Of a stretch of DNA of 64,000 nt, positions 1 to 64,000 are shown one piece after another (within the stretch, counting starts at the first letter, position 1; every line of letters begins with the position of its first letter). The notes under the pieces are model-generated. The model had not been told where the DNA came from. It searched no databases and was given only the letters and a program-made list of their open reading frames with translations. The translations under genes were made by a program, and so were the position numbers. This stretch comes from Thermosulfurimonas marina (GTDB lineage Bacteria > Desulfobacterota > Thermodesulfobacteria > Thermodesulfobacteriales > Thermodesulfobacteriaceae), in assembly GCF_012317585.1 (NCBI RefSeq), contig NZ_CP042909.1:124001-188000 (forward strand), written 5' to 3'.

Positions 1-558
1 AAGGATCTCCCGGGCTGCCGCCAGGGGAGTCTTTCGCGGGGCCAGATCCTCCGGGCACCAATGCATTTCAAGTTCGGCCCGGCCTTCTTGAGACTTTAAG
101 GTCACCGCCAGTTCCCCCTCCACTTGACCGAGTTCCTCCACCATGGCCCAGAAAAGGGCACAGAGTCCCGCCCGCAACCTCTGCCGGGGAAGAGAAATAT
201 GCGCCTCTTCCAGGTGGATCTCCTTTTTTACCCGGTGTTTGAAGGCCAGATCCGCCTCCCAAAAAAGGATCTCCCTTTCCAGAAACTCATGGAGGGGCCA
301 GGGGCCCTCTTCCTCGGAGGAAAGGTCCTCTTCGGCGGCTACCAGGAGATTAATCAGACGGTAGTGTTGGCGCTTAAGGCGCTCGAGATCTTCGGCAAGC
401 ACCTGGCGAGCTTTTTCCGGGAGGGAAAGATTCTGCAAGCGACCTGCCAGAAGTTCTACCTGCATGAGGGCGGCCTGCAAAGGCCCGCGCAGATTGTGCA
501 AATAACCCTTGAAAAGTAACCCCAAAGCCGCCGGACGCAAAAGCTCTTTCACTTCCAT
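1..558 (-). CDS. Histidine kinase-like protein (C-terminus beyond window edge)
   Basis: Read directly from the minus strand: an open frame of 186 codons from an ATG at 558 to the window edge, with no stop. A histidine phosphotransfer (DHp)-like helix lies at the very N-terminus, with His21 in the motif YLHNLRGPLQA, followed by a helical stretch and an acidic segment. The visible part of the ATPase region (about 130-186) is poorly conserved and its nucleotide-binding boxes are outside the window. There is no sensor domain, so it is either a cytosolic kinase or a phosphotransfer/CheA-like adaptor. It starts 33 nt after a CheX-like gene, suggesting a signalling pair at the end of the leftward gene train. 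The start codon has only a weak ribosome site. Family assignment is fairly safe; function is unknown. Confidence 0.6.
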   Translation of the reverse strand, partial: MEVKELLRPAALGLLFKGYLHNLRGPLQAALMQVELLAGRLQNLSLPEKARQVLAEDLERLKRQHYRLINLLVAAEEDLSSEEEGPWPLHEFLEREILFWEADLAFKHRVKKEIHLEEAHISLPRQRLRAGLCALFWAMVEELGQVEGELAVTLKSQEGRAELEMHWCPEDLAPRKTPLAAAREIL

Positions 559-591
559 TTCCGTTTGTTGTATGCGGGATGAAGGGAAAAG

Positions 592-1065
592 TCAAGAGTT
601 GGTGGATTTGTCGAGGCAAAATTCTACGATAATGGGATGCCCTTCTAGCTGAAATTCCACCGCTAAGACCGAGGATCGGCAGAGGGGATGAATGGTGTGG
701 TCTTTTCCGGTAACGATGGAGGGAGTGGAGGCCGAAAGGGAGATCCCTTCCTTTTCAAAGCGTCGGCGAAAGGCCCCACAGATCATGTTGGCCATCTCTC
801 CAGCGGCGTCTTCCACCTCTGGGGTAATCTCGCTGGGGGCCGTCCCGAAAAGGCTGGCCAGGATCTCAAAGAGGGCCTCCCGAGAAAAGGAAACCACGAA
901 GGCCCCGGAGGCCTTCTCCGCGGTAAGTCCCGAGATGGCCGAGATCTCTCCGAAGGCCACCCGATGATCCTTAAGGAAATTGCGCGTAAGCCGGGGAATC
1001 TTTCCGGTATAGGTCCCGATGACCTCCTCCACCGCCTCTTTGATAAAATTAACTAGTTTGCTCAC
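592..1065 (-). CDS. cheX: CheX-like chemotaxis phosphatase domain protein
   Basis: A 157-residue protein with the fold signature of the CheC/CheX family, which dephosphorylates CheY~P or similar receiver domains. The diagnostic acidic-Asn segment is near residues 85-100 (EDAAGEMANMICGAF), which fits the E-x2-N phosphatase motif. It is a single-domain cytosolic protein of normal length for CheX. The start is GTG at 1065, overlapping the end of the upstream Cys-cluster gene by 17 nt, so translation is probably coupled. The downstream neighbour is a histidine kinase-like gene, so the substrate may be a two-component receiver rather than flagellar CheY; no flagellar or che genes are in this window. 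Confidence 0.75.
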   Translation of the reverse strand: MSKLVNFIKEAVEEVIGTYTGKIPRLTRNFLKDHRVAFGEISAISGLTAEKASGAFVVSFSREALFEILASLFGTAPSEITPEVEDAAGEMANMICGAFRRRFEKEGISLSASTPSIVTGKDHTIHPLCRSSVLAVEFQLEGHPIIVEFCLDKSTNS

Positions 1066-1432
1066 TTTTCAGGGCCTTACAAAGATCTTCCCAGCGCACG
1101 TCTTCCCGAAAGCCCGGACAACTGGCCCGGATTATCTCAAAGTTTTCGGGATCCTTCAAGATACTGGGATGGAGCGGCCATTGCCGACAGCGATCCGGCT
1201 TGACCGGATGGATCCGGCAGAGCCCCTCTTGAGGGTCGTAAAAGATGCAATGGCCCTCTACCGTACGCATCTCCACCCTTTTTCCCTTTTTCACCAGATA
1301 TCTCTGGAAAAGTTCCTCTAGGGAGAGACCGAGGAAGGCCGCTATCCGTTCCCTTTCTTGGGGAGAGAGGGAGACCGTGCTCTCTCCCTGGCAACAGTAT
1401 CCGCAACGGCGGCATTCAAAGAGTGCTTTCAT
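1049..1432 (-). CDS. YkgJ-type cysteine cluster protein
   Basis: A 127-residue protein of the YkgJ/CxxCxxCC zinc- or iron-binding family. The N-terminal cluster is at residues 7-14 (CRRCGYCC), and further conserved cysteines occur at CIFYDP, CRIHPVKPDRC and in the C-terminal third (SCPGF), the set that defines this family. No catalytic activity is established for the family; metal binding is presumed. Its start overlaps the end of queC by 17 nt and its end overlaps cheX, so it sits in the middle of a tightly coupled leftward operon. Length is normal and no signal peptide is seen, so it is cytosolic. Confidence 0.8.
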   Translation of the reverse strand: MKALFECRRCGYCCQGESTVSLSPQERERIAAFLGLSLEELFQRYLVKKGKRVEMRTVEGHCIFYDPQEGLCRIHPVKPDRCRQWPLHPSILKDPENFEIIRASCPGFREDVRWEDLCKALKSEQTS

Positions 1433-2090
1433 AAGGGAGGGGATCCTTCAGTCCCGCCTCGGCAAAGGCCTTAAGGCGCAAGCGACAGGATTCGCAGCGT
1501 CCGCAGGCCACCACCTCTGCCTGGTAGCAAGACCAGGTCAGGTGAAAGGGAGCTCCGAGCCGGGCCCCCAGGCGCACAATCTCCGCCTTGGTGAGGTCAA
1601 TAAGCGGGGTCTCGATGCGGATGTGGGTCTCCGGCCGGGTGCCCTCTTCAATGGCCCGCTCAAAGGCTTCGAAAAAACGGCGCCGGCAGTCCGGATAACC
1701 GGAAAAGTCCACCTGATTGGCCCCGATGAAAATGGCCTCCGCCCCCAAGACCTCGGCCCAGGAGGCGGCAATAGCCAGAAAGTGGCCGTTCCGAAAGGGC
1801 ACATAAGTGACCGGAATGCGGGAGGGGTCTGGCTCCTCTTCAGGCACAGGGATCCGGGAATCCGTAAGGGCCGAGCCTCCAATGGCTTTGAGGGCCGGAA
1901 CTTCCGTGATCAGCCGATGGCGGGGCCGAAAAAACTCACAGAGATCCCGAAAGGCCTTCTCCTCTCGGACCTCGGTGCGCTGGCCGTATTTGAGGTGCAG
2001 GAAGGCCAGCTCGTACCTCTGGGCCGCCACCGCCGCGGTTACACAGGAATCCAACCCCCCGGAAAGAAGCACCACCGCCAACGGCTTCAA
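1416..2090 (-). CDS. queC: 7-cyano-7-deazaguanine synthase QueC
   Basis: A 224-residue enzyme that converts 7-carboxy-7-deazaguanine to preQ0 with ATP and ammonia, a step of queuosine/7-deazapurine synthesis. The ATP-pyrophosphatase P-loop SGGLDS is at residues 10-15, and the C-terminal zinc site (CYQAEVVACGRCESC, about 187-201) has the four expected cysteines. The start is TTG at 2090, overlapping the hicA stop as TTGA; this unusual start may result from insertion of the hicBA pair just upstream. No other queuosine genes are nearby. Assignment is firm. Confidence 0.93.
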   Translation of the reverse strand: MKPLAVVLLSGGLDSCVTAAVAAQRYELAFLHLKYGQRTEVREEKAFRDLCEFFRPRHRLITEVPALKAIGGSALTDSRIPVPEEEPDPSRIPVTYVPFRNGHFLAIAASWAEVLGAEAIFIGANQVDFSGYPDCRRRFFEAFERAIEEGTRPETHIRIETPLIDLTKAEIVRLGARLGAPFHLTWSCYQAEVVACGRCESCRLRLKAFAEAGLKDPLPYESTL

Positions 2091-2296
2091 CTTGAAGACC
2101 CTTCTTCACTAACTATTTCCAGTAATTGTTTTACAATTTTAGGATGCAAATTTTTACCGCTATGAAAGGGCAAAACAAACCGTTTTTCTTTCTTTTTGTA
2201 AATTTTATGACTCCCTTTAAATCTAATCAATTCAAATCCTGCCTGTAATAGCAACTTTTCCGCTTCAACAGCAGTTAATCTTGGTAGTTTAGGCAA
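2087..2296 (-). CDS. hicA: HicA-type toxin (mRNA interferase)
   Basis: A 69-residue protein of the HicA family, small double-stranded-RNA-binding-fold ribonucleases that cleave mRNA and arrest translation. The catalytic histidine lies in the motif FKGSHKIYKK (about residues 25-34), and a second conserved patch is LPFHSGKNLHPKIVKQLL. It follows its antitoxin hicB with an 8-nt overlap (antitoxin first, toxin second) and its TGA overlaps the queC TTG. The gene is markedly richer in A+T than the genes on both sides, which suggests recent acquisition. It looks intact. Confidence 0.88.
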   Translation of the reverse strand: MPKLPRLTAVEAEKLLLQAGFELIRFKGSHKIYKKKEKRFVLPFHSGKNLHPKIVKQLLEIVSEEGSSS

Positions 2297-2518
2297 GGTT
2301 TATTTCTAAAGATGTAGCCAAAATCTCTTTATTTAACAAAAGTTTCCTTTCTTCTTCATCTAACGTTTCCAAATAAAGTTCTATAGCTTCTTTGATGTTT
2401 TTTAAAACTTCTTCTAAAGTATCTCCCTGACTATGGCAACCTTTCAATTCTGGACAATAGGCGTAATAACCAAATTCATCTTTTTCGATCACCACCGTGA
2501 CTTTCACTTTTCCTTCCA

Positions 2519-2519
<1 letters not shown>
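2289..2519 (-). CDS. hicB: HicB-type antitoxin
   Basis: A 76-residue protein with the HicB partial RNase H fold (FGYYAYCPELKGCHSQGDT, then an amphipathic helix), the domain that binds and blocks HicA. It is the short form: no C-terminal ribbon-helix-helix or HTH DNA-binding domain is present, so self-repression by this protein alone is doubtful. The ATG at 2519 overlaps the ahcY stop (TAATG), so it would be translated with ahcY; no separate promoter was seen. Base composition is A+T-rich like hicA. Homologous short HicB proteins also occur singly, but the adjacent HicA supports a true toxin-antitoxin pair. Confidence 0.87.
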
Positions 2520-4946
<2,427 letters not shown>

Positions 4947-5038
4947 TTCTAACCTCCTTCCGAATTCAGGGCTAAAGAAAGCCAAGTTTCTAGAAATTGT
5001 CAAGGTTGGGCGCACTCCCGGCACGCCAAAACCCTTCT

Positions 5039-5191
5039 TCAACCCTTCCGCCCAAGATAGGCCTCGGAGCGTTCATAAATAGGCCTTCCACAGATCTCAC
5101 AGGAAGGAAGCCTCTGCCCCCGAAAACCCCGCAGAAGATAATCCCAGAGGTACTCCGCCCAGGTCTTGGGGTCTTTTCCCGGGAATCTCAT
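5039..5191 (-). CDS. Small 50-residue protein with one CxxC, coupled to ppcA
   Basis: A 50-codon frame between ppcA and metK. Its ATG overlaps the ppcA stop codon as ATGA, a typical arrangement for translational coupling. The product starts [20 protein letters not shown] and carries a single CxxC at residues 31-34 (CEICGRP) followed by a basic C-terminus. With only one CxxC it could hold zinc as a dimer or with His/Glu ligands, or be a short zinc-ribbon-like peptide. I do not recognise the family. Support comes from coupling, sensible composition and the gap otherwise being empty. Confidence 0.55.
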
Positions 5192-6675
5192 CCTAAAAAT
5201 CTCCGCCGGTAGGCGGCCTCTACAATGAGATCCGAGAGGTTCCCGGGGTCCTTCTGCCTAAGCCGGCTGAGAATCCGGGAGGTAACCTCTTGGTGGACCG
5301 GATCCGGCTGTACCTCTAGGGGGAGGGTATTCACCACCTCCAGGGCCTGAATCACCGCCTGGCGGACCTCCTGCGGCAAAAGCTCCAATACCCGGAAGTT
5401 GAAGTATTGCAGGGCCCGCGAAAGATCGGCCTCCAGCCCCCGGTAAAGATGACGGAGATCGGAAAGCTCTGCAGGCTCAAGCGCATTGAGTCCCAGGATC
5501 TCCGGAGGAAGCCCTAGGGAATAGCAGGCCCCGCAAAAACCGATAGCCCGCGGAAGGGTCACCCGGCCCAGACTCCGCGAGTACCCAAAAAGCCCTACGT
5601 GGAGTTTCCGCATCCGGCGCCGAGGGATGTCCCGGGCCACGCGATTCACCAGAGGGGCCAGGCCCTCAATAAGGCGCTGATACTCCTCGGAGGTCTTTTC
5701 GATAGTCATCGTAGCCAAATTTTCATCGAATTCTTCAAGGGGATAGCGTACAAAGTTGTGAATCTTCTTTATGGCGGAAATGACCTCCTCGATAGGATGA
5801 TCGTATTTGAAGGCCGACTGCACCGTGAAGGTCTCTACGCAGGGGTATTCCCGCAGGACCTGTTCCACGGTGGCCGGGGAGAGATTGCCCCGGAAGGGGG
5901 GCGAGCCGGCCCCCAGGATAGGATAAATCTCGATCCCCAAACGCGAGGCCAGATCCTGAAGCCGTCTCAGAGCTAATTTATTGGCCAGCACCGCCGCCAC
6001 GGAGCCATAGTTCAGAGCCGGGTCCGAGCGGGCCAGAAAGACCCGTAAATAAGGAAAGTCTTTATCCTGCAGATACTCTTCCAGGATCTCTTGCGCCCGG
6101 AGCATGCTCGGGATGTCCTCAAAGAGGGGAATCACCTGTATACTTTCCGGACGGAACTCCCCCACCCACTCCGCAAGGGTGATGTCCCCCTCATAAATAG
6201 GTTGATACTGTTTTTCGGAGATGAAATGACGGTAAAAGTAATAGACCCGGTTTAATTCCCGGGCGCAGGTGGTCATGGGGAGGATGACCTCAAAGATAGG
6301 GGGCTTGCAACCCTCTCCGTAAAAGAGACAGGCCGCATCCATGGAACGGGGAATGCTCTCCAGGGCCTCCACCAGGATCTTGGCCTCCTCCCTTTCTACA
6401 GAAGGGTTGGGCACCCGCAGGGTCAGGAAACAGTCCTCCCCCAGACGGCGTTCCTTAAAGAAATGGGAATACCGGGTAAGAAGTTTCTTGACCACGAAGT
6501 CATCCACCTCTTTGCCCTCGCTATCCCACATCTGTTCGTCGCAACCCAGATGGGAAAAGGCGTAGTAGGCCTCCTGAATTTCGTCTTCCCCGGACATATC
6601 CGGGGTTTCTGCAAAAAAGGGCAGGGAGACATTGTCAGGGTGCTGGGTAGACATCACCCGAGGTATCTTGCGCAT
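5188..6675 (-). CDS. ppcA: Phosphoenolpyruvate carboxylase, archaeal type
   Basis: A 495-residue protein matching the archaeal-type PEP carboxylase (PpcA), which carboxylates PEP to oxaloacetate to refill the TCA cycle or for autotrophic carbon fixation. The diagnostic N-terminus IPRVMSTQHPDN is present, and the length is about half that of the usual bacterial Ppc (about 900). Other conserved blocks include YEGDITLAEWVGEF, GAGSPPFRGNL and TVQSAFKYDHP. Start ATG at 6675 has a GGAGGAGG ribosome site. This type is typical of archaea and reported in only a few bacteria, so it is informative about lineage or gene transfer. It lacks the allosteric-site sequence of the long form. Confidence 0.93.
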   Translation of the reverse strand: MRKIPRVMSTQHPDNVSLPFFAETPDMSGEDEIQEAYYAFSHLGCDEQMWDSEGKEVDDFVVKKLLTRYSHFFKERRLGEDCFLTLRVPNPSVEREEAKILVEALESIPRSMDAACLFYGEGCKPPIFEVILPMTTCARELNRVYYFYRHFISEKQYQPIYEGDITLAEWVGEFRPESIQVIPLFEDIPSMLRAQEILEEYLQDKDFPYLRVFLARSDPALNYGSVAAVLANKLALRRLQDLASRLGIEIYPILGAGSPPFRGNLSPATVEQVLREYPCVETFTVQSAFKYDHPIEEVISAIKKIHNFVRYPLEEFDENLATMTIEKTSEEYQRLIEGLAPLVNRVARDIPRRRMRKLHVGLFGYSRSLGRVTLPRAIGFCGACYSLGLPPEILGLNALEPAELSDLRHLYRGLEADLSRALQYFNFRVLELLPQEVRQAVIQALEVVNTLPLEVQPDPVHQEVTSRILSRLRQKDPGNLSDLIVEAAYRRRFLG

Positions 6676-6701
6676 ACCCTCCTCCTAAACGACGACAAAT
6701 T

Positions 6702-7499
6702 TTAGCGACGACGGGGTTGAGCGAGCTTTTCCAGGACCTTCTCGAAATGCTCCTGGGTTACCTTGAGGGCCCCCCATAGGGTGTCTGTAGAAAGGCCCAT
6801 ATAGGCCGCCCCTCGGACCAATTCCTCTTCCGGAAATTCCCTCCGATTCACCATCTCGTTAGCAAAATAGATACAGTACACCAGGGCCGTGTCGGTTTTA
6901 GACTCCCTGGGGACATGGTGATAGACAATGGCCTGAAAGAGTTCCTCCGGAAAATCAAAACATTTGGCCACTAAAAGGCCCACCTCGGTATGGTCTTCGG
7001 GAAGATCCACTTCTTGACAGAGAAATTGGGGAATCTTGCCCACGTCATGTAGGACTCCGGCCGTGGCCAAAACCGTAGGCTCAAGGGCTAGGAGTTGGGC
7101 CGAGGGCTGAGGCGTGCTCTTGAGGATGTTTTTGTAAAGTTCCTTGGCCAAGTAGGCCACCCATTGCGAATGGGCCCAAAGGGGATTTAGCCGGGGGTGA
7201 CTTTTAAAAAAGGAAACGGTAAGCACCAAGAGGCGCAGATTCACCAGCCCCAGAAGGACCACGGCATGCGCCACGGAGGAGATCTTCCGGGGAAATCCGT
7301 AATAAGGGGAATTCACCACCCGGAGGATCTCAGCGGTAAGGGCCGGGTCTTTTTCTATGATCCGGGCCAGATGATCGAGATTGGTCCTCTCCGAGCGGAT
7401 GGCCTCTTCTAGCTCGGCCACCACCTCGTAGCTTGCACTGAGTTTACGAAAGCACTCCTCATAACGAGTACAATCAAGCTCCATAGGTCTATCATACAC
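6702..7499 (-). CDS. HDOD domain signalling protein
   Basis: A 265-residue protein made of one HDOD domain, a degenerate HD-type output domain found in bacterial signal transduction. Visible marks are the N-terminal DPALTAEILRVVNSPYYG stretch (about 50-67) and a later LHDVGKIPQFL and YHHVP set (about 150-205), so this copy keeps several HD-type residues. The function of HDOD proteins is mostly unknown; they regulate development, motility or stress in some species. The start is GTG at 7499, or the ATG five codons later. It is 3 nt downstream of copA and 26 nt upstream of ppcA, an unusual placement with no obvious functional link. Confidence 0.85.
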   Translation of the reverse strand: MYDRPMELDCTRYEECFRKLSASYEVVAELEEAIRSERTNLDHLARIIEKDPALTAEILRVVNSPYYGFPRKISSVAHAVVLLGLVNLRLLVLTVSFFKSHPRLNPLWAHSQWVAYLAKELYKNILKSTPQPSAQLLALEPTVLATAGVLHDVGKIPQFLCQEVDLPEDHTEVGLLVAKCFDFPEELFQAIVYHHVPRESKTDTALVYCIYFANEMVNRREFPEEELVRGAAYMGLSTDTLWGALKVTQEHFEKVLEKLAQPRRR

Positions 7500-7502
7500 C
7501 CT

Positions 7503-9728
7503 TTAGGAAAATTTTTTCAATCTCAGGGCGTTGGTGACCACGGAGACCGAAGAGAAGGCCATGGCTGCAGCAGCAATGGCCGGGTTGAGTCGCAGCCCGA
7601 AAAAGGGATAAAAGACCCCGGCGGCCACGGGTATGGCCAACACATTGTAGGCAAAGGCCCAGAAGAGGTTTTGCTTGATGACCCTCAGGGTCGCCCGACA
7701 GAGTCTTACCGTGAGGGGGACCAAGCGCAGATCCGGCCGCATGAGGGCCGCATCTGCGGACTCCAGGGCGATGTCTGTGCCGCTCGAAAGGGCCACCCCC
7801 AGATCGGCCCGGGCCAGCGCCGGGGCGTCGTTCACTCCATCGCCCACCATGAGGACCCTCTCCCCCCGGGCCTGGAGCTCGGCAATCTTCCCGGCCTTTT
7901 CTTCCGGAAGAACCTGGGCCAGGAAATCATCCAGGGCCAGCTCCTGGGCCATGGTCTGGGCGGTGGCCTGGTTGTCCCCGGTGAGCATGAGGACCCGAAG
8001 TCCCAGGTTCCGCAACTCCTGCACCACCTCCCTGGCCTCCGGCCGAAGGGTATCGGCCAGGGAAAGGCCCCCAATCACCTGTTGATCCCTAGCCACTAGG
8101 ATCACCGTGCGCCCGGCCCGGGCTTCCTCCGCCAAGCGGGCCTCCACCTCTGAAGGGACCTCGGCTTCCAGCCTTATCCATTCCGGACGTCCCACGCGGA
8201 TCCGCGCTCCCTCCACCAATCCTGTAAGCCCCCGGCCGGGTTCGGCCTGCACCTCCCGGGCCTCGGGAAGGGTTTTCCCTTCAACCGCAGAGACCACCGC
8301 CTGGGAAAGGGGGTGTTCGGAGTGCCGCTCGAGGGCCGCGGCCAAGACCAGGACGGCCTCCGGACTCTCCCCCGAAGCCGCAAAGGGGGTCTGTACCCGG
8401 GGTTTCCCCACGGTGAGGGTTCCGGTTTTATCGAAGACACAGGTGGTAACCCGGGCCCCTTCCTCAAGGGCCAGAGCGTTTTTGATAAGGACTCCCAGCT
8501 CCGCGGCCCGCCCGGTGGCCACCATCACCGCTGCCGGAGTGGCCAGCCCCATGGCACAGGGACAGGCGATCACCAGGACGGAAACAAAACTTACCAGGGC
8601 GTTGACTAGGCGGGGTTCCGGCCCCAAGAAGTACCAGACCCCCAAGGTGATTCCCGCAAGCACCAGCACTACGGGTACGAAGATCCCGGCCACCCGATCG
8701 GCCAGGCGCTGAATGCGGGCCTTGGAACCCTGGGCCTCTTCCACCAACCGGGCAATGGTGGCCAATACCGTATCCCGACCCACCTTTTCCACCCGGAAAC
8801 GAAAAACTCCGTACTGATTGAGGGTTCCGCCGATCACCCACGCTCCGGGCCCCTTTTCCACCGGCAGACTCTCGCCCGTAAGCATGGATTCGTCCACGGT
8901 AGTGTGACCTTCAAGGATTATCCCGTCGGCGGGAATCCTCTCTCCGGGTCGCACCACCACCACGTCCCCGGGCACGAGTTCCTCGGCCGGAATCTCCTGC
9001 TCCTTCCCTTCCCGCACCACCCGCGCCGTAGGGGGAGCGAGGGAAAGGAGTCGTTTTACGGCTTCGCTGGCCCGGCCCCGGGCCCGCACTTCCAGATAGC
9101 GGCCCAGGAGCACAAAAGCCACAATCATGGCCGCCGAGTCGAAGTAAACGTGAAGGGGGAGCCCCGCAGCCCGGAAGGCCCCGGGAAAGAAGGTCACCGC
9201 CGCGGAGTAGAGGTAGGCCGCAAGCGTCCCTAAGGCTACCAGGGTATTCATGTCCGCAGCTCGATGGGCCAGAGCTTTGGCCGCCCCGCGCAAAAACTCC
9301 CAGCCGGCAAAAAATTCCACCGGGGTAGCCAGAAAGAAAAGGACAAGGTGTCGCCCTTCGAGGGGAAAGTTCCGTACCCAAGGAAAAAGTCGTTCCATGG
9401 AAAGGATAAAAATGGGTGGGGCAAGGACCCAGGCCACCAGAAGGCGTCGGCGCAATTCCGAAAGCCTTTGGTCTTCTTTCGCGGCCCTTCCCTCCTCTAC
9501 GGCCCCTAAGAATTGGTATCCCTCTTCTTCTATGGCTCTCTGGAAATCCTCCGGCCCGGTGCGTGTGGGATCATAGACCACCCGTACCGTCCCTGCGGCA
9601 AAGTTCACCGCGGCCTCGGAGACTCCGGGAAGACGGGAAAGGGCCTTTTCGATGCGGGCCGCACAGGCCGCACAACTCATGCCCCCTACCCGAAAAAGCC
9701 CTTCGGTACGAGAGGGACCTCCGGCCAT
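7503..9728 (-). CDS. copA: Copper-exporting P1B-type ATPase
   Basis: A 741-residue inner-membrane pump. Order: one N-terminal heavy-metal-associated domain ([12 protein letters not shown], about 15-26), membrane helices, actuator TGES, the metal-binding CPC of the membrane helix ([12 protein letters not shown], about 390-401), phosphorylation motif DKTGTLT, and the hinge [16 protein letters not shown]. The CPC motif plus a CxxC metal domain indicates Cu(I) or Ag(I) export. Its ATG overlaps the copZ stop (TGATG), so chaperone and pump are co-translated. One metal-binding domain is usual for bacteria. Confidence 0.95.
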
Positions 9729-9937
9729 CAGGCCCCCTCCACCCGGTAGCCCGCCTCTTCGATAGCCCGCGCAATCTCCGAAAGAGAAAGATCTTCCGGT
9801 TTCTCGAAGGTGGCCGTACCACTGGTCAGATCTACCCGCACATTCTTTACCCCGGGAAGCCCTTCCAGGGCCTTGGTTACCCTCCGCACACAGTGCTCAC
9901 AACTCATCCCGCTAATCTTCACTTTGGTTTCCGCCAT
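9728..9937 (-). CDS. copZ: Copper chaperone CopZ-like (HMA domain)
   Basis: A 69-residue single HMA domain with the Cu(I)-binding motif GMSCEHC (about residues 9-15) and the usual fold ending in [10 protein letters not shown]. It delivers Cu(I) to the N-terminal domain of CopA, encoded immediately downstream. The frame is open further upstream, but the ATG at 9937 is chosen because of the strong GGAGGAAGAG ribosome site and because the domain begins right after it. It is the first gene of the leftward train and is preceded by an inverted repeat that may be an operator. Confidence 0.92.
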
Positions 9938-9991
9938 CTCTTCCTCCCATAAATTTGGATTTATTTTACTAAGATAATCCCTCTTCCCCTT

Positions 9992-10030
9992 ACCGTAAAG
10001 AGCGTTTCCGAAGATGGGGCCCTTTACGGT
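9992..10030. promoter_or_regulatory. Perfect 9-bp inverted repeat in the copZ/mscS divergent region
   Basis: ACCGTAAAG at 9992-10000 and its exact complement CTTTACGGT at 10022-10030, separated by 21 nt, lie in the 146-nt gap between divergent copZ and the MscS gene. The left arm is close to where a -35 element for copZ would be expected. The spacing of about three helical turns centre to centre suits a dimeric regulator or two half-sites. It does not look like the known CopY or CsoR operators. It is inferred to be an operator from symmetry and position only. Confidence 0.4.
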
Positions 10031-10083
10031 GTGCCCGCTGTCCCGAAACATGGTACCTGTAAAAAGAAAAACAGGAGGCCGGG

Positions 10084-11172
10084 ATGAAAGCCCTTTCCTG
10101 GAATCTGCAGGAGGCGCTCTGGGCCGCGGGAATTCTATTGCTCTCTTCGGGGACGGCCTTTTTCGTCTATCTCCTCCTTTTCAAAGTCCTGAGATCCTGG
10201 GCTTCAAAGACCAGCAGTAAGCTTGACGACTCCCTGGTAAAACACAGCCGCGCCCCTCTGAAGCTCTTTTTCCCCCTCCTTGGCCTGTGGCTTTCTCTTC
10301 CCGCCCTTCAGCTTCCGGGAGAACTGCTCTCCCTTTTGAAACACCTGATCGAACTCCTGATCATCTTCTCTCTGGCCTGGCTGGGGATAAGGGGCACCTA
10401 TGTGGCGGAAGATCTGGTGATGAGTCACTACGATCTGACGGCCAAAGACAACCTCCAGGCCCGAAAGATTTATACCCAGGTGAACGTTTTAAAGAAGATC
10501 ACCATCAGTCTCATATTCGTTCTGTCTCTGGCTTGCATCCTTATGAGTTTCGAGGAGTTGAGAAAGTTGGGCCTCAGCCTGCTGGCCTCCGCAGGGCTAG
10601 CCGGTCTGGTTCTCGGTTTAGCTGCTCAGCGCACCATTGCCACCCTCATTGCCGGAATCCAGATAGCCATCACCCAACCCATAAGGATCGATGACGTGGT
10701 GGTCGTGGAGGGCGAATGGGGTCGGATAGAGGAGATCACCCTCACCTATGTAGTGGTGCGCATCTGGGACCTGCGGCGGCTCATCCTCCCCATAAGCTAT
10801 TTCCTTGAGAAACCCTTTCAGAACTGGACCCGGACGGAGGCCGCCATTTTGGGGACCGTTTATCTCTACACCGATTACACTATCCCCGTCCAGGCGGTCC
10901 GGGAGGAACTGGGGAGAATTCTCAAGGAGTCTCCCCTCTGGGATGGGAAGGTCTGGGCCCTTCAGGTAACGGAGGCCACCCCTCAGACCGTAGAACTCAG
11001 GGCCCTTATGAGCGCTCCGGATTCTTCGACGGCCTGGAATTTGAGGTGCGAGGTCAGAGAGAAGCTCATAGACTTCATCCAGCGAAACTATCCGCAGAGT
11101 CTACCCAGGGTAAGGGCCGAGCTGGAGAAGATCCCTCTAAATCCGGGCACGCTTGCCGGGAAAAAGGCTTAG
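10084..11172 (+). CDS. MscS-family mechanosensitive channel
   Basis: A 362-residue membrane protein. Hydrophobic segments occupy about residues 10-30, 65-85, 90-110, 135-155 and 160-190; the last is the pore-lining helix, recognisable by its Gly/Ala-rich pattern (GLAGLVLGLAAQ). The beta domain follows (IRIDDVVVVEGEWGRIEEI, about 200-218), then the cytoplasmic C-terminal domain. It releases solutes on hypo-osmotic shock. The ATG at 10084 has AGGAGG upstream. It diverges from copZ. More transmembrane helices than E. coli MscS are present, closer to the larger YnaI/YbdG-like subclass, but the subtype is not certain. Confidence 0.9.
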   Translation: MKALSWNLQEALWAAGILLLSSGTAFFVYLLLFKVLRSWASKTSSKLDDSLVKHSRAPLKLFFPLLGLWLSLPALQLPGELLSLLKHLIELLIIFSLAWLGIRGTYVAEDLVMSHYDLTAKDNLQARKIYTQVNVLKKITISLIFVLSLACILMSFEELRKLGLSLLASAGLAGLVLGLAAQRTIATLIAGIQIAITQPIRIDDVVVVEGEWGRIEEITLTYVVVRIWDLRRLILPISYFLEKPFQNWTRTEAAILGTVYLYTDYTIPVQAVREELGRILKESPLWDGKVWALQVTEATPQTVELRALMSAPDSSTAWNLRCEVREKLIDFIQRNYPQSLPRVRAELEKIPLNPGTLAGKKA

Positions 11173-11316
11173 GGCTCTCATCGGGTATCCTAACACCTCA
11201 CGAGCAAATTATTTAGGTAGAGGCCGTGTGATGCCCCCGCAGGAGGGGAGCGTTTTATGAATTCCTGAAGCAGAGGGAAATTTTGTAGGCGCTTGTCAAG
11301 TTTTCTGTGTCTGGAC

Positions 11317-11945
11317 TTAGTGGTCATCTTTAGAAAACCTCTCCTCAAAAAGGTACCTCAGGAGATGAGCTACTTCCCGATACTTCCAGTTAGGACGCCT
11401 CCAGCGACCCTCTAAAAGTTCTTTGGCCAATAGCCCGTACCGAAAATTCCGATCCCTTTCCGAATGAAAATATCCTCCACAAGCCCTCTCTGCCTCCTCT
11501 ATTTTCCGATTAAGGCCTTCGGCCAAATTCGTCGAAGAAAATAGCGGTCTAAGCTCCCTTGGATATTTCAAGAAAGCCAGATAACGCTCCTTTCGCCTGG
11601 CAACCCTTCTCACAAAATCCATCTCCTGCGGTAGCTTCTCCAACAGGGATTCAAAAAGCCTCAAGCCTTCCTCATAGTTGAGCTGTTCTTGATACTCTGG
11701 AAATAGTCTCTGAAAGTTCGATAGTGCTCTCGGCTGAGGTGCCGTCTGGCGTTGCGCAGAAGATGTACGGTACAGAGCTGAATATCTGCCCTGGGGAAGA
11801 AGGCTTCGGTAAGAGAAGATAGGCCGGGAAAATCATCATGAACCACAATAAGGACTCTTCTTAAGCCCCTCTGGATAAGCTTCTCAAGAACTTTTTTCCA
11901 ATTTTCTTTGCTTTCCTGACCTTCGAAGGTATCCCTTCCTTGCGA
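11317..11945 (-). pseudogene. Decayed IS256-family transposase
   Basis: Remnant of a mutator-type (IS256) transposase in two frames. The 5' piece (readable from about 11945 to 11664) contains the DDE-region block VVHDDFPGL and QLCTVHLLRNARRHL; the 3' piece (from about 11706 to 11317) contains STNLAEGLNRKIEEAERACG. The frames shift near 11706, where one missing base separates HYRTFR from LFPEYQEQLNYEEG. The N-terminal third, including the first catalytic Asp, is missing, so it cannot be active. The stretch 11289-11312 downstream of the stop resembles an IS256-type terminal repeat. The 5' truncation falls at the tRNA-Leu promoter region. Confidence 0.85.
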
Positions 11946-11967
11946 CCAAAAATAAGCCGGGTAAAAT
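11940..11967 (+). promoter_or_regulatory. Possible promoter of tRNA-Leu
   Basis: TTGCGA at 11940-11945 and TAAAAT at 11962-11967, 16 nt apart, with a predicted start about 28 nt before the mature tRNA-Leu. This segment directly abuts the truncated end of the IS256 remnant. By-eye promoter call only. Confidence 0.35.
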
Positions 11968-12001
11968 TTTTGAAAATGAAAATAAAAGGAGTTAACCCTT
12001 G

Positions 12002-12090
12002 GCCCGGGTGGCGGAACAGGTAGACGCTGGGGACTTAAAATCCTCTGGGGTTCCCACCCCGTGCCGGTTCGAGTCCGGCCCCGGGCACCA
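12002..12090 (+). tRNA. tRNA-Leu (UAA anticodon)
   Basis: Cloverleaf readable by eye: acceptor GCCCGGG (12002-12008) pairs with CCCGGGC (12080-12086), discriminator A, and the CCA end is encoded (12088-12090). The anticodon loop is CTTAAAA with anticodon TAA; the long variable arm (CTGGGGTTCCCACCCCG) is as expected for class II tRNA-Leu; the T loop is GGTTCGAGTCC. It reads UUA codons. Confidence 0.95.
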
Positions 12091-12215
12091 AGCCTCCCGA
12101 AGCTCTACCTCCTCGATCCCTTGATCCTCTCAGGATAAGAACCCCTGCAGGAAAGGAGACGCTAGAGAAAATTAGATGGATCTTCCTAAGGAAGGAAAAT
12201 GGAGACTCCTATAAA

Positions 12216-12293
12216 TGGGGTGACCGGTGGGACTCGAACCCACGATCTCCGGGGCCACAGCCCGGCGCTCTGACCACCTGAGCTACGGTCACC
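12216..12293 (-). tRNA. tRNA-His (GUG anticodon)
   Basis: On the minus strand the acceptor GTGACCG pairs with CGGTCAC, with the extra G(-1) at 12293 facing discriminator C73, the identity element of tRNA-His. The anticodon is GTG within GGGCTGTGGCCCC. The 3' CCA is encoded (12216-12218). It lies 125 nt from tRNA-Leu, transcribed toward it. Confidence 0.95.
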
Positions 12294-12309
12294 ACCGCAG
12301 ACGTTCTTA

Positions 12310-12338
12310 AAAATAACCGTCAACCCCATCTTCCGCAA
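12310..12338 (-). promoter_or_regulatory. Possible promoter of tRNA-His
   Basis: On the minus strand, TTGCGG (12338-12333), 17 nt, then TATTTT (12315-12310), ending 16 nt before G(-1) of tRNA-His. The spacing is ideal for sigma-70. By-eye call. Confidence 0.4.
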
Positions 12339-12419
12339 CCCTGCTCCTGCGGACTGGCCATACTGGAAGTTTTCGTTTATGTTTCGGCCAAACAAGCAAA
12401 CTTTAAGGGAGGTTTGTTC

Positions 12420-13745
12420 ATGATACCCCGTTACACCCGGCCGGAAATGGCCCGCCTGTGGAGCCCGGAAGAAAAGCTCCGGGCCTGGCTTCTGGTGGAA
12501 GTTCTGGCCTGTGAGGCCTGGGCCAAGCTGGGCAAAGTGCCCAAAGAGGCCCTGCAGGCAATTCAGGAAAAGACCCGTCCCTTCATCGAAAGGGGCTTTA
12601 GCGCTGAGGACGTAGCCCGGGTGGAGGAGATCGAACGGGAGACCCGACACGACGTTATTGCCTTTCTCACTTACATGGAACGAATCATCGGCCCGGAGGG
12701 CCGTTTCCTCCACCTAGGAATGACCTCCTCGGACATGCTGGACACCGCTATGGCCTGGCTTATGAAGCGGGCTCTGGAGCTCATCATCAAAGACGTAAAG
12801 GCCGTCCTTGAAGTCCTCCGGGAACGGGCCTTCGAACACAAAAACACGGTAATGATCGGGCGCACCCACGGCATTCATGCCGAGCCTATCACCTTCGGGC
12901 TCAAGCTGGCCCTCTGGTATGAGGAGATGCGCCGAAATCTCAAGCGCCTTGAGACCGCACTCGAGACCATCTCCTACGGCAAGATCTCCGGGGCGGTGGG
13001 AACCTTTGCCCACGTGGAACCAGAGGTGGAGGCCTATGTGTGCGAGAAACTCGGCCTCAAGCCCGCTCCCATCTCCAATCAGGTCATTCAGCGAGACCGC
13101 TATGCGGAATATATGGCGGCGTTGGCCCTTCTGGCCGGAACCGTGGAAAAAATAGCTACCGAGATCCGGCACCTCCAGCGGACGGAGGTCCTCGAGGCGG
13201 AAGAACCCTTTGGCAAAGGACAGAAAGGCTCTTCGGCCATGCCCCACAAGCGCAACCCCATTCTCTCGGAAAACCTCTGCGGACTGGCCCGGCTGGTGCG
13301 GGGCTACCTCACCCCGGCGCTCGAAAACATGGCCCTCTGGCACGAAAGGGACATCAGTCACTCCTCGGTGGAACGGGTCATCGTACCGGATGCCACTACC
13401 GCCGCGGATTTCATGCTCAAACGTCTTGAAGGACTTTTGCGGGGCCTGGTGGTCTATCCCGAAAGAATGCGCAAGAATCTTGAACTTTTGCGGGGACTAA
13501 TCTTCTCTCAACCCCTGCTTTTAGCCTTGACCGAAAAGGGCCTTCCCCGAGAAAAGGCCTACGCTCTGGTTCAGCGCAACGCCATGATCGTTTGGCAGGA
13601 CGAGACCAAGACCTTCAAGGAATTGGTCCTCGCAGACGCGGAAATCCGAAAGCATTTAAGCCCGGAAGAGATCGAGGGGCTCTTCGATCTTCGGCACTAT
13701 CTGCGGCATGTGGACACCATCTTCCGGCGGGTCTTCGGAGAATAA
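12420..13745 (+). CDS. purB: Adenylosuccinate lyase
   Basis: A 441-residue enzyme of the fumarase/aspartase superfamily that removes fumarate from adenylosuccinate and from SAICAR, thus acting twice in purine synthesis. The superfamily signature GSSAMPHKRNP is at about 270-280; GRTHGIHAEPITFG (about 145-158) and TSSDMLDTA (about 101-109) carry the catalytic His and Ser-region residues. The ATG at 12420 is preferred over the TTG two codons earlier because GGGAGG sits 7 nt upstream. The 3' end overlaps the Nudix gene. Confidence 0.95.
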   Translation: MIPRYTRPEMARLWSPEEKLRAWLLVEVLACEAWAKLGKVPKEALQAIQEKTRPFIERGFSAEDVARVEEIERETRHDVIAFLTYMERIIGPEGRFLHLGMTSSDMLDTAMAWLMKRALELIIKDVKAVLEVLRERAFEHKNTVMIGRTHGIHAEPITFGLKLALWYEEMRRNLKRLETALETISYGKISGAVGTFAHVEPEVEAYVCEKLGLKPAPISNQVIQRDRYAEYMAALALLAGTVEKIATEIRHLQRTEVLEAEEPFGKGQKGSSAMPHKRNPILSENLCGLARLVRGYLTPALENMALWHERDISHSSVERVIVPDATTAADFMLKRLEGLLRGLVVYPERMRKNLELLRGLIFSQPLLLALTEKGLPREKAYALVQRNAMIVWQDETKTFKELVLADAEIRKHLSPEEIEGLFDLRHYLRHVDTIFRRVFGE

Positions 13746-14130
13746 GGTCCCGGTAGTGGCCGCCTTCCTGCGAGAGGCCTCGGGCCGCATCCTTCTTTCC
13801 CGAAGACCTCCGGGAAAGGCCCGGGCCGGGCTCTGGGAATTCCCCGGAGGAAAGGTAAAGCCCGGAGAAAGCCCGGCAGAGGCTCTGCGCCGAGAGCTCC
13901 GGGAAGAACTGGGACTCGAGGCCTCCGTCGGCCAGGAACTAGCCCGTCTTATCCACGTCTATCCAGACCTTACCATCGAACTCATCCTCCTGGAGGCCTT
14001 TGCCGAAAACTACCCCCAGGCCCTTGAGGGACAGGAATGGGGCTGGTTTCGGCCCGAAGAAATAGAAAAGGTGCCCTTGGCTCCGGCTGACCGCAGACTC
14101 TGGCAACTTCTCTACAAAAATTCTTTGTGA
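13708..14130 (+). CDS. MutT-like Nudix hydrolase
   Basis: A 140-codon frame with a complete Nudix box (GGKVKPGESPAEALRRELRE and then ELG, about 46-68), matching G-x5-E-x7-REUxEExGU, and a MutT-like N-terminus (VPVVAAFLREASGRILLSRR). It probably hydrolyses oxidised or other nucleoside triphosphates such as 8-oxo-dGTP. The ATG at 13708 would overlap purB by 38 nt; a GTG at 13756, preceded by GGAGAATAAGG, is an equally good start and gives a product beginning right at the domain. It is co-transcribed with purB. Confidence 0.88.
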   Translation: MWTPSSGGSSENKVPVVAAFLREASGRILLSRRPPGKARAGLWEFPGGKVKPGESPAEALRRELREELGLEASVGQELARLIHVYPDLTIELILLEAFAENYPQALEGQEWGWFRPEEIEKVPLAPADRRLWQLLYKNSL

Positions 14131-14163
14131 TATTAAAACTGAAAAAAACTCAGGAGAAAAAAA

Positions 14164-14739
14164 GTGGACTTTTTTCAGCGGGTAAAAAGGATTGTTTTTT
14201 CTCCCCGAGAGGAATGGCCGGTCATCGAATCCGAAGACCTTTCCCTGAGCGATCTCTATGGGCGTTACGCCCTCATCCTCATCGGGGCCTCTTCTCTGGC
14301 CAAGGCTCTAGGCCTCTTTCTTTTCGGGTTTCCCATGGGACATATGGGAGTAAACCTCCCCGGACCTCTCCTCGTGGGACAGGCCCTCTTTGAGGTCCTC
14401 GTTCAGACCGCCAATCTCCTCCTAGCCTCCCTGGTGGTCCATTATCTTGCTCCTCATTTTGGAGGAGAGTCCGACTTCCTAGCGGCCAACAAGCTGGTGG
14501 TCTTTTCTTCTACCCCGGGCTGGTTGGGAGGGCTCCTGGGGATCTTTCCTCCCTTAAGAATCTTCGAATGGCTTTTTGGCCTTTACGGTCTTTATCTATT
14601 TTATCTCGGGGCTCCGGTGATTCTTAAGATTTCCCCCGAGAAAAAAGGCCTTTTCCTAGCGATTTGTCTCGTGGTCCTTTTGGCCCTCTTTTTCGTGATC
14701 GGTCTCCTCCTGATGCCCTTCCATCCTACGCATTTCTGA
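14164..14739 (+). CDS. Yip1-family membrane protein
   Basis: A 191-residue polytopic membrane protein. The N-terminus (VKRIVFSPREEWPVIESE) is the typical opening of bacterial Yip1-domain proteins, in which an amphipathic helix precedes five or so membrane helices (about 35-55, 70-95, 110-130, 135-155, 165-185). The bacterial function is unknown; eukaryotic relatives act in vesicle traffic. The start is GTG at 14164 with a CAGGAG ribosome site. It lies between the Nudix gene and tRNA-Val and is likely at the end of the purB transcript. Confidence 0.75.
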   Translation: MDFFQRVKRIVFSPREEWPVIESEDLSLSDLYGRYALILIGASSLAKALGLFLFGFPMGHMGVNLPGPLLVGQALFEVLVQTANLLLASLVVHYLAPHFGGESDFLAANKLVVFSSTPGWLGGLLGIFPPLRIFEWLFGLYGLYLFYLGAPVILKISPEKKGLFLAICLVVLLALFFVIGLLLMPFHPTHF

Positions 14740-14781
14740 GGGCTTGCGTGTCGCCAAAAGCGGGCTATATTAACACCCGGT

Positions 14782-14856
14782 GGGCGGTTAGCTCAGTGGT
14801 AGAGCGTCATCCTCACACGGTGGAAGTCGCTGGTTCGAATCCAGCACCGCCCACCA
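14782..14856 (+). tRNA. tRNA-Val (CAC anticodon)
   Basis: Acceptor GGGCGGT (14782-14788) pairs with ACCGCCC (14846-14852), then A and an encoded CCA (14854-14856). D arm TAGCTCAGTGGTAGAGC, anticodon loop CTCACAC with anticodon CAC, T arm GCTGGTTCGAATCCAGC. The anticodon stem contains two G-U pairs. It reads GUG codons and is 70 nt upstream of rpsF. Confidence 0.95.
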
Positions 14857-14874
14857 ATAATTTTAAAACCAAAA

Positions 14875-14920
14875 CTCCTTGCTCCCGGCGAAGACCGGGG
14901 GCCGAAAGACCAAGGGGAGG
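14875..14920 (+). promoter_or_regulatory. Structured leader of the rpsF-rpsR-rplI mRNA
   Basis: GCTCCCGG-type arm at 14881-14888 pairs with CCGGGGGC at 14895-14902 around the loop CGAAGA (eight pairs, one G-U). An outer helix CCTTG (14877-14881) with CAAGG (14911-14915) could enclose it and lies next to the rpsF ribosome site GGGGAGG. Leaders of this operon are known to bind the S6:S18 complex for feedback in many bacteria; the CCG and ACC segments of that motif are present here, but I cannot confirm the exact consensus. Feedback control is inferred. Confidence 0.45.
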
Positions 14921-14926
14921 TAAGAG

Positions 14927-15277
14927 ATGTTGACCTACGAAAGACCCAAGCGTATCCGTAAGTATGAAACCCTCTTCATCGTTCATCCCGATCGGGTAGA
15001 AGAAAGACAAGAAGTTCTGGACAAGCTCACCCGGCTTATCGAAGAAAACGATGGGGGTGTGCTCAAGGTGGACGAATGGGGAATGCGCAAACTGGCCTAC
15101 CCGATCGAGAAGAAAAGGCAGGGTTACTACATTCTGATGGAATTTTACGGCAATGCCGAACTTCCCCCGAAGCTGGAATATCTCTTTCGGGTGGACGAAC
15201 GGGTGATCCGTTTCATCGTGGTCAAGCTGGAAGACCGTTACCAGCCCGAGGCCGAAGTTGTGGCCGAGGCGGCTTAG
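14927..15277 (+). CDS. rpsF: 30S ribosomal protein S6
   Basis: A 116-residue S6 protein (RKYETLFIVHPD at 11-22, WGMRKLAYPIEKKRQGYYI at about 50-68, then RVIRFIVVKLED). It sits on the platform of the small subunit next to S18. The acidic/alanine-rich tail after residue 105 is typical. The ATG at 14927 has a strong GGGGAGG site. It is first in rpsF-rpsR-rplI-dnaB; no single-strand binding protein gene lies between S6 and S18, unlike many bacteria. Confidence 0.97.
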   Translation: MLTYERPKRIRKYETLFIVHPDRVEERQEVLDKLTRLIEENDGGVLKVDEWGMRKLAYPIEKKRQGYYILMEFYGNAELPPKLEYLFRVDERVIRFIVVKLEDRYQPEAEVVAEAA

Positions 15278-15292
15278 GAAAGGAGGGAGACC

Positions 15293-15568
15293 ATGGCCAA
15301 CAATCCCAACGTAAGAAGGCGTTTTGTCCCGCGCAAGAAGGTCTGCCGCTTCTGTGCGGATCCCAATCTCAAGATCGATTATAAGGAACCCGAGGTCCTC
15401 AAGGCCTTTCTCACCGAACGAGGCAAGATCATTCACCGGCGCCAGACGGGCACCTGCGCCTATCATCAACGGCAGCTTACCACGGCCATCAAGCGGGCCC
15501 GCATCATGGCCCTTCTGCCCTTTGTGGCCGAACTTGAGCCTGAAGAAATCGTCCGCATGGGAGGCTAG
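15293..15568 (+). CDS. rpsR: 30S ribosomal protein S18
   Basis: A 91-residue S18. The core [20 protein letters not shown] and [14 protein letters not shown] is present. The N-terminal CRFC and a further cysteine (TGTC) with histidine suggest the zinc-binding form of S18, common in thermophiles, rather than the cysteine-free form. It forms a heterodimer with S6, encoded 15 nt upstream, and overlaps nothing; rplI follows after 2 nt. Confidence 0.97.
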
Positions 15569-15570
15569 CC

Positions 15571-16020
15571 ATGGAGGTCATCCTGCGCACCCACGTGCCT
15601 AAACTGGGGAAACCTGGAGATGTGGTGCGGGTCAAGGACGGTTATGCCCGCAATTATCTCCTCCCCAAGGGTCTGGCCATCCCGGCCAATCGTAAAAATC
15701 TCGCGGCCATGGAGCGAGAGCGCCGGATCATCTTGGCCAAGGCCGAACGGGAACGCAAGAAACATATGAGTGTGGCCGAAAAGATTGAGGCCCTGACTCT
15801 CACCATCCCCCAGCGGGTGATCGAAGAAGACCGCCTCTACGGTTCAGTCTCGGCTCAGGATATCGTGGCGGAGCTTGAAAAACAGGGGATCCAGATCTCC
15901 CGCAAACAGGTACTCCTGGAGGCCCCCATCAAGACCCTGGGGGAATATGAGGTCCCCATCCGGATTTCTCCGGAGGTGACCGCCACCTTAAAAATCCAAG
16001 TGGTTCCTTTGGAAGAGTAG
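15571..16020 (+). CDS. rplI: 50S ribosomal protein L9
   Basis: A 149-residue L9 with the N-terminal domain (EVILRTHVPKLGKPGDVVRV, then GYARNYLLPKGLA at about 24-36), the long connecting helix (about 40-75) and the C-terminal domain ending LKIQVVPLEE. Full length. The start is ATG at 15571, two nucleotides after the rpsR stop. Confidence 0.97.
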   Translation: MEVILRTHVPKLGKPGDVVRVKDGYARNYLLPKGLAIPANRKNLAAMERERRIILAKAERERKKHMSVAEKIEALTLTIPQRVIEEDRLYGSVSAQDIVAELEKQGIQISRKQVLLEAPIKTLGEYEVPIRISPEVTATLKIQVVPLEE

Positions 16021-16021
16021 C

Positions 16022-17386
16022 TTGGCCCGTAGGCGAGAGGCCCAGGTCCCGGAACTCCTCGGAAGGATTCCGCCCCATAATCTGGAGGCGGAAAGGGGGG
16101 TCCTGGGAAGCGTCTTCCTTGAGCCCTCGGTCATCCTTAAAGTGGTAGAGATCCTCTCTCCGGAGGATTTCTACCGGGAGGCCCATGCGGAAATTTATCG
16201 GGCCATGCTTTCTCTTTTCGAGCGCCACGAACCCATAGATCTGGTCACCGTCCATGACGAGCTTTCGCAGCGGGGGCGACTGGAGGAGGTGGGCGGGGCG
16301 GCCTATCTGGCGGAGTTGGCCGGGCTCCTTCCCACCTCGGCCCATGCCGTCCATTATGCCCAGATCGTAAAGGAAAAGGCCCTTCTGCGGCGCCTTATTC
16401 GGGCTGCCACAGAGATCGCTGCCCGGGCCTACGAGGCCGCCGAGCCGGTGGAAGATCTCCTTGAGGCCGCAGAAAAGACCATCTTTGAGCTGCGCTCTTA
16501 TTCCGAAAGGGAAGGCTTCCGCAGTCTCAAAGAACTCATCAAGGACACCATCCGGGAGATTGAGCGCTTGCATCAGCGCCCGGAACTCATCACCGGGGTT
16601 CCCACGGGTTTTACGGAGTTCGACCACCTCACCGCAGGCCTTCAACCGGGAGACCTTATCATCGTGGCCGGACGTCCCAGCATGGGTAAGACCTCTTTTG
16701 CTCTGAATATCGCCTGCTACGCTGCAGGAGAGGCCGGGATCCCGGTGGGAATCTTTTCGCTAGAGATGAGCCGGGAACAGCTGGCGGCCCGGATGCTCTG
16801 CGCCGAGGCCCGGGTCAACCTTCAACATCTGCGCACGGGACGCATCTCCGAGTCTGAATGGCAGCGCCTCACCTTTGCGGCCAACAAGCTCTCCCGGGCC
16901 CCCATCTTCGTGGATGACACTCCGGCCCTTTCCATCCTGGATCTCCGGGCCAAGGCCCGGCGGCTCATGAGCGAACACGGCCTGGGCCTCATCATCATCG
17001 ACTACCTCCAGCTCCTCCAGAGCCGGGAACGTCGCGAGCGCCGGGAACAGGAAATCTCGGAGATTTCCTCCTCTCTCAAGGCCATGGCCAAGGAGTTCAA
17101 CGTGCCGGTGGTGGCCCTCTCCCAGCTCAACCGTAAGGTGGAGGAGCGGCCGGACAAACGCCCCCAGCTTTCGGATCTACGAGAGTCCGGGGCTATCGAA
17201 CAGGATGCCGACCTGATCGTCTTTCTCTATCGGGATGAGGTTTATAACCGCGACACTCCCCACAAAGGGGTGGCCGAGGTCATCATCGGCAAACAGAGAA
17301 ACGGCCCCACCGGAGTGGTCAAACTGGCCTTCCAGGCCCCTTATTCTTCCTTCGCCAATCTCGCAGAAGAGCAGCCGGAATTTTAA
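16022..17386 (+). CDS. dnaB: Replicative DNA helicase DnaB
   Basis: A 454-residue hexameric helicase of the replication fork. The N-terminal domain (PPHNLEAERGVLGSVFL, about 18-34) is followed by a linker and a RecA-like domain with Walker A GRPSMGKT (about 217-224), Walker B IIIDYLQLL (about 323-331) and the DnaB motif SDLRESGAIEQDAD. No intein is present. The start is TTG at 16022, directly after the rplI stop; a weak GGAAGAG site precedes it. The rpsF-rpsR-rplI-dnaB order is a common bacterial arrangement. Its 3' end overlaps the convergent rlmN by 4 nt. Confidence 0.96.
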   Translation: MARRREAQVPELLGRIPPHNLEAERGVLGSVFLEPSVILKVVEILSPEDFYREAHAEIYRAMLSLFERHEPIDLVTVHDELSQRGRLEEVGGAAYLAELAGLLPTSAHAVHYAQIVKEKALLRRLIRAATEIAARAYEAAEPVEDLLEAAEKTIFELRSYSEREGFRSLKELIKDTIREIERLHQRPELITGVPTGFTEFDHLTAGLQPGDLIIVAGRPSMGKTSFALNIACYAAGEAGIPVGIFSLEMSREQLAARMLCAEARVNLQHLRTGRISESEWQRLTFAANKLSRAPIFVDDTPALSILDLRAKARRLMSEHGLGLIIIDYLQLLQSRERRERREQEISEISSSLKAMAKEFNVPVVALSQLNRKVEERPDKRPQLSDLRESGAIEQDADLIVFLYRDEVYNRDTPHKGVAEVIIGKQRNGPTGVVKLAFQAPYSSFANLAEEQPEF

Positions 17387-18435
17387 GAGAGGGCCAGTTC
17401 GGCCCGGAGTTGTCCACAGGCCGCTCCGATGTCCAGGCCTTTGCTTTTGCGGACGGTGGCCACCACACCTTCGGAAAGGATGGCCTCCTGGAAGCGACGC
17501 ACCCGGGCCTCCGAAGGCCGCTTGAAGGGGAGTTCCGGATGAGGATTGAAGGGAATGAGATTGACCTTGACCGGAATCCCCCGCAGGATCTCCACCAGCT
17601 TGCGGGCCTGCCAGGGATGATCGTTAATCCCTTCCAGGAGCACATATTCTACGGTAAGGCGCGCTCCACGCCTTAGAGGATAGCTGCGACAGGCAGCCAG
17701 GATCTCTTCCAAGGGGTAGCGGCGGGTGGCCGGAATGAGCCGGGCCCGGAGTTCATTTTCCGGGGCATGAAGAGAAATAGCCAGGGCCACCGGATACTCC
17801 TCGGCCAGGGCCCGCATCTGGGGCACCAGACCCACCGTGGAGACCGTGGTGCGCTTGCGGGCGAAATGGAAACCTTGAGGGTGGGTAAGGATCTTCAAGG
17901 CCTTTACCAGATTCCGATAATTGGCTAGGGGTTCCCCCATACCCATAAAGACCAGATTGCGCAGGGGCTTGTCCTGGATCCCGGCCTCCTCCATAAAACG
18001 CCGGGCCAGGAGCACCTGGGAGACGATCTCCCCGGGACTGAGATTGCGCCGGAAGCCCATGCGCCCCGTAAGGCAGAAACGACACCCCATGGCGCAGCCC
18101 ACCTGAGTGGAAAGACAAAGGGTGTAGTGATCCCTCTCGGGGATGAGCACGCACTCCACCACCTCTCCGTCAAGAAGGCCTACCGCCAACTTTGCCGTGC
18201 CGTCGGTGGAGAGCTTGCGTTCCAGGAGACGGGGAAGGGCAATGGTGGCTTCCTGGGAAAGCTTTTCCCGCAGGGCCTTAGGGAGATCGGTCATCCGGGA
18301 GAAGTCCTCCACCTCCGGCCTTACCAGCCAGCGGAAGACCTGCCGGCCCCGAAAAGAGGGCTCCCCGAGCCCCTCAAAAAAGGCCTCGAGCTCTTCTAGC
18401 GTCAGATCTCTCAGGTTTACACGTTCTTTTTTCAT
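17383..18435 (-). CDS. rlmN: 23S rRNA/tRNA adenine-C2 methyltransferase RlmN
   Basis: A 350-residue radical SAM enzyme that methylates C2 of A2503 in 23S rRNA and A37 in some tRNAs. The iron-sulfur motif is C114-x3-C118-x2-C121 (CAMGCRFC), and the second catalytic cysteine is in GAACGQL near the C-terminus. The frame also opens at a TTG at 18447, but the ATG at 18435 with GGGAG upstream gives the usual N-terminus. It follows serA by 29 nt and may be on the same transcript. Confidence 0.95.
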   Translation of the reverse strand: MKKERVNLRDLTLEELEAFFEGLGEPSFRGRQVFRWLVRPEVEDFSRMTDLPKALREKLSQEATIALPRLLERKLSTDGTAKLAVGLLDGEVVECVLIPERDHYTLCLSTQVGCAMGCRFCLTGRMGFRRNLSPGEIVSQVLLARRFMEEAGIQDKPLRNLVFMGMGEPLANYRNLVKALKILTHPQGFHFARKRTTVSTVGLVPQMRALAEEYPVALAISLHAPENELRARLIPATRRYPLEEILAACRSYPLRRGARLTVEYVLLEGINDHPWQARKLVEILRGIPVKVNLIPFNPHPELPFKRPSEARVRRFQEAILSEGVVATVRKSKGLDIGAACGQLRAELALS

Positions 18436-18464
18436 TCTTGCTCCCAACTCCCCCCTTTAAACCC

Positions 18465-20045
18465 TTACAACTCCAAAGCCTTCACCGAGTGGACGTGCGG
18501 GAGATTTCGGAGAGCGGAAAGGACCTCCTCTGAGGGGGCTTGATCTACGGAAAGAAGGATTACATTGCGGCGCTTTTCCGGCTCCTGTCCTACATGCATA
18601 CGAGAAATGTTTAGACCGGCCTCTCCCAGAGTGACCCCGATGAGACCGATCACTCCGGGTCGGTCGTCGTTGTGGATATAAAGCATGTGCCCCTGAGGGA
18701 GGGCGTCCAGCTGAAAATCATTGATGCGTACGATACGCGGCTCCATCTTTCCGAAGATGGTCCCCGCAAGATAATTTTCTCCTCCTTTAAATTTAACGGT
18801 AACGCCGATGAGATTCAAAAAGTCCTCGGCGGTCTCGGTCTTGGATTCCAAAATCTTGATCCCCCTCTCCCGGGCCCGATAGAGGGCGTTGACGTAGTTC
18901 ACATCCTCGCGCAGGGCCCGAGAAAGAAGGCCTTTAAGAAGGGCCATGGTAAGGGGGGCGGTATCCAGACGGGAGACCTCTCCCTGATAGACGATGGAGA
19001 CTTCGGTGATGGGACCTTCGGCCAACTGAGCCTGCATAGCCCCCAGTTTTTCGGCCAGTACCAGATAGGGCTTCAAAACCTTCAGGGCCTCGGCGGAGAC
19101 CGAAGGCATATTCACCGCATTGCGCACCACTCCGTGCACCAAAAAGTCCACCACCTGGCTGGCCGCGGCCACAGCCACATTCTTCTGGGCCTCTAGGGTG
19201 GAGGCCCCCAGATGAGGGGTGCAGACGAAGTTTTCTAAAGAGAAAAGGGGGTGATCGGGATCCGGCGGTTCCTTCTCGAAAACATCCAGGGCCGCCCCCG
19301 CCACCTTTCCGCTTTTCATGGCCTCGTAAAGGGCCCTCTCGTCCACGATCCCCCCGCGGGCGCAGTTGATAACGAGCACCCCGTCTTTCATCTTGGCGAA
19401 GCTTTCGGCATTAAGCAGGTGGTAGGTCTCTTTCATCAGGGGAACATGGACGGTAATGATATCCGAGCGGGCGTAAAGTTCGTCCAGGGAGACCAGCTCC
19501 ACCCCCATCTCCGAGGCCCGCTCCGGGGTCACGTAAGGATCATAGGCGATGACCTTCATCTTGAGCCCCTGGGCCCTTTCCGCCACCACCGAGCCGATGC
19601 GTCCCAGCCCGATGATCCCCAGGGTCTTTCCCATGAGCTCGCGGCCCAGGAACTTCTTGCGCTCCCAGCGACCGGCCTTAAGGGAGGCCATGGCTTGAGG
19701 GACGTTGCGGGCCATGGCGAACATGAGGGCCAGGGTATGTTCGGCCGCGGAATTGGTGTTGCCCCCGGGACAGTTCATGACCACGATGCCCCGGCGGCTG
19801 GCCGCCTCCAGATCCACGTTGTCCAGCCCCGTACCCGCCCGGGCAATAACCTTGAGCCTTTCGGCGGCCTCGATAATTTCGGCCGTAAGCTTGGTGCCGC
19901 TACGGATAATGATGCCGTCGGCCTCCCGGATGGCCTCCTTGAGTTCCTCCGGGGAAAGACCCACCCGTTCTTCCACCTCCAATCCGGCCTTTTTCAGAAT
20001 TTCCAGACCTTCAGGAAGAAGAGGATCGGTTACCAGGACCTTCAT
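18465..20045 (-). CDS. serA: D-3-phosphoglycerate dehydrogenase
   Basis: A 526-residue enzyme of the long type: catalytic and Rossmann domains (GLGRIGSVVAERAQG at about 146-160, the Arg/Glu/His catalytic set including CTPHLGASTLEAQ), an intervening domain (about 320-450) and a C-terminal ACT domain (about 455-526) that normally senses serine. It catalyses the first step of serine synthesis, 3-phosphoglycerate to 3-phosphohydroxypyruvate. Its ATG overlaps the stop of the upstream aminotransferase by 4 nt, implying a joint pathway. Confidence 0.96.
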   Translation of the reverse strand: MKVLVTDPLLPEGLEILKKAGLEVEERVGLSPEELKEAIREADGIIIRSGTKLTAEIIEAAERLKVIARAGTGLDNVDLEAASRRGIVVMNCPGGNTNSAAEHTLALMFAMARNVPQAMASLKAGRWERKKFLGRELMGKTLGIIGLGRIGSVVAERAQGLKMKVIAYDPYVTPERASEMGVELVSLDELYARSDIITVHVPLMKETYHLLNAESFAKMKDGVLVINCARGGIVDERALYEAMKSGKVAGAALDVFEKEPPDPDHPLFSLENFVCTPHLGASTLEAQKNVAVAAASQVVDFLVHGVVRNAVNMPSVSAEALKVLKPYLVLAEKLGAMQAQLAEGPITEVSIVYQGEVSRLDTAPLTMALLKGLLSRALREDVNYVNALYRARERGIKILESKTETAEDFLNLIGVTVKFKGGENYLAGTIFGKMEPRIVRINDFQLDALPQGHMLYIHNDDRPGVIGLIGVTLGEAGLNISRMHVGQEPEKRRNVILLSVDQAPSEEVLSALRNLPHVHSVKALEL

Positions 20046-21199
20046 GCGTAGACCTCCTCCGCGTGCTCTCGAATAATCTCCAAGGCTCGGGCCACCCCGG
20101 CCCCTATTTTAACCGGCCAGCCCAGCTCCGAAAGGCCCACCTCTAGAGCAGAAAGGGCGAGCACTCCCTCGAGCGGGCTCTGGTGTCCCATGTGGGTGAT
20201 GCGCACCACCTTTCCCTTGAGCTGGCCCTGCCCTCCGGCGAGCACCACCCCGTAGCGCTTCCGCAGGAGCCTGGTGAGGGCCCCTCCGTCCACCCCTTCC
20301 GGGAGTTTGACCATGGTAAGGGCCTCACAGGGCACCCGAGGGAAGATCTCCAGCCCCAAGGCCAAAACTCCTTCCCTACAAGCCCGGGAGACCAAGGCGT
20401 AATGGGCAAAGAGTCTCTCAAGCCCGATCTTGCGTATGAGCTGCAGGGACTCTCGTAAAGAAAGAAGAAGAGAGACCGCCGGGGTGTAGGCCGTGGTTTC
20501 CTTTTGATAAGCCTTCCATTCCCGACGCAGATCAAAATAATATCTGGGGCTTTCGGCCTTTTCGACCCGCTCCCAGGCCCGCTCCGAAAGGGCCACAAAA
20601 GAAAGCCCCGGCGGAAGGGCCAGACTCTTCTGGCTCCCGGCCACCACCACATCGAGCCCCCATTCGTCCATGGGAAGAGGATAGACCCCTAGGGCGGAGA
20701 TGGCGTCCACCACCACTAGGGCTCCGGCCCGATGAGCCACTTCGGCCACCTCCCGCACCGGGTGCTTCACCCCCGTAGAGGTCTCGTGGGCCTGAAGGAG
20801 GATGGCCGCAACACCGGGGTTCTCCGAAAGGGCCCTTTCCACCGCCTCTGGAGAGACAGCCTCCCCCCAAGGAATATCCAGATACACGGGCTGGAGTCCG
20901 TAGGCCTCGGCAATCTCCCCCCAACGTTCTCCAAATTTCCCTCCCCGGACTACCAGGACCCGCTCTCCTGGAGAAAAGAGATTGGCCACCGCCGCCTCCA
21001 TGGCCCCGGTGCCCGAAGAGGCGAAGAAGAAGACAGGCCGCCGGGTCTGGAAGAGATACTGGAGGTCTTCGCGGATTTCGGAAAGAACGGCGGAAAACTC
21101 CGGGAGACGGTGATGGGGCGTAGGACGAGCTCCAGCCAACAACACCTCTGGGGCCACCGGTACCGGCCCGGGAGTAAAAAGGTGCCACTTCTGGAACAT
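20042..21199 (-). CDS. Class V aminotransferase (probable phosphoserine or serine-glyoxylate type)
   Basis: A 385-residue PLP enzyme of the alanine-glyoxylate/serine-pyruvate aminotransferase group. The opening LFTPGPVPVAPEVL, Asp165 (VVDAISALGVYP) and the PLP lysine K191 (AGSQKSLALPPGLSF) are visible. The tight coupling with serA suggests it supplies the second step of serine synthesis, transamination of 3-phosphohydroxypyruvate, as shown for relatives in archaea and some bacteria, though glyoxylate transamination is possible. It lies 55 nt after the Rrf2 regulator gene on the same strand. A GGAGG site precedes the ATG. Confidence 0.88.
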   Translation of the reverse strand: MFQKWHLFTPGPVPVAPEVLLAGARPTPHHRLPEFSAVLSEIREDLQYLFQTRRPVFFFASSGTGAMEAAVANLFSPGERVLVVRGGKFGERWGEIAEAYGLQPVYLDIPWGEAVSPEAVERALSENPGVAAILLQAHETSTGVKHPVREVAEVAHRAGALVVVDAISALGVYPLPMDEWGLDVVVAGSQKSLALPPGLSFVALSERAWERVEKAESPRYYFDLRREWKAYQKETTAYTPAVSLLLSLRESLQLIRKIGLERLFAHYALVSRACREGVLALGLEIFPRVPCEALTMVKLPEGVDGGALTRLLRKRYGVVLAGGQGQLKGKVVRITHMGHQSPLEGVLALSALEVGLSELGWPVKIGAGVARALEIIREHAEEVYA

Positions 21200-21254
21200 T
21201 CCGCAGCCTCCTTCTAGAGCTTAGGGGCTACTTTAATCCAAAATCAGGGCTTGA

Positions 21255-21713
21255 CTACCCCGAAGGGCTTGCGGATGCGGAAGAGGAGTCCATACGGGCC
21301 AGTCTTTCCTGATATTTCCGAGCCAGATCGGCAATGGTAATCCGGGAAAGGGTGTCCCGAATGACCTCGGTAAGGAGATCCCAGACGTCCCGGGTGGGAC
21401 AAACCGGGCTCATCTCACAGAGGTCGGGATAGCTAACGCAGGGGGTCACGGCCTCATCTCCTTCAAGAAGAGAGACCACCTCCCAAACGGTGATCTCCTC
21501 CGGGGGACGGGCCAGGAAGTAGCCCCCTTTGGCTCCTCGGTGGCTTTTGATCAGTCCCGCCTTTTTGAGAGGGATGATGAGTTGCTCCAGATACTTGACC
21601 GAAAGCTTCTGTTTTTTGGCAATTTCTCCCAGCTGAACCGGTCCCAGGTCGTGGTGTAAGGCCAACTCGACCAACATACGGGTGGCATACCTGCTTCGCG
21701 TGGTAATCCTCAT
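21255..21713 (-). CDS. Rrf2-family transcriptional regulator
   Basis: A 152-residue regulator with an N-terminal winged helix (TTRSRYATRMLVELAL, then KKQKLSVKYLEQLIIPLKKA, GLIKSHRGAKGGYFLARP) and three cysteines at 92, 99 and 105, close to the Fe-S ligands of IscR (92, 98, 104). It could thus bind an Fe-S cluster, or act like CymR as a cysteine-status sensor. It is divergent from metY-metX-metW-cysE-cysK and upstream of the serine genes, so sulfur amino-acid control is the likely role. The ATG has no ribosome site and lies 6 nt after a -10 box, suggesting a leaderless mRNA. Confidence 0.9.
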   Translation of the reverse strand: MRITTRSRYATRMLVELALHHDLGPVQLGEIAKKQKLSVKYLEQLIIPLKKAGLIKSHRGAKGGYFLARPPEEITVWEVVSLLEGDEAVTPCVSYPDLCEMSPVCPTRDVWDLLTEVIRDTLSRITIADLARKYQERLARMDSSSASASPSG

Positions 21714-21719
21714 AGCTTT

Positions 21720-21748
21720 TTTATAAACTTCAATGTCTAGCCTTTCAA
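21720..21748 (-). promoter_or_regulatory. Promoter of the Rrf2 regulator, probably leaderless
   Basis: On the minus strand TTGAAA (21748-21743), 17 nt, TATAAA (21725-21720). The start codon is at 21713, only 6 nt past the -10, so the predicted transcription start coincides with the ATG. No Shine-Dalgarno sequence is present. Confidence 0.6.
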
Positions 21749-21757
21749 TATCTACCC

Positions 21758-21786
21758 TTGCAATCTATACCAAGCCGGTATATATT
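21758..21786 (+). promoter_or_regulatory. Promoter of metY-cysK operon with palindromic operator
   Basis: TTGCAA (21758-21763), 17 nt, TATATT (21781-21786). A perfect inverted repeat TATACC-AAGCC-GGTATA (21766-21782) covers the spacer and the start of the -10, an ideal place for repression. The divergent Rrf2-family regulator is the natural candidate to bind it. The promoter is clear by eye; the operator is inferred. Confidence 0.6.
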
Positions 21787-21819
21787 CACAAAATAGATTT
21801 TTTCGCAAGGAGATCCAAG

Positions 21820-23073
21820 ATGAAAAATTGGCGGTTTCACACCCGGGTTATTCATGAAGGTTTACGTCCCGAGGACTGGGAAGGCGCTACCCTCCCGCCC
21901 ATCTACCAGACGGCCTCCCACCGTCATCCTACGGCCGAAAGCCTAAGTGCGGCCTTCGGGGGCCAGAGTGCGGACCACATCTACCTGCGTCTAAGCAACC
22001 CTACCAACCGCTTCCTAGAAGAAAAGCTGGCGGCCTTAGAGGGAGGGGCCGGAGCCATCCTGACTTCCTCCGGCATGGCGGCCATCGCCAACGCCTGCCT
22101 GGCCCTCCTGCGCCCGGGAGACGAATTCGTGGCCGGAAATTCCCTTTTTATGTCCACCTACGTGCTCTTCGCCAACATCTTTCCCAAATACGGTATTACC
22201 GCCCGCTTCGTGGAGCCCACGGACCTGGAGGCCCTAAAAGCGGCCCTCTCTCCCCGAACCCGGTTTATCTTCGTGGAGACCATCGGCAATCCCAAAATGG
22301 ATGTTCCAGATCTGGCGGCCCTCGCGGAGATCGCCCACGAAAACGGCCTCCCCCTCATCGTGGACAACACCCTAGCCACCCCTTACCTCTGCCGCCCCAT
22401 AGAACTGGGGGCAGATATCGTGATCCACTCCACCACCAAGTATCTCAGCGGCCACGGCTGCGCCACCGGCGGGGTTATCATCGACAGCGGCCGCTTCGAC
22501 TGGACCCAATCCCGGTTTGCCGAGGACTTCAAGCCCTTTGTCGACCGCAGAGGGCCTCTGGCTTATCTCGATAAGGTCTGGCGGGAATATCACATCAATT
22601 TCGGGACCACTCAGGCCCCCTTCCACGCCTATCTCACCGCCCTGGGTCTCGACACTCTGGCCCTGCGCATGGAGCGCCATTGCGAAAACGCCCTCAAGGT
22701 GGCCCAATTCCTGAGTGAACAACCCGAGGTGCAATGGGTACGTTACCCGGGTCTTCCAGACCATCCCCACCGAGAGGTGGCGGAAAGGCAGTTCCAGGGA
22801 AAGGGATTCGGAGGGCTCCTCACCTTCGGCCTCAAGGATCAGGAGACCTGCTTTCGCTTCATCCGGAATCTTCGTCTGGTTTACCATCTGGCCAATCTTG
22901 GGGACTGCAAGACCCTGATTATTCATCCTTACTCCAGCCAGTATCTGGCCTTTCCGGAAGATCTCAAACGCTCCCTTTCTATTACTCCGGATCTCTTGCG
23001 GCTTTCGGTAGGCCTCGAGGACGTGGAGGACATCTGCGAAGACCTTCGACAGGCCTTGGACAAGGTAAAATGA
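21820..23073 (+). CDS. metY: O-acetylhomoserine sulfhydrylase (PLP-dependent)
   Basis: A 417-residue enzyme of the Cys/Met-metabolism PLP family. PLP lysine K207 lies in [11 protein letters not shown]; other blocks are [11 protein letters not shown] and [11 protein letters not shown]. The [12 protein letters not shown] segment and length favour MetY (sulfide plus O-acetylhomoserine to homocysteine) over cystathionine gamma-synthase, and the next gene makes O-acetylhomoserine. The frame opens at 21733, but the ATG at 21820 has AAGGAGA upstream and begins at the conserved [11 protein letters not shown]. It is the first gene of a five-gene sulfur amino-acid operon. Confidence 0.9.
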
Positions 23074-24242
23074 GCGAGTATATCACCCACGATCAGCGCG
23101 GACGGTCCGTAGGAATCGTCCAGAAAAAGTACTTCACCTTCGCCTACCCTCCGGATCTCTTTCCGCTGGAGTGCGGGGCCAAACTGGGGCCCATCACCCT
23201 GGCCTACGAAACTTACGGCCAACTCAACGCCGACCGCAGCAACGCCATCCTCATCCTGCATGCCCTCTCCGGGGACTCCCACGTGGCGGGCTACTACTCC
23301 AAGGACGACCCCAAGCCCGGCTGGTGGGACTTCATGGTGGGGCCGGGAAAGGCCATCGACACCAACAAGTATTTCGTGATCTGCTCCAACATCCTGGGGG
23401 GCTGCGCCGGAAGCACCGGCCCCTCCTCCATCAACCCGCGCACCGGAAAGCCCTACGCCCTGGACTTTCCCTTCGTGACCATTGGAGACATGGTAAGGGC
23501 CCAGAAGGTCCTCATCGAGCATCTGGGTATCCGGAAATTGCTCGCGGTTATCGGGGGATCTCTTGGAGGCATGCAGGTCCTCGAATGGGCCCTGCGCTAC
23601 CCGGAGATGGTGCATGCGGCTATCCCCATCGCCACCACTACCCGGCACTCGGCCCTGGCTATCGCCTTCAACGAGGTGGCTCGACAGGCCATCATGGCCG
23701 ACCCCAACTGGCGTGGGGGAAATTATTATGACGGACCTCGGCCGGAGATGGGCTTGGCCGTAGCCCGCATGATCGGCCACATCACCTATCTTTCGGATCG
23801 GGCCCTGCGGCGCAAGTTCGGCCGGCGCCTCCAGAACAAGAGCCAGTTCTCTTTTGGCTTCGACGTGGATTTTCAGGTGGAAAGCTACCTCCGCTATCAG
23901 GGTCGCAAGTTTGTGGAACGCTTCGACGCCAACTCCTTCCTTTACATTACCAAGGCCGCGGACTACTTCGACGTCAAGCGCCAGCACGGGGAAGGCTCCC
24001 TGGTGAAGGCCTTTTCCAAGGCCCGAGCCCGTTTTCTGGTGATCTCCTTTTCCTCAGACTGGCTCTATCCTACCTACCAGTCCCGGGAGATGGTCAAGGC
24101 CATGAAGAAAAACGGTCTTGACGTGAGTTTCTGTGAGATCGAGGCGGACTGGGGGCACGACGCCTTCCTCATTCCCAACGAAAAATTCGAAAACCTGGTG
24201 GCCGCTTTTCTGGAGAGGGTAAGCCGTGAATTCGAACCTTAA
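23070..24242 (+). CDS. metX: Homoserine O-acetyltransferase
   Basis: A 390-residue alpha/beta-hydrolase-fold enzyme that acylates homoserine from acetyl-CoA. The nucleophile serine is in GGSLGGMQ (about 163), with Asp in SSDWLYP and His in WGHDAFL near the C-terminus. The ATG at 23070 overlaps the metY stop (ATGA). The frame extends far upstream inside metY, which is rejected. Its product is the MetY substrate. Succinyl- versus acetyl-CoA preference cannot be settled by eye. Confidence 0.94.
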
Positions 24243-24861
24243 GGATCTGCGCTATGACCTCCAGATCATCGCCTCCTGGATCGAACCCGGGGCCCGGGTC
24301 ATCGATCTGGGCTGTGGCTCCGGGGATCTCCTGCTCCATCTCAAAGAAACCAAAGGAGTCCGGGGAATTGGCATTGAAAAGGACGAGGCCGAAGTCCGGG
24401 AGGCCATCCGGAAGGGCCTCACGGTCATCCAGGGAGACCTCAATGAGGAGGTCCGGGATTATCCTGACCAGAGTTTCGATTACGTAATCCTCAGCCAGAC
24501 CCTCCAGCAGATTTATGAGCCGCATACCCTCCTCAAAGAACTCCTGCGCATCGGCCGCCGGGTCATCGTGAGCTTTCCCAATTTTGCCCATTGGACCATT
24601 CGCCTGGATCTCCTCCTTCACGGTCGGGCCCCCAAGAATCCTCAGCTGCCTTATGAATGGTACGACACCCCTAACATCCGGGTAATCACCATCCGGGACT
24701 TCCGAAAATTCATCGAAGACCTGGGCTATCAGGTCCTGAAAGAGGCCCCGGTAAGCACTTATAACCGAGACCGCCAGGGAAAGATGGTCCGGAGATGGGC
24801 CAATCTCCGGGCCACTTACGGAATTTTTATGGTGGGGAAAAGAGATGCCGGAAAGACTTAA
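24226..24861 (+). CDS. metW: Methionine biosynthesis protein MetW
   Basis: A 211-residue protein with a methyltransferase fold ([12 protein letters not shown], about 25-36) and the MetW-specific segment [21 protein letters not shown] followed by [10 protein letters not shown]. MetW commonly accompanies MetX and is required for or stimulates homoserine acylation in several bacteria; its own reaction is not settled. The GTG start at 24226 lies inside metX (17-nt overlap). Confidence 0.92.
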
Positions 24862-25789
24862 AGTGAGCTGGTACGGAGAACTCCATTCCGTGGTCCAGAC
24901 CTTGGCCTCTACTTGGGAGGAAAATTGCCGGGAGGACCCGGGGCCGCTGCCCATCCCCCGCCAAGAAGAAGTAATCCGTATTCTCTACCGCACCCGAAGG
25001 ATCCTTTTTCCGGAATACTTCTCGACCGCCAACCTCAACTCTGAAAATCTCCAGTATTATCTAGGAGAGGAGCTTAGCCGCCTTTTTGAAGAACTGTCCC
25101 AGCAAATTAATCTGGCCTTTCGTTACCAGGCCCTGACCCGCCAAAAAGATCCTCTTGAGAGGCCTCTCCAGGGGGAAGAATTGGCCCTCCGATTCATCAA
25201 ACGGCTTCCAGAGGTGAAAAGACTTCTCCTCACGGACGTGGAAGCAGCCTACATGGGAGATCCTGCGGCCAAAAGTCCCCAGGAGGTCATCTTTTGCTAT
25301 CCGGGCTTCTTGGCCATCACCATCTACCGCATAGCCCATGAACTTTACCGTCTAGGGGTACCCTATCTTCCCCGGATGATGACCGAACAGGCCCATAGCC
25401 TTACCGGGATCGATATCCACCCCGGAGCCACCATTGGGGAAAGCTTTTTTATTGACCACGGGACCGGGGTGGTCATCGGAGAGACCACGATAATCGGCAA
25501 CCGGGTACGCCTTTATCAGGGGGTGACCCTGGGGGCCCTTTCCGTGCCCAAGGAGGCGGCGGAAGAACTGCGTTTCCGCAAGCGCCACCCCACCATTGAA
25601 GACGACGTCATCATCTACGCCAACGCCACCATCCTGGGAGGAGAAACGGTCATCGGAGCCCGATCGGTCATCGGAGGGAACGTCTGGCTTACCGAAAGTG
25701 TGCCCCCGGATACCAAGGTCTTTCTCAAAAAACCCGAATTGCATGTCCTGCCTCGCCGGACGAAAAAGCCCCCTAGGAGGAGCGGATGA
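24845..25789 (+). CDS. cysE: Serine O-acetyltransferase
   Basis: A 314-residue enzyme, the EpsC-like long type, making O-acetylserine from serine and acetyl-CoA. An N-terminal helical domain (about 1-175) precedes left-handed beta-helix hexapeptides ([38 protein letters not shown], about 185-225) with the catalytic Asp-His pair. It overlaps metW by 17 nt and cysK by 4 nt. Its substrate serine would come from the divergent serA operon. Confidence 0.94.
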
Positions 25790-26715
25790 TTTACGAAGGT
25801 GTCACTCAGCTTATCGGAAAAACCCCTCTAGTGCGCCTCAAGCGCCTGGCGGAAAACCTGGATGTGGAAATATACGGTAAACTCGAATCCCAGAATCCCC
25901 TCTCCAGCGTAAAAGACCGCATCGGCTGGGCCATGATTGAGGCCGCCGAAAGGCAAGGCCTTATCGGACCAGGGACCACCATCGTGGAGCCCACCAGCGG
26001 CAACACAGGTATCGCTTTGGCCTTCGTGTGTGCCGAAAAGGGATATCCTCTGGTGCTCACCATGCCGGAGACCATGAGCCTCGAAAGGCGGGCCATCCTC
26101 AAACACTTTGGGGCCCGGCTGGTCCTCACTCCCGGGAAACTGGGGATGCGGGGAGCGGTAGAAAGGGCCCGGGAACTGCTCCAAGAAATCCCGGGAGCTT
26201 ACATGCCGGACCAATTCTCCAATCCGGCTAATCCGGAAATCCATCGGCGGACCACGGCCGAGGAGATCTGGCAAGACACCCAGGGCCGGGTGGACCTCCT
26301 GGTGGCCGGGGTAGGCACTGGAGGGACCATTACCGGGGTCTCGGAGGTCCTCAAGGCCCGCAGACCCTCCTTTAAGGCTATAGCGGTGGAACCCGCAGAG
26401 TCGCCGGTTCTGTCCGGAGGGCCGCCCGGACCTCACAAAATTCAGGGAATCGGGGCGGGCTTTGTGCCCCCCATTCTTAATCTAAAGGTCATCGACGAGA
26501 TCGTTCGGGTGAAATCTGAAGAGGCTATAGAGACTGCCCGGAGGTTGGCCCGGGAGGAGGCCCTCCTCTGCGGGATCTCCTCCGGAGCGGCGGTCTGGGC
26601 GGCCTTGCAGGTGGCCCGGAGGCCGGAAAATAAAGGAAAAGTAATGGTGGTTATCCTTCCAGACACCGGCGAGCGCTATCTCAGTACCGAACTCTTCAAT
26701 CCTTCTTCCGATTAA
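25786..26715 (+). CDS. cysK: Cysteine synthase A (O-acetylserine sulfhydrylase)
   Basis: A 309-residue PLP enzyme that combines O-acetylserine with sulfide to cysteine. PLP lysine K43 is in SSVKDRIG; the substrate loop [12 protein letters not shown] (about 68-79) and phosphate-binding [11 protein letters not shown] (about 178-188) are typical. It is the last gene of the operon, coupled to cysE by ATGA overlap. In sulfide-rich organisms this direct sulfhydrylation route is expected. Confidence 0.95.
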
Positions 26716-26727
26716 CTTGGGACTGCC

Positions 26728-26756
26728 TTTACAGGACCTCTTCCGGATGCTATCTT
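26728..26756 (+). promoter_or_regulatory. Promoter of the DsbC-like/AMMECR1 genes
   Basis: TTTACA (26728-26733), 17 nt, TATCTT (26751-26756), with TGC directly before the -10 (extended -10). A start about 26763 would give a leader of some 20 nt with GAGGT before the ATG at 26782. By-eye call. Confidence 0.5.
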
Positions 26757-26781
26757 TCTTCCAAAAGGGCGAGGTTTCCTT

Positions 26782-27546
26782 ATGCGTAAATTCTTTTCTT
26801 TTAAGGAACTAGGGTTTCTTCTGGTGATCGTTCTTCTGGGAGGGTCCCCCCTTTATGCCTCCAAGGAAAAGACGGACTGCCCCGGGGTAAAAACGGTAAG
26901 TGGCCTCCTCCACCAGCTTTCCTCTCAAGAAGTTCAAGTGCTTTCGGTCAGGCCCTCTCCGGTAAAGGGGCTCTGTGAGGTAGTGGTCCAGCAGAACGGA
27001 CGCAAAGGGGTCACTTATGTAGACCTTACCGGAAAGTTCCTGGTGCTGGGACGCCTCATCGAGATCTCTACCAAGAAGGATCTGACCGGAGCCCGTATCC
27101 AAGAGCTCAACAAGATTGTTCTTTCTCCGGAAAAAATAAAAGAACTCCGCAAATATGTGGCCTTTTCCGCGGGTCAGGGCCCGGAGATCTTCTTGATCAC
27201 CGATCCGGACTGTCCCTTCTGTAGAAAGGCCGAAGATATCCTCTGGCCCCTGGTTCAAAAGAAGAAGATCCGGGTAAACGTGGTCTTTTTTCCCCTGGAC
27301 CGCCTTCACCCCGAGGCCCATCGCAAGGCGGTAGCCCTTATCTGTGAGAAAAAAGGCTTTGAGGATCTGGTGGCCGGCTACAGCGGAAACGCCACCTGTC
27401 CCGAAGGAGAAAACAAGGTAACCCAGGGGCAAAAATTCCTCCTTTCTTTAGGAATAAGGGGTACGCCCACCTATATCTTTCCTTCCGGGGAGACCCATTC
27501 CGGGGTGCTTCCGGCGGAAAGGCTCCTCGAAATGGTTAAAAAATGA
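26782..27546 (+). CDS. DsbC-like periplasmic thiol:disulfide protein
   Basis: A 254-residue exported protein: signal peptide at about 1-26 (LGFLLVIVLLGGSPLYA), an N-terminal DsbC/G-like dimerisation region (about 30-115), and a thioredoxin fold with the active site CPFC (144-147) and cis-Pro loop GTPTYIF. It probably isomerises or reduces wrongly paired disulfides in the periplasm. Extra cysteines (DCPG, LCEV, ATCP) are present. No DsbD/CcdA-type electron donor is nearby. Its stop overlaps the start of the AMMECR1 gene by 4 nt. Confidence 0.88.
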   Translation: MRKFFSFKELGFLLVIVLLGGSPLYASKEKTDCPGVKTVSGLLHQLSSQEVQVLSVRPSPVKGLCEVVVQQNGRKGVTYVDLTGKFLVLGRLIEISTKKDLTGARIQELNKIVLSPEKIKELRKYVAFSAGQGPEIFLITDPDCPFCRKAEDILWPLVQKKKIRVNVVFFPLDRLHPEAHRKAVALICEKKGFEDLVAGYSGNATCPEGENKVTQGQKFLLSLGIRGTPTYIFPSGETHSGVLPAERLLEMVKK

Positions 27547-28109
27547 GTCTTTCTCCCCCGGAGAGGGCCTATCTTCTGCGACTGGCCCGGGAGAGCCTGG
27601 AGAAGGCCTTTGGCCTGAGGGAGGACTATTCCTTGCCCTACCCTCCCCCTTTCGAGCGCTTGCATGAGCCGCGAGGAGCCTTCGTAACCCTTAAGAGGCA
27701 TGGGCATCTCCGGGGCTGCATCGGGACCTTTGAGGCTGCCTCACCCCTCTACCGGGTGGTAGAGGAGATGGCCCTGGCCGCGGCCTTCAATGATCCCCGC
27801 TTTTCCCCTTTAAGCCCGGAGGAACTTGACGAAGTGGAAATAGAGATTTCGGTCCTTTCCCCCCTTCGTCCCGGCCGCCCGGAGGAGGTAGAAGTGGGCC
27901 GTCATGGGGTCTACCTCATCCGGGGAGCCTTTCGGGGCGTGCTTCTGCCCCAGGTAGCCGTAGAATACGGCTGGGATCGGGAGACCTTCCTGGATCACGT
28001 CTGCCTTAAGGCCGGACTTCCTCCCCGCTGCTGGCAGGACCCCCGCACGGAGATCTATCTCTTTACTGCTGAAGTATTCGAAGAAAATGAGGACTTGCCA
28101 AAAGAGTGA
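27543..28109 (+). CDS. AMMECR1-domain protein
   Basis: A 188-residue AMMECR1-family protein with the hallmark LRGCIGTFE (about 58-66) and the FNDPRFSPLSPEEL and LPQVAVEYGWDRETFLDHVC blocks. In many anaerobes and archaea this protein is encoded with a MEMO-like protein and a radical SAM enzyme (the AmmeMemoRadiSam set), thought to act together on an unknown substrate. Neither partner is adjacent here, so it stands alone between a DsbC-like protein and an M23 peptidase. Biochemical function is unknown. Confidence 0.88.
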   Translation: MSLSPPERAYLLRLARESLEKAFGLREDYSLPYPPPFERLHEPRGAFVTLKRHGHLRGCIGTFEAASPLYRVVEEMALAAAFNDPRFSPLSPEELDEVEIEISVLSPLRPGRPEEVEVGRHGVYLIRGAFRGVLLPQVAVEYGWDRETFLDHVCLKAGLPPRCWQDPRTEIYLFTAEVFEENEDLPKE

Positions 28110-28130
28110 GTTTAAGTATAGGATAGGGCC

Positions 28131-29072
28131 ATGAAAAAGCACCTCTATGTATTATTCTTCACCGAGGATGGCCCTTCCTTTCAACTAAAACTCAAACCTC
28201 TTTATATAAAGCTCTGTCCCCTCCTCCTGATCTTTCTTCTTTTTCTAAGCGGTGCAGGGGCCTTTTTCTTTTTCCGGAGCGCCCACCTAGAGATGGAAAT
28301 GGTCTCCCTAAAACGGGAGCTGGAGGCCGCCCGCGTTAAGAATCAAGCCCTAGAAAAACGGGTGGCCTCTCTGGAAAAAGAAAAGCGGGAGCTTTTGGCC
28401 GGTGCCGTTAAAGAATTGAAAAACCGTTCCGAGATCATCCAGGAATTAGTGGCCAACTTCGGTCTGGAAAAATATGTCAAAACCCCTAAGTCTTACCAGG
28501 GCGGCCCTTTTGAACCTCCTAAAGACCATCCGGGACCCGAAGGCGGAATTTATATCCCGGACCCCTTGGGAAAAGACCCTCTCCTTTCCTCCTCTTCGGA
28601 AAAGGACCTCTGGTCCTCCTACCAATCTCTCCTCCAGAGTGTGGATGCTTACCTAGAGGTGCTCTCTGGAGTCCCCCTGGGCCGCCCCTGCAGAGGGTAT
28701 ATCTCTTCCGGCTTCGGACGCCGCAAGGATCCCTTCACCGGAAAGCCGGCCTTCCATTCCGGGATTGACATTGTCAGCTATATGGGCACTCCAGTAAGGG
28801 CCACGGCCGACGGTCGGGTCATCTATGCGGGCCGCCACGCAGGTTACGGAAAGGTGGTGGTCATAAGACACCGTTATGGTTATTCCACCCTTTATGGCCA
28901 TCTCAAAAAGATTACCGTCCGGGCCGGACAGAAAGTAAAAAGGGGTGAAGTCATCGGGTACCTGGGCAGTACCGGACGAAGCACTGGTCCCCATCTCCAT
29001 TACGAGGTCCGACGCTACGGCCGCTACCTCAATCCCTATCGCTACCTCAAGGTAAAATTCTCCAAAAGGTGA
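28131..29072 (+). CDS. M23-family murein endopeptidase, membrane-anchored
   Basis: A 313-residue protein: short cytosolic N-terminus, one membrane helix (about 27-48), a coiled coil (about 50-100), a linker, and a C-terminal LytM/M23 domain. Zinc ligands are visible as H209-x3-D213 (HSGIDI) and the HLH pair at 288-290 (GPHLHYEV), with a further conserved His in TLYGHL, so it should be active. It cleaves peptide cross-links of peptidoglycan. The next gene is a bactofilin, a pairing known to control cell shape, in which the bactofilin scaffold positions the hydrolase. Confidence 0.92.
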   Translation: MKKHLYVLFFTEDGPSFQLKLKPLYIKLCPLLLIFLLFLSGAGAFFFFRSAHLEMEMVSLKRELEAARVKNQALEKRVASLEKEKRELLAGAVKELKNRSEIIQELVANFGLEKYVKTPKSYQGGPFEPPKDHPGPEGGIYIPDPLGKDPLLSSSSEKDLWSSYQSLLQSVDAYLEVLSGVPLGRPCRGYISSGFGRRKDPFTGKPAFHSGIDIVSYMGTPVRATADGRVIYAGRHAGYGKVVVIRHRYGYSTLYGHLKKITVRAGQKVKRGEVIGYLGSTGRSTGPHLHYEVRRYGRYLNPYRYLKVKFSKR

Positions 29073-29076
29073 TCTG

Positions 29077-29454
29077 GTGGCCTTCAAAAAGGAGACTTCG
29101 GGAGATCTAAACGGTTATATTGGCTCTAGCCTCAAACTGGAGGGTAAACTCTTCTTTCCGGGGAAAGTTCGTTTTGAAGGAGAACTCCAGGGAGAGCTAC
29201 GGGGAGAAAGCCTTATTATCGGAGAGGGGGGAAAGATCGTCGGGGAGGTGGAGGCCGAAGAGATCCTTTGTGCCGGCCAGGTGGAGGGCAAGCTCGTCTG
29301 TAAAAATCTGAATCTCAAAAAAACCGCCCGAATCAAAGGAGAGATCTTTACCGAAAGGCTTTCCGTGGAGGAAGGGGCCCGTCTCGAGGGACAGATCAGG
29401 GCCGGAGAGGGGGCTCGAACTCCGCCTTCAGAGGCCGAGAAAGGAGCCTCCTGA
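29077..29454 (+). CDS. Bactofilin-family cytoskeletal protein
   Basis: A 125-residue bactofilin: central beta-helix of short repeats (GKVRFEGELQGELRGESLII, then GEGGKIVGEVEAEEI, LCAGQVEGKLV) flanked by short unstructured tails. Bactofilins polymerise without nucleotides and scaffold cell-wall enzymes at the membrane; the M23 peptidase gene lies 4 nt upstream. The start is GTG at 29077. Its last 59 nt overlap the 3' end of convergent gpsA, so its C-terminal tail is constrained by that gene. Confidence 0.9.
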   Translation: MAFKKETSGDLNGYIGSSLKLEGKLFFPGKVRFEGELQGELRGESLIIGEGGKIVGEVEAEEILCAGQVEGKLVCKNLNLKKTARIKGEIFTERLSVEEGARLEGQIRAGEGARTPPSEAEKGAS

Positions 29455-30403
29455 GCACGTTCCGCGGATCTTCTTTTTCGTAAAGCACTTGATAGACCCC
29501 CTCGGTAATGGGAAGCTCTAGGCCGGCCCCCTGAGCAAACCGGTAAAGGGCCTTTACCGTGTAGACCCCTTCGGCCACCTGATGGAGGGAGCCCAGGATC
29601 TCCTCCAGCTCTTCTCCCCGGCCTAGCCGATAACCCACGGTATAGTTTCGAGAGAGCCTTCCCGTACAGGTAAGGACTAAATCTCCCAGACCGGCCAGGC
29701 CAGAAAAAGTAAAAGGTTCCGCCCCCCGGGTCAAACCTAGACGCATCATCTCCGCCAGCCCCCGGGTGATAAGGGCCGCCCGGGCATTGAGTCCCAGCTC
29801 GAGTCCGTCAGAAATGCCTGCGGCGATGGCCATCACGTTTTTGACCGCTCCACAGATTTCCACCCCCCGCACATCCTGGCTCCGGTATAACCGAAAGAAG
29901 GAGGTAGAAAGGGCTTCCTGGAGTTCCCGCGCCAGGGATTCCTCCTCAAAGGCCAGAACCACGGCCGTAGGAAGCCCTCGGGCCACTTCCAGGGCAAAAC
30001 TGGGACCAGAAAGGACCCCCCGGGGATTCTCCGGAAAGATTTCCCCTAGGATCTCGACCGGGGTCTTAAAGGTGGCTATCTCCAGCCCTTTGATGGCTGA
30101 AATCAGAGGAATCTTTCGGGGCAAAATGTCTCTAACCCCCTGGGCCACCTCCCGCAGATGTTGACAGGGGACAGCCCAGACCACCACCTCGGTCTTCGTG
30201 AGAGCCTGCCCCGGATCGATGAAGGCCTTAAGGTTTTCGGGAAGCTCTATCTCCGGAAGGTAGTCTGGATTAAGCTTACGCGAATTGATGGCCTCCGCCA
30301 GCGCCGGACGGCGGGCCAGAAGCCTTACCTCATGCCCCTTTTCGGCCCAGACCTTACCCAGGGCCGTACCCCAGCTTCCGGCCCCGACCACGGTGATCCT
30401 CAT
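29396..30403 (-). CDS. gpsA: Glycerol-3-phosphate dehydrogenase [NAD(P)+]
   Basis: A 335-residue enzyme reducing dihydroxyacetone phosphate to sn-glycerol-3-phosphate for phospholipid synthesis. The nucleotide loop GAGSWGTALG (about 6-15), catalytic Lys in GAVKNVMAIAAG and the TCTGRLSRN segment are present. The ATG at 30403 overlaps the stop of the upstream TPR gene (ATGA); a TTG at 30412 is less likely. It is the last gene of the long pilus train, probably by shared transcription rather than function. Confidence 0.95.
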   Translation of the reverse strand: MRITVVGAGSWGTALGKVWAEKGHEVRLLARRPALAEAINSRKLNPDYLPEIELPENLKAFIDPGQALTKTEVVVWAVPCQHLREVAQGVRDILPRKIPLISAIKGLEIATFKTPVEILGEIFPENPRGVLSGPSFALEVARGLPTAVVLAFEEESLARELQEALSTSFFRLYRSQDVRGVEICGAVKNVMAIAAGISDGLELGLNARAALITRGLAEMMRLGLTRGAEPFTFSGLAGLGDLVLTCTGRLSRNYTVGYRLGRGEELEEILGSLHQVAEGVYTVKALYRFAQGAGLELPITEGVYQVLYEKEDPRNVLRRLLSRPLKAEFEPPLRP

Positions 30404-31224
30404 GGCGGACAAATTACCCGATTTTTGACCCGCCGGTAGATCTCGCGAGGCGAGGCAGAAAGTTTTTCTGGATCGAGAAGTTTCAGTTCCTGACAGGCCC
30501 CCTTCTCATCCCCCCGGGCCAAGGCTAGAAGCACCAGATTGAGTCTCACCTCCGCATCTTCTTTAAGGGAAAGGGACTTCCGGAACCACTCTTCGGCTTC
30601 CTTGGTCTTCCCGGCCAGCCAGAGACAGGCCGCATAGTTATTCATCACCTCGGGAACCGGACGCTTTTCCAAGTATTGCCGGTAGAGATCCAGAGCCTCC
30701 TCACAGCGCCCCTGGGTCCGCAGTGCCTCGGCCCGGGTAAGGAGACCCCGCAGGCGTTCCTCGGGGCTGAGTGGAGGAGGACTGGAGGCCTCCTTTTCCA
30801 CCTCTCTCTCCTCTTTGGCAGGACCAACCTTTCTCCCTGAAGCCCTAGAGGGCTGGGGAAGGACTACCACCTTTTGAGGGAAAGGATTTTCTTTTTGGGA
30901 GAGGATCTGGGAAGGGGTCTCAACCTTTACCGCCTTAGACTCCGTAGAAGGCTTCGGAGATAGGGAAGGGTTGCGCCTTTCTGGGGTTTCTTTTCTCTGG
31001 GGAGCCCTTTGGATTAGCCTGGGAGAAGAGGTAAGGAGAGAAGAGGGCCAAAGGCGCGTAAAAAGGTAAAATCCCAGCCCAGAACCTCCTAGAAAAAGAA
31101 AAAGTAGCCAAGGGATGAGCCACCGACGGGCAGGCCCTCCCCTTTTTTCTTCTTGGGACCGAGCTTCTGTCCGAGGGGCCCTCCGCGATTCCAGCCTCTC
31201 TAAGATTTCATAAAGTTTGCTCAT
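30400..31224 (-). CDS. TPR protein with one membrane helix, MshN-like
   Basis: A 274-residue protein: short cytosolic N-terminus (SKLYEILERLESRR), one membrane helix (about 35-56), a Pro/Ser/Lys-rich periplasmic linker (about 60-155) and C-terminal tetratricopeptide repeats (about 165-260). This architecture and its position after the secretin gene match MshN-like pilus biogenesis proteins, which may stabilise or localise the secretin. Sequence resemblance to known MshN is too weak to see directly, so the name rests on context. Confidence 0.65.
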   Translation of the reverse strand: MSKLYEILERLESRRAPRTEARSQEEKRGGPARRWLIPWLLFLFLGGSGLGFYLFTRLWPSSLLTSSPRLIQRAPQRKETPERRNPSLSPKPSTESKAVKVETPSQILSQKENPFPQKVVVLPQPSRASGRKVGPAKEEREVEKEASSPPPLSPEERLRGLLTRAEALRTQGRCEEALDLYRQYLEKRPVPEVMNNYAACLWLAGKTKEAEEWFRKSLSLKEDAEVRLNLVLLALARGDEKGACQELKLLDPEKLSASPREIYRRVKNRVICPP

Positions 31225-31227
31225 CTT

Positions 31228-32784
31228 CTAAACCAAAGAAATCCGCAAAAGGATTACCAATTCCACCTTTTGCTCCCCACGAGTGCGTTGTCCAAAAAGG
31301 GGCCCAATCCCCGGCAGGCGGCCCAATCCCCAGATCTGACGAATCTCTCGGTCCTTGCGGTTCAGAATAAGCCCTCCGATGATTACCAGATCGTGGGGGG
31401 TCACTTTAATCACCGTGCTCATTTCCCGGAGATTGACCTGGGGGAGGGTGACCGCGGTATCGGTGCCGAACTCCTCCCGGCGCAGTTCCACCAAATCGCT
31501 CTTGATGGGAACAATGTGGAGAATGATCTCTCCCGAATCTGTAATGTGGGGAGTGACCCCCAGGAGAAGTCCATCAAAGATGGCACTAGTTTCCACAGTA
31601 GTTTGGGTCTGGGAGATATTGTCTGAAGAGACCACCTCCCGGTTGATCTCCCTCACATAACCCACCGAGCGCCCTACACTAATGATGGCTGGCTGCCCAT
31701 GCATCACCCGTACCCGAGGATTAGAGAGGATATGCACCTGTCCATAGTTTTCTAAAAGGCGCAGCACCCCCTCAAAGGAGGGCTTGTGCTGATAAGTAAA
31801 GGTCAGGGTGGGCATCCCCGAGCGGAAATCCAGGGTAGCCGAAGAAACCGCGGCCAGACGAGAATCGCGCACCGTCATCCAATCTATGCCTAGTTCGTGA
31901 CCCTGAGAAAGGGCCACCTCCACAATCTTGGCCTCGATCAAGACCTGGCGTCCGTAACGGGCCTTAAGTCGGGAGATTAAGTCCGCCACCCGCCTGACCG
32001 CCGAGGGATGATCCCGTACGAAAAGATTCCCGGTGAGCTGATTGAAGGTATAGGTGCCGTCCTTGGAAAGCAGGGCCTTGATGGAGGCCTCAAGCTGCGC
32101 ATAGATATCCGTGCTCTTTTGCGTGGTCTCCCCGGCCACCTCATACTGGCCTTTGAGAGGAGAAACAATTTCCTGAGATGTTCCTCCAGTGGCTCCAGCT
32201 CCACCCCCTCCGGCCCCTTGCCCTCCTATGCCGCCTAGGACATCTCCTCCGAGCTGAAACTTGGAAGCACGCAGGGTTTGGAGAAAAGAAAGATCGAAAA
32301 TCTTTTCCTCAAAGGCCCGAATAAAGATAATTCCTCCCCGGATCTCATAAGAAAGATCTAAAGTCTGGCACAGGGCCTCCAGGATCTCTCGCAGGGTGTA
32401 TTCGTGAAACTCGGCCGTAACCTTACGGGCCTCCGGAGAAAGATACTGCGGAACTTCGCGATCTATGACCAAATTGAGGCCGGCCTCCCGGGCAATCAGA
32501 TAAAAGACCGAAAGGGCGTCTTCCTGATGAAGCGAAAGGGTAAGTCTTCTGGTGTCCAAAGGAGAGATGGTCTTGAAGACCGGACCAGGCAACCCCTCAG
32601 GGTTTTCCTTTTTTGCCGGCGGAGAATTATGCTCCAAATATTGGCGATATTCTTTCGAAAGTCCCTCCGAAGGGGCCGGGCCCTTAGCGGCGCATCCCCA
32701 CAAAAAGACCAAAACCAGGCTAATAAATAAGCCTCTCCCCCAAATAAACTTTGTAAACTCGCTCCTGAGTCGCCAATACCACAT
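31228..32784 (-). CDS. mshL: Outer-membrane secretin of an MSHA-type pilus
   Basis: A 518-residue secretin. A lipoprotein signal ends at Cys31 (LVFLWGC), then an STN-like domain (LSLHQEDALSVFYLIAREAG, about 80-100), an N1-type domain, and the secretin core (LIEAKIVEVALSQGHELGIDW, VTPHDLVIIGGLILN, ending QKVELVILLRISLV). It forms the outer-membrane channel through which the pilus leaves. The ATG at 32784 overlaps the preceding gene by 65 nt but has a GGAGA site; no good later start precedes the signal peptide. A Gly-rich patch (about 195-215) is inserted before the second periplasmic domain. Confidence 0.88.
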   Translation of the reverse strand: MWYWRLRSEFTKFIWGRGLFISLVLVFLWGCAAKGPAPSEGLSKEYRQYLEHNSPPAKKENPEGLPGPVFKTISPLDTRRLTLSLHQEDALSVFYLIAREAGLNLVIDREVPQYLSPEARKVTAEFHEYTLREILEALCQTLDLSYEIRGGIIFIRAFEEKIFDLSFLQTLRASKFQLGGDVLGGIGGQGAGGGGAGATGGTSQEIVSPLKGQYEVAGETTQKSTDIYAQLEASIKALLSKDGTYTFNQLTGNLFVRDHPSAVRRVADLISRLKARYGRQVLIEAKIVEVALSQGHELGIDWMTVRDSRLAAVSSATLDFRSGMPTLTFTYQHKPSFEGVLRLLENYGQVHILSNPRVRVMHGQPAIISVGRSVGYVREINREVVSSDNISQTQTTVETSAIFDGLLLGVTPHITDSGEIILHIVPIKSDLVELRREEFGTDTAVTLPQVNLREMSTVIKVTPHDLVIIGGLILNRKDREIRQIWGLGRLPGIGPLFGQRTRGEQKVELVILLRISLV

Positions 32785-33157
32785 AATTTTCTCCGATATC
32801 CTTTATTATAAATTGGTCCACCTTTTCCCCTACCCGATAAAGGTGTTTATTGATCCGGCATACCCGATGTTCCCCCATTTTTAAGACCGCCGTAAGTTCT
32901 AGGAAACGCTTGGGTTTGGCCGAGGACTTCCTCTTTTCCCCGAAAGAAAGGGTCGGCCCCCTTGCAGAGCTTTCCGGAATTGCGTAACGGACTACCTCCG
33001 GAGAGACCTCCGGGATCTCCCGATAGACCTGGGGAATCTCCGGAAGGGGCATCCGGCGCCAGTCCGGGCGCAGGCTCCACCAGAACCAAAGACTCAGAAC
33101 CAGAGCCAGCCCCACCGGCCCCCACCAGAAAAGATAGATTTTGTAACTCTCACCCAT
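32720..33157 (-). CDS. Pilus inner-membrane protein, MshK/PilP-like
   Basis: A 145-residue protein with one N-terminal membrane helix (about 9-27), a proline-rich linker, and a small C-terminal beta domain (FLELTAVLKMGEHRVCRIN, then VGEKVDQFIIKDIGENYVVL). That pattern is the HR/PilP/GspC-like domain that links the inner-membrane platform to the secretin. It overlaps the secretin gene start. The family link is by architecture and order; primary sequence is divergent. Confidence 0.6.
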   Translation of the reverse strand: MGESYKIYLFWWGPVGLALVLSLWFWWSLRPDWRRMPLPEIPQVYREIPEVSPEVVRYAIPESSARGPTLSFGEKRKSSAKPKRFLELTAVLKMGEHRVCRINKHLYRVGEKVDQFIIKDIGENYVVLATQERVYKVYLGERLIY

Positions 33158-33579
33158 CAGAAAACCACCTTCTTTCCCTTGATCTCTAGATAGGGCACAC
33201 AGGTCCCTTCTTGCCCGGGCCTTTTTTCTACACAGGTTTCTAGACGAAATTCCTCCAGAAAAAAGAGGCCCTTTTCCACATAGAGCCGAGAGAGCTTTTT
33301 CAGAGATTCTCTCAAGGGCTCCAGCCCCACTTTTTCGAGAACATAGACCTCTTGCGGAACTCCCAGGGTGCGCCAGAAGGAATAATGAGCATAAGGCTCA
33401 AGGCGTTTTTCCACCCGCAAACTTTCCTGTAAGAAGGTCTTTAAAGCCCGGACCTGTTTCTGGTGATAACGGTAGGCATAATAGTAGCGGGCAGCTAGAT
33501 AGGTGCTGGAAACCAAAAGGAGGCCCAAAAAGAGAAGCCCCAGCCACTCTCTCAGATAGATCCTCCAGAGGTCTTTCAT
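33157..33579 (-). CDS. Pilus assembly protein, MshJ/PilO-like
   Basis: A 140-residue protein with one N-terminal membrane helix (about 12-33), a helical segment (about 38-60) and a small mixed C-terminal domain with two cysteines (ETCVEKRPGQEGTC). Size, topology and placement after the MshI gene match PilO/MshJ components of the inner-membrane platform. Its start overlaps the upstream stop (ATGA) and its stop overlaps the next start by one base. Assignment is from context and topology. Confidence 0.6.
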   Translation of the reverse strand: MKDLWRIYLREWLGLLFLGLLLVSSTYLAARYYYAYRYHQKQVRALKTFLQESLRVEKRLEPYAHYSFWRTLGVPQEVYVLEKVGLEPLRESLKKLSRLYVEKGLFFLEEFRLETCVEKRPGQEGTCVPYLEIKGKKVVF

Positions 33580-34880
33580 CGGGGCTCCACCTCCATCTCA
33601 AAGCGGGCCTTTTGAGAAGCTTCTTCATAAGAGAAGCGGCTTTCTAAGATTTTGGCCCGCTCTTCCAAAGCTTTAAGGAGAAAGTGAAATATTTTTCGTG
33701 CAGATCCCAAATCTCCCTCATAAACCAAGCGCATTTCCAAACGATAGGTCCCGCTCTTGTCCTTTGCCGCCCGAAGACCGGCTACCTGGACTTCCTGGGG
33801 AAGTTCGTTGACCAACCACCAAAGAAGGGCATCGAGCCGGGGTTGTCTTTCAAACTGTTGTTTGAGGTTTAAATAATTCCGGAGACCTTCCACCTCCTCC
33901 GGAGGAAATTTTTCCTGGAGAAAGGAGATCTCTCTTAGGGTTTGCGACCTTAAAGAAGCCACCTCTCCGACAAGGCGCTTTTCGGCCCGATAAAAATAAG
34001 CTGCAGCCAAGTAATTCAAAATTACCAAAAAGAAAAAGATAAAGGCCACCCTCCTTACCCACTCTAGCTGGGTAAGGAAAAGACGCTGCTCTTCGGGAAG
34101 GAGATTGAAGTCCGCAGGCACCAGGACCGCGCCCGCCACCTCCGGCCAGGTAAGGACTACTTCTTCCTCCGCCGCCCAGTCTGTCTCAGCAAGTGAGAGC
34201 CTTTCCAGATAAGGGATCTCGGGAAAGATCTCCCGTCGGGGCCCACAAGCCAAGACTTTGGCAATTTTTTTACCAAAAAACCTTTCATAATATTCCAAGA
34301 CCGCAAGCACATTTTCTTCTATGGGAAAACCCTCAAGGCCTACAAACTCATCCACCTCCACATAGCGCACATAGGCGGGCTGGGCCCCATCCACCACCAC
34401 CAACCAGAGATCCTTTTCCGAAATTCGAGCCACCAAGAGAGGGCCAGGGTCAAGGTGAGCCCCCAAATAGGCCAGGGACAGCGCTTGGTGATAAATTCCC
34501 TGAAGCCGGGCCTGCGCCCCTCCCAAGACTCTGAGGACCTTCTCCACCCCCTCGGGTTCCACCGCCAAAAGAGCCGCCTCCAAGGTGGCTCCGGCCTCGG
34601 CCAGTGGATAATAGACCACCCGAAAGGCCCGCGGAAAGAATCCCGACTCTCTTACCTTGTCTTCAGCCTGAAAAGCAAGGACCTCCCGAGGGCCCTTGGT
34701 AAGGATCTCCCGGGAAAAATAAATCCGGGAAGATCCCTCTAAGGCAATTACTCGCCGGCCACGCAAATCCTCAGGACGTAGATGTTCCGGGCCGGAAAAA
34801 CGCCAGATCTTTCCCGACTTCGTGGCCTTAAAACCCAGAAGTTCTTCGTTTTCGAATTTAACCACCCAAAAAGTAGACAT
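33576..34880 (-). CDS. mshI: MshI-like protein (PilM-PilN fusion architecture)
   Basis: A 434-residue protein. The N-terminal 260 residues resemble an actin-like PilM domain in layout, followed by one membrane helix (about 280-300, VAFIFFFLVILNYLAAAYFY), a short coiled coil and a PilN-like periplasmic ferredoxin-like region (about 350-434). It would couple the cytosolic ATPase to the periplasmic platform. It overlaps both neighbours (23 nt with the ATPase gene, 4 nt with the next). The actin-fold ATP motifs are degenerate. Confidence 0.7.
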   Translation of the reverse strand: MSTFWVVKFENEELLGFKATKSGKIWRFSGPEHLRPEDLRGRRVIALEGSSRIYFSREILTKGPREVLAFQAEDKVRESGFFPRAFRVVYYPLAEAGATLEAALLAVEPEGVEKVLRVLGGAQARLQGIYHQALSLAYLGAHLDPGPLLVARISEKDLWLVVVDGAQPAYVRYVEVDEFVGLEGFPIEENVLAVLEYYERFFGKKIAKVLACGPRREIFPEIPYLERLSLAETDWAAEEEVVLTWPEVAGAVLVPADFNLLPEEQRLFLTQLEWVRRVAFIFFFLVILNYLAAAYFYRAEKRLVGEVASLRSQTLREISFLQEKFPPEEVEGLRNYLNLKQQFERQPRLDALLWWLVNELPQEVQVAGLRAAKDKSGTYRLEMRLVYEGDLGSARKIFHFLLKALEERAKILESRFSYEEASQKARFEMEVEPR

Positions 34881-35793
34881 AACCGGCCATTCCTAGAAGA
34901 ATTAAGACAAAAAGAAGTAAAATCAGGTAAAAATATTTCCTTTTTCCCTCTAAAGGAATTTCCAGGGTCAGGGCCGCGGCCTCGGCGGCCTCCCGCAGCA
35001 TCGGCGCGGAAATCCGCGGGCGGCCGTAAGCATAGGCCACCAAAAGGGTCCGGTCCATGAGTTTATTGATCACTCGGGGAATACCCCGGCTGAGGCGGTA
35101 AAGTTCCTTTTCGGCCCTTTTTTCAAAGGTGATCCCGGCCCCTCCGGCCCGGGCTAAACGAAAACGCACATAATCCAGGGTCTCCTCCGGACTCAGGGGT
35201 TCGAGCCTTTCCCAGAGGGTAATGCGCTGGGCCAATTGAGAAAGTTCTGGACGGCGAAGCTTTTCCTCAAGAAGGGGCTGCCCGGAAAGTAGGATCTGGA
35301 GGAGCTTTCCCTTTTCGGTCTCGAAATTGGAAAGGAGCCGCAGTTCCTCCAGACTTTCGGCCGGAAGATTCTGGGCCTCGTCCACCACCAGAAGGAGGGT
35401 CCTTCCGCCTTCGGCCAGCCGAAGAAGATAGTCCCGGAATCCTCGCAGGAGATTCTCTTTGGGACCGGTGTGCGGAAGCTCCAGGTCCTCCAAAATGGCC
35501 TCTAGCAACTCCTCCGGCCCCAAGGCCGGAGTAAGAATCACCGCGGTCTCCACCTCCGGAGGGAGCTCCCGAAAGAGCAGCCGAATGAGGAGGGTCTTTC
35601 CCAGCCCGGGTTCTCCGGTAAGTACCAAAAAACCTTCCCGCCGCAGAATAGCGTACCGCAAGGCCTCTAAGGCTGCCTTGTGGGCCCGTGAAGGATAAAA
35701 ATACTCCGTATCCGGGGTAATCCTGAAGGGATGATCCTTCAGACCAAAAAAAGCCAAATAATCTAGGCTATCGAATCTGGGAGATGAGTTCAT
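34858..35793 (-). CDS. mshM: MshM/ExeA-like AAA+ ATPase with C-terminal membrane helix
   Basis: A 311-residue ATPase opening with the family signature YLAFFGLKDHPFRITPDTEY (about 12-31). Walker A is GEPGLGKT (60-67), Walker B LLLVVDEAQNLP (about 133-144), sensor SGQP, and a C-terminal membrane helix (about 286-306) without the periplasmic peptidoglycan-binding domain found in ExeA. It probably helps place or assemble the secretin. Overlaps mshG and mshI at its ends, showing tight coupling. Confidence 0.85.
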   Translation of the reverse strand: MNSSPRFDSLDYLAFFGLKDHPFRITPDTEYFYPSRAHKAALEALRYAILRREGFLVLTGEPGLGKTLLIRLLFRELPPEVETAVILTPALGPEELLEAILEDLELPHTGPKENLLRGFRDYLLRLAEGGRTLLLVVDEAQNLPAESLEELRLLSNFETEKGKLLQILLSGQPLLEEKLRRPELSQLAQRITLWERLEPLSPEETLDYVRFRLARAGGAGITFEKRAEKELYRLSRGIPRVINKLMDRTLLVAYAYGRPRISAPMLREAAEAAALTLEIPLEGKRKYFYLILLLFVLILLGMAGYVYFLGG

Positions 35794-36973
35794 AAATCGG
35801 CCCTATGAGAGAAATGGCAATCAAAAGAAAGATTAAACCGGTAATGACGATCAAGACCGGCTCGAGGATCTTGCTGAGAGTTTCCACCATCCCTTGGACC
35901 ACTTCATAATAGTAACGGGCAAGATAACGCAATTGCTCTACCAAACGGCCGGTTTCCTCGCCCACACCTATCATACGAAGATCCAAAGGATTAAAAAGGG
36001 GGATCTTCTCTGAAACTTGCCGTAAGCTCTCGCCTCTCAAGACCCCCTCACGCAACTCCTTAACAATTCTCTTCCCTACTTCGCTCTGTAAATTTACAAA
36101 CATAATATCAAAACTTTTTAGAATATCAATCCCTGCTCCCAATAGCAGAGCAAGATATTCGAAGATAAAAGCTAAAAGCGAACTTCTTTTAATGCGAGAA
36201 AGCAAAGGAAGACGGAGGAGAAGTTTTTCAAAAGTATATCTGACTAAAGAAGAAGAGCGATAGGCCAGTACGAAAACCACTATGGCTCCGGCCAGCAGAA
36301 GGGCTACATAACCAAAGTAGTGTTTAAAGTAAAAAGTGAAGATCAGGAGCATACGGGTGGGCCAGGGGAGACTTATTTGCATCTGGGTAAAGATGTCCAG
36401 GATTTTGGGAAGGACGAAGAGCAACCAAAAAAGGAGGGCCCCGGTCATAGCTACCAAGACCAAAACCGGATAGAGCATGGCCCTCTTGGTCTGGGTGATG
36501 ATGGTGTGGATACGCTGGAGGTGCTGAGCGGCTTCTTCCAGGGTCTGATCGAGGCGCCCGGTCTCTTCCCCTAAGGCCGTGAGGGAACGCACGATCCCGG
36601 GAAAGATCCCCTTTTCCCGCTCCATTCCCTGGGAAAGGGGCCGACCGCCTTGGATCTCCTGAAGAAGGGTCCCCAAGGCCCGACGCAGGCGAGGATTGGT
36701 AGTCGAAGCCCGCAGATCTTTAAGGGCCTGTAAAAGCGGAACCCCACCCCGTACCATAAGAGCCAGGTTGTGACAAAACTCGGCCAATTCTGGACGAGAA
36801 AGTTTACTTAGAGCGACCCTTTCCCATGGAAAAACCGTTTTGGTGGAATATTTGACGAGGGTCAGCCCTTCTTCCCGCAAGTAGCGGTAGAGGGCTCGGA
36901 GGTCGGAAAGCTCAATTTCATCCTCCACGAGACGACCATCACGGGAGAGGGCCTGGTACCGGTATACCGGCAT
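35768..36973 (-). CDS. mshG: Inner-membrane platform protein, PilC/GspF/MshG family
   Basis: A 401-residue polytopic protein with two GspF domains (about 65-190 and 270-390), each starting with a conserved helix pair (LALMVRGGVPLLQALK and LALLLGAGIDILKSFD) and four hydrophobic segments in all. It is the rotor platform on which the MshE ATPase acts. The ATG at 36973 is directly next to the mshE stop. The middle third (about 36050-36260) is noticeably A+T-richer than neighbouring genes. Confidence 0.92.
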   Translation of the reverse strand: MPVYRYQALSRDGRLVEDEIELSDLRALYRYLREEGLTLVKYSTKTVFPWERVALSKLSRPELAEFCHNLALMVRGGVPLLQALKDLRASTTNPRLRRALGTLLQEIQGGRPLSQGMEREKGIFPGIVRSLTALGEETGRLDQTLEEAAQHLQRIHTIITQTKRAMLYPVLVLVAMTGALLFWLLFVLPKILDIFTQMQISLPWPTRMLLIFTFYFKHYFGYVALLLAGAIVVFVLAYRSSSLVRYTFEKLLLRLPLLSRIKRSSLLAFIFEYLALLLGAGIDILKSFDIMFVNLQSEVGKRIVKELREGVLRGESLRQVSEKIPLFNPLDLRMIGVGEETGRLVEQLRYLARYYYEVVQGMVETLSKILEPVLIVITGLIFLLIAISLIGPIYELISQIR

Positions 36974-36974
36974 C

Positions 36975-38615
36975 TCAACCCACCACCCTCCGGATCTCCT
37001 CCACGGTAGTGATCCCCTGAAGGACCTTCTCCCGGGCGGCCTCCCTCAGGGTGCGCATCCCCTGGTGGCGCGCCTCCTCCGCCACCTTTACTAAGGGAGC
37101 GTTCGCTACCAGCAAATCCTTGATGGGTTCGTTCACCCGAAAGATTTCCGCCACCACCGTGCGCCCCAGGTATCCCCGGCCTCCGCACTGGTCACAGCCT
37201 CGGCCCCGATAGTAGGGGTGCTCGAGCGGCAGATTATAGTAACGCAGGAACTCCTCCGGGGGACGGTACTCCTCCCGACAGTGGGGACAAATTCTTCTTA
37301 CCAGCCGTTGGGCCAGGACCGCCAGCAGGGTGGCCGCCAGGAGGTCGGGATTCACCCCCAGGTCCTTCAGGCGGTGCACCGTGGAGAGGGCGTCGTTGGT
37401 GTGCAGGGTAGAAAGAAAAAGATGTCCGGTGAGGGCAGCCCTTACGGCCATCTCCGCCGTCTCTTCGTCCCGCACCTCTCCCACCAGGATGACATCCGGG
37501 TCCTGACGCAGAAAATGTCGAATAGCCCGGGCAAAGGTGTAGCCGGCCTCCTCGTTCACCTGCGTCTGGCGGGTAAGAGGTAAACGGTACTCGATGGGGT
37601 CCTCCGCCGTGAGGACGTTTTTTTCCAGAAGATTAAGGAGCCGCAAGCCGGCAAAAAGGGTGGTGGTCTTTCCCGAGCCCGTGGGGCCGGTTACCAGGAA
37701 CATCCCCTGCGGGGCCTCAAAGACCTCTCGCAGAAGACGCACCTCTTCTTCGGTAAAGCCCAGAGTGGAGAGATGATATACCGCCTCCCCCAGGGGCAAA
37801 ATACGCATCACCAGGTTCTCTCCCGCAGGGGTCCTTACGGTAGAGACCCTCAGGTCATAAGATTCCCCGAGAAAGGAAAAGGGCATACGGCCCTCCTGCG
37901 GCAGGCGAGTCTCGGCGATATCCATCCCCGCGCGCACCTTGATGGCCCCGATCAGACGCTGATGAAGGGTTCGGGGAAAGACGAAGGCCGGCTCGAGGAC
38001 CCCGTCGATCCGGAAAAAGACCTGGGAGGTCTTTTCCGAGGGAGTGATATGCACATCCGTGGCCCGCCGACCGGTGGCCACTACCAGAATCTTTTCAATG
38101 AGGTCCTCCATATTCACTTCCAAATTAGGATTCTCGCGCAGGCGTTCGGTCAGGCGCTCAAGCTCTCTTTCCGGAGGACTTTCCAGGAAGTAATAGAACC
38201 TTTCGGCCAAACGATTAATCCGAGATCGGGGAGCCACTACGGGCTGAATGCGCATCCCGGAGGTGCGGACCACCGCCTCCTGCACCGGGAGATTAAAAGG
38301 ATCGGGAAGGGCCACCCAGAGGACTCCTTCCTCGATTCTCAGGGGAAGGACCTCCCTCTGACGGGCAAAGGCCGGAGGAAGTTTCAGAAGGGCGTTCGGC
38401 TGGGGAAAGGTGGCCGAAAGGTCGTCGAAGGGGTAGCCCGTTTGTTCCGCAAGCACCCGGGCCACCTCCACCTCGGTCACCAGCCCCAGCCGAATGAGGA
38501 TCTCCCCCAGGCGCTCCCCGGTGGCCTTCTGTTCGAGGAGGGCAAAGCGTATTTCCTCTTCGGAGATAAGGCCCCTTTCTTTGAGAATCTGGCCTATGGG
38601 CTTCTTTTCGGTCAT
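36975..38615 (-). CDS. mshE: Pilus assembly ATPase, PilB/GspE/MshE family
   Basis: A 546-residue extension ATPase. N-terminal MshEN-type domains (IGQILKERGLISEEEIRFAL, about 7-26; about 80-140), then Walker A GPTGSGKT (310-317), Asp box (VNEEAGYTF region), Walker B DPDVILVGEVRDEETAEMA, and a zinc-binding CPHC...CDQCGGRGYLGR pair in the C-terminus. MshE-like N-domains bind c-di-GMP in several bacteria (RLGEIL-x-LGLVTE-type repeats are visible). It powers polymerisation; no PilT retraction ATPase is in the window. Confidence 0.93.
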   Translation of the reverse strand: MTEKKPIGQILKERGLISEEEIRFALLEQKATGERLGEILIRLGLVTEVEVARVLAEQTGYPFDDLSATFPQPNALLKLPPAFARQREVLPLRIEEGVLWVALPDPFNLPVQEAVVRTSGMRIQPVVAPRSRINRLAERFYYFLESPPERELERLTERLRENPNLEVNMEDLIEKILVVATGRRATDVHITPSEKTSQVFFRIDGVLEPAFVFPRTLHQRLIGAIKVRAGMDIAETRLPQEGRMPFSFLGESYDLRVSTVRTPAGENLVMRILPLGEAVYHLSTLGFTEEEVRLLREVFEAPQGMFLVTGPTGSGKTTTLFAGLRLLNLLEKNVLTAEDPIEYRLPLTRQTQVNEEAGYTFARAIRHFLRQDPDVILVGEVRDEETAEMAVRAALTGHLFLSTLHTNDALSTVHRLKDLGVNPDLLAATLLAVLAQRLVRRICPHCREEYRPPEEFLRYYNLPLEHPYYRGRGCDQCGGRGYLGRTVVAEIFRVNEPIKDLLVANAPLVKVAEEARHQGMRTLREAAREKVLQGITTVEEIRRVVG

Positions 38616-38645
38616 CCTGGGTCCTTTATAGAAAAATTCAGGCCC

Positions 38646-41081
38646 CTAGGCAAGCCGGCGCATCTCGTAGGTTGCGGCCTCCTCCACGGAAAGCCCCAAA
38701 AGGTAGGCCACCACCTCCGCCGGACGCGGACCCCCGGGCTCAAGGCGCAGAAAGAAGCGCAGAGTTCCTTCCCGCACCTCCACCTGTCTTACCCATTCCG
38801 CAGGCCGCACCTCCCTTTCCCTTCCCTTGCGAAAGACCTTTAAAGGGCTCTCCAGGCGGGCCCTAAGGTCTTTGGGGAGGGATTTTCCCGAAAGCCTCAC
38901 CTCAAAAAGGGCCTCCAGGGGGGCTTCCTCCGGGGCCTCTACCTGCTGCACCTCGCGCACGGAAAGCCCCTCGGGAAGTTCCTTATCCAGCCTTACGCCC
39001 ACCTCCTCCGGAGGCAAAGTTTCCCTCAAGGCCAGATACATCACCTCCGCCTCCGAGGCTATCCCCACCGGAAGGGCCCTTCCAAAGGAAAAACGGGGAT
39101 GGGGATGAAAGCCCCGGGTGAAGGCCAGAGGCAAGGCGGCCCTCCGGGCGGCCCGCTCAAAGATACGGGAAAGCTCAAGCTGAGAAAAAAACCGGGCCGG
39201 GCCCACCTTGCGATAGCCCACCCGGTACCAGGCGGCCACTTCCGCCGGAGGAAGTTCGGGAAGGGGCTCAGGGGAGGGTTCCTGGGGTCTCAGAAGGTTT
39301 TTAACCTCCTTTCCGCAGACCCCACACTTAAGACACCTTGCGAAGCGGCAGTCTGGAGAGCTCTCCTGGGCCAGGGCCCGGGCCCTTTCGGCCAGCAAAA
39401 ACTCCCGGGAAAGTCCGCAATCCAGGTGATCCCAGGGAAGGGGGGTTTCCGGGCTCCGGGCGGAAAGGAAGGCCTCCAGATCCAGCCCTACCTTGCTCGC
39501 CGCCGAAAGCCAGGCCTCAAAACGAAACTCTTCCGTCCAGCCGTCGAGCCTGGCCCCCAAGGCGTGGGCCTCAAGGATTACCCGGCAAAGACGCCGATCT
39601 CCCCGGGAAAGTACCCCCTCGAGAAAACTCATCTCCGGCTTGTGCCACTTAAGACGCGTGCCCCGGGAGCGGAGGAGACCCCGCAGGAGTTGAAGACGTC
39701 TTCGGGTCTCCGAAAGGCCGATCTGGGCCTCCCACTGGAAGGGGGTATGGGGCTTGGGCACGAAGGTGGAGACCGAGGCGGTCACGAATAGATCCCGCAC
39801 CTGGCGCCGTAGGCGATGGACCAGATCGGCAATGGCCCGGAGATCTTCATCGGTTTCCGTGGGAAGACCGATCATGAAATAGAGTTTGAGATCGCGCCAG
39901 CCCAGGACCCGGGCCAGCTCCGCCCCCCGAAAAAGCTCTTCCTCCGAGATGTCTTTGTTGATCACCCGGCGCAGGCGTTCGGTACCTGCCTCCGGGGCCA
40001 GGGTGAGCCCGGTGCGTCGGAGGCGGGAGAGGACCTCCAGGATCCCCTCCGTGAGACTTCCCACACGGATGGAAGGGAGACTCACGGCCACCCTCTCTGC
40101 GGAAAAGCGCCGGTAGAGCTCCCGCACCAAAGCCTCCAGGGCGGTGTAGTCTCCTGCCGAAAGGGAAAGGAGAGAGACCTCCTCGTAGCCCGTAGAGCGC
40201 AGCCCCTCTTCGGCCAGCTCACAGAGCCGTTCCACGGAGCGCTCCCGCACCGGACGATAGAGGGAGCTGGCCTGACAGAAACGGCAACCCCGAGTGCAAC
40301 CCCGGGAGATCTCCAGGGAAAGCCGGTCGTGGGTGGCCAGCCAGGGTACCGGAGGGCGATAGGGATAAGGGACGGAGTCCAAGTCGGGGATCACCCGGCG
40401 ACGAATCCTTTCATAGCCCGGCCTTAGGGGTTCAAGGCCTTTAAAGACTCCTTTCTCGTAGATGGGCCGGAAAAAAGAAGGCACATAAAGACCCGGAATC
40501 TTCGAGAGGGCCTCCAGGAGCTCGGCCCGGGTTCCTCCGGCCGTCTTCCAATCTCGCACCACCTGAGCAATCTCCAAAAGGGCCTCCTCTCCGTCTCCGA
40601 AAAGGATGGCGTCGTAAAAATCGGCCACCGGCTCGGGGTTGGCCATGGCCGAGCCCCCACCCAGGATCAAGGGGTCTCCCTCCCGGCGATCCTTGGAAAG
40701 GGGCGGGATCCCCGAAAGCTCAAGTACGGTCACAATGTTGGCCGCACAGAGTTCGTAAGGGTAAGAGATACCCACCACATCGAAGTCCCGAAGGGGACGG
40801 CCGTGCTCCAGAGAAAGGAGGGGGAGTCCCCGAGCCCGGAGCTCGGCCTCCAGATCCCGACCCGGGGCAAAGGCCCGATCCGCAAGGAATCCCTCCCGGC
40901 TATTCAGGATGAGATAGAGGAGGAGAAGACCTACGTGGGACATCCCGATTTCGTAAAGGTCGGGATAGACCAGACAGAAGCGGACCTCAGCCTCCTCCCA
41001 GGGCTTGCAGGCGGCGTTGACCTCCCCTCCCAGATAACGGACCGGCTTCTTGACCTTAAGCAGGATCTCCAAGGGATACAT
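38646..41081 (-). CDS. B12-binding/radical SAM protein fused to a DUF2344 domain
   Basis: An 811-residue fusion. An N-terminal B12-binding-like region (YPDLYEIGMSHVGLLLLY, then FDVVGISYPYELCAAN) is followed by a radical SAM domain with the cluster motif CTRGCRFC (about 260-268), a Cys-containing linker (CRFARCLKCGVCG) and a C-terminal DUF2344-type domain (YRKVGPARFFSQLELSRIFERAARRA onward in separate blocks). This TIGR03960/TIGR03936-type pair is widespread, often fused or adjacent, but has no proven reaction; a role in RNA or cofactor modification is speculative. The ATG at 41081 lacks a ribosome site. A more upstream start at 41246 would overlap the divergent trmB. Confidence 0.88.
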   Translation of the reverse strand: MYPLEILLKVKKPVRYLGGEVNAACKPWEEAEVRFCLVYPDLYEIGMSHVGLLLLYLILNSREGFLADRAFAPGRDLEAELRARGLPLLSLEHGRPLRDFDVVGISYPYELCAANIVTVLELSGIPPLSKDRREGDPLILGGGSAMANPEPVADFYDAILFGDGEEALLEIAQVVRDWKTAGGTRAELLEALSKIPGLYVPSFFRPIYEKGVFKGLEPLRPGYERIRRRVIPDLDSVPYPYRPPVPWLATHDRLSLEISRGCTRGCRFCQASSLYRPVRERSVERLCELAEEGLRSTGYEEVSLLSLSAGDYTALEALVRELYRRFSAERVAVSLPSIRVGSLTEGILEVLSRLRRTGLTLAPEAGTERLRRVINKDISEEELFRGAELARVLGWRDLKLYFMIGLPTETDEDLRAIADLVHRLRRQVRDLFVTASVSTFVPKPHTPFQWEAQIGLSETRRRLQLLRGLLRSRGTRLKWHKPEMSFLEGVLSRGDRRLCRVILEAHALGARLDGWTEEFRFEAWLSAASKVGLDLEAFLSARSPETPLPWDHLDCGLSREFLLAERARALAQESSPDCRFARCLKCGVCGKEVKNLLRPQEPSPEPLPELPPAEVAAWYRVGYRKVGPARFFSQLELSRIFERAARRAALPLAFTRGFHPHPRFSFGRALPVGIASEAEVMYLALRETLPPEEVGVRLDKELPEGLSVREVQQVEAPEEAPLEALFEVRLSGKSLPKDLRARLESPLKVFRKGREREVRPAEWVRQVEVREGTLRFFLRLEPGGPRPAEVVAYLLGLSVEEAATYEMRRLA

Positions 41082-41082
41082 C

Positions 41083-41091
41083 TGGTATACT
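41083..41091 (+). promoter_or_regulatory. Extended -10 element before trmB
   Basis: TGG followed by TATACT (41086-41091), 33 nt before the trmB start. No good -35 hexamer is seen 17 nt upstream, as is common for extended -10 promoters. On the opposite strand TAAAGT (41095-41090 region) lies 7-8 nt before the radical SAM start codon. Confidence 0.4.
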
Positions 41092-41123
41092 TTAACCCAC
41101 TTCCCCGGGCTAAAGGAGGGCCT

Positions 41124-42020
41124 TTGCAGGGATACCTCAATTATAAACGCATAGAAAAACCCTTGAGGCTTTGGCCCCTTTCGGTGGAGATCGGCTTCGG
41201 GAACGGAGAATTTCTGGTCCGCCTGGCCCGAGAGCACCCGGAGCACTATTTTCTGGGGATCGAGCTTTCGGGAATCTCCATTGAAAAACTCCTCAAACGT
41301 ATCCGGGATTTAGGGCTTACTAACCTTTTTTGCGTGCGTCTTGATGCCTACTGGGCCTTCTGGTTTCTCCTTTCCGACGAGTCCGTGGAGACCATCTACC
41401 TGAATTACCCGGATCCCTGGTTCAAAAAGCGCCACCACCGGAGGCGGCTTACCCGACCGGACCGCCTCTGGCTCTTGGCCCGGAGGCTGAGGACCGGAGG
41501 GGAAATCCGCCTACGCACCGACGATCGGCCCTTTTTGGACTATACCCTAGAGGTGGCCGAGAGCCTCGGGGCCTTTGAGATCCGGCTTACGGAGATCCGT
41601 CCCGAGGCCCCGCTCACCAAATATGAGGCCAAGTGGCTTTCGGAGGGCAAGACCCTTTACGCCCTCTCCCTCAAAAAAGTTCGTCCCCCGGCCGAGGTCC
41701 CCCATCCCGAAATCGAGGAGGTGAAAGAATTGTTTCCGGTAAGAGTAGCCCACCTTGAACGGCTCCCAGAGGTCCTCCAACGGGTCTTTCGCCTCAGGGA
41801 AGGTCTGGTCCTCAAAATCTTTCGGGCCTGGGAGCACGGAGAGGATCGCCTGCTTGAGGCCCTGCTGGCCGAAGAGGACTATACCCAGCAATTCATGATC
41901 TTCATCCGTAAGCGCCGGCAAGGGGACTACCTCATGGATGTGTCCCCTTTTAGCGAAGTCCTGAAGACCCGGGGGCTTCAGGAGGCCCTGGAATTCCTGG
42001 GAAAAGAGCTTTCGAAATGA
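41124..42020 (+). CDS. trmB: tRNA (guanine-N7)-methyltransferase with C-terminal extension
   Basis: A 298-residue SAM enzyme that methylates G46 of tRNA. Core motifs: EIGFGNGEFLVRLAREHP (about 23-40) and NYPDPWFKKRHHRRRL (about 94-109), with LRTDDRPFLDY and LTKYEAKW later. The bacterial core ends near 190; about 100 further residues (from VRPPAEVPHPEIEEVKELFP) form an extension of the kind described in Aquifex TrmB. The start is set at TTG 41124 because AAAGGAGG lies just upstream and the radical SAM gene diverges from here. Confidence 0.9.
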   Translation: MQGYLNYKRIEKPLRLWPLSVEIGFGNGEFLVRLAREHPEHYFLGIELSGISIEKLLKRIRDLGLTNLFCVRLDAYWAFWFLLSDESVETIYLNYPDPWFKKRHHRRRLTRPDRLWLLARRLRTGGEIRLRTDDRPFLDYTLEVAESLGAFEIRLTEIRPEAPLTKYEAKWLSEGKTLYALSLKKVRPPAEVPHPEIEEVKELFPVRVAHLERLPEVLQRVFRLREGLVLKIFRAWEHGEDRLLEALLAEEDYTQQFMIFIRKRRQGDYLMDVSPFSEVLKTRGLQEALEFLGKELSK

Positions 42021-42754
42021 GTTTTTGCTTTCTGGGAGTGGACCTCGGAGGCGAAGAGAACACTTGGGCCCTGGCCCTGGACCGTGCCACCCTGCAGCCC
42101 CTTGAGGCCCTTTCTTTTCTGAAAGGACGCCCGGTGAGCCTTTCGGAGGTCCGGGAATTTGCCGAGGGAAATATAGTCCTGGCCGCAGCCCTGGACGCCC
42201 CCCTTGCTTTTTCTCTGGAAGATCAGAAGGGACTGCGGCCGGCGGATCGCAAGCTGCGGGAGATCCTCCGGGAGACCGGAGGGGATCCTGGCTGGGTCAT
42301 GTCCTACAGTGCCCTCATGGGTCTTCCTTTAAGGGCTCTTCTTCTGGCCGAGGCTTTAAGCCCCATGGTGGGGACCATCCTGGAGACCCATCCTCGAGCC
42401 GGGCTCTTTCTGAGTCTGCCCGGGCTCCGGGAAGAAGTCCGGAAATATAAAGTCCGCAAGCTTTCCCAAGAGGAAAAAAGGCAAAGCTGTAGGATCCTTT
42501 GGAGGGCCTTGGGAAAAATGGCCGCCGATCTCCGGAAAAAGTGCGCCCCGGCCTCGCCCAAGGACCCGCCCTTTCCCGAACCTCCGGAGCCTTCTGACGG
42601 TCTGGTGGACGCCCTAGCCTGCGCCCTTACCGCCGCCACCTACCACCTCTTTCCCGAAGGTCTTTGTTTTTTACCTCCCTCCTCCCGCGGCTTCGGCCCC
42701 TTCGTGGTCCTCTTTAAAGTTCCCAAGTTAAGCCCACCGCCAGGGGAAGGGTAA
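42017..42754 (+). CDS. DUF429 protein (predicted RNase H-fold nuclease-like)
   Basis: A 245-residue DUF429 protein: GVDLGGEENTWALALD at the N-terminus (about 7-22) supplies the first acidic residue of an RNase H-like fold, AALDAPLAF (about 57-65) and ETHPRAGLF (about 123-131) the next, and SDGLVDALACALTAA (about 194-208) the last. The family is a predicted nuclease with no proven substrate. Coupled to trmB by ATGA overlap. Its final 41 nt overlap the convergent membrane gene. Confidence 0.8.
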   Translation: MSFCFLGVDLGGEENTWALALDRATLQPLEALSFLKGRPVSLSEVREFAEGNIVLAAALDAPLAFSLEDQKGLRPADRKLREILRETGGDPGWVMSYSALMGLPLRALLLAEALSPMVGTILETHPRAGLFLSLPGLREEVRKYKVRKLSQEEKRQSCRILWRALGKMAADLRKKCAPASPKDPPFPEPPEPSDGLVDALACALTAATYHLFPEGLCFLPPSSRGFGPFVVLFKVPKLSPPPGEG

Positions 42755-43217
42755 AATTGTCGTTTGCCCGGGGAAGCCCCTCTACCAGGGTCCAGAGCCC
42801 CGCCTTTAAGATCAGCTCCCAGGAGAAGGTTCCTTTCAGGAAATGAGCCACACCAAGACTTACCCCAAAAAAGACCAGGGAGTGAAGCCTTCCCCTTTCG
42901 AAAAGCCCGGCCAGGCCATCGGCCAGGGCCAGCACCAAAAGGCCGGAAAAAGCGGCCCTTTCCGGAAGGAGTAAAAAGGAAAGCCCCACTCCCCAGATAT
43001 ACCAGAAGGTCCCCGAGGGCCGTCTTTTTTCCTCTGGACGCATAAGAGGTTGAAAATAGTCAAAAAACCGGGAGAACCTCCCTGAAAGTCTCAAAAATTC
43101 CAGTACGCTTACCCCGAAAAGAAGACCCCACCAGAAAAAGGGGCCCCCTGCCTGAGAGAGGGGATAAAGGAAAAGACCGCTTACATGAAAGAGACGCCGG
43201 GCAATTCTTCTTTTCAC
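42714..43217 (-). CDS. Dolichol/phytol kinase-like membrane protein (SEC59/VTE5 group)
   Basis: A polytopic membrane protein whose C-terminal half carries the signature of the CTP-dependent polyprenol/phytol kinase group: LALADGLAGLFERGRLHSL, then TLVEGLPRANDNFTLPLAVG. It may phosphorylate a polyprenol or related lipid alcohol; phosphatidate cytidylyltransferases share this fold. The frame is open to 43409, but upstream codons overlap purL in the opposite direction; the GTG at 43217 (KRRIARRLFHVSG start, preceded by GGAG) is the preferred start, with ATG 43310 as an alternative. Confidence 0.65.
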   Translation of the reverse strand: MKRRIARRLFHVSGLFLYPLSQAGGPFFWWGLLFGVSVLEFLRLSGRFSRFFDYFQPLMRPEEKRRPSGTFWYIWGVGLSFLLLPERAAFSGLLVLALADGLAGLFERGRLHSLVFFGVSLGVAHFLKGTFSWELILKAGLWTLVEGLPRANDNFTLPLAVGLTWEL

Positions 43218-43249
43218 CCCAAGGGCCTTCTCCGCAAATCCTTCAAGGA

Positions 43250-43258
43250 TGGTATACT
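43250..43258 (+). promoter_or_regulatory. Extended -10 element before purL
   Basis: TGG followed by TATACT (43253-43258), 33 nt upstream of the GTG start of purL. The -35 region is poor. The same TGGTATAC block and the same 33-nt distance to the start codon occur before trmB. Confidence 0.4.
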
Positions 43259-43290
43259 CGCTTAGAAAAAGTTCCAAGAGGAGGTCTGCG

Positions 43291-46200
43291 GTGGCCGAAG
43301 TCCAGCGCATTGAAGTGGCCTTCAAGCCCGGTCTTCGAGATGCCCGGGGCGAGAAAGTGGCCCGAAGGGCCCGGGATTTTCTGGGCCTTCCGGTAGAAGA
43401 TGTGCGCACGGTGCGGGTCTACCTGGTGGAGGGGGACTTTTCCCGGGAGATCCTGGAGACCTTGGCCCAGGAGGCCCTCTGTGATCCGGTGATCCAGTTC
43501 TTTTCTCTCGGAAAGAATCTGGCCCCGGAGCTCGGTTTGGCCTACGATTGGGTAATTGAGGTGGGCTTCCGCCCCGGGGTCACAGACAACGAGGGCCGGG
43601 TGGCCGCGGAAGCCTTGGCCCTTCTCCTGGAAAGACCCTTAAGGCGGGAGACCGAAGGAGTCTACTCCGCCATCCAATACCTAGTAAAAGGCCCCCTGGC
43701 CCGCGAAGACTGCGAGCGCCTGGCCCGGGAGCTCCTGGCCAACGAACTTATTGAGCGCTGGTGGATCCTTTCCCGAAAGGAATACGAGGCCCGAGGGCTC
43801 TCCTACCCCGCCCCCCGGGTCACGGAAACCGCCGAAGCCACGGTGGAGACCTGGGATCTTTCCCGTCTTTCCGAGGAGGAACTGCTTCGGCTCTCGCGGG
43901 AAAGACTTCTGGCCCTTTCCCTTTCGGAAATGCGCACTATTCGGGACTTTTTCGCCCGGAAGGACTTCCTTGAGGAACGCCTCAAATACGGCCTCGGCCC
44001 GGAGATCACCGACGTGGAGCTAGAGTGTCTGGCCCAGACCTGGTCCGAGCACTGCAAACACAAGATCTTTAACGCCCGCATCCACTACCGGGATCTGGAG
44101 ACCGGAGAAGAATTTACCGTGGACAGCCTCTTTAAGACTTATATCCGCGGGGCCACGGAAAAGATCCGCAGGAGCAAGGGTCCACGGGACTTCTGCCTTT
44201 CGGTCTTTGTGGACAATGCCGGGGTCATCAAGCTCAACGAGGCCTGGGCCCTGGCCTTTAAGGTGGAGACCCACAACAGCCCTTCGGCCCTTGATCCCTA
44301 CGGCGGGGCCCTAACCGGGATCGTGGGGGTGAATCGCGATCCCTTCGGCACCGGAAAAGGGGCCCTCCTGGTCTTCAACACCGACGTCTTCTGTTTTGCC
44401 CCACCCCACTGGGACAAACCCCTTCCCCCACGGCTCCTCCACCCCCGGCGCATCTTCGAAGGGGTGCGGGAGGGCGTGGAGCACGGAGGCAACCAGAGCG
44501 GTATCCCTACGGTCAACGGCTCCATCGTCTTCGACCCCCGCTATCTAGGAAAACCCCTGGTTTACTGCGGAACAGGAGGTATCCTTCCTCTAGAGGTCTG
44601 CGGGGAGCCCTCCTGGAAGAAGGGGGCCCGGCCCGGAGACCTGGTGGTCATGGTAGGGGGTAGGATCGGAAAGGACGGAATCCACGGGGCCACCTTCTCC
44701 TCTGAGGCCTTGCACGAAGGAAGTCCGGCCACCGCGGTCCAGATTGGCGACCCCATCACCCAGAAAAAAATGACCGACTTTCTCCTTCGGGCCCGGGACG
44801 AATGCCTCTATACCTCCATCACCGACAACGGGGCCGGGGGACTCTCTTCCTCGGTGGGGGAGATGGCCCGGGAGGCCGGCGGGGCGGAACTGGATCTGGA
44901 AAAACCGCCCCTGAAGTACCCGGGACTTCGTCCCTGGGAGATCCTCCTTTCCGAAAGCCAGGAGCGCATGACCGTGGCCGTGCCTCCGGAGAAAATCGAT
45001 CGCTTTCTGGAGCTGGCCCGCAAAATGGATGTGGAGGCCACGGTGGTGGGTCGTTTTACGGATTCGGGCTATTTTCACCTGCGTTATGAAGGGCGCACCG
45101 TAGGGCTCCTTCCCCTCCGGTTCCTTCATGAGGGGCTGCCCCAGATGGAACTTTTTGCCGAATGGCATCCACCGAAAACCGAAGATCCCGACCTTCCGGA
45201 GCCCGAAGATCTGGGGGCCGTGCTTAAAGAGATGCTGGGGCGTCTCAATGTCTGCTCCAAAGAATATGTGGTCCGGCAGTACGACCACGAAGTACAGGGG
45301 GGCTCGGTAATCAAACCGTTAGTCGGGGTCCTGGACGACGGCCCCAGTGATGCCGCGGTCCTCCGTCCGGACCTTTCCCGCACCGACGGTATCGCCGTGG
45401 CCCACGGAATTTGCCCCAAATTTTCAGACCTGGACACCTACTGGATGGCGGCCAACGCCATCGATGAGGCCATCCGTAACGCGGTCTGTGTGGGAGGAGA
45501 CCTCGAACACATGGCCGGTCTGGACAACTTCTGCTGGTGTGACCCCATCGAGAGCGAAAAGACCCCCGACGGCCGCTACAAGCTGGCCCAGTTGGTCCGG
45601 GCCGCCCGAGCGGTGCACGATTTTACCGTGGCCTACGGGGTGCCCTGTATCTCGGGAAAGGATTCCATGAAAAACGACTACCTGATGGCCTTGGGCCTCG
45701 ATCCCGAAGGAGAAAACCCCTACGGAGTGGGAGAGATCCTTCCCGACGGCTCCCTCAAGATTTCCGTCCCTCCCACGCTCCTTTTTTCCGTGGTGGCCCG
45801 GGTGCCGGACGTGACCCGGGCCTGTACCCTAGAGGTGAAACGCCCGGGAGACCTCCTCTACCTCCTGGGGATGACCCGGGATGAACTCGGGGGCTCGGAG
45901 TATTATGCCAGCCGGGGATTTGTGGGGACCTCGGTACCCCGGGTGCAGGCCCAGGAGGCCCGGGAACGATATCTAAGACTCCGGGAGGCCATCTATTACG
46001 GTCTAGTGGCCTCGGCCCACGACGCCTCCGACGGAGGGCTGGCCGTGGCCTTAGCCGAAAAGGCCTTCTCCGGGGGCTACGGACTTTTCGTGGATCTTTC
46101 GGCCGTGCCTTATGAGGGTTGCGGGCGGCCGGATTTTATCCTCTTTTCCGAGAGCGCAAGCCGCATCCTGGTTACCGTACCCCGGGACCGCCAGCGGGAC

Positions 46201-46356
46201 TTCGAAAAACTTATGGAAGGAACGACTTTCGCCCTCATCGGGGAGGTTATCGCCGAACCGGAACTTATCGTTCGCGACGGCTTGGGGAGGGACCTTCTTA
46301 AGGAGTCCCTTTCCGAACTCAAGGCGGCCTGGAAGGCCCCCCTGGCCGAGATCTAG
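43291..46356 (+). CDS. purL: Phosphoribosylformylglycinamidine synthase, PurS-PurL fusion
   Basis: A 1021-residue synthetase that converts FGAR to FGAM in purine synthesis. The first 165 residues hold two PurS-like repeats (RIEVAFKPGLRDARGEKVAR, about 4-23; VIEVGFRPGVTDNEGRVAAE, about 88-107). The ATP-grasp-like AIR-synthase halves follow (WSEHCKHKIF about 250; KVETHNSPSALDPYGGAL about 323; later SGKDSMKND and SAHDASDGGL). The protein stops after the second half-domain, so no glutaminase domain is fused and a separate PurQ must supply ammonia. GTG at 43291 with AGGAGG upstream is preferred over the ATG at 43249. Confidence 0.92.
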   Translation: MAEVQRIEVAFKPGLRDARGEKVARRARDFLGLPVEDVRTVRVYLVEGDFSREILETLAQEALCDPVIQFFSLGKNLAPELGLAYDWVIEVGFRPGVTDNEGRVAAEALALLLERPLRRETEGVYSAIQYLVKGPLAREDCERLARELLANELIERWWILSRKEYEARGLSYPAPRVTETAEATVETWDLSRLSEEELLRLSRERLLALSLSEMRTIRDFFARKDFLEERLKYGLGPEITDVELECLAQTWSEHCKHKIFNARIHYRDLETGEEFTVDSLFKTYIRGATEKIRRSKGPRDFCLSVFVDNAGVIKLNEAWALAFKVETHNSPSALDPYGGALTGIVGVNRDPFGTGKGALLVFNTDVFCFAPPHWDKPLPPRLLHPRRIFEGVREGVEHGGNQSGIPTVNGSIVFDPRYLGKPLVYCGTGGILPLEVCGEPSWKKGARPGDLVVMVGGRIGKDGIHGATFSSEALHEGSPATAVQIGDPITQKKMTDFLLRARDECLYTSITDNGAGGLSSSVGEMAREAGGAELDLEKPPLKYPGLRPWEILLSESQERMTVAVPPEKIDRFLELARKMDVEATVVGRFTDSGYFHLRYEGRTVGLLPLRFLHEGLPQMELFAEWHPPKTEDPDLPEPEDLGAVLKEMLGRLNVCSKEYVVRQYDHEVQGGSVIKPLVGVLDDGPSDAAVLRPDLSRTDGIAVAHGICPKFSDLDTYWMAANAIDEAIRNAVCVGGDLEHMAGLDNFCWCDPIESEKTPDGRYKLAQLVRAARAVHDFTVAYGVPCISGKDSMKNDYLMALGLDPEGENPYGVGEILPDGSLKISVPPTLLFSVVARVPDVTRACTLEVKRPGDLLYLLGMTRDELGGSEYYASRGFVGTSVPRVQAQEARERYLRLREAIYYGLVASAHDASDGGLAVALAEKAFSGGYGLFVDLSAVPYEGCGRPDFILFSESASRILVTVPRDRQRDFEKLMEGTTFALIGEVIAEPELIVRDGLGRDLLKESLSELKAAWKAPLAEI

Positions 46357-46363
46357 GAGGGTC

Positions 46364-46459
46364 TCAGTGGGCCTGGACTTTTTCCTTGCGCATAAAATAA
46401 AAGGCTATAAGGGCCCCAAAAAGCAAGGCTATCCCTGCTATCATCATGGATTCCAGCAT
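46364..46459 (-). CDS. 31-residue single-helix membrane protein
   Basis: A 31-codon minus-strand frame in the 316-nt gap between purL and the cupin gene. The product begins MLESMMIAGIALLFGALIAF, a single strong membrane helix (about 5-24), and ends with a short charged tail (RKEKVQAH). Its ATG is 1 nt after the stop of the 50-residue gene and uses GGTGGG as ribosome site. The small size recalls accessory subunits such as CydX- or CcoQ-like peptides, but no oxidase genes are nearby. I do not recognise the family. Its stop is 7 nt from the convergent purL stop. Confidence 0.55.
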   Translation of the reverse strand: MLESMMIAGIALLFGALIAFYFMRKEKVQAH

Positions 46460-46460
46460 T

Positions 46461-46613
46461 TTACCCACCGATACTCAAAGATACCACATAAAGGACCCCG
46501 CCTAAAACAGCCACTCTACCATCGAAGTGTCCCTGAGCCCAGGGTTGGATCAGAGTCCCTCCCAGAAACAGTAGGCCGGCATTCAAAAAGTGTTTCCCGA
46601 ATTCCCGACGCAT
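46461..46613 (-). CDS. 50-residue membrane protein with two predicted helices
   Basis: A 50-codon minus-strand frame with a strong ribosome site (GGGAGG, 6 nt before the ATG at 46613). The product starts MRREFGKHFLNAGLLFLGGT and has two hydrophobic segments (about 8-23 and 34-48) separated by a short polar turn (QGHFDGR). The basic amphipathic start and hairpin topology resemble small DUF6722-like membrane proteins, a resemblance noted from memory only. With the downstream 31-residue helix gene it forms a two-gene unit, divergent from the cupin gene. Function unknown. Confidence 0.6.
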   Translation of the reverse strand: MRREFGKHFLNAGLLFLGGTLIQPWAQGHFDGRVAVLGGVLYVVSLSIGG

Positions 46614-46672
46614 GGGCCTTCCTCCCAAAATCTTCGGCCCGAACTTTAAAATATCTCTGGAGGAGGTAAAAA

Positions 46673-47014
46673 ATGGCCTATTTTTACCGCAAAGAGGAAA
46701 TAAAGTTTGGCCCTCATCCCAAGTTTGAAGGCGTGGGCCTGGCCCTTCTCATTGACCACACCAAGGATCCCCGGCTCAGTGTTTCCCTGCTGGAGATCGC
46801 CCCGGGGGTGGAGATCCCGGTCCACACCCACGAGACCCAAGCCGACTCCATCTATGTGCTTTCCGGAGAAGGAGAGGCCTATGTGGAGGGATCCTGGCAG
46901 AAAATTCGTCCCGGGGACTATCTCCTGATTCCCCCGGGAGAGGAACACGGAGTACGCAACACCGGAAGGGAGCCCCTCCGGCTTTTCATCGTGCACGCCC
47001 CGCCGCTTTTCTAG
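46673..47014 (+). CDS. Small cupin-domain protein
   Basis: A 113-residue single-domain cupin. Motif 1 is PVHTHETQADSIYVLSGEGE (about 50-69) with the His-x-His and Glu metal ligands partly kept, and motif 2 is PPGEEHGVRNTG (about 92-103) with the final His. Likely binds a divalent metal; substrate unknown. The ATG has a GGAGG site. Its stop overlaps the end of convergent thiL by 4 nt. Confidence 0.85.
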   Translation: MAYFYRKEEIKFGPHPKFEGVGLALLIDHTKDPRLSVSLLEIAPGVEIPVHTHETQADSIYVLSGEGEAYVEGSWQKIRPGDYLLIPPGEEHGVRNTGREPLRLFIVHAPPLF

Positions 47015-47907
47015 GCAAAGTGATCGAATCCTTGAGGGGAAAGCGGGCGGCCTTTAAGGCGCAGGCCGGGGGTTTCCACGAGTTTTCCTATCCGGAAAAG
47101 GGGACGCTTTAGCCCTCCGAGAAGGGGGGCCTTCTCCGGGGGCACGGCCAGAAGCAGGGCAAAGTCCTCTCCTCCGGAGAGGGCCTCCTCCTCCGTGGCC
47201 CCTTCAGCCACCGGGACCTCCTCCAGCTCGGCCCCCGGGACCCCGCTGGCCCGGCAGAGCCGGGAGAGATCCAGAAGTAGCCCGTCGGAGATATCCATCA
47301 TGGCCGAGGCCAGGGCCCGGCGGGCCACCTCCTGGCCGAGCTCGACTTCCGGCTCCGGGAAAAGATGGGCCTGAAGAAGGGGCTCCGGAGGCCTGCGGCC
47401 CTCTTTCAGAAACCGCAGGGCCGCAGCGGAGGCCCCCAAGGGCCGGGAGACGAAAAGGAGGTCTCCCGGCCGGGCCCCGGAACGAAAAACCGGACTTGCG
47501 GCTCGAGCGAAAAGAAAAAGTCCTAGAAAGAGGACCGGGGCCCTGACGGTATCCCCTCCCAAAAGCCCGGCCCCGTATTTTTCAAGGCCCTGGCGCAGCC
47601 CCCGATAAAAGGCCTCCAGGAATTCCTCCTCTAACGAAGGGGCCCCCAAAATTAAAAGGGCCCCTTCCGGGGCCCCTCCCATGGCCGCTACATCGCTCAG
47701 GTTGACCGCCGCAAGCTTCCACCCCAGGGCCTCCGAGGAGAAGTATTTTCGCTCAAAGTGCACCCCTTCTACCAGGGCGTCCGCGGTATAGAGACGAGAG
47801 ACGTCCCCTTCGGCCACCACCGCACAGTCCTCCTCTGCGGCCCGGAGCACCTCCGGGCCGGAGGAGAGATGACGGACAAGGAATCTGAGAAACTCCTCTT
47901 CGGTCAT
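47011..47907 (-). CDS. thiL: Thiamine-monophosphate kinase
   Basis: A 298-residue enzyme that phosphorylates thiamine monophosphate to thiamine diphosphate. Motifs: EEDCAVV (about 25-31), [11 protein letters not shown] (about 41-51), [10 protein letters not shown] (about 69-78), [10 protein letters not shown] (about 115-124) and [12 protein letters not shown] (about 207-218), all typical of the AIR-synthase-like fold of ThiL. Its ATG overlaps the ndk stop (4 nt). With thiC at 58434 it is the second thiamine gene in the window, but not in the same operon. Confidence 0.94.
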
Positions 47908-48329
47908 CGGGTACCGGCCAGGAGTTCCCGCTCACTGAAGAAAAAGGCGATCTCCCGGGCCGCAGACTCCGGGCTGTCCGAGCCGTGCACGGTGTTCTTC
48001 TCTTTGTCCAGACCAAAGGTCTTGCGGATGGTCCCCTCGGCCGCCTCCGCGGGATCGGTAGCCCCCATGATCTCTCGACAGCGGGCAATGGCCTTTTCCC
48101 CTTCAAGGACCAGGGCCACGATGGGCCCGGAAGACATATAGTCTGTAAGGCTTTCGTAAAAGGGCCTTTCCTTGTGAACAATGTAAAATTCCTTGGCCTC
48201 CTCTTTGGTGAGCCGCAACATCTTCAGGGCTACCACCCGCAGACCGGCCTTTTCGAAAGAGCGGATCACCTCTCCGATAAGGTTCCGGGCCACCCCATCG
48301 GGCTTTATCAGGGAAAGCGTGCGTTCCAT
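47904..48329 (-). CDS. ndk: Nucleoside diphosphate kinase
   Basis: A 141-residue enzyme that balances NTP pools by phosphate transfer through His115 ([12 protein letters not shown]). The N-terminal [17 protein letters not shown] (about 4-20) and [20 protein letters not shown] blocks are standard. The frame opens at 48413, but the ATG at 48329 with AAGGAGGGAGG upstream is the evident start. First gene of the ndk-thiL unit, divergent from a histidine kinase. Confidence 0.96.
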
Positions 48330-48357
48330 AATCCTCCCTCCTTGATTTTTGAGGGCT

Positions 48358-48386
48358 TTATTACCATCTCCCGGAAATCTTGTCAT
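48358..48386 (-). promoter_or_regulatory. Promoter of ndk-thiL
   Basis: On the minus strand ATGACA (48386-48381), 17 nt ending in TGG, then TAATAA (48363-48358): a -35, ideal spacer and extended -10. Its -35 overlaps the -35 of the divergent histidine kinase promoter, so the two may compete for RNA polymerase. Confidence 0.55.
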
Positions 48387-48408
48387 CTGGAAGGAGGTTT
48401 GGTATACA
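48380..48408 (+). promoter_or_regulatory. Promoter of the histidine kinase-response regulator genes
   Basis: TTGTCA (48380-48385), 17 nt ending in TGG, then TATACA (48403-48408), again an extended -10. The start codon is at 48426, so the leader would be only about 11 nt. It shares five bases of -35 with the opposing ndk promoter. Confidence 0.55.
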
Positions 48409-48425
48409 CACATAAGGATTTTTTG

Positions 48426-49742
48426 ATGAGGAGGGGGGCCATTAAGGAGATTTCTCGGCTCAAAGAAGAGCTTTCCCTCCGCCGGAAACTAGAAAACCGG
48501 CTCTGCAAACTCTCCTGCGAGGCCCCGGAAAAGACCCTGGAGGAGATTTCCCGGGAGCTGGTGCGGGATCTCAAGGAACTTACCGGAAGCCAGTTGGCCG
48601 CAGTAGGTGTCTATAGCGAAACTAAAAAACGCTGGTATTTCCCGAACTTTGTTGGTCTTAATAATTGTGGCCTCAAGAGTTATTTTGCGGTGTCCCGTCT
48701 GGGAGGGGTCTTTGAAAAGGTCTTTCGGGAAAAGCGTCCTTACGTAAGCAACGCCCTTTCCCGGGATCCCCACCATCGGGGTCTCCCCGAGGGCCACGTT
48801 CCCATAAAACGGGTCCTTATCCACCCCGTGGTAGTAAAAGACCGCATAAAGGGCCTCATGATGGTAGCCAACGCCCCACGTCGCTACGGGGCTCGCGAAC
48901 GAGAAATTGTAGAAAAACTGGGCTCCTTTTACGGATTTTTACTGCAAATGAAAGAAGGGGTAGCTTCTCCGCGAAATCTGAATGGGGACCCTCTTCTTGA
49001 CACCCAGCGGGCCCGTACCCTCAATCTCCTGGTAGGGAACCTAGCCCATAAATTTAACAACCTCCTTAACGTCATCTGGGCCTCCCTGGAGTTCGCCAAA
49101 TTCCGTCCAGAACATCGCCCGTTTGAACCCTTTTTGGAAAAGGCCGAAAGGGCCTCCCAGGAACTCTCGGGCCTAGTGCGGCAACTCCTCCTTTACGCCC
49201 GCGGGGAGGTGTTGGGAAAAAAGCTTATCCATCTTGAGGAATTTATCCCCCGGGTGACTGAATTTCTGCGCTCCCTCCTCCCTCCCCAGATAGAACTCCG
49301 CACCCGGGTCAAGAAAAAGCTTCCTCCGGTACGGGTGGATCCGGTAGCCTTGGAACAGATCCTGGTCAATCTGGTAGTCAATGCGGCGGAGGCCTATTCG
49401 GAAAAGGAAGGCTCCATCCTGGTTCGGGTGGACCTCACCTCTCGGCACCACCATCTCCGCACCAGCCGTACCCCTTACCGGGTGCGCTTCTGTAGCGGTA
49501 TTCCCGCCAAACAATGGATTGTGGTGGAGGTAAAGGATCAGGGCCGGGGCATCCCCCCGGAACTTCTGCCCCGGGTGGCCGAACCCTTTTATTCTACCAA
49601 GGGCCTGGGCCGGGGGCTGGGGCTAGCGGCGGTAAGGAACATTATCTGGGCCCACGATGGTTGTCTTTCTCTCTTTTCCTCTCCAGAAAAAGGGACCAGC
49701 GTAAAGGTCTACCTCCCCCTCTCGGAGGATAACCAAAAATGA
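48426..49742 (+). CDS. Soluble sensor histidine kinase with GAF-like domain
   Basis: A 438-residue cytosolic kinase. A short coiled coil (about 8-25) leads to a GAF-like sensor domain (about 30-175), then a DHp domain with His208 ([14 protein letters not shown]), and the ATPase domain with N box [14 protein letters not shown]1 [14 protein letters not shown] box EPFYSTK and G2 [11 protein letters not shown]. No membrane segment. The HxxN H-box places it in the NtrB/NtrY-like group. An insertion with clustered His/Arg ([17 protein letters not shown]) lies in the ATPase domain. The frame opens far upstream, but ATG 48426 fits the promoter. It is coupled to the response regulator by ATGA overlap. 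Confidence 0.88.
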
Positions 49743-50080
49743 AGATCCTCCTGGTGGACGACGAAGTCCTCTTAGGAGAAACCCTGAAGGAGTTACTGGT
49801 GACCCTGGGCTACGAGGTGCTCTATACCTCGCACCCGAAGGAGGCTAAGGAAATCCTTAAAGAAAGAGCCCAGGAGATCGGACTGGCCATCATCGACGTT
49901 ATCCTGCCCGAAATAAGCGGTCCGGAACTGGCCCGCTGGATAAAGGAAACCTATCCCCACATCAAAGTCATCTGCATCACCGGGTACACCCCTATGGTGG
50001 AACCTGAGCCCTGTGGGGCCGGAGTACCCGTTCTTTTTAAGCCCTTCAGTCTTTCGGACCTGCGTCCCCACCTCCTTTAG
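49739..50080 (+). CDS. Single-domain response regulator
   Basis: A 113-residue receiver domain alone: acidic pair D7-D8 (LVDDE), phosphoacceptor D53 (IIDVILPEISG), T81 (CITGY) and K101 (LFKPFS). There is no output domain, so it must act by protein contact or pass phosphate on. It is co-translated with the kinase upstream. Two cysteines (ICITG, EPCGAG) are unremarkable. Confidence 0.93.
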   Translation: MKILLVDDEVLLGETLKELLVTLGYEVLYTSHPKEAKEILKERAQEIGLAIIDVILPEISGPELARWIKETYPHIKVICITGYTPMVEPEPCGAGVPVLFKPFSLSDLRPHLL

Positions 50081-50115
50081 TTTTTCTTTGAGGCTCTCTG
50101 CGGTAAAATAAGGAC

Positions 50116-51000
50116 ATGCGCAAGAATCCCTTTGAGGTCCTGGGGCTTTCTCCCCGGATCGTAAAAGAACTTGACGAAGAAAGTCTTTTCCGTCTGGTAA
50201 AGGCCTGCTATCGCACTCTACAGCAGGTCTATCATCCGGATCTTTCTTCCGGCTCCGGGGAGAAGGCCCTGGAAATCAATCTGGCCTTTGAGGCCCTTAA
50301 TCTCCGCAAAAATCCGGAGTCTTTTCGTCACTGGCGTCGGGCCTACCTCCGACGCCTTTCCCGAAAGACCCTGCAGAGGCGTTTGGAAGAACTTCATCTC
50401 CAGCTGGGGCGGAACGAAAGGGAAAGGGAAAACCTGGCCGAGACCTTTTGGCAGAGCCTCCTTTCTCGGGCCCGGCAGGGGCATCTTCTTTCCCCTCCCC
50501 CTCAACGGCTGCGCCTCAAAATCTACGACATCGGTCTCCAGTATCGCCTGCCCTATCCCGTCTTTGGGCGCCGAGCTCCCTTCAAGGAATTCCTCTTCGA
50601 TGAGAAAGGACGCCTCTGGATAAGGCTTCCTGGGGCCTCGGACCTCCGGGCCGGGCAGAGTCTCCGCCTCCTCGGAGGGGTCCCCCGGGAAAAGATCGAG
50701 CCCTGGCTGCTTTTGGAAAAGACCCCTTCCGAAGGGGGCCTGCTTCCGGAAAACTTCCTGCAGGCCGAGACCTTTAAGCGGGCCTGTTTGCCTTATCTGA
50801 GACACGAAATACGCCCCAACCTCTACCTCTTCTCCCTGCGCCCGGAGGAATCCTCCCGCCTTTACCTCGAAGGCCTCCTCCTGGAAATCACTCCCCTCCC
50901 GCCGGATTTCAAAATTGTCACCAAAGACCTATCCCCTTTACAATTTTGTCAAGAGTCTGAAGACTCCTCTCCGGAAAAAGATCTTCCCTGGGTTTACTGA
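50116..51000 (+). CDS. J-domain protein with an unrecognised C-terminal region
   Basis: A 294-residue protein with an N-terminal J-domain (NPFEVLGLSP at 4-13, HPD at 40-42, then ALEINLAFEAL) able to stimulate a DnaK ATPase. After a charged coiled-coil segment (about 75-115), the C-terminal 180 residues match nothing I recognise; no zinc fingers and no Gly/Phe region, so it is not canonical DnaJ. It follows the response regulator by 35 nt and may belong to that signalling unit. Ribosome site is weak. Confidence 0.75.
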   Translation: MRKNPFEVLGLSPRIVKELDEESLFRLVKACYRTLQQVYHPDLSSGSGEKALEINLAFEALNLRKNPESFRHWRRAYLRRLSRKTLQRRLEELHLQLGRNERERENLAETFWQSLLSRARQGHLLSPPPQRLRLKIYDIGLQYRLPYPVFGRRAPFKEFLFDEKGRLWIRLPGASDLRAGQSLRLLGGVPREKIEPWLLLEKTPSEGGLLPENFLQAETFKRACLPYLRHEIRPNLYLFSLRPEESSRLYLEGLLLEITPLPPDFKIVTKDLSPLQFCQESEDSSPEKDLPWVY

Positions 51001-51038
51001 GAGCTTCGATTCGCGGAGCGGTCTTTAAAGATTCCCGG

Positions 51039-51054
51039 TGGCACAAAGTTTGAT
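51039..51054 (+). promoter_or_regulatory. Sigma-54-like promoter of glnB-glnD-glnA
   Basis: TGGCACA-AAGT-TTGAT at 51039-51054 matches the sigma-54 consensus TGGCACG-N4-TTGCW at nearly all key positions: GG at -24 is intact, but the -12 GC is GA. It lies 26 nt before the glnB ATG, fitting a nitrogen-controlled promoter. Confidence 0.5.
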
Positions 51055-51056
51055 AG

Positions 51057-53813
<2,757 letters not shown>

Positions 53814-53817
<4 letters not shown>

Positions 53818-55226
53818 CACCCAAGGAAGTTATGGAGTTCGCCCGGAAAAACGGGGCCAAGATGGTGGATCTCAAATTTCTGGATCTTCCCGGCATCTGG
53901 CAGCACTTTACGGTACCCATTGAGGAGTTCTCGGAGGAGGCCTTCGAGGCCGGCTTCGGCTTCGACGGTTCCTCCATCCGGGGCTGGCAGGAGATCCACG
54001 AGAGCGACATGCTGGTGGTCCCGGATCCCACTACGGCGGTGATGGATCCCTTCTTTGAGGTTCCTACGCTTTCTCTCATCTGCAACGTGGTGGATCCCAT
54101 TACGCGGGAGCCCTATAGCCGGGACCCCCGCTATGTGGCCCAGAAGGCCGAGGCCTATCTCAAGAGCACCGGAATCGGAGACACGGCCTATTTCGGACCG
54201 GAAGCGGAATTCTTTATCTTCGATGACATCCGTTACGACACTGCGGCCAATTACAGTTACTATTTCGTGGACTCCATTGAGGGCATCTGGAACTCCGGCC
54301 GAGAGGAAGGCCCCAACCTGGGCTACAAACCCCGTCACAAAGAAGGCTATTTCCCGGTGCCTCCTTCAGACAAGTTCCAGGATCTCCGCACCGAGATGAC
54401 CCTCTATCTCCAAAAGGTGGGTATCCAGGTGGAGTGCCATCACCACGAGGTGGCCACCGCCGGCCAGGCGGAAATCGATATGCGCTTTGCTCCCCTGGTC
54501 AAGATGGGGGATAACCTCATGTGGTTCAAGTATGTTATTAAGAATGTTGCCTATAAGCACGGTAAAACCGTAACTTTTATGCCTAAGCCTATTTTCGGAG
54601 ATAATGGTTCGGGGATGCACACGCACCTGAGCATCTGGAAGGGGGACACCAACGTCTTTGCGGGAGATCGTTACGCCGGGCTTTCGGAAATAGCCCTTTA
54701 CGCCATTGGGGGGATCCTCAAGCACTGCCGGGCGGTTTGTGCCTTCACCAATCCCACCACCAATTCGTACAAGCGGCTTACCCCTGGTTTTGAGGCCCCG
54801 GTGAACCTCTGTTATTCCAGTCGAAACCGTTCGGCGGCCATTCGCATTCCCATGTATAGTCCCAACCCCAAGGCCCGGCGCATCGAGTTCCGCACCCCGG
54901 ACCCCTCCTGTAACGGGTATCTGGCCTTTGCGGCTATGCTCATGGCCGCCCTGGACGGGATCGAGAACCGCATTGATCCCGGGGAACCCATGGACAAGGA
55001 CCTCTATAGCCTTCCTCCAGAGGAGCTCAAGAACATCCCCACTACTCCGGCCACCCTGGAGGAGGCCCTGGCGGCCCTGGAGGAGGACCACGAGTTCCTC
55101 ATGAAAGGCGGGGTCTTCACCGAAGACCTTATTGAGACCTGGATCAAGTACAAACGCGAAAACGAGGCCGATCAGGTGCGTCTGCGTCCGCACCCCTACG
55201 AGTTCTACCTCTACTTCGACATCTAA
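53814..55226 (+). CDS. glnA: Glutamine synthetase type I
   Basis: A 470-residue GS-I that makes glutamine from glutamate, ammonia and ATP. The active-site blocks [17 protein letters not shown] (about 47-63), [10 protein letters not shown] (about 127-136), NGSGMHTH and [10 protein letters not shown] are present. The adenylylation segment [11 protein letters not shown] (Tyr398) matches the beta-subtype site modified by GlnE, so activity control by adenylylation is likely although no glnE is in the window. Last gene of glnB-glnD-glnA; a strong hairpin follows. Confidence 0.97.
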
Positions 55227-55233
55227 AAATCTC

Positions 55234-55261
55234 AGGGGAGGCCCCGCGGGGGGCCTCCCCT
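55234..55261. terminator. Strong 12-bp hairpin between convergent glnA and phosphorylase
   Basis: AGGGGAGGCCCC (55234-55245) and GGGGCCTCCCCT (55250-55261) form a perfect 12-bp stem with loop GCGG. It lies 8 nt after glnA and 2 nt after the phosphorylase gene end. On the plus strand no T run follows; on the minus strand TGAGATTTTT follows, so it is better as an intrinsic terminator for the leftward transcript, but it may end both. Confidence 0.7.
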
Positions 55262-55263
55262 GC

Positions 55264-55962
55264 CTAGTCAAAATAGGCCTCTAGGGCGGGAAGGAGTCTT
55301 TGTCGGAGGGGCTTAAGTTGAGAAGCCGGTATCTTCTTGCGGCCCCGGGGTCCGAGGGCATCGGAGAGCAGCAGTAAGACCGCAAGTTTCACCCCTAAGG
55401 CCTCGGCAGCCGCCAGAAGGGCCGAGGTCTCCATGTCCACGGCCTGGGCCTTTGGAGACCATCTCTTGAAGAAGGCCTGATCCTCCCGGTAGGGGGCGTC
55501 GGTGGAGACCACCGCCCCGGAGAAAGGATAAAGTCCGAAAGCCTGAAGGAGCCCGCGGACTCTTTGAAGCATAAGAGGAGCCGGCCGAAAAACCTTCTTC
55601 CGGGGAAGATAATGCCGGGAGGTCCCTTCCAGGGAATAGGCCCTTTGCGGAAGAAAAAGTCCCCCCAGGGGAAGACGCTCCGGGGCCAGGGTCCCGGCCC
55701 AGCCCAGGACCAGAAACTCCCTGCCCCCGGCTGCGACAAGATTTTCTAGAAGCATCACCGCCTGCGGGGCTCCCAGGGCCGGGCCACACAGGGCCCCTTT
55801 TTCCCCAAAGAGCACTTGAGAAAGAAAGAGAGATCGTCGATAAGGAAAGGCTAAGCGGTCCCTGAAAAATTGAAAGTCCGGAGCGGTCAAGACCAAAAGG
55901 CCCCGGGGCCCGCACTCAAACCCGGGCTCGGGACGGAAAAGGCTTTCGGTCAGGGATTTCAC
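55264..55962 (-). CDS. Nucleoside phosphorylase-superfamily protein
   Basis: A 232-residue member of the PNP/UDP phosphorylase fold. The phosphate loop region LGWAGTLAPERLPLGG (about 87-102), and QAVDMETSALLAAAEALGVK (about 178-197) with the Met-Glu ribose-binding pair, are visible. Candidate substrates are uridine, purine nucleosides or methylthioadenosine; this cannot be settled by eye. The start is GTG at 55962 with GGGAGG upstream. It may be co-transcribed with topA and the small zinc-ribbon frame. Confidence 0.8.
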   Translation of the reverse strand: MKSLTESLFRPEPGFECGPRGLLVLTAPDFQFFRDRLAFPYRRSLFLSQVLFGEKGALCGPALGAPQAVMLLENLVAAGGREFLVLGWAGTLAPERLPLGGLFLPQRAYSLEGTSRHYLPRKKVFRPAPLMLQRVRGLLQAFGLYPFSGAVVSTDAPYREDQAFFKRWSPKAQAVDMETSALLAAAEALGVKLAVLLLLSDALGPRGRKKIPASQLKPLRQRLLPALEAYFD

Positions 55963-56110
55963 AGAGGGCCTCCCGGGCCTTCTCCAGGACCTCTTCGGAG
56001 AGCAGGCGGGCCGGCCAGTCCCTTCCGCAGGCGAGGCACCTCACCCGGGCCTGCGCTCACCGGCCCCGAAGCTCCGCCTCTTTCCCGCAGACCGGACAGG
56101 GCACCCTCAT
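55916..56110 (-). pseudogene. Small zinc-ribbon gene with an in-frame TGA at codon 18
   Basis: A 64-codon frame beginning at an ATG that overlaps the topA stop (ATGA), reading MRVPCPVCGKEAELRGR, then TGA (56059-56057), then in the same frame AQARVRCLACGRDWPARLL and a helix (SEEVLEKAREALCE). Cys pairs at 5/8 and 25/28 make a complete zinc ribbon only if the stop is read through. A hairpin with a 7-bp base stem (CGCAGGC/GCCTGCG, 56055-56049 and 56032-56026) begins one base after the TGA. It is either a nonsense mutation, a sequence error, or a recoded stop. The remaining frame also overlaps the phosphorylase start by 47 nt. Confidence 0.5.
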
Positions 56111-58329
56111 GCCGGAAACCTCTCCTTGCACTGGGGACAATATTTCCCCCCCTGTCGGCCCTGTTTTATCACCAGGAAGGGGGCCCCACAGGCCGGACAC
56201 TTCTCGGGCAGGGGCTCCTCCCAGAGAACGAAATCGCACTCCGGGGCCCGGGAACAGGCGTAATAGGTCTTTCCCCGTCGGGAGCGGCGCTTGACGATTT
56301 CCCCTCCACAGCCCTCCCGAGGGCAGGCCACCCCGGTGCCCACCGGACGGGTATAGCGGCAATCCGGATAATTAGCACAGGCCAAGAATTCCCCGAAACG
56401 GCCCCGACGGAGGACCAGGGCTCCTCCACACTCGGGACAAACCCCTTGATTCTCCCGTTCCTTGATCCGGAAATTCCCTTCTTCGTCCCGTTCGTAGTCC
56501 GCGGTGAATCGGCAGTCGGGCCACCGGACGCAGGCTAAAAAGGGGCCCGCCTTTCCCACCCGCAAAAGGAGGTCCTCTCCACACTCCGGACACCGGAGGC
56601 CCACCGGAACTCCGGCCTTAAAGGAGGCCATCTCGGCTTCGGCCTTTTTGAGGGCCCGGATAAGTTCTTCGTAAAATTCGGCCAGCACCTTCCGGCGATC
56701 GGCCCGGCCTGCGGAAATTTCGTCCAGAAAGTTCTCCATGCGGGCCGTAAACTCCGGATGGATGAGATCCTCAAAGGAGGTCACCAGGAGCTCGTTGACC
56801 AAAAGTCCCAGCTCGGTGGGACGAAGGCTTCCGGACACGCTTTCTACATATCCCCGCTCCCGAATAGTGGAAACAATCTGGGCGTAGGTAGAGGGACGCC
56901 CGATACCCTTTTCCTCTAAGGTGCGAATCAAAGTGGCCTCGGTGTAACGGGCCGGGGGACGGGTAAAATGCTGCTCGGGGAGAATCTCGGCAAGACGCAG
57001 GGGTCCTTTTTCTTTAAGGGGAGGCAATTCTCTGGTCTGGTCTTCCTCCACCTCGTAAGCGGCAAGGAATCCGGGATGAAGCAGGCGGCGTCCGCGGGCG
57101 ACAAAGGTATAAGGACCGAGGGCGATTTCCGCGTTGGTGGCTTCAAAGCGGGCCGGGACCATTTGCGAGGCCAGGAACCGGCGCCAGATAAGGGTATAAA
57201 GCCGGTGCTCCTCCGGGGGAAGCACCCCAGAGAGGGCCTCGGGGGAAAGATCGAAGCGGGTGGGACGAATGGCCTCATGGGCTTCCTGGGCCGAGGGCCC
57301 TCGCGTGCGATGCTGCGGGGGTCTTTCCGGCACAAAATCCGGGCCGAAGAATTGAGAGATGAGTTCCCGGGCGGCCTTTTGGGCCTCCGGGGCCAGTCTT
57401 ACCGAATCGGTGCGCATGTAGGTAATGAGTCCCACCGGCCCCTCTCCGGGGAGTTCTATTCCCTCGTAAAGCCTCTGGGCGAGATACATGGTCTTTTTGG
57501 CCGGAAAGCGAAACCGCCGAAAGGCTTCCTGCTGCAAGGTACTGGTAATAAAGGGAGCCGGGGGTTTGCGCTGGACCTCCCGACGCAGGATCTTGGAAAC
57601 CCGCGGAGCCCTCTCCTTCAGGACTCGACGCAGGTCCTCCAGAAGGGCCCGGGCTTCGGCCTCACTCTGGGGCCGAAGTCTTTTTCCCTCCTTGGCCTGG
57701 AGGGTCGCCCGGAAGGACTCTCCAGAGGGGAGGAGGAACTCGGCTTCGATGGTCCAGTATTCTTCCGGACGAAAGGCCCGGATCTCGGCCTCTCGTTCAC
57801 ATATCAATCTTAAGGCTACCGACTGCACCCGTCCGGCCGAAAGCCCGCGTTTCACCTTCTCCCAGAGCAGCGGCGAAAGGTGATAGCCCACCAGGCGGTC
57901 CAGCACCCTCCGGGCTTTCTGGGCCTCGTATTTCAAAGGATCAAGTTCTGCGGGTTTCTTCAAGGCCTCCCGGATCCCTCGGGGGGTGAGCTCGTAAAGG
58001 AGGAGTCTCTTTACGGGTTTTTTAAGCGGGCGCAGCTCTTCAGCGATGTGCCAGGCGATGGCCTCGCCCTCCCGATCCGGATCCGGGGCCAGATATATCT
58101 GATCCACGGCCCGGGCCAGCCGCTTAATTTCTGAAAGGACCTTCTTCTTGCCCCGAAGGGTCTCGTATTCCGGCTCAAAGCCGTCTTCGACATCCACCCC
58201 CAGACGATTCTTAGGGAGGTCTTTCACGTGCCCCACGGAGGCACAGACCTCATAATCCTTCCCCACCACCTTTTTGATGGTCCGCACCTTGGTGGGGGAT
58301 TCCACCACAATCAATCCCTGCTTGCCCAT
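56107..58329 (-). CDS. topA: DNA topoisomerase I
   Basis: A 740-residue type IA topoisomerase that relaxes negative supercoils. TOPRIM domain (IVVESPTKVRTIKKV about 6-20; DPDREGEAIAWHI about 104-116), catalytic Tyr in GLITYMRTDS (about 300), and four C-terminal zinc-finger-like units (CPECGEDLLLRVG, CPECGGALVLRRG, CPREGCGGEIVKRRS, CPACGAPFLVIKQG). The ATG at 58329 has no ribosome site and lies 7 nt past a -10 box, suggesting a leaderless mRNA. No reverse gyrase features. Confidence 0.96.
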   Translation of the reverse strand: MGKQGLIVVESPTKVRTIKKVVGKDYEVCASVGHVKDLPKNRLGVDVEDGFEPEYETLRGKKKVLSEIKRLARAVDQIYLAPDPDREGEAIAWHIAEELRPLKKPVKRLLLYELTPRGIREALKKPAELDPLKYEAQKARRVLDRLVGYHLSPLLWEKVKRGLSAGRVQSVALRLICEREAEIRAFRPEEYWTIEAEFLLPSGESFRATLQAKEGKRLRPQSEAEARALLEDLRRVLKERAPRVSKILRREVQRKPPAPFITSTLQQEAFRRFRFPAKKTMYLAQRLYEGIELPGEGPVGLITYMRTDSVRLAPEAQKAARELISQFFGPDFVPERPPQHRTRGPSAQEAHEAIRPTRFDLSPEALSGVLPPEEHRLYTLIWRRFLASQMVPARFEATNAEIALGPYTFVARGRRLLHPGFLAAYEVEEDQTRELPPLKEKGPLRLAEILPEQHFTRPPARYTEATLIRTLEEKGIGRPSTYAQIVSTIRERGYVESVSGSLRPTELGLLVNELLVTSFEDLIHPEFTARMENFLDEISAGRADRRKVLAEFYEELIRALKKAEAEMASFKAGVPVGLRCPECGEDLLLRVGKAGPFLACVRWPDCRFTADYERDEEGNFRIKERENQGVCPECGGALVLRRGRFGEFLACANYPDCRYTRPVGTGVACPREGCGGEIVKRRSRRGKTYYACSRAPECDFVLWEEPLPEKCPACGAPFLVIKQGRQGGKYCPQCKERFPA

Positions 58330-58336
58330 GGCCTAT

Positions 58337-58365
58337 CTTTTAGCCCCCGATCCTTGTCCCGGCAA
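58337..58365 (-). promoter_or_regulatory. Promoter of topA, probably leaderless
   Basis: On the minus strand TTGCCG (58365-58360), 17 nt, TAAAAG (58342-58337). The ATG begins at 58329, 7 nt after the -10, so transcription would start at or next to the start codon. Confidence 0.45.
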
Positions 58366-58433
58366 GGCCCCTTGGAACCTATAGATACAAGGAGACGAGA
58401 AGCCTTGAGGGATTTCTGGGGCGGGGCCGAGAG

Positions 58434-59735
58434 TTAGCGCTTCTCCTCGGAGAGAAAGTCCCGAAAGACCACTTGCGCCTGGTCCAGGGCACAGAGGTCC
58501 CCGCACATGGAACAGCGCTTGCCTCTTACGGATTTCCTCTCCTCTACAAACCGCCGGGCCTCTTCGGGAAAGAGGAGATGCCGGAGGTGTTCGGACCAGT
58601 TGAGGTCCCGCCGGGCCTTGCTTACGGCCCGGTCCCTCCCATCGGCCCTCCCCCGGAGTTTCACCGTGTCCCCAATGTGGGCCGCCAGACGGGCCGCCCT
58701 CACTCCGGCCACCACATCCTCCTCGTTGGGAAGCCCCAGGTGCTCGGCCGGGGTAACGTAGCAGATGAGGTCCGCCCCGTAGGCCGCCGAAAGAGCCGCT
58801 CCCACCGCGGCGGTGATATGGTCCTGACTGGCCCCCACGTCACAGGGGAGCGGACCCAGCATATAGTGCGGGGCCCCACCGCTCATCTTTTTAGCCAACC
58901 GCACCGAAGTCTCAATCTCGTCCAAGGGAACGTGTCCCGGCCCTTCCACCATCACTTGACAGCCGGCCTCCCGGGCCCTTTCGGCCAGCTCACAATTGAT
59001 CAAAAGTTCGGCCACCTGGGCCCGGTCCAGGGAATCATGAATGGCTCCGGCCCGCATCCCGTTTCCCAGAGAAAGCACCGTGTCATAGCGCTTGAGGATC
59101 TCGAGCAGCCGATCAAACTGCTCGTAGAGGGGATTTTCCCGGCCGTTTTTGACCATCCATTGGGCCATGAGGGCCCCGCCCTTAGAGACCAGGCCCCCGT
59201 AGCGGTATCCCTGGGCCCGGAGACGCTCCAGGGTAAAAAGGTTGATCCCGCAGTGGATGGCCATGAAAGCAATGCCATCGGCACACTGTCTTTCGATGAG
59301 TTCAAAAAGGTATTCCGGATCCAGTCGGGCCGGATCTCCATACTCCCGCAACGTCTCACAAAAGGCCTGATAAAGGGGGACGTTGCCCACCGGAAGCCCC
59401 ACACTCTCGATGACCTCACGCCGGATCCGGTCGAGATCCCCGGCGGCGGAAAGCTCCATGAGGGTATCGGCTCCGTGGGCCTCGGCCAGGCGGGCCTTGC
59501 GTTTTTCCAGCTCTAGATCACAGAGATGGCTCGAAGTGCCGATGGAGGCATTGACCTTGGTGCGCACGCCCTCTCCTACGGCCACCACCCGTCCGCTCTG
59601 ACGGGCCTTGATGAGAACCAGGGTCCCCCGGGACACTCCCTCTCGGATAAATTCCGGGGAGACCCCCTCGGCCTCTGCGGCCTGGAGCATGGCCTTCGTG
59701 ATCTTTCCCGCCTGCGCAGCCTCAAGCTCGGTCAT
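58434..59735 (-). CDS. thiC: Phosphomethylpyrimidine synthase ThiC
   Basis: A 433-residue radical SAM enzyme that rearranges aminoimidazole ribotide into hydroxymethylpyrimidine phosphate for thiamine. The C-terminal cluster motif CSMCGDLC (about 413-420) and substrate blocks VNASIGTSS, SLGNGMRAGAIHDS and VEGPGHVPLDEI are present. It is the short form without the N-terminal extension of plant and proteobacterial enzymes. The start is one base into the leuB stop codon region, so there is no room for a TPP riboswitch here. Confidence 0.96.
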   Translation of the reverse strand: MTELEAAQAGKITKAMLQAAEAEGVSPEFIREGVSRGTLVLIKARQSGRVVAVGEGVRTKVNASIGTSSHLCDLELEKRKARLAEAHGADTLMELSAAGDLDRIRREVIESVGLPVGNVPLYQAFCETLREYGDPARLDPEYLFELIERQCADGIAFMAIHCGINLFTLERLRAQGYRYGGLVSKGGALMAQWMVKNGRENPLYEQFDRLLEILKRYDTVLSLGNGMRAGAIHDSLDRAQVAELLINCELAERAREAGCQVMVEGPGHVPLDEIETSVRLAKKMSGGAPHYMLGPLPCDVGASQDHITAAVGAALSAAYGADLICYVTPAEHLGLPNEEDVVAGVRAARLAAHIGDTVKLRGRADGRDRAVSKARRDLNWSEHLRHLLFPEEARRFVEERKSVRGKRCSMCGDLCALDQAQVVFRDFLSEEKR

Positions 59736-60817
59736 CAGAGTTCCACCCCTTTGGCCGTGTAATTAGCCACGAGATCTCCCACCTCACTGGTGGTATAACC
59801 CATCTTCCCCGCCGAAAGGCTTTTCAAATGATCCCGGCAGACCTTAATGACCGCCTTTTCGATGGCCTGGGCCGCCTCCTCCTCTCCCAGGTGCTCAAGC
59901 ATCATCATCCCCGCACAGATGGCCGCCAAAGGATTGATCACGTTCTTGCCGGTGTACTTGGGGGCCGACCCTCCGATGGGCTCAAACATGGAGACCCCCT
60001 GAGGGTTGATGTTCCCCCCGGCCGCGATCCCCATCCCCCCTTGGATCATGGCCCCGAGATCGGTGATAATGTCCCCGAACATGTTGTCGGTAACAATAAC
60101 ATCGAACCACTCGGGATTTTTCACAAACCACATGCAGGTGGCGTCCACATGGGCGTAATCGGTCTCAATGTCCGGATACTCCTTAGCCACCTCATAAAAG
60201 GTCCTCTCCCAGAGGTCCCAGGCATAAGTAAGGACATTGGTTTTGCCTACCAAGGTGAGCTTCTTTTTTTTGTTGCGCTTACGGCAGTATTCAAAGGCAA
60301 AGCGGATGCAGCGTTCCACGCCGAAACGGGTATTGATGGATTCCTGAATGGCCACCTCCTGGGGGGTCCCCTTACGCAGGAATCCTCCGCCTCCGGCATA
60401 AAGTCCTTCGGTGTTCTCGCGCACCACTACAAAATCTATGTCCTCCGGCCCTTTATCCTTAATGGGGGTCCAGACCCCGGGGTAGAGCTTGACCGGACGA
60501 AGGTTGATGTACTGGTCAAGTTCAAAACGAATTCGCAAGAGGATCTCCTTCTCCAGAATACCCGGTTTGACCTCCGGGTGTCCGATGGCCCCCAGGTAGA
60601 TGGCGTCGTGTTTTTTGAGCTCTTCGATTCCTCCCTCCGGGATGGTCTCCCCGGTGCGCAAATAACGCTCCCCGCCCCAGTCGAAGTAATGGAGGTCCAG
60701 CTTAAAACCAAACCGTTCGGCTGCCGCCTGAAGGACCTTCACCCCTTCCCGAATGACCTCTGGTCCTGTCCCGTCTCCTGGAATGACCGCAATCTTATAA
60801 GTGCGCCCTTCGCCCAT
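59735..60817 (-). CDS. leuB: 3-isopropylmalate dehydrogenase-type decarboxylating dehydrogenase
   Basis: A 360-residue enzyme of the isocitrate/isopropylmalate dehydrogenase family. [10 protein letters not shown] (about 12-21), the arginine helix [19 protein letters not shown] (about 92-110), [12 protein letters not shown] (about 131-142), [12 protein letters not shown] and [14 protein letters not shown] are visible. The YINLRP segment fits isopropylmalate or related 3-substituted malates rather than isocitrate. It would act in leucine synthesis; paralogues for homoisocitrate or tartrate cannot be excluded. A GGGAGG site precedes the ATG. Confidence 0.85.
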
Positions 60818-60850
60818 AAGAGACCTCCCACACTTTTTGTCTGAAAGGCC

Positions 60851-60879
60851 TTTTTACTACGCCTACCCTTTCCTTTCAA
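60851..60879 (-). promoter_or_regulatory. Possible promoter of leuB-thiC
   Basis: On the minus strand TTGAAA (60879-60874), 17 nt, TAAAAA (60856-60851), giving a leader of about 30 nt with GGGAGG before the ATG at 60817. It lies in the 87-nt gap between divergent genes. Confidence 0.4.
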
Positions 60880-60904
60880 GGCGTAAAGGATAAAATTCCC
60901 CTCC

Positions 60905-62362
60905 ATGAGAAGGGCGAAACTCCTTAAGGAATGGCCCGGGCCGGTAGAAAAGGTCCTGGCGGAGATGGCCCGGAGGGAAGAAATCTATCTTACCGGGGGA
61001 GCGGTAAGGGATATCCTCCTGCGAAGACCGGTTAAGGATCTGGATCTTACCGTTCTCTCCTCGCCTCCGGAGGCCCTAGGCCAGGAGCTTGCCCGGGCCC
61101 TTTCTTGGGCCCTGGTCCCCCTTCATGAGGAGTTGGGGGTCTTTCGGGTGACCCGAGGGGGCTATACCTTAGACCTTTCCGGTCTGAGGCCCGGGGCCCG
61201 GAGCCTGGAGGAAGATCTCCGCCGCCGGGATTTTACCGTGAATGCGCTAGCGGTTCCCCTTCGGGAGGCCCTGAAAAGTCCTCCGGAGAGCTGGCCCCTC
61301 CTTGATCCCTGCGGAGGTCTGGCCGACCTCCGCGCCGGGCGTCTCCGAACTCCGGCCCGGGAGAATCTCCTGGAAGACCCCTTGCGCATCCTGCGGGCCT
61401 ATCGCTTTTTTGCCCAGGGCTACGGAGAGATCGAGTCCGAGACCCGAAAATGGCTCTCGGAGGTGGCTCCCAAGCTTTCGGAGGTGGCCGCCGAAAGGGT
61501 GTCCGCTGAACTGCTTTTGATCCTGGAGACCCCGCAGGCAGCCGAAACCTTGCGCCTCATGGAGGCCGACCGCGTCTTTGCGGTCCTCTTTCCGGAGCTT
61601 GAAGAAGGGCGGGGCATTCCTCAGCCGGACTATCATCACCTGGATGTCCTGGGCCACAGTCTGGAGACCCTGGGAGAGCTTGAAAAAATCCTTGAGAGTC
61701 CCGTATTGCCCGAACCCATAAAAGAGGCCCTTTCCGAAGAAGGGGTCCTTCCGGCCGTAAAACTTGCGGCCCTCTTTCATGACGCCGGAAAGAGTCGCAC
61801 CTTTGCTCCGGCCGGAGTTCGGGCCCCCCGGATTACCTTTTATGAGCACGAACGGGCCTCGGCCGAGATGTTTCAGACCTGGGCGGAGCGTCTGCGCCTT
61901 CCCCGGAATTTGGTCAAGCGAACCCTGCGGCTTATCCGCCACCACATGCGACCTTTCTTCCTCTTGGAGCTTGCCGAAAAGGACCGTCTCACTCCCCGGG
62001 CCAAGCGGAGGCTGATAAGAGACGTCCCGGACTATCCCCTCCTTTTTCTCCTGGCCCTGGCCGATGCCCTTTCCGCCCGGGGTCCGGCCTCCGAACCGGA
62101 CACCGCCGAAAGGCTCGCGGCCCTCCTTGAAGACCTCCGTCGCTTCGAAGAGGAGGTCCTGGCCCCGGCAGAACGGGAACGCCTTCTCACCGGGCACGAC
62201 CTCATCGCCCTGGGCCTCAAGCCGGGCCCCTTTTTCCGGGAGATCCTGGAGGCCGTAGAGGAGGCCCGGGTAGAAGGGAGGGTGAGAGACCGGGAGGAGG
62301 CCCTGGCCTTTGTGCAAGAATATGTTAGAGAAAAAATGAACCTGGGAGAAAGAAATGGTTAA
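60905..62362 (+). CDS. tRNA nucleotidyltransferase/poly(A) polymerase family protein with HD domain
   Basis: A 485-residue class II nucleotidyltransferase. Motifs: TGGAVRDILLRRPVKDLDL (about 30-48) with the D-x-D metal pair, RRRDFTVNALAV (about 106-117), DPLRILRAYRF (about 158-168) binding tRNA, and a downstream HD domain (ALFHDAGKSRTF, about 290-301; RLIRHHMRPFF). CCA addition or repair is the likely activity. Since the three tRNAs seen here already encode CCA, it may serve mainly for repair, as an A-adding partner, or in RNA tailing. Confidence 0.88.
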   Translation: MRRAKLLKEWPGPVEKVLAEMARREEIYLTGGAVRDILLRRPVKDLDLTVLSSPPEALGQELARALSWALVPLHEELGVFRVTRGGYTLDLSGLRPGARSLEEDLRRRDFTVNALAVPLREALKSPPESWPLLDPCGGLADLRAGRLRTPARENLLEDPLRILRAYRFFAQGYGEIESETRKWLSEVAPKLSEVAAERVSAELLLILETPQAAETLRLMEADRVFAVLFPELEEGRGIPQPDYHHLDVLGHSLETLGELEKILESPVLPEPIKEALSEEGVLPAVKLAALFHDAGKSRTFAPAGVRAPRITFYEHERASAEMFQTWAERLRLPRNLVKRTLRLIRHHMRPFFLLELAEKDRLTPRAKRRLIRDVPDYPLLFLLALADALSARGPASEPDTAERLAALLEDLRRFEEEVLAPAERERLLTGHDLIALGLKPGPFFREILEAVEEARVEGRVRDREEALAFVQEYVREKMNLGERNG

Positions 62363-63212
62363 AAAAGTCCTCCTTTTCTGGGCCCTGCTGGGGCTTTGGG
62401 TGGCGGTGGCCGGGGCGGAAAAGAGGCTTCTAATCTTTGCGGGCTCGGCTTCCAAACCCGCCACCGAAGAGGCCGCCCGGGTCTTTGAACGGCGCACGGG
62501 CACCAAGGTGGATCTGGTTTTCGGGGGTTCAGGCTTCGTCCTCTCCCAGATGCTCCTCAGCCACAAAGGGGACCTCTATTTCCCGGGTTCTTCAGACTAC
62601 ATGGAGCTAGCCAAAGAAAAGGGAGCGGTCCTTTCGGAAACCGAAAGGCGGGTGGTCTATCTGGTCCCGGCCATCATCGTCGCCCGGGGAAATCCCAAAC
62701 ACATCCGGGGGCTCCGGGACCTCCTGCGCCCCGAGGTGCGCGTGGCCATAGCCAATCCGGAAGGGGTCTGCCTGGGAGCTTATGCAGTGGAGGTCCTTGA
62801 AAAAAGTCTTTCGCCGGAAGAAGTGCGCCTTTTTCGGAAAAAATTGGTCAACTATACCGGAAGCTGTGCCAAGACCGCCGCGGTGGTGGCCTTGGGAGCG
62901 GTGGACGCGGTCCTCGGCTGGCGGGTCTTTGCCCTCTGGGATCCAGAGCATCTGGAGGTGGTAAAACTCAAGCCCCAGGAGGTAGCCCGGGTGGGCTATA
63001 TCCCCATTGCGGTTTCCCGCTTCAGCCAAAACCGGAAACTGGCCGAAGATTTCATTCGTTTTCTCCTTTCCGAAGAAGGCCGGGCCATCTTTCGGCGCCA
63101 CGGCTATTTTATGAGCCCGGAGGAGGCCTTTGCCTGGCTGGGGGAGAAAAAACCGGTGGGGGGCCGCTTTGAGGTCCCCCGGAGCTGGCTTGAAGGGGCT
63201 CATGAACCTTAG
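62355..63212 (+). CDS. modA: Molybdate/tungstate ABC transporter, periplasmic binding protein
   Basis: A 285-residue exported protein with signal peptide at about 1-21 (VLLFWALLGLWVAVAGA) and the ModA-type fold: LLIFAGSASKPATEEAARVF (about 25-44) with the Ser ligands of the oxyanion site, and VRVAIANPEGVCLGAYAVEV (about 128-147). It binds molybdate or tungstate outside the membrane; thermophilic anaerobes often use tungstate. It overlaps the preceding gene by 8 nt and modB by 11 nt. Confidence 0.88.
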   Translation: MVKKVLLFWALLGLWVAVAGAEKRLLIFAGSASKPATEEAARVFERRTGTKVDLVFGGSGFVLSQMLLSHKGDLYFPGSSDYMELAKEKGAVLSETERRVVYLVPAIIVARGNPKHIRGLRDLLRPEVRVAIANPEGVCLGAYAVEVLEKSLSPEEVRLFRKKLVNYTGSCAKTAAVVALGAVDAVLGWRVFALWDPEHLEVVKLKPQEVARVGYIPIAVSRFSQNRKLAEDFIRFLLSEEGRAIFRRHGYFMSPEEAFAWLGEKKPVGGRFEVPRSWLEGAHEP

Positions 63213-63957
63213 GCGCCTGACCCTTACGGCCCTTCTGAGCCTTGCGGGTTTTTACCTCCTCCTGATCCTTTCCCTCCTCTATTTTCTCCAGGGGTCCGAA
63301 GCCCTGGGCACCCTCCTTTCCGCACGGGTGCTCTATAGCCTGCGCCTGAGCCTCCTCTGTGCCAGCGGGGCCAGCCTTTTTTCCCTTCTCCTGGGTCTTC
63401 CGGCGGCCTACGCCCTTTCCCGCCACCGCTTCCCCGGCCGAAGACTGGTGGACACCCTCCTTGAACTCCCCCTGGTGGTCTCTCCGGCGGCCCTGGGAGC
63501 CATGATCCTCATCTTTTTCAACACCCCCCTTGCGGAAAAGTGGAAGGCCCTTTTTGTGCTGGCCCTTCCGGGCATTGTGCTGGCCCAGTTTGCCACCGTG
63601 GCCGGGCTCTGTGTGAGACTCCTTAAGGCCGCCCTGGACGAAATTCCGACCCGCTATGAAGAAGTAGCCCGCAGCCTAGGGGCCACGCCGCTCAGGGCCT
63701 TTCTTACCGTGACCCTTCCCCTCTGTCGGCGGGGGCTCCTTTCGGCCCTGGTCCTCACCTGGGCCAAGGCCCTGGGGGAGTTTGGAGCCACCTTTACCGT
63801 AGCCGGTTCCATGCCCTTCCGCACGGAGACCCTCCCCATCGCCATCTACCTCCATCTTTCCAGCGCAGATCTTCAGGCCGCGGCCCTTCTCACCCTGGTC
63901 CTGGTAATCACCGGCCTGGGAATCCTCTATCTGGTAAGGGTTCTGGGGCGTGCTTGA
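63202..63957 (+). CDS. modB: Molybdate/tungstate ABC transporter, permease
   Basis: A 251-residue permease with six hydrophobic segments and the ABC-coupling loop EEVARSLGATPLRAFLTVTL (about 151-170). The C-terminal GEFGATFTVAGSMPFRTETL stretch is typical of ModB/WtpB. The ATG at 63202 lies inside modA; the frame opens earlier at 63130, which is rejected because it would overlap modA by 83 nt. It is translated together with modA and modC. Confidence 0.9.
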   Translation: MNLRRLTLTALLSLAGFYLLLILSLLYFLQGSEALGTLLSARVLYSLRLSLLCASGASLFSLLLGLPAAYALSRHRFPGRRLVDTLLELPLVVSPAALGAMILIFFNTPLAEKWKALFVLALPGIVLAQFATVAGLCVRLLKAALDEIPTRYEEVARSLGATPLRAFLTVTLPLCRRGLLSALVLTWAKALGEFGATFTVAGSMPFRTETLPIAIYLHLSSADLQAAALLTLVLVITGLGILYLVRVLGRA

Positions 63958-64000
63958 AGTCAGGGATCTTTCGGCCCGGGCCGGAAGCTTCTTCCTCGAG
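63950..64000 (+). CDS. modC: Molybdate/tungstate ABC transporter ATPase (start only)
   Basis: The first 17 codons of a frame starting with GTG at 63950, overlapping the modB stop, and running off the window. The product begins VLEVRDLSARAGSFFLE, the usual first beta-strands of an ABC ATPase. Identification rests on this and on position after modA-modB. Confidence 0.7.
   Translation, partial: MLEVRDLSARAGSFFLE

Follow-up and report, generated by a model that had tools for sequence, protein, structure and literature searches.

What is sensed between an rrf2 regulator gene and the methionine and cysteine synthesis genes that diverge from it in Thermosulfurimonas marina, and how far does the control exerted from there extend? 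In model bacteria, cysteine synthesis (CysB or CymR) and Fe–S cluster assembly (IscR) are mostly placed under separate regulators. The window, by which we mean the whole 64,000-nucleotide stretch of DNA analyzed here, comes from an organism that, like its relatives, is probably a thermophilic sulfur-metabolizing bacterium. An earlier note, made from the sequence alone, had read the intergenic region as a bidirectional control region at which one sensor of Fe–S or cysteine status coordinates the supply of serine with sulfide fixation.

Family profiles bear out the gene identities on which that reading was based, with rrf2 divergent from metY–metX–metW–cysE–cysK, and agt and serA located behind rrf2 (table 1). 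One weak terminator-like stem (21263–21244) is found in the gap between rrf2 and agt, overlapping the rrf2 stop; such stems are about equally common in the window (16) and in shuffled sequences (12.4). A riboswitch at the met/cys control region was considered and rejected, since at Rfam gathering thresholds the window yields three tRNAs only.

Table 1. Genes, promoters, and predicted operator sites at the rrf2–metY locus, in coordinates of the window.
Feature	Position	Strand	Description	Evidence
serA	18465–20045	−	Phosphoglycerate dehydrogenase; overlaps agt end	TIGR01327, 696.9 bits, above cut-off
agt	20042–21199	−	Class V aminotransferase; possibly cotranscribed downstream of rrf2	
rrf2	21255–21713	−	Rrf2-family regulator, 152 aa, winged helix-turn-helix, CX6CX5C	PF02082, TIGR00738
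rrf2 promoter	21720–21748	−	TTGAAA-17-TATAAA	TTGAAA 21748–21743, TATAAA 21725–21720; −10 ends 6 nt before ATG
Predicted secondary site, centre 21744	21731–21752	+	30 bp (2 × 15) from main site; overlaps rrf2 −35	11.0 bits, second-best of the window
Predicted weak secondary site, centre 21759	21746–21767	+	15 bp from main site	3.7 bits, on grid
metY promoter	21758–21786	+	TTGCAA-17-TATATT	Promoter scan; TTGCAA 21758–21763, TATATT 21781–21786
Main predicted operator, centre 21774	21761–21787	.	27 bp; contains TATACCAAGCCGGTATA	15.96-bit motif hit
Predicted secondary site, centre 21789	21781–21802	−	15 bp downstream of main site; overlaps metY −10	8.4 bits
metY	21820–23073	+	O-acetylhomoserine sulfhydrylase family	TIGR01326 best family, 453.2 bits, below cut-off 495.1
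metX	23070–24242	+	Homoserine O-acyltransferase	NF001209, 559 bits, above cut-off
metW	24226–24861	+		TIGR02081, 244.3 bits, above cut-off
cysE	24845–25789	+	cysE/epsC-type serine O-acetyltransferase	NF041874, 155.6 bits, above cut-off
cysK	25786–26715	+	Cysteine synthase	TIGR01139, 466.2 bits, above cut-off

Both promoters have the 17-nt spacers described for them before. The metY promoter recurs with identical hexamers and spacing in the related genomes G002/G005 and G025. Its rrf2 counterpart matches the hexamers at 10 of 12 places, and is absent from the promoter-scan list because the scan accepts only a −10 that ends in T; read from the upstream stretches, TTGNAA-17-TATAAA again precedes rrf2 in G002/G005 and G025. 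In the window's own genome (G000) as well as in G002/G005 and G025, the rrf2 −10 hexamer TATAAA ends 6–7 nt ahead of the ATG and no ribosome-binding site is visible, which makes a leaderless rrf2 mRNA probable.

The perfect palindrome TATACC-N5-GGTATA that had been reported over the met/cys promoter is found at 21766–21782 (TATACCAAGCCGGTATA, zero mismatches), lying over the metY spacer and the initial two bases of its −10. Further exact copies elsewhere in the genome, which the earlier note had proposed to look for, did not turn up: The 1,763,258-bp genome contains the exact pattern at this one place. Allowing up to three mismatches, the window contains 18 matches (7.85 ± 2.96 in shuffles), 17 of them looser and scattered. 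With two mismatches the genome gives 31 forward matches compared with 20 for the reversed control, which is too loose to define a regulon, and this search was therefore dropped in favor of a learned motif.

For this motif, the 140 matches to rrf2 yielded 118 distinct upstream regions, of which 93 remained without the window's order and near relations, and 65 were nonredundant. The motif derived de novo from these 65 regions, to which the window contributed nothing, is TAAACTATAGTAATTTGATATA, with a log-likelihood of 212 (60 starts); three shuffled sets (30 starts each) reached 86, 81, and 77. When both strands of the 64 kb are scanned, its best hit is the palindrome (21761–21782, 15.96 bits); the second and third hits are also within the rrf2/metY intergenic region, and the best hit elsewhere reaches 10.3 bits. 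The held-out orthologs score 14.75 bits (L003) and 17.4 bits (L129). Support among Thermodesulfatator-type genes is mixed, as the scores of their rrf2 upstream regions (L006–L013) range from 2.1 to 14.7 bits. At locus L014, with an Rrf2 47% identical, there is no site beside rrf2 (−11.5 bits), yet in that genome the nifS region scores 15.2 bits. Eleven listed distant Rrf2 genes (L020–L030) gave 6.3 to 20.0 bits in ten cases, with the maximum in L022, and −2.6 in L028; these sites were excluded as support because an AT-rich background inflates the scores.

The useful symmetry of the main site is TATAC-N7-GTATA inside the 27-bp operator (21761–21787), rather than TATACC-N5-GGTATA. For an analysis of the spacing between sites, we started from the top-scoring site of each of 84 loci, kept 57 (at least 14 bits, enough flank, no N), and retained 43 after removal of near-duplicates. 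The symmetrized consensus over these 43 nonredundant sites is TAaTcTATActAaatTagTATAgAtTA, and their arms agree at 5.3 of nine pairs, compared with 2.5 at control centres. A second match of more than 5 bits lies at exactly +15 or −15 bp from 20 of these 43 sites, that of the window among them; in 200 rounds with shuffled flanks, such a neighbor was present at 1.15 sites on average and at 4 at most. Other offsets between 16 and 40 bp have shares of 0 to 2%, except for 7% at −18, and closer offsets, which overlap the main site, peak at 14% (offset 5), with 5% at offset 13. The positive scores in the window follow the 15-bp grid (centres 21744, 21759, 21774, and 21789, with 11.0, 3.7, 16.0, and 8.4 bits, respectively), with one off-grid positive value of 1.4 at 21802, and a 15-nt direct repeat was detected at the secondary site 21731–21752. 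Steps of 15 bp correspond to about 1.5 helical turns; adjacent dimers would therefore face opposite sides of the DNA and could bind cooperatively.

To place the locus among its relatives, we considered 41 genomes (the window's own and 40 relatives). An Rrf2 match of some kind is found in 38 of these, and a close rrf2 ortholog (at least 65% identity) in 12 including the window's own; a close metY (at least 81%) is restricted to G000, G002, G005, and G025, with a distant one (39%) in G040, and cysE matches are present in seven genomes. As in the window, rrf2 is divergent from metY in G002, G005, and G025, and the upstream stretches contain TTGCAATC-yATAy-N7-GTATATATT, with an unchanged register relative to the promoter. 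Conservation upstream of metY, on which the earlier note had staked its reading, gives a mixed result: The exact letters of the palindrome are not kept, with a single mismatch in G025 and a larger number in G002/G005, whereas these three relatives of the order, which have metY beside rrf2, retain the operator at the same promoter position. What the relatives keep is the predicted operator, not the palindrome letter for letter.

Five loci have rrf2 or nifS–rrf2 divergent from a close metY (L046, L047, L055, L129, and L130; L046 and L047 are near-identical at the metY/rrf2 locus), and in each of them no other site of the locus scores higher. In L055, the locus of a distant relative whose regulator is 65% identical to that of the window, a single site lies between metY (of metYXW–cysEK) and nifS–rrf2–nifU, so that the met/cys operon and the Fe–S operon share one predicted site. 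Among 80 named loci, sites are found upstream of nifS in many nifS–rrf2–nifU groups and none in some other loci; in L056 the site is located between cysE and rrf2. The operator class and an Rrf2 homolog also precede genes for a flavoprotein and a DUF1641 protein in L080, L085, L087, L103, L107, L108, L109, L121, and L125, and L102 has the same flavoprotein arrangement without the DUF1641 label. The flavoprotein is a Pyr_redox_2 protein with weak likeness to sulfide dehydrogenases (one protein of each kind was scanned), and in most of the rrf2–flavoprotein loci the site is located at rrf2.

Upstream regions of individual genes were then scored in stretches separated from the training regions by roughly 1 kb or more, with random segments of the same loci as control. 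At a threshold of 14 bits, which was set after the loci had been viewed, and against random segments that may contain true sites, a site was recorded in 11 of 15 nifS upstream regions (random, 21/300), in 2 of 14 upstream regions of the sulfide-dehydrogenase-like flavoprotein gene (random, 6/280), and in 2 of 12 of cysE (random, 11/240). As only two cysE regions reach 14 bits, cysE is generally not under a site of its own. The held-out motif, the nifS-region test, and the metY-divergent loci together support, at the level of sequence, the palindrome as the operator of this Rrf2 clade, at a position from which the met/cys promoter could be blocked. Very probably, then, the neighboring Rrf2 regulator binds here.

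The extent of the regulon within the genome was addressed by pattern matching. TMTAC-N7-GTAKA is found exactly at three places: the window site, 975725–975741, and 86893–86909. The place at 975725–975741 (18.1 bits) is directly upstream of tusA–nifS–nifU (TusA, class V aminotransferase, and NifU_N according to Pfam), where the site lies across the −10 end and the likely transcription start, and 86893–86909 is within an ORF, with no motif hit above 8 bits there. The extended pattern AATCTMTAC-N7-GTAKAGATT with up to three mismatches also has three places, namely the rrf2/metY and tusA–nifS promoters with one mismatch each, and a third, with three mismatches, in an ORF that is lepA-like by eye. 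Since reversed control patterns match about as often (four places against three for the short pattern, two against three for the extended one), the positions and not the match numbers carry the evidence. A looser variant, AATCYATAY-N7-GTATR with two mismatches, gave 16 rows (nine forward, seven reverse) against 3 + 3 for the control, and 12 places outside the rrf2/metY intergenic region; among the 11 of these inspected, nine are inside ORFs (three transposase-like), one is the tusA promoter, and one is 821751. This last two-mismatch relative of the operator (G000:C1:821751-821771, L176) is positioned where a sensor-like ORF begins. A single weak motif-like string recurs at G000:C1 589945, 1397758, 1405556, and 1658783; it is located in a transposase-like ORF in the three copies examined and was treated as chance. 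A selenoprotein, considered for a match across a TGA in a second NifS-like gene, was rejected, the TGA being the end of the gene.

A predicted operator class of one Rrf2 clade is present both at the met/cys promoter and at an Fe–S assembly promoter, the latter holding the only other strong site that the patterns recovered in the genome. The nifS regions of G002, G003, and G005 likewise have a site of 13.4–15.2 bits. No operator was found at the nifS operon of G025, which has a different Rrf2 gene in front (a tusA-like gene and nifS follow it at G025:C1:1075700-1077600, L188); judged by this gene order, the regulator of the Fe–S operon has been exchanged between relatives of one order. The nifS regions of eight Thermodesulfatator-type genomes reach 9.9 bits at most. 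With both these and G025 lacking a strong site, the Fe–S link is not universal even close to the window. The suggestion that the sensor responds to Fe–S or cysteine status gains weight because the second strong site precedes tusA–nifS–nifU and because L055 has its shared site; cysteine and methionine synthesis are thus probably tuned by a single sensor together with Fe–S cluster building.

In IscR, the three cluster cysteines have the spacing CX5CX5C, and the fourth cluster ligand is a histidine three residues past the last cysteine. The Rrf2 protein of the window has the three cysteines that the earlier note called IscR-like (C92, C99, and C105), and they are invariant in all 13 aligned sequences, but their spacing is CX6CX5C and an arginine (R108) stands at the place of the histidine. 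The protein belongs to the Rrf2 superfamily (TIGR00738, 137.5 vs. 73.3 bits; PF02082, 134.9 vs. 30 bits), and its structure model, of good confidence (mean pLDDT 85.6), has a winged-helix Rrf2-like layout. As it stays below all three curated cut-offs for IscR (TIGR02010, 114.5 vs. 207.55 bits), CymR (NF047409, 110.2 vs. 195 bits), and NsrR (NF008240, 41.5 vs. 182 bits), it was assigned to none of them. The genome encodes a second Rrf2 protein, 35% identical (L209:1926-2363; G000:C1:549464-549862), which retains CX6CX5C followed by PTH; its neighbors are, by eye, a threonine-synthase-like gene and cytochrome bd oxidase-like genes.

The systems compared here are taken from the openly available parts of the cited papers. 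With IscR of Escherichia coli the regulator shares the Rrf2 fold, three cysteines, a promoter-overlapping site, and an Fe–S assembly operon as predicted target; it differs in the CX6CX5C spacing without the histidine, in the location of its gene outside the nifS operon and beside met/cys genes, and in an equivalog score far below the cut-off. The IscR type-1 operator, ATASYYGACTRWWWYAGTCRRSTAT (PMC3899308), is of near-equal length (about 25–27 bp) and has the same ACT-N5-AGT core, the geometry being shared at the tusA–nifS–nifU site, whereas the IscR core reads GACT and that of the window's clade TACT. RisR of Myxococcus xanthus is an Rrf2 repressor of Fe–S assembly operons whose sites lie over promoter hexamers (PMC9973013). 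Target type, site placement, and the N7 spacing of the palindrome agree with our case, but the RisR core GAC-N7-GTC is not matched (TAC-N7-GTA here), its cysteines are C92/C102/C108, and the available part of that paper names no met/cys targets. CymR of Bacillus and Staphylococcus represses cysteine synthesis genes including cysK (PMC2869319, PMC3828012, PMC9338935), as the regulator would do here; B. subtilis CymR differs in that it binds no cluster and works with CysK and O-acetylserine, and its equivalog cut-off is missed here. In Clostridium perfringens, the Rrf2 gene of Cpe1786 is next to iscS–iscU, and the group is induced in cysteine limitation; in the accessible text, this tie of cysteine supply to Fe–S assembly comes closest to a published indication of such coupling (PMC2940859). 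GSU1639 of Geobacter sulfurreducens is also an Rrf2 protein with cluster cysteines, with a proposed role in coupling iron to Fe–S assembly, and differs in being said to be controlled by Fur (PMC7726332). In the open-access literature, with subscription papers, supplements, and regulon databases outside the scope, we found no published description of a TAC-N7-GTA operator in the Desulfobacterota. Judged by these likenesses, the protein would work most like IscR or RisR, with cysteine genes added as in CymR.

We regard it as likely that the region is an operator–promoter switch of an IscR-like Rrf2 repressor, coupling cysteine and homocysteine synthesis, Fe–S assembly, and the expression of the repressor itself. 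That the Rrf2 protein would read the 27-bp operator at 21761–21787 is well supported by the motif analyses, and its predicted action in trans on the operator upstream of tusA–nifS–nifU is supported as well. Judging from its position, a dimer bound over the metY spacer and −10 would shut off metY–metX–metW–cysE–cysK, and the weak sites at 15-bp steps would reach the rrf2 −35, leading to autoregulation. By analogy with the family, the three invariant cysteines would hold an Fe–S cluster and the cluster-loaded form would repress; a shortage of clusters, through cysteine, iron, or redox limitation, would then end repression, giving more cysteine and homocysteine as well as more cysteine desulfurase and scaffold.

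A CymR-type switch, in which cysteine is sensed through a complex with CysK and O-acetylserine and without any Fe–S cluster, would account for cysE and cysK being within the controlled operon and for rrf2 homologs near cysE–cysK or cysK in several other Desulfobacterota loci; the best PDB sequence matches of the protein include CymR structures, and CymR is described as acting through CysK in the available parts of two papers (PMC2940859, PMC3828012). We nevertheless consider this unlikely, given the CymR equivalog score, the second strong site in front of Fe–S assembly genes, and three cysteines invariant in the 13 aligned sequences, whereas CymR of B. subtilis is reported as cluster-free in the accessible text of PMC9338935. 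It is very improbable that another factor, such as the second Rrf2 of the genome, reads the operator with the neighboring rrf2 as a bystander. Such a protein exists, and nifS and rrf2 are separately located in the window's genome, but the upstream regions behind the motif belong to related rrf2 genes of distant species, the second Rrf2 protein is 35% identical, and no hit above 8 bits is found in the 4.5-kb stretch around its gene.

The direction of control and the reality of the site can be weighed in the same manner. Some Rrf2 proteins activate, as described for apo-IscR of E. coli on suf in the available part of PMC9973013, and the regulator could activate metY from the operator instead of repressing it; we give this very little credence, because the site lies over the metY spacer and −10, and over the −10 end and likely start at tusA, and RisR has been proposed to block RNA polymerase from such positions (PMC9973013, available part). 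Least credible of all is that the palindrome arose by chance in an AT-rich promoter. It does overlap promoter elements, TATA-like strings favor such patterns, and AT-rich genomes of the family give high motif scores without other support (as in L022), but the top hit of the held-out motif in 64 kb is the palindrome, the extended pattern finds two promoter places only in the genome, and relatives have the site in the same register.

Within the preferred reading of an IscR-like repressor switch, the met/cys part of the proposed coordination is supported, whereas a serine link finds no support as a general design. Of 11 genomes checked, 10 have agt, and serA adjoins agt in all nine other than the window's. 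In the loci of these nine relatives no rrf2 was found within 1.5 kb on either side of agt–serA, and the best motif score there is 7.3 bits (7.0 in front of agt, in L215). Linkage of rrf2 and agt is seen, among the genomes examined, in the window's genome only, and rrf2 of G025 is followed by a convergent unrelated gene, by eye for a methyl-accepting-type protein. As agt–serA of the relatives has neither rrf2 nor a site, and as the neighbor in G025 is unrelated, the serine connection appears to be either special to the window's genome or accidental; coregulation of agt–serA is possible in this genome and not common to the relatives examined.

For the organism, this means that a single Rrf2 protein seems to control both a supplier of sulfur compounds (metYXW–cysEK) and a user (tusA–nifS–nifU). 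More tentatively, and with some doubt, the same may apply to an Rrf2 clade across the Desulfobacterota, with one operator class (a TAC-N7-GTA core within 27 bp), often accompanied by sites at 15-bp steps, and with an Fe–S cluster that would tie cysteine and homocysteine synthesis, cysteine desulfurase and, in other genera, the sulfide-dehydrogenase-like flavoprotein to one signal of Fe–S supply. The stepping of sites by 15 bp is a concrete, testable structural feature of this predicted system, and the operator provides a search key for the regulon across the Desulfobacterota.
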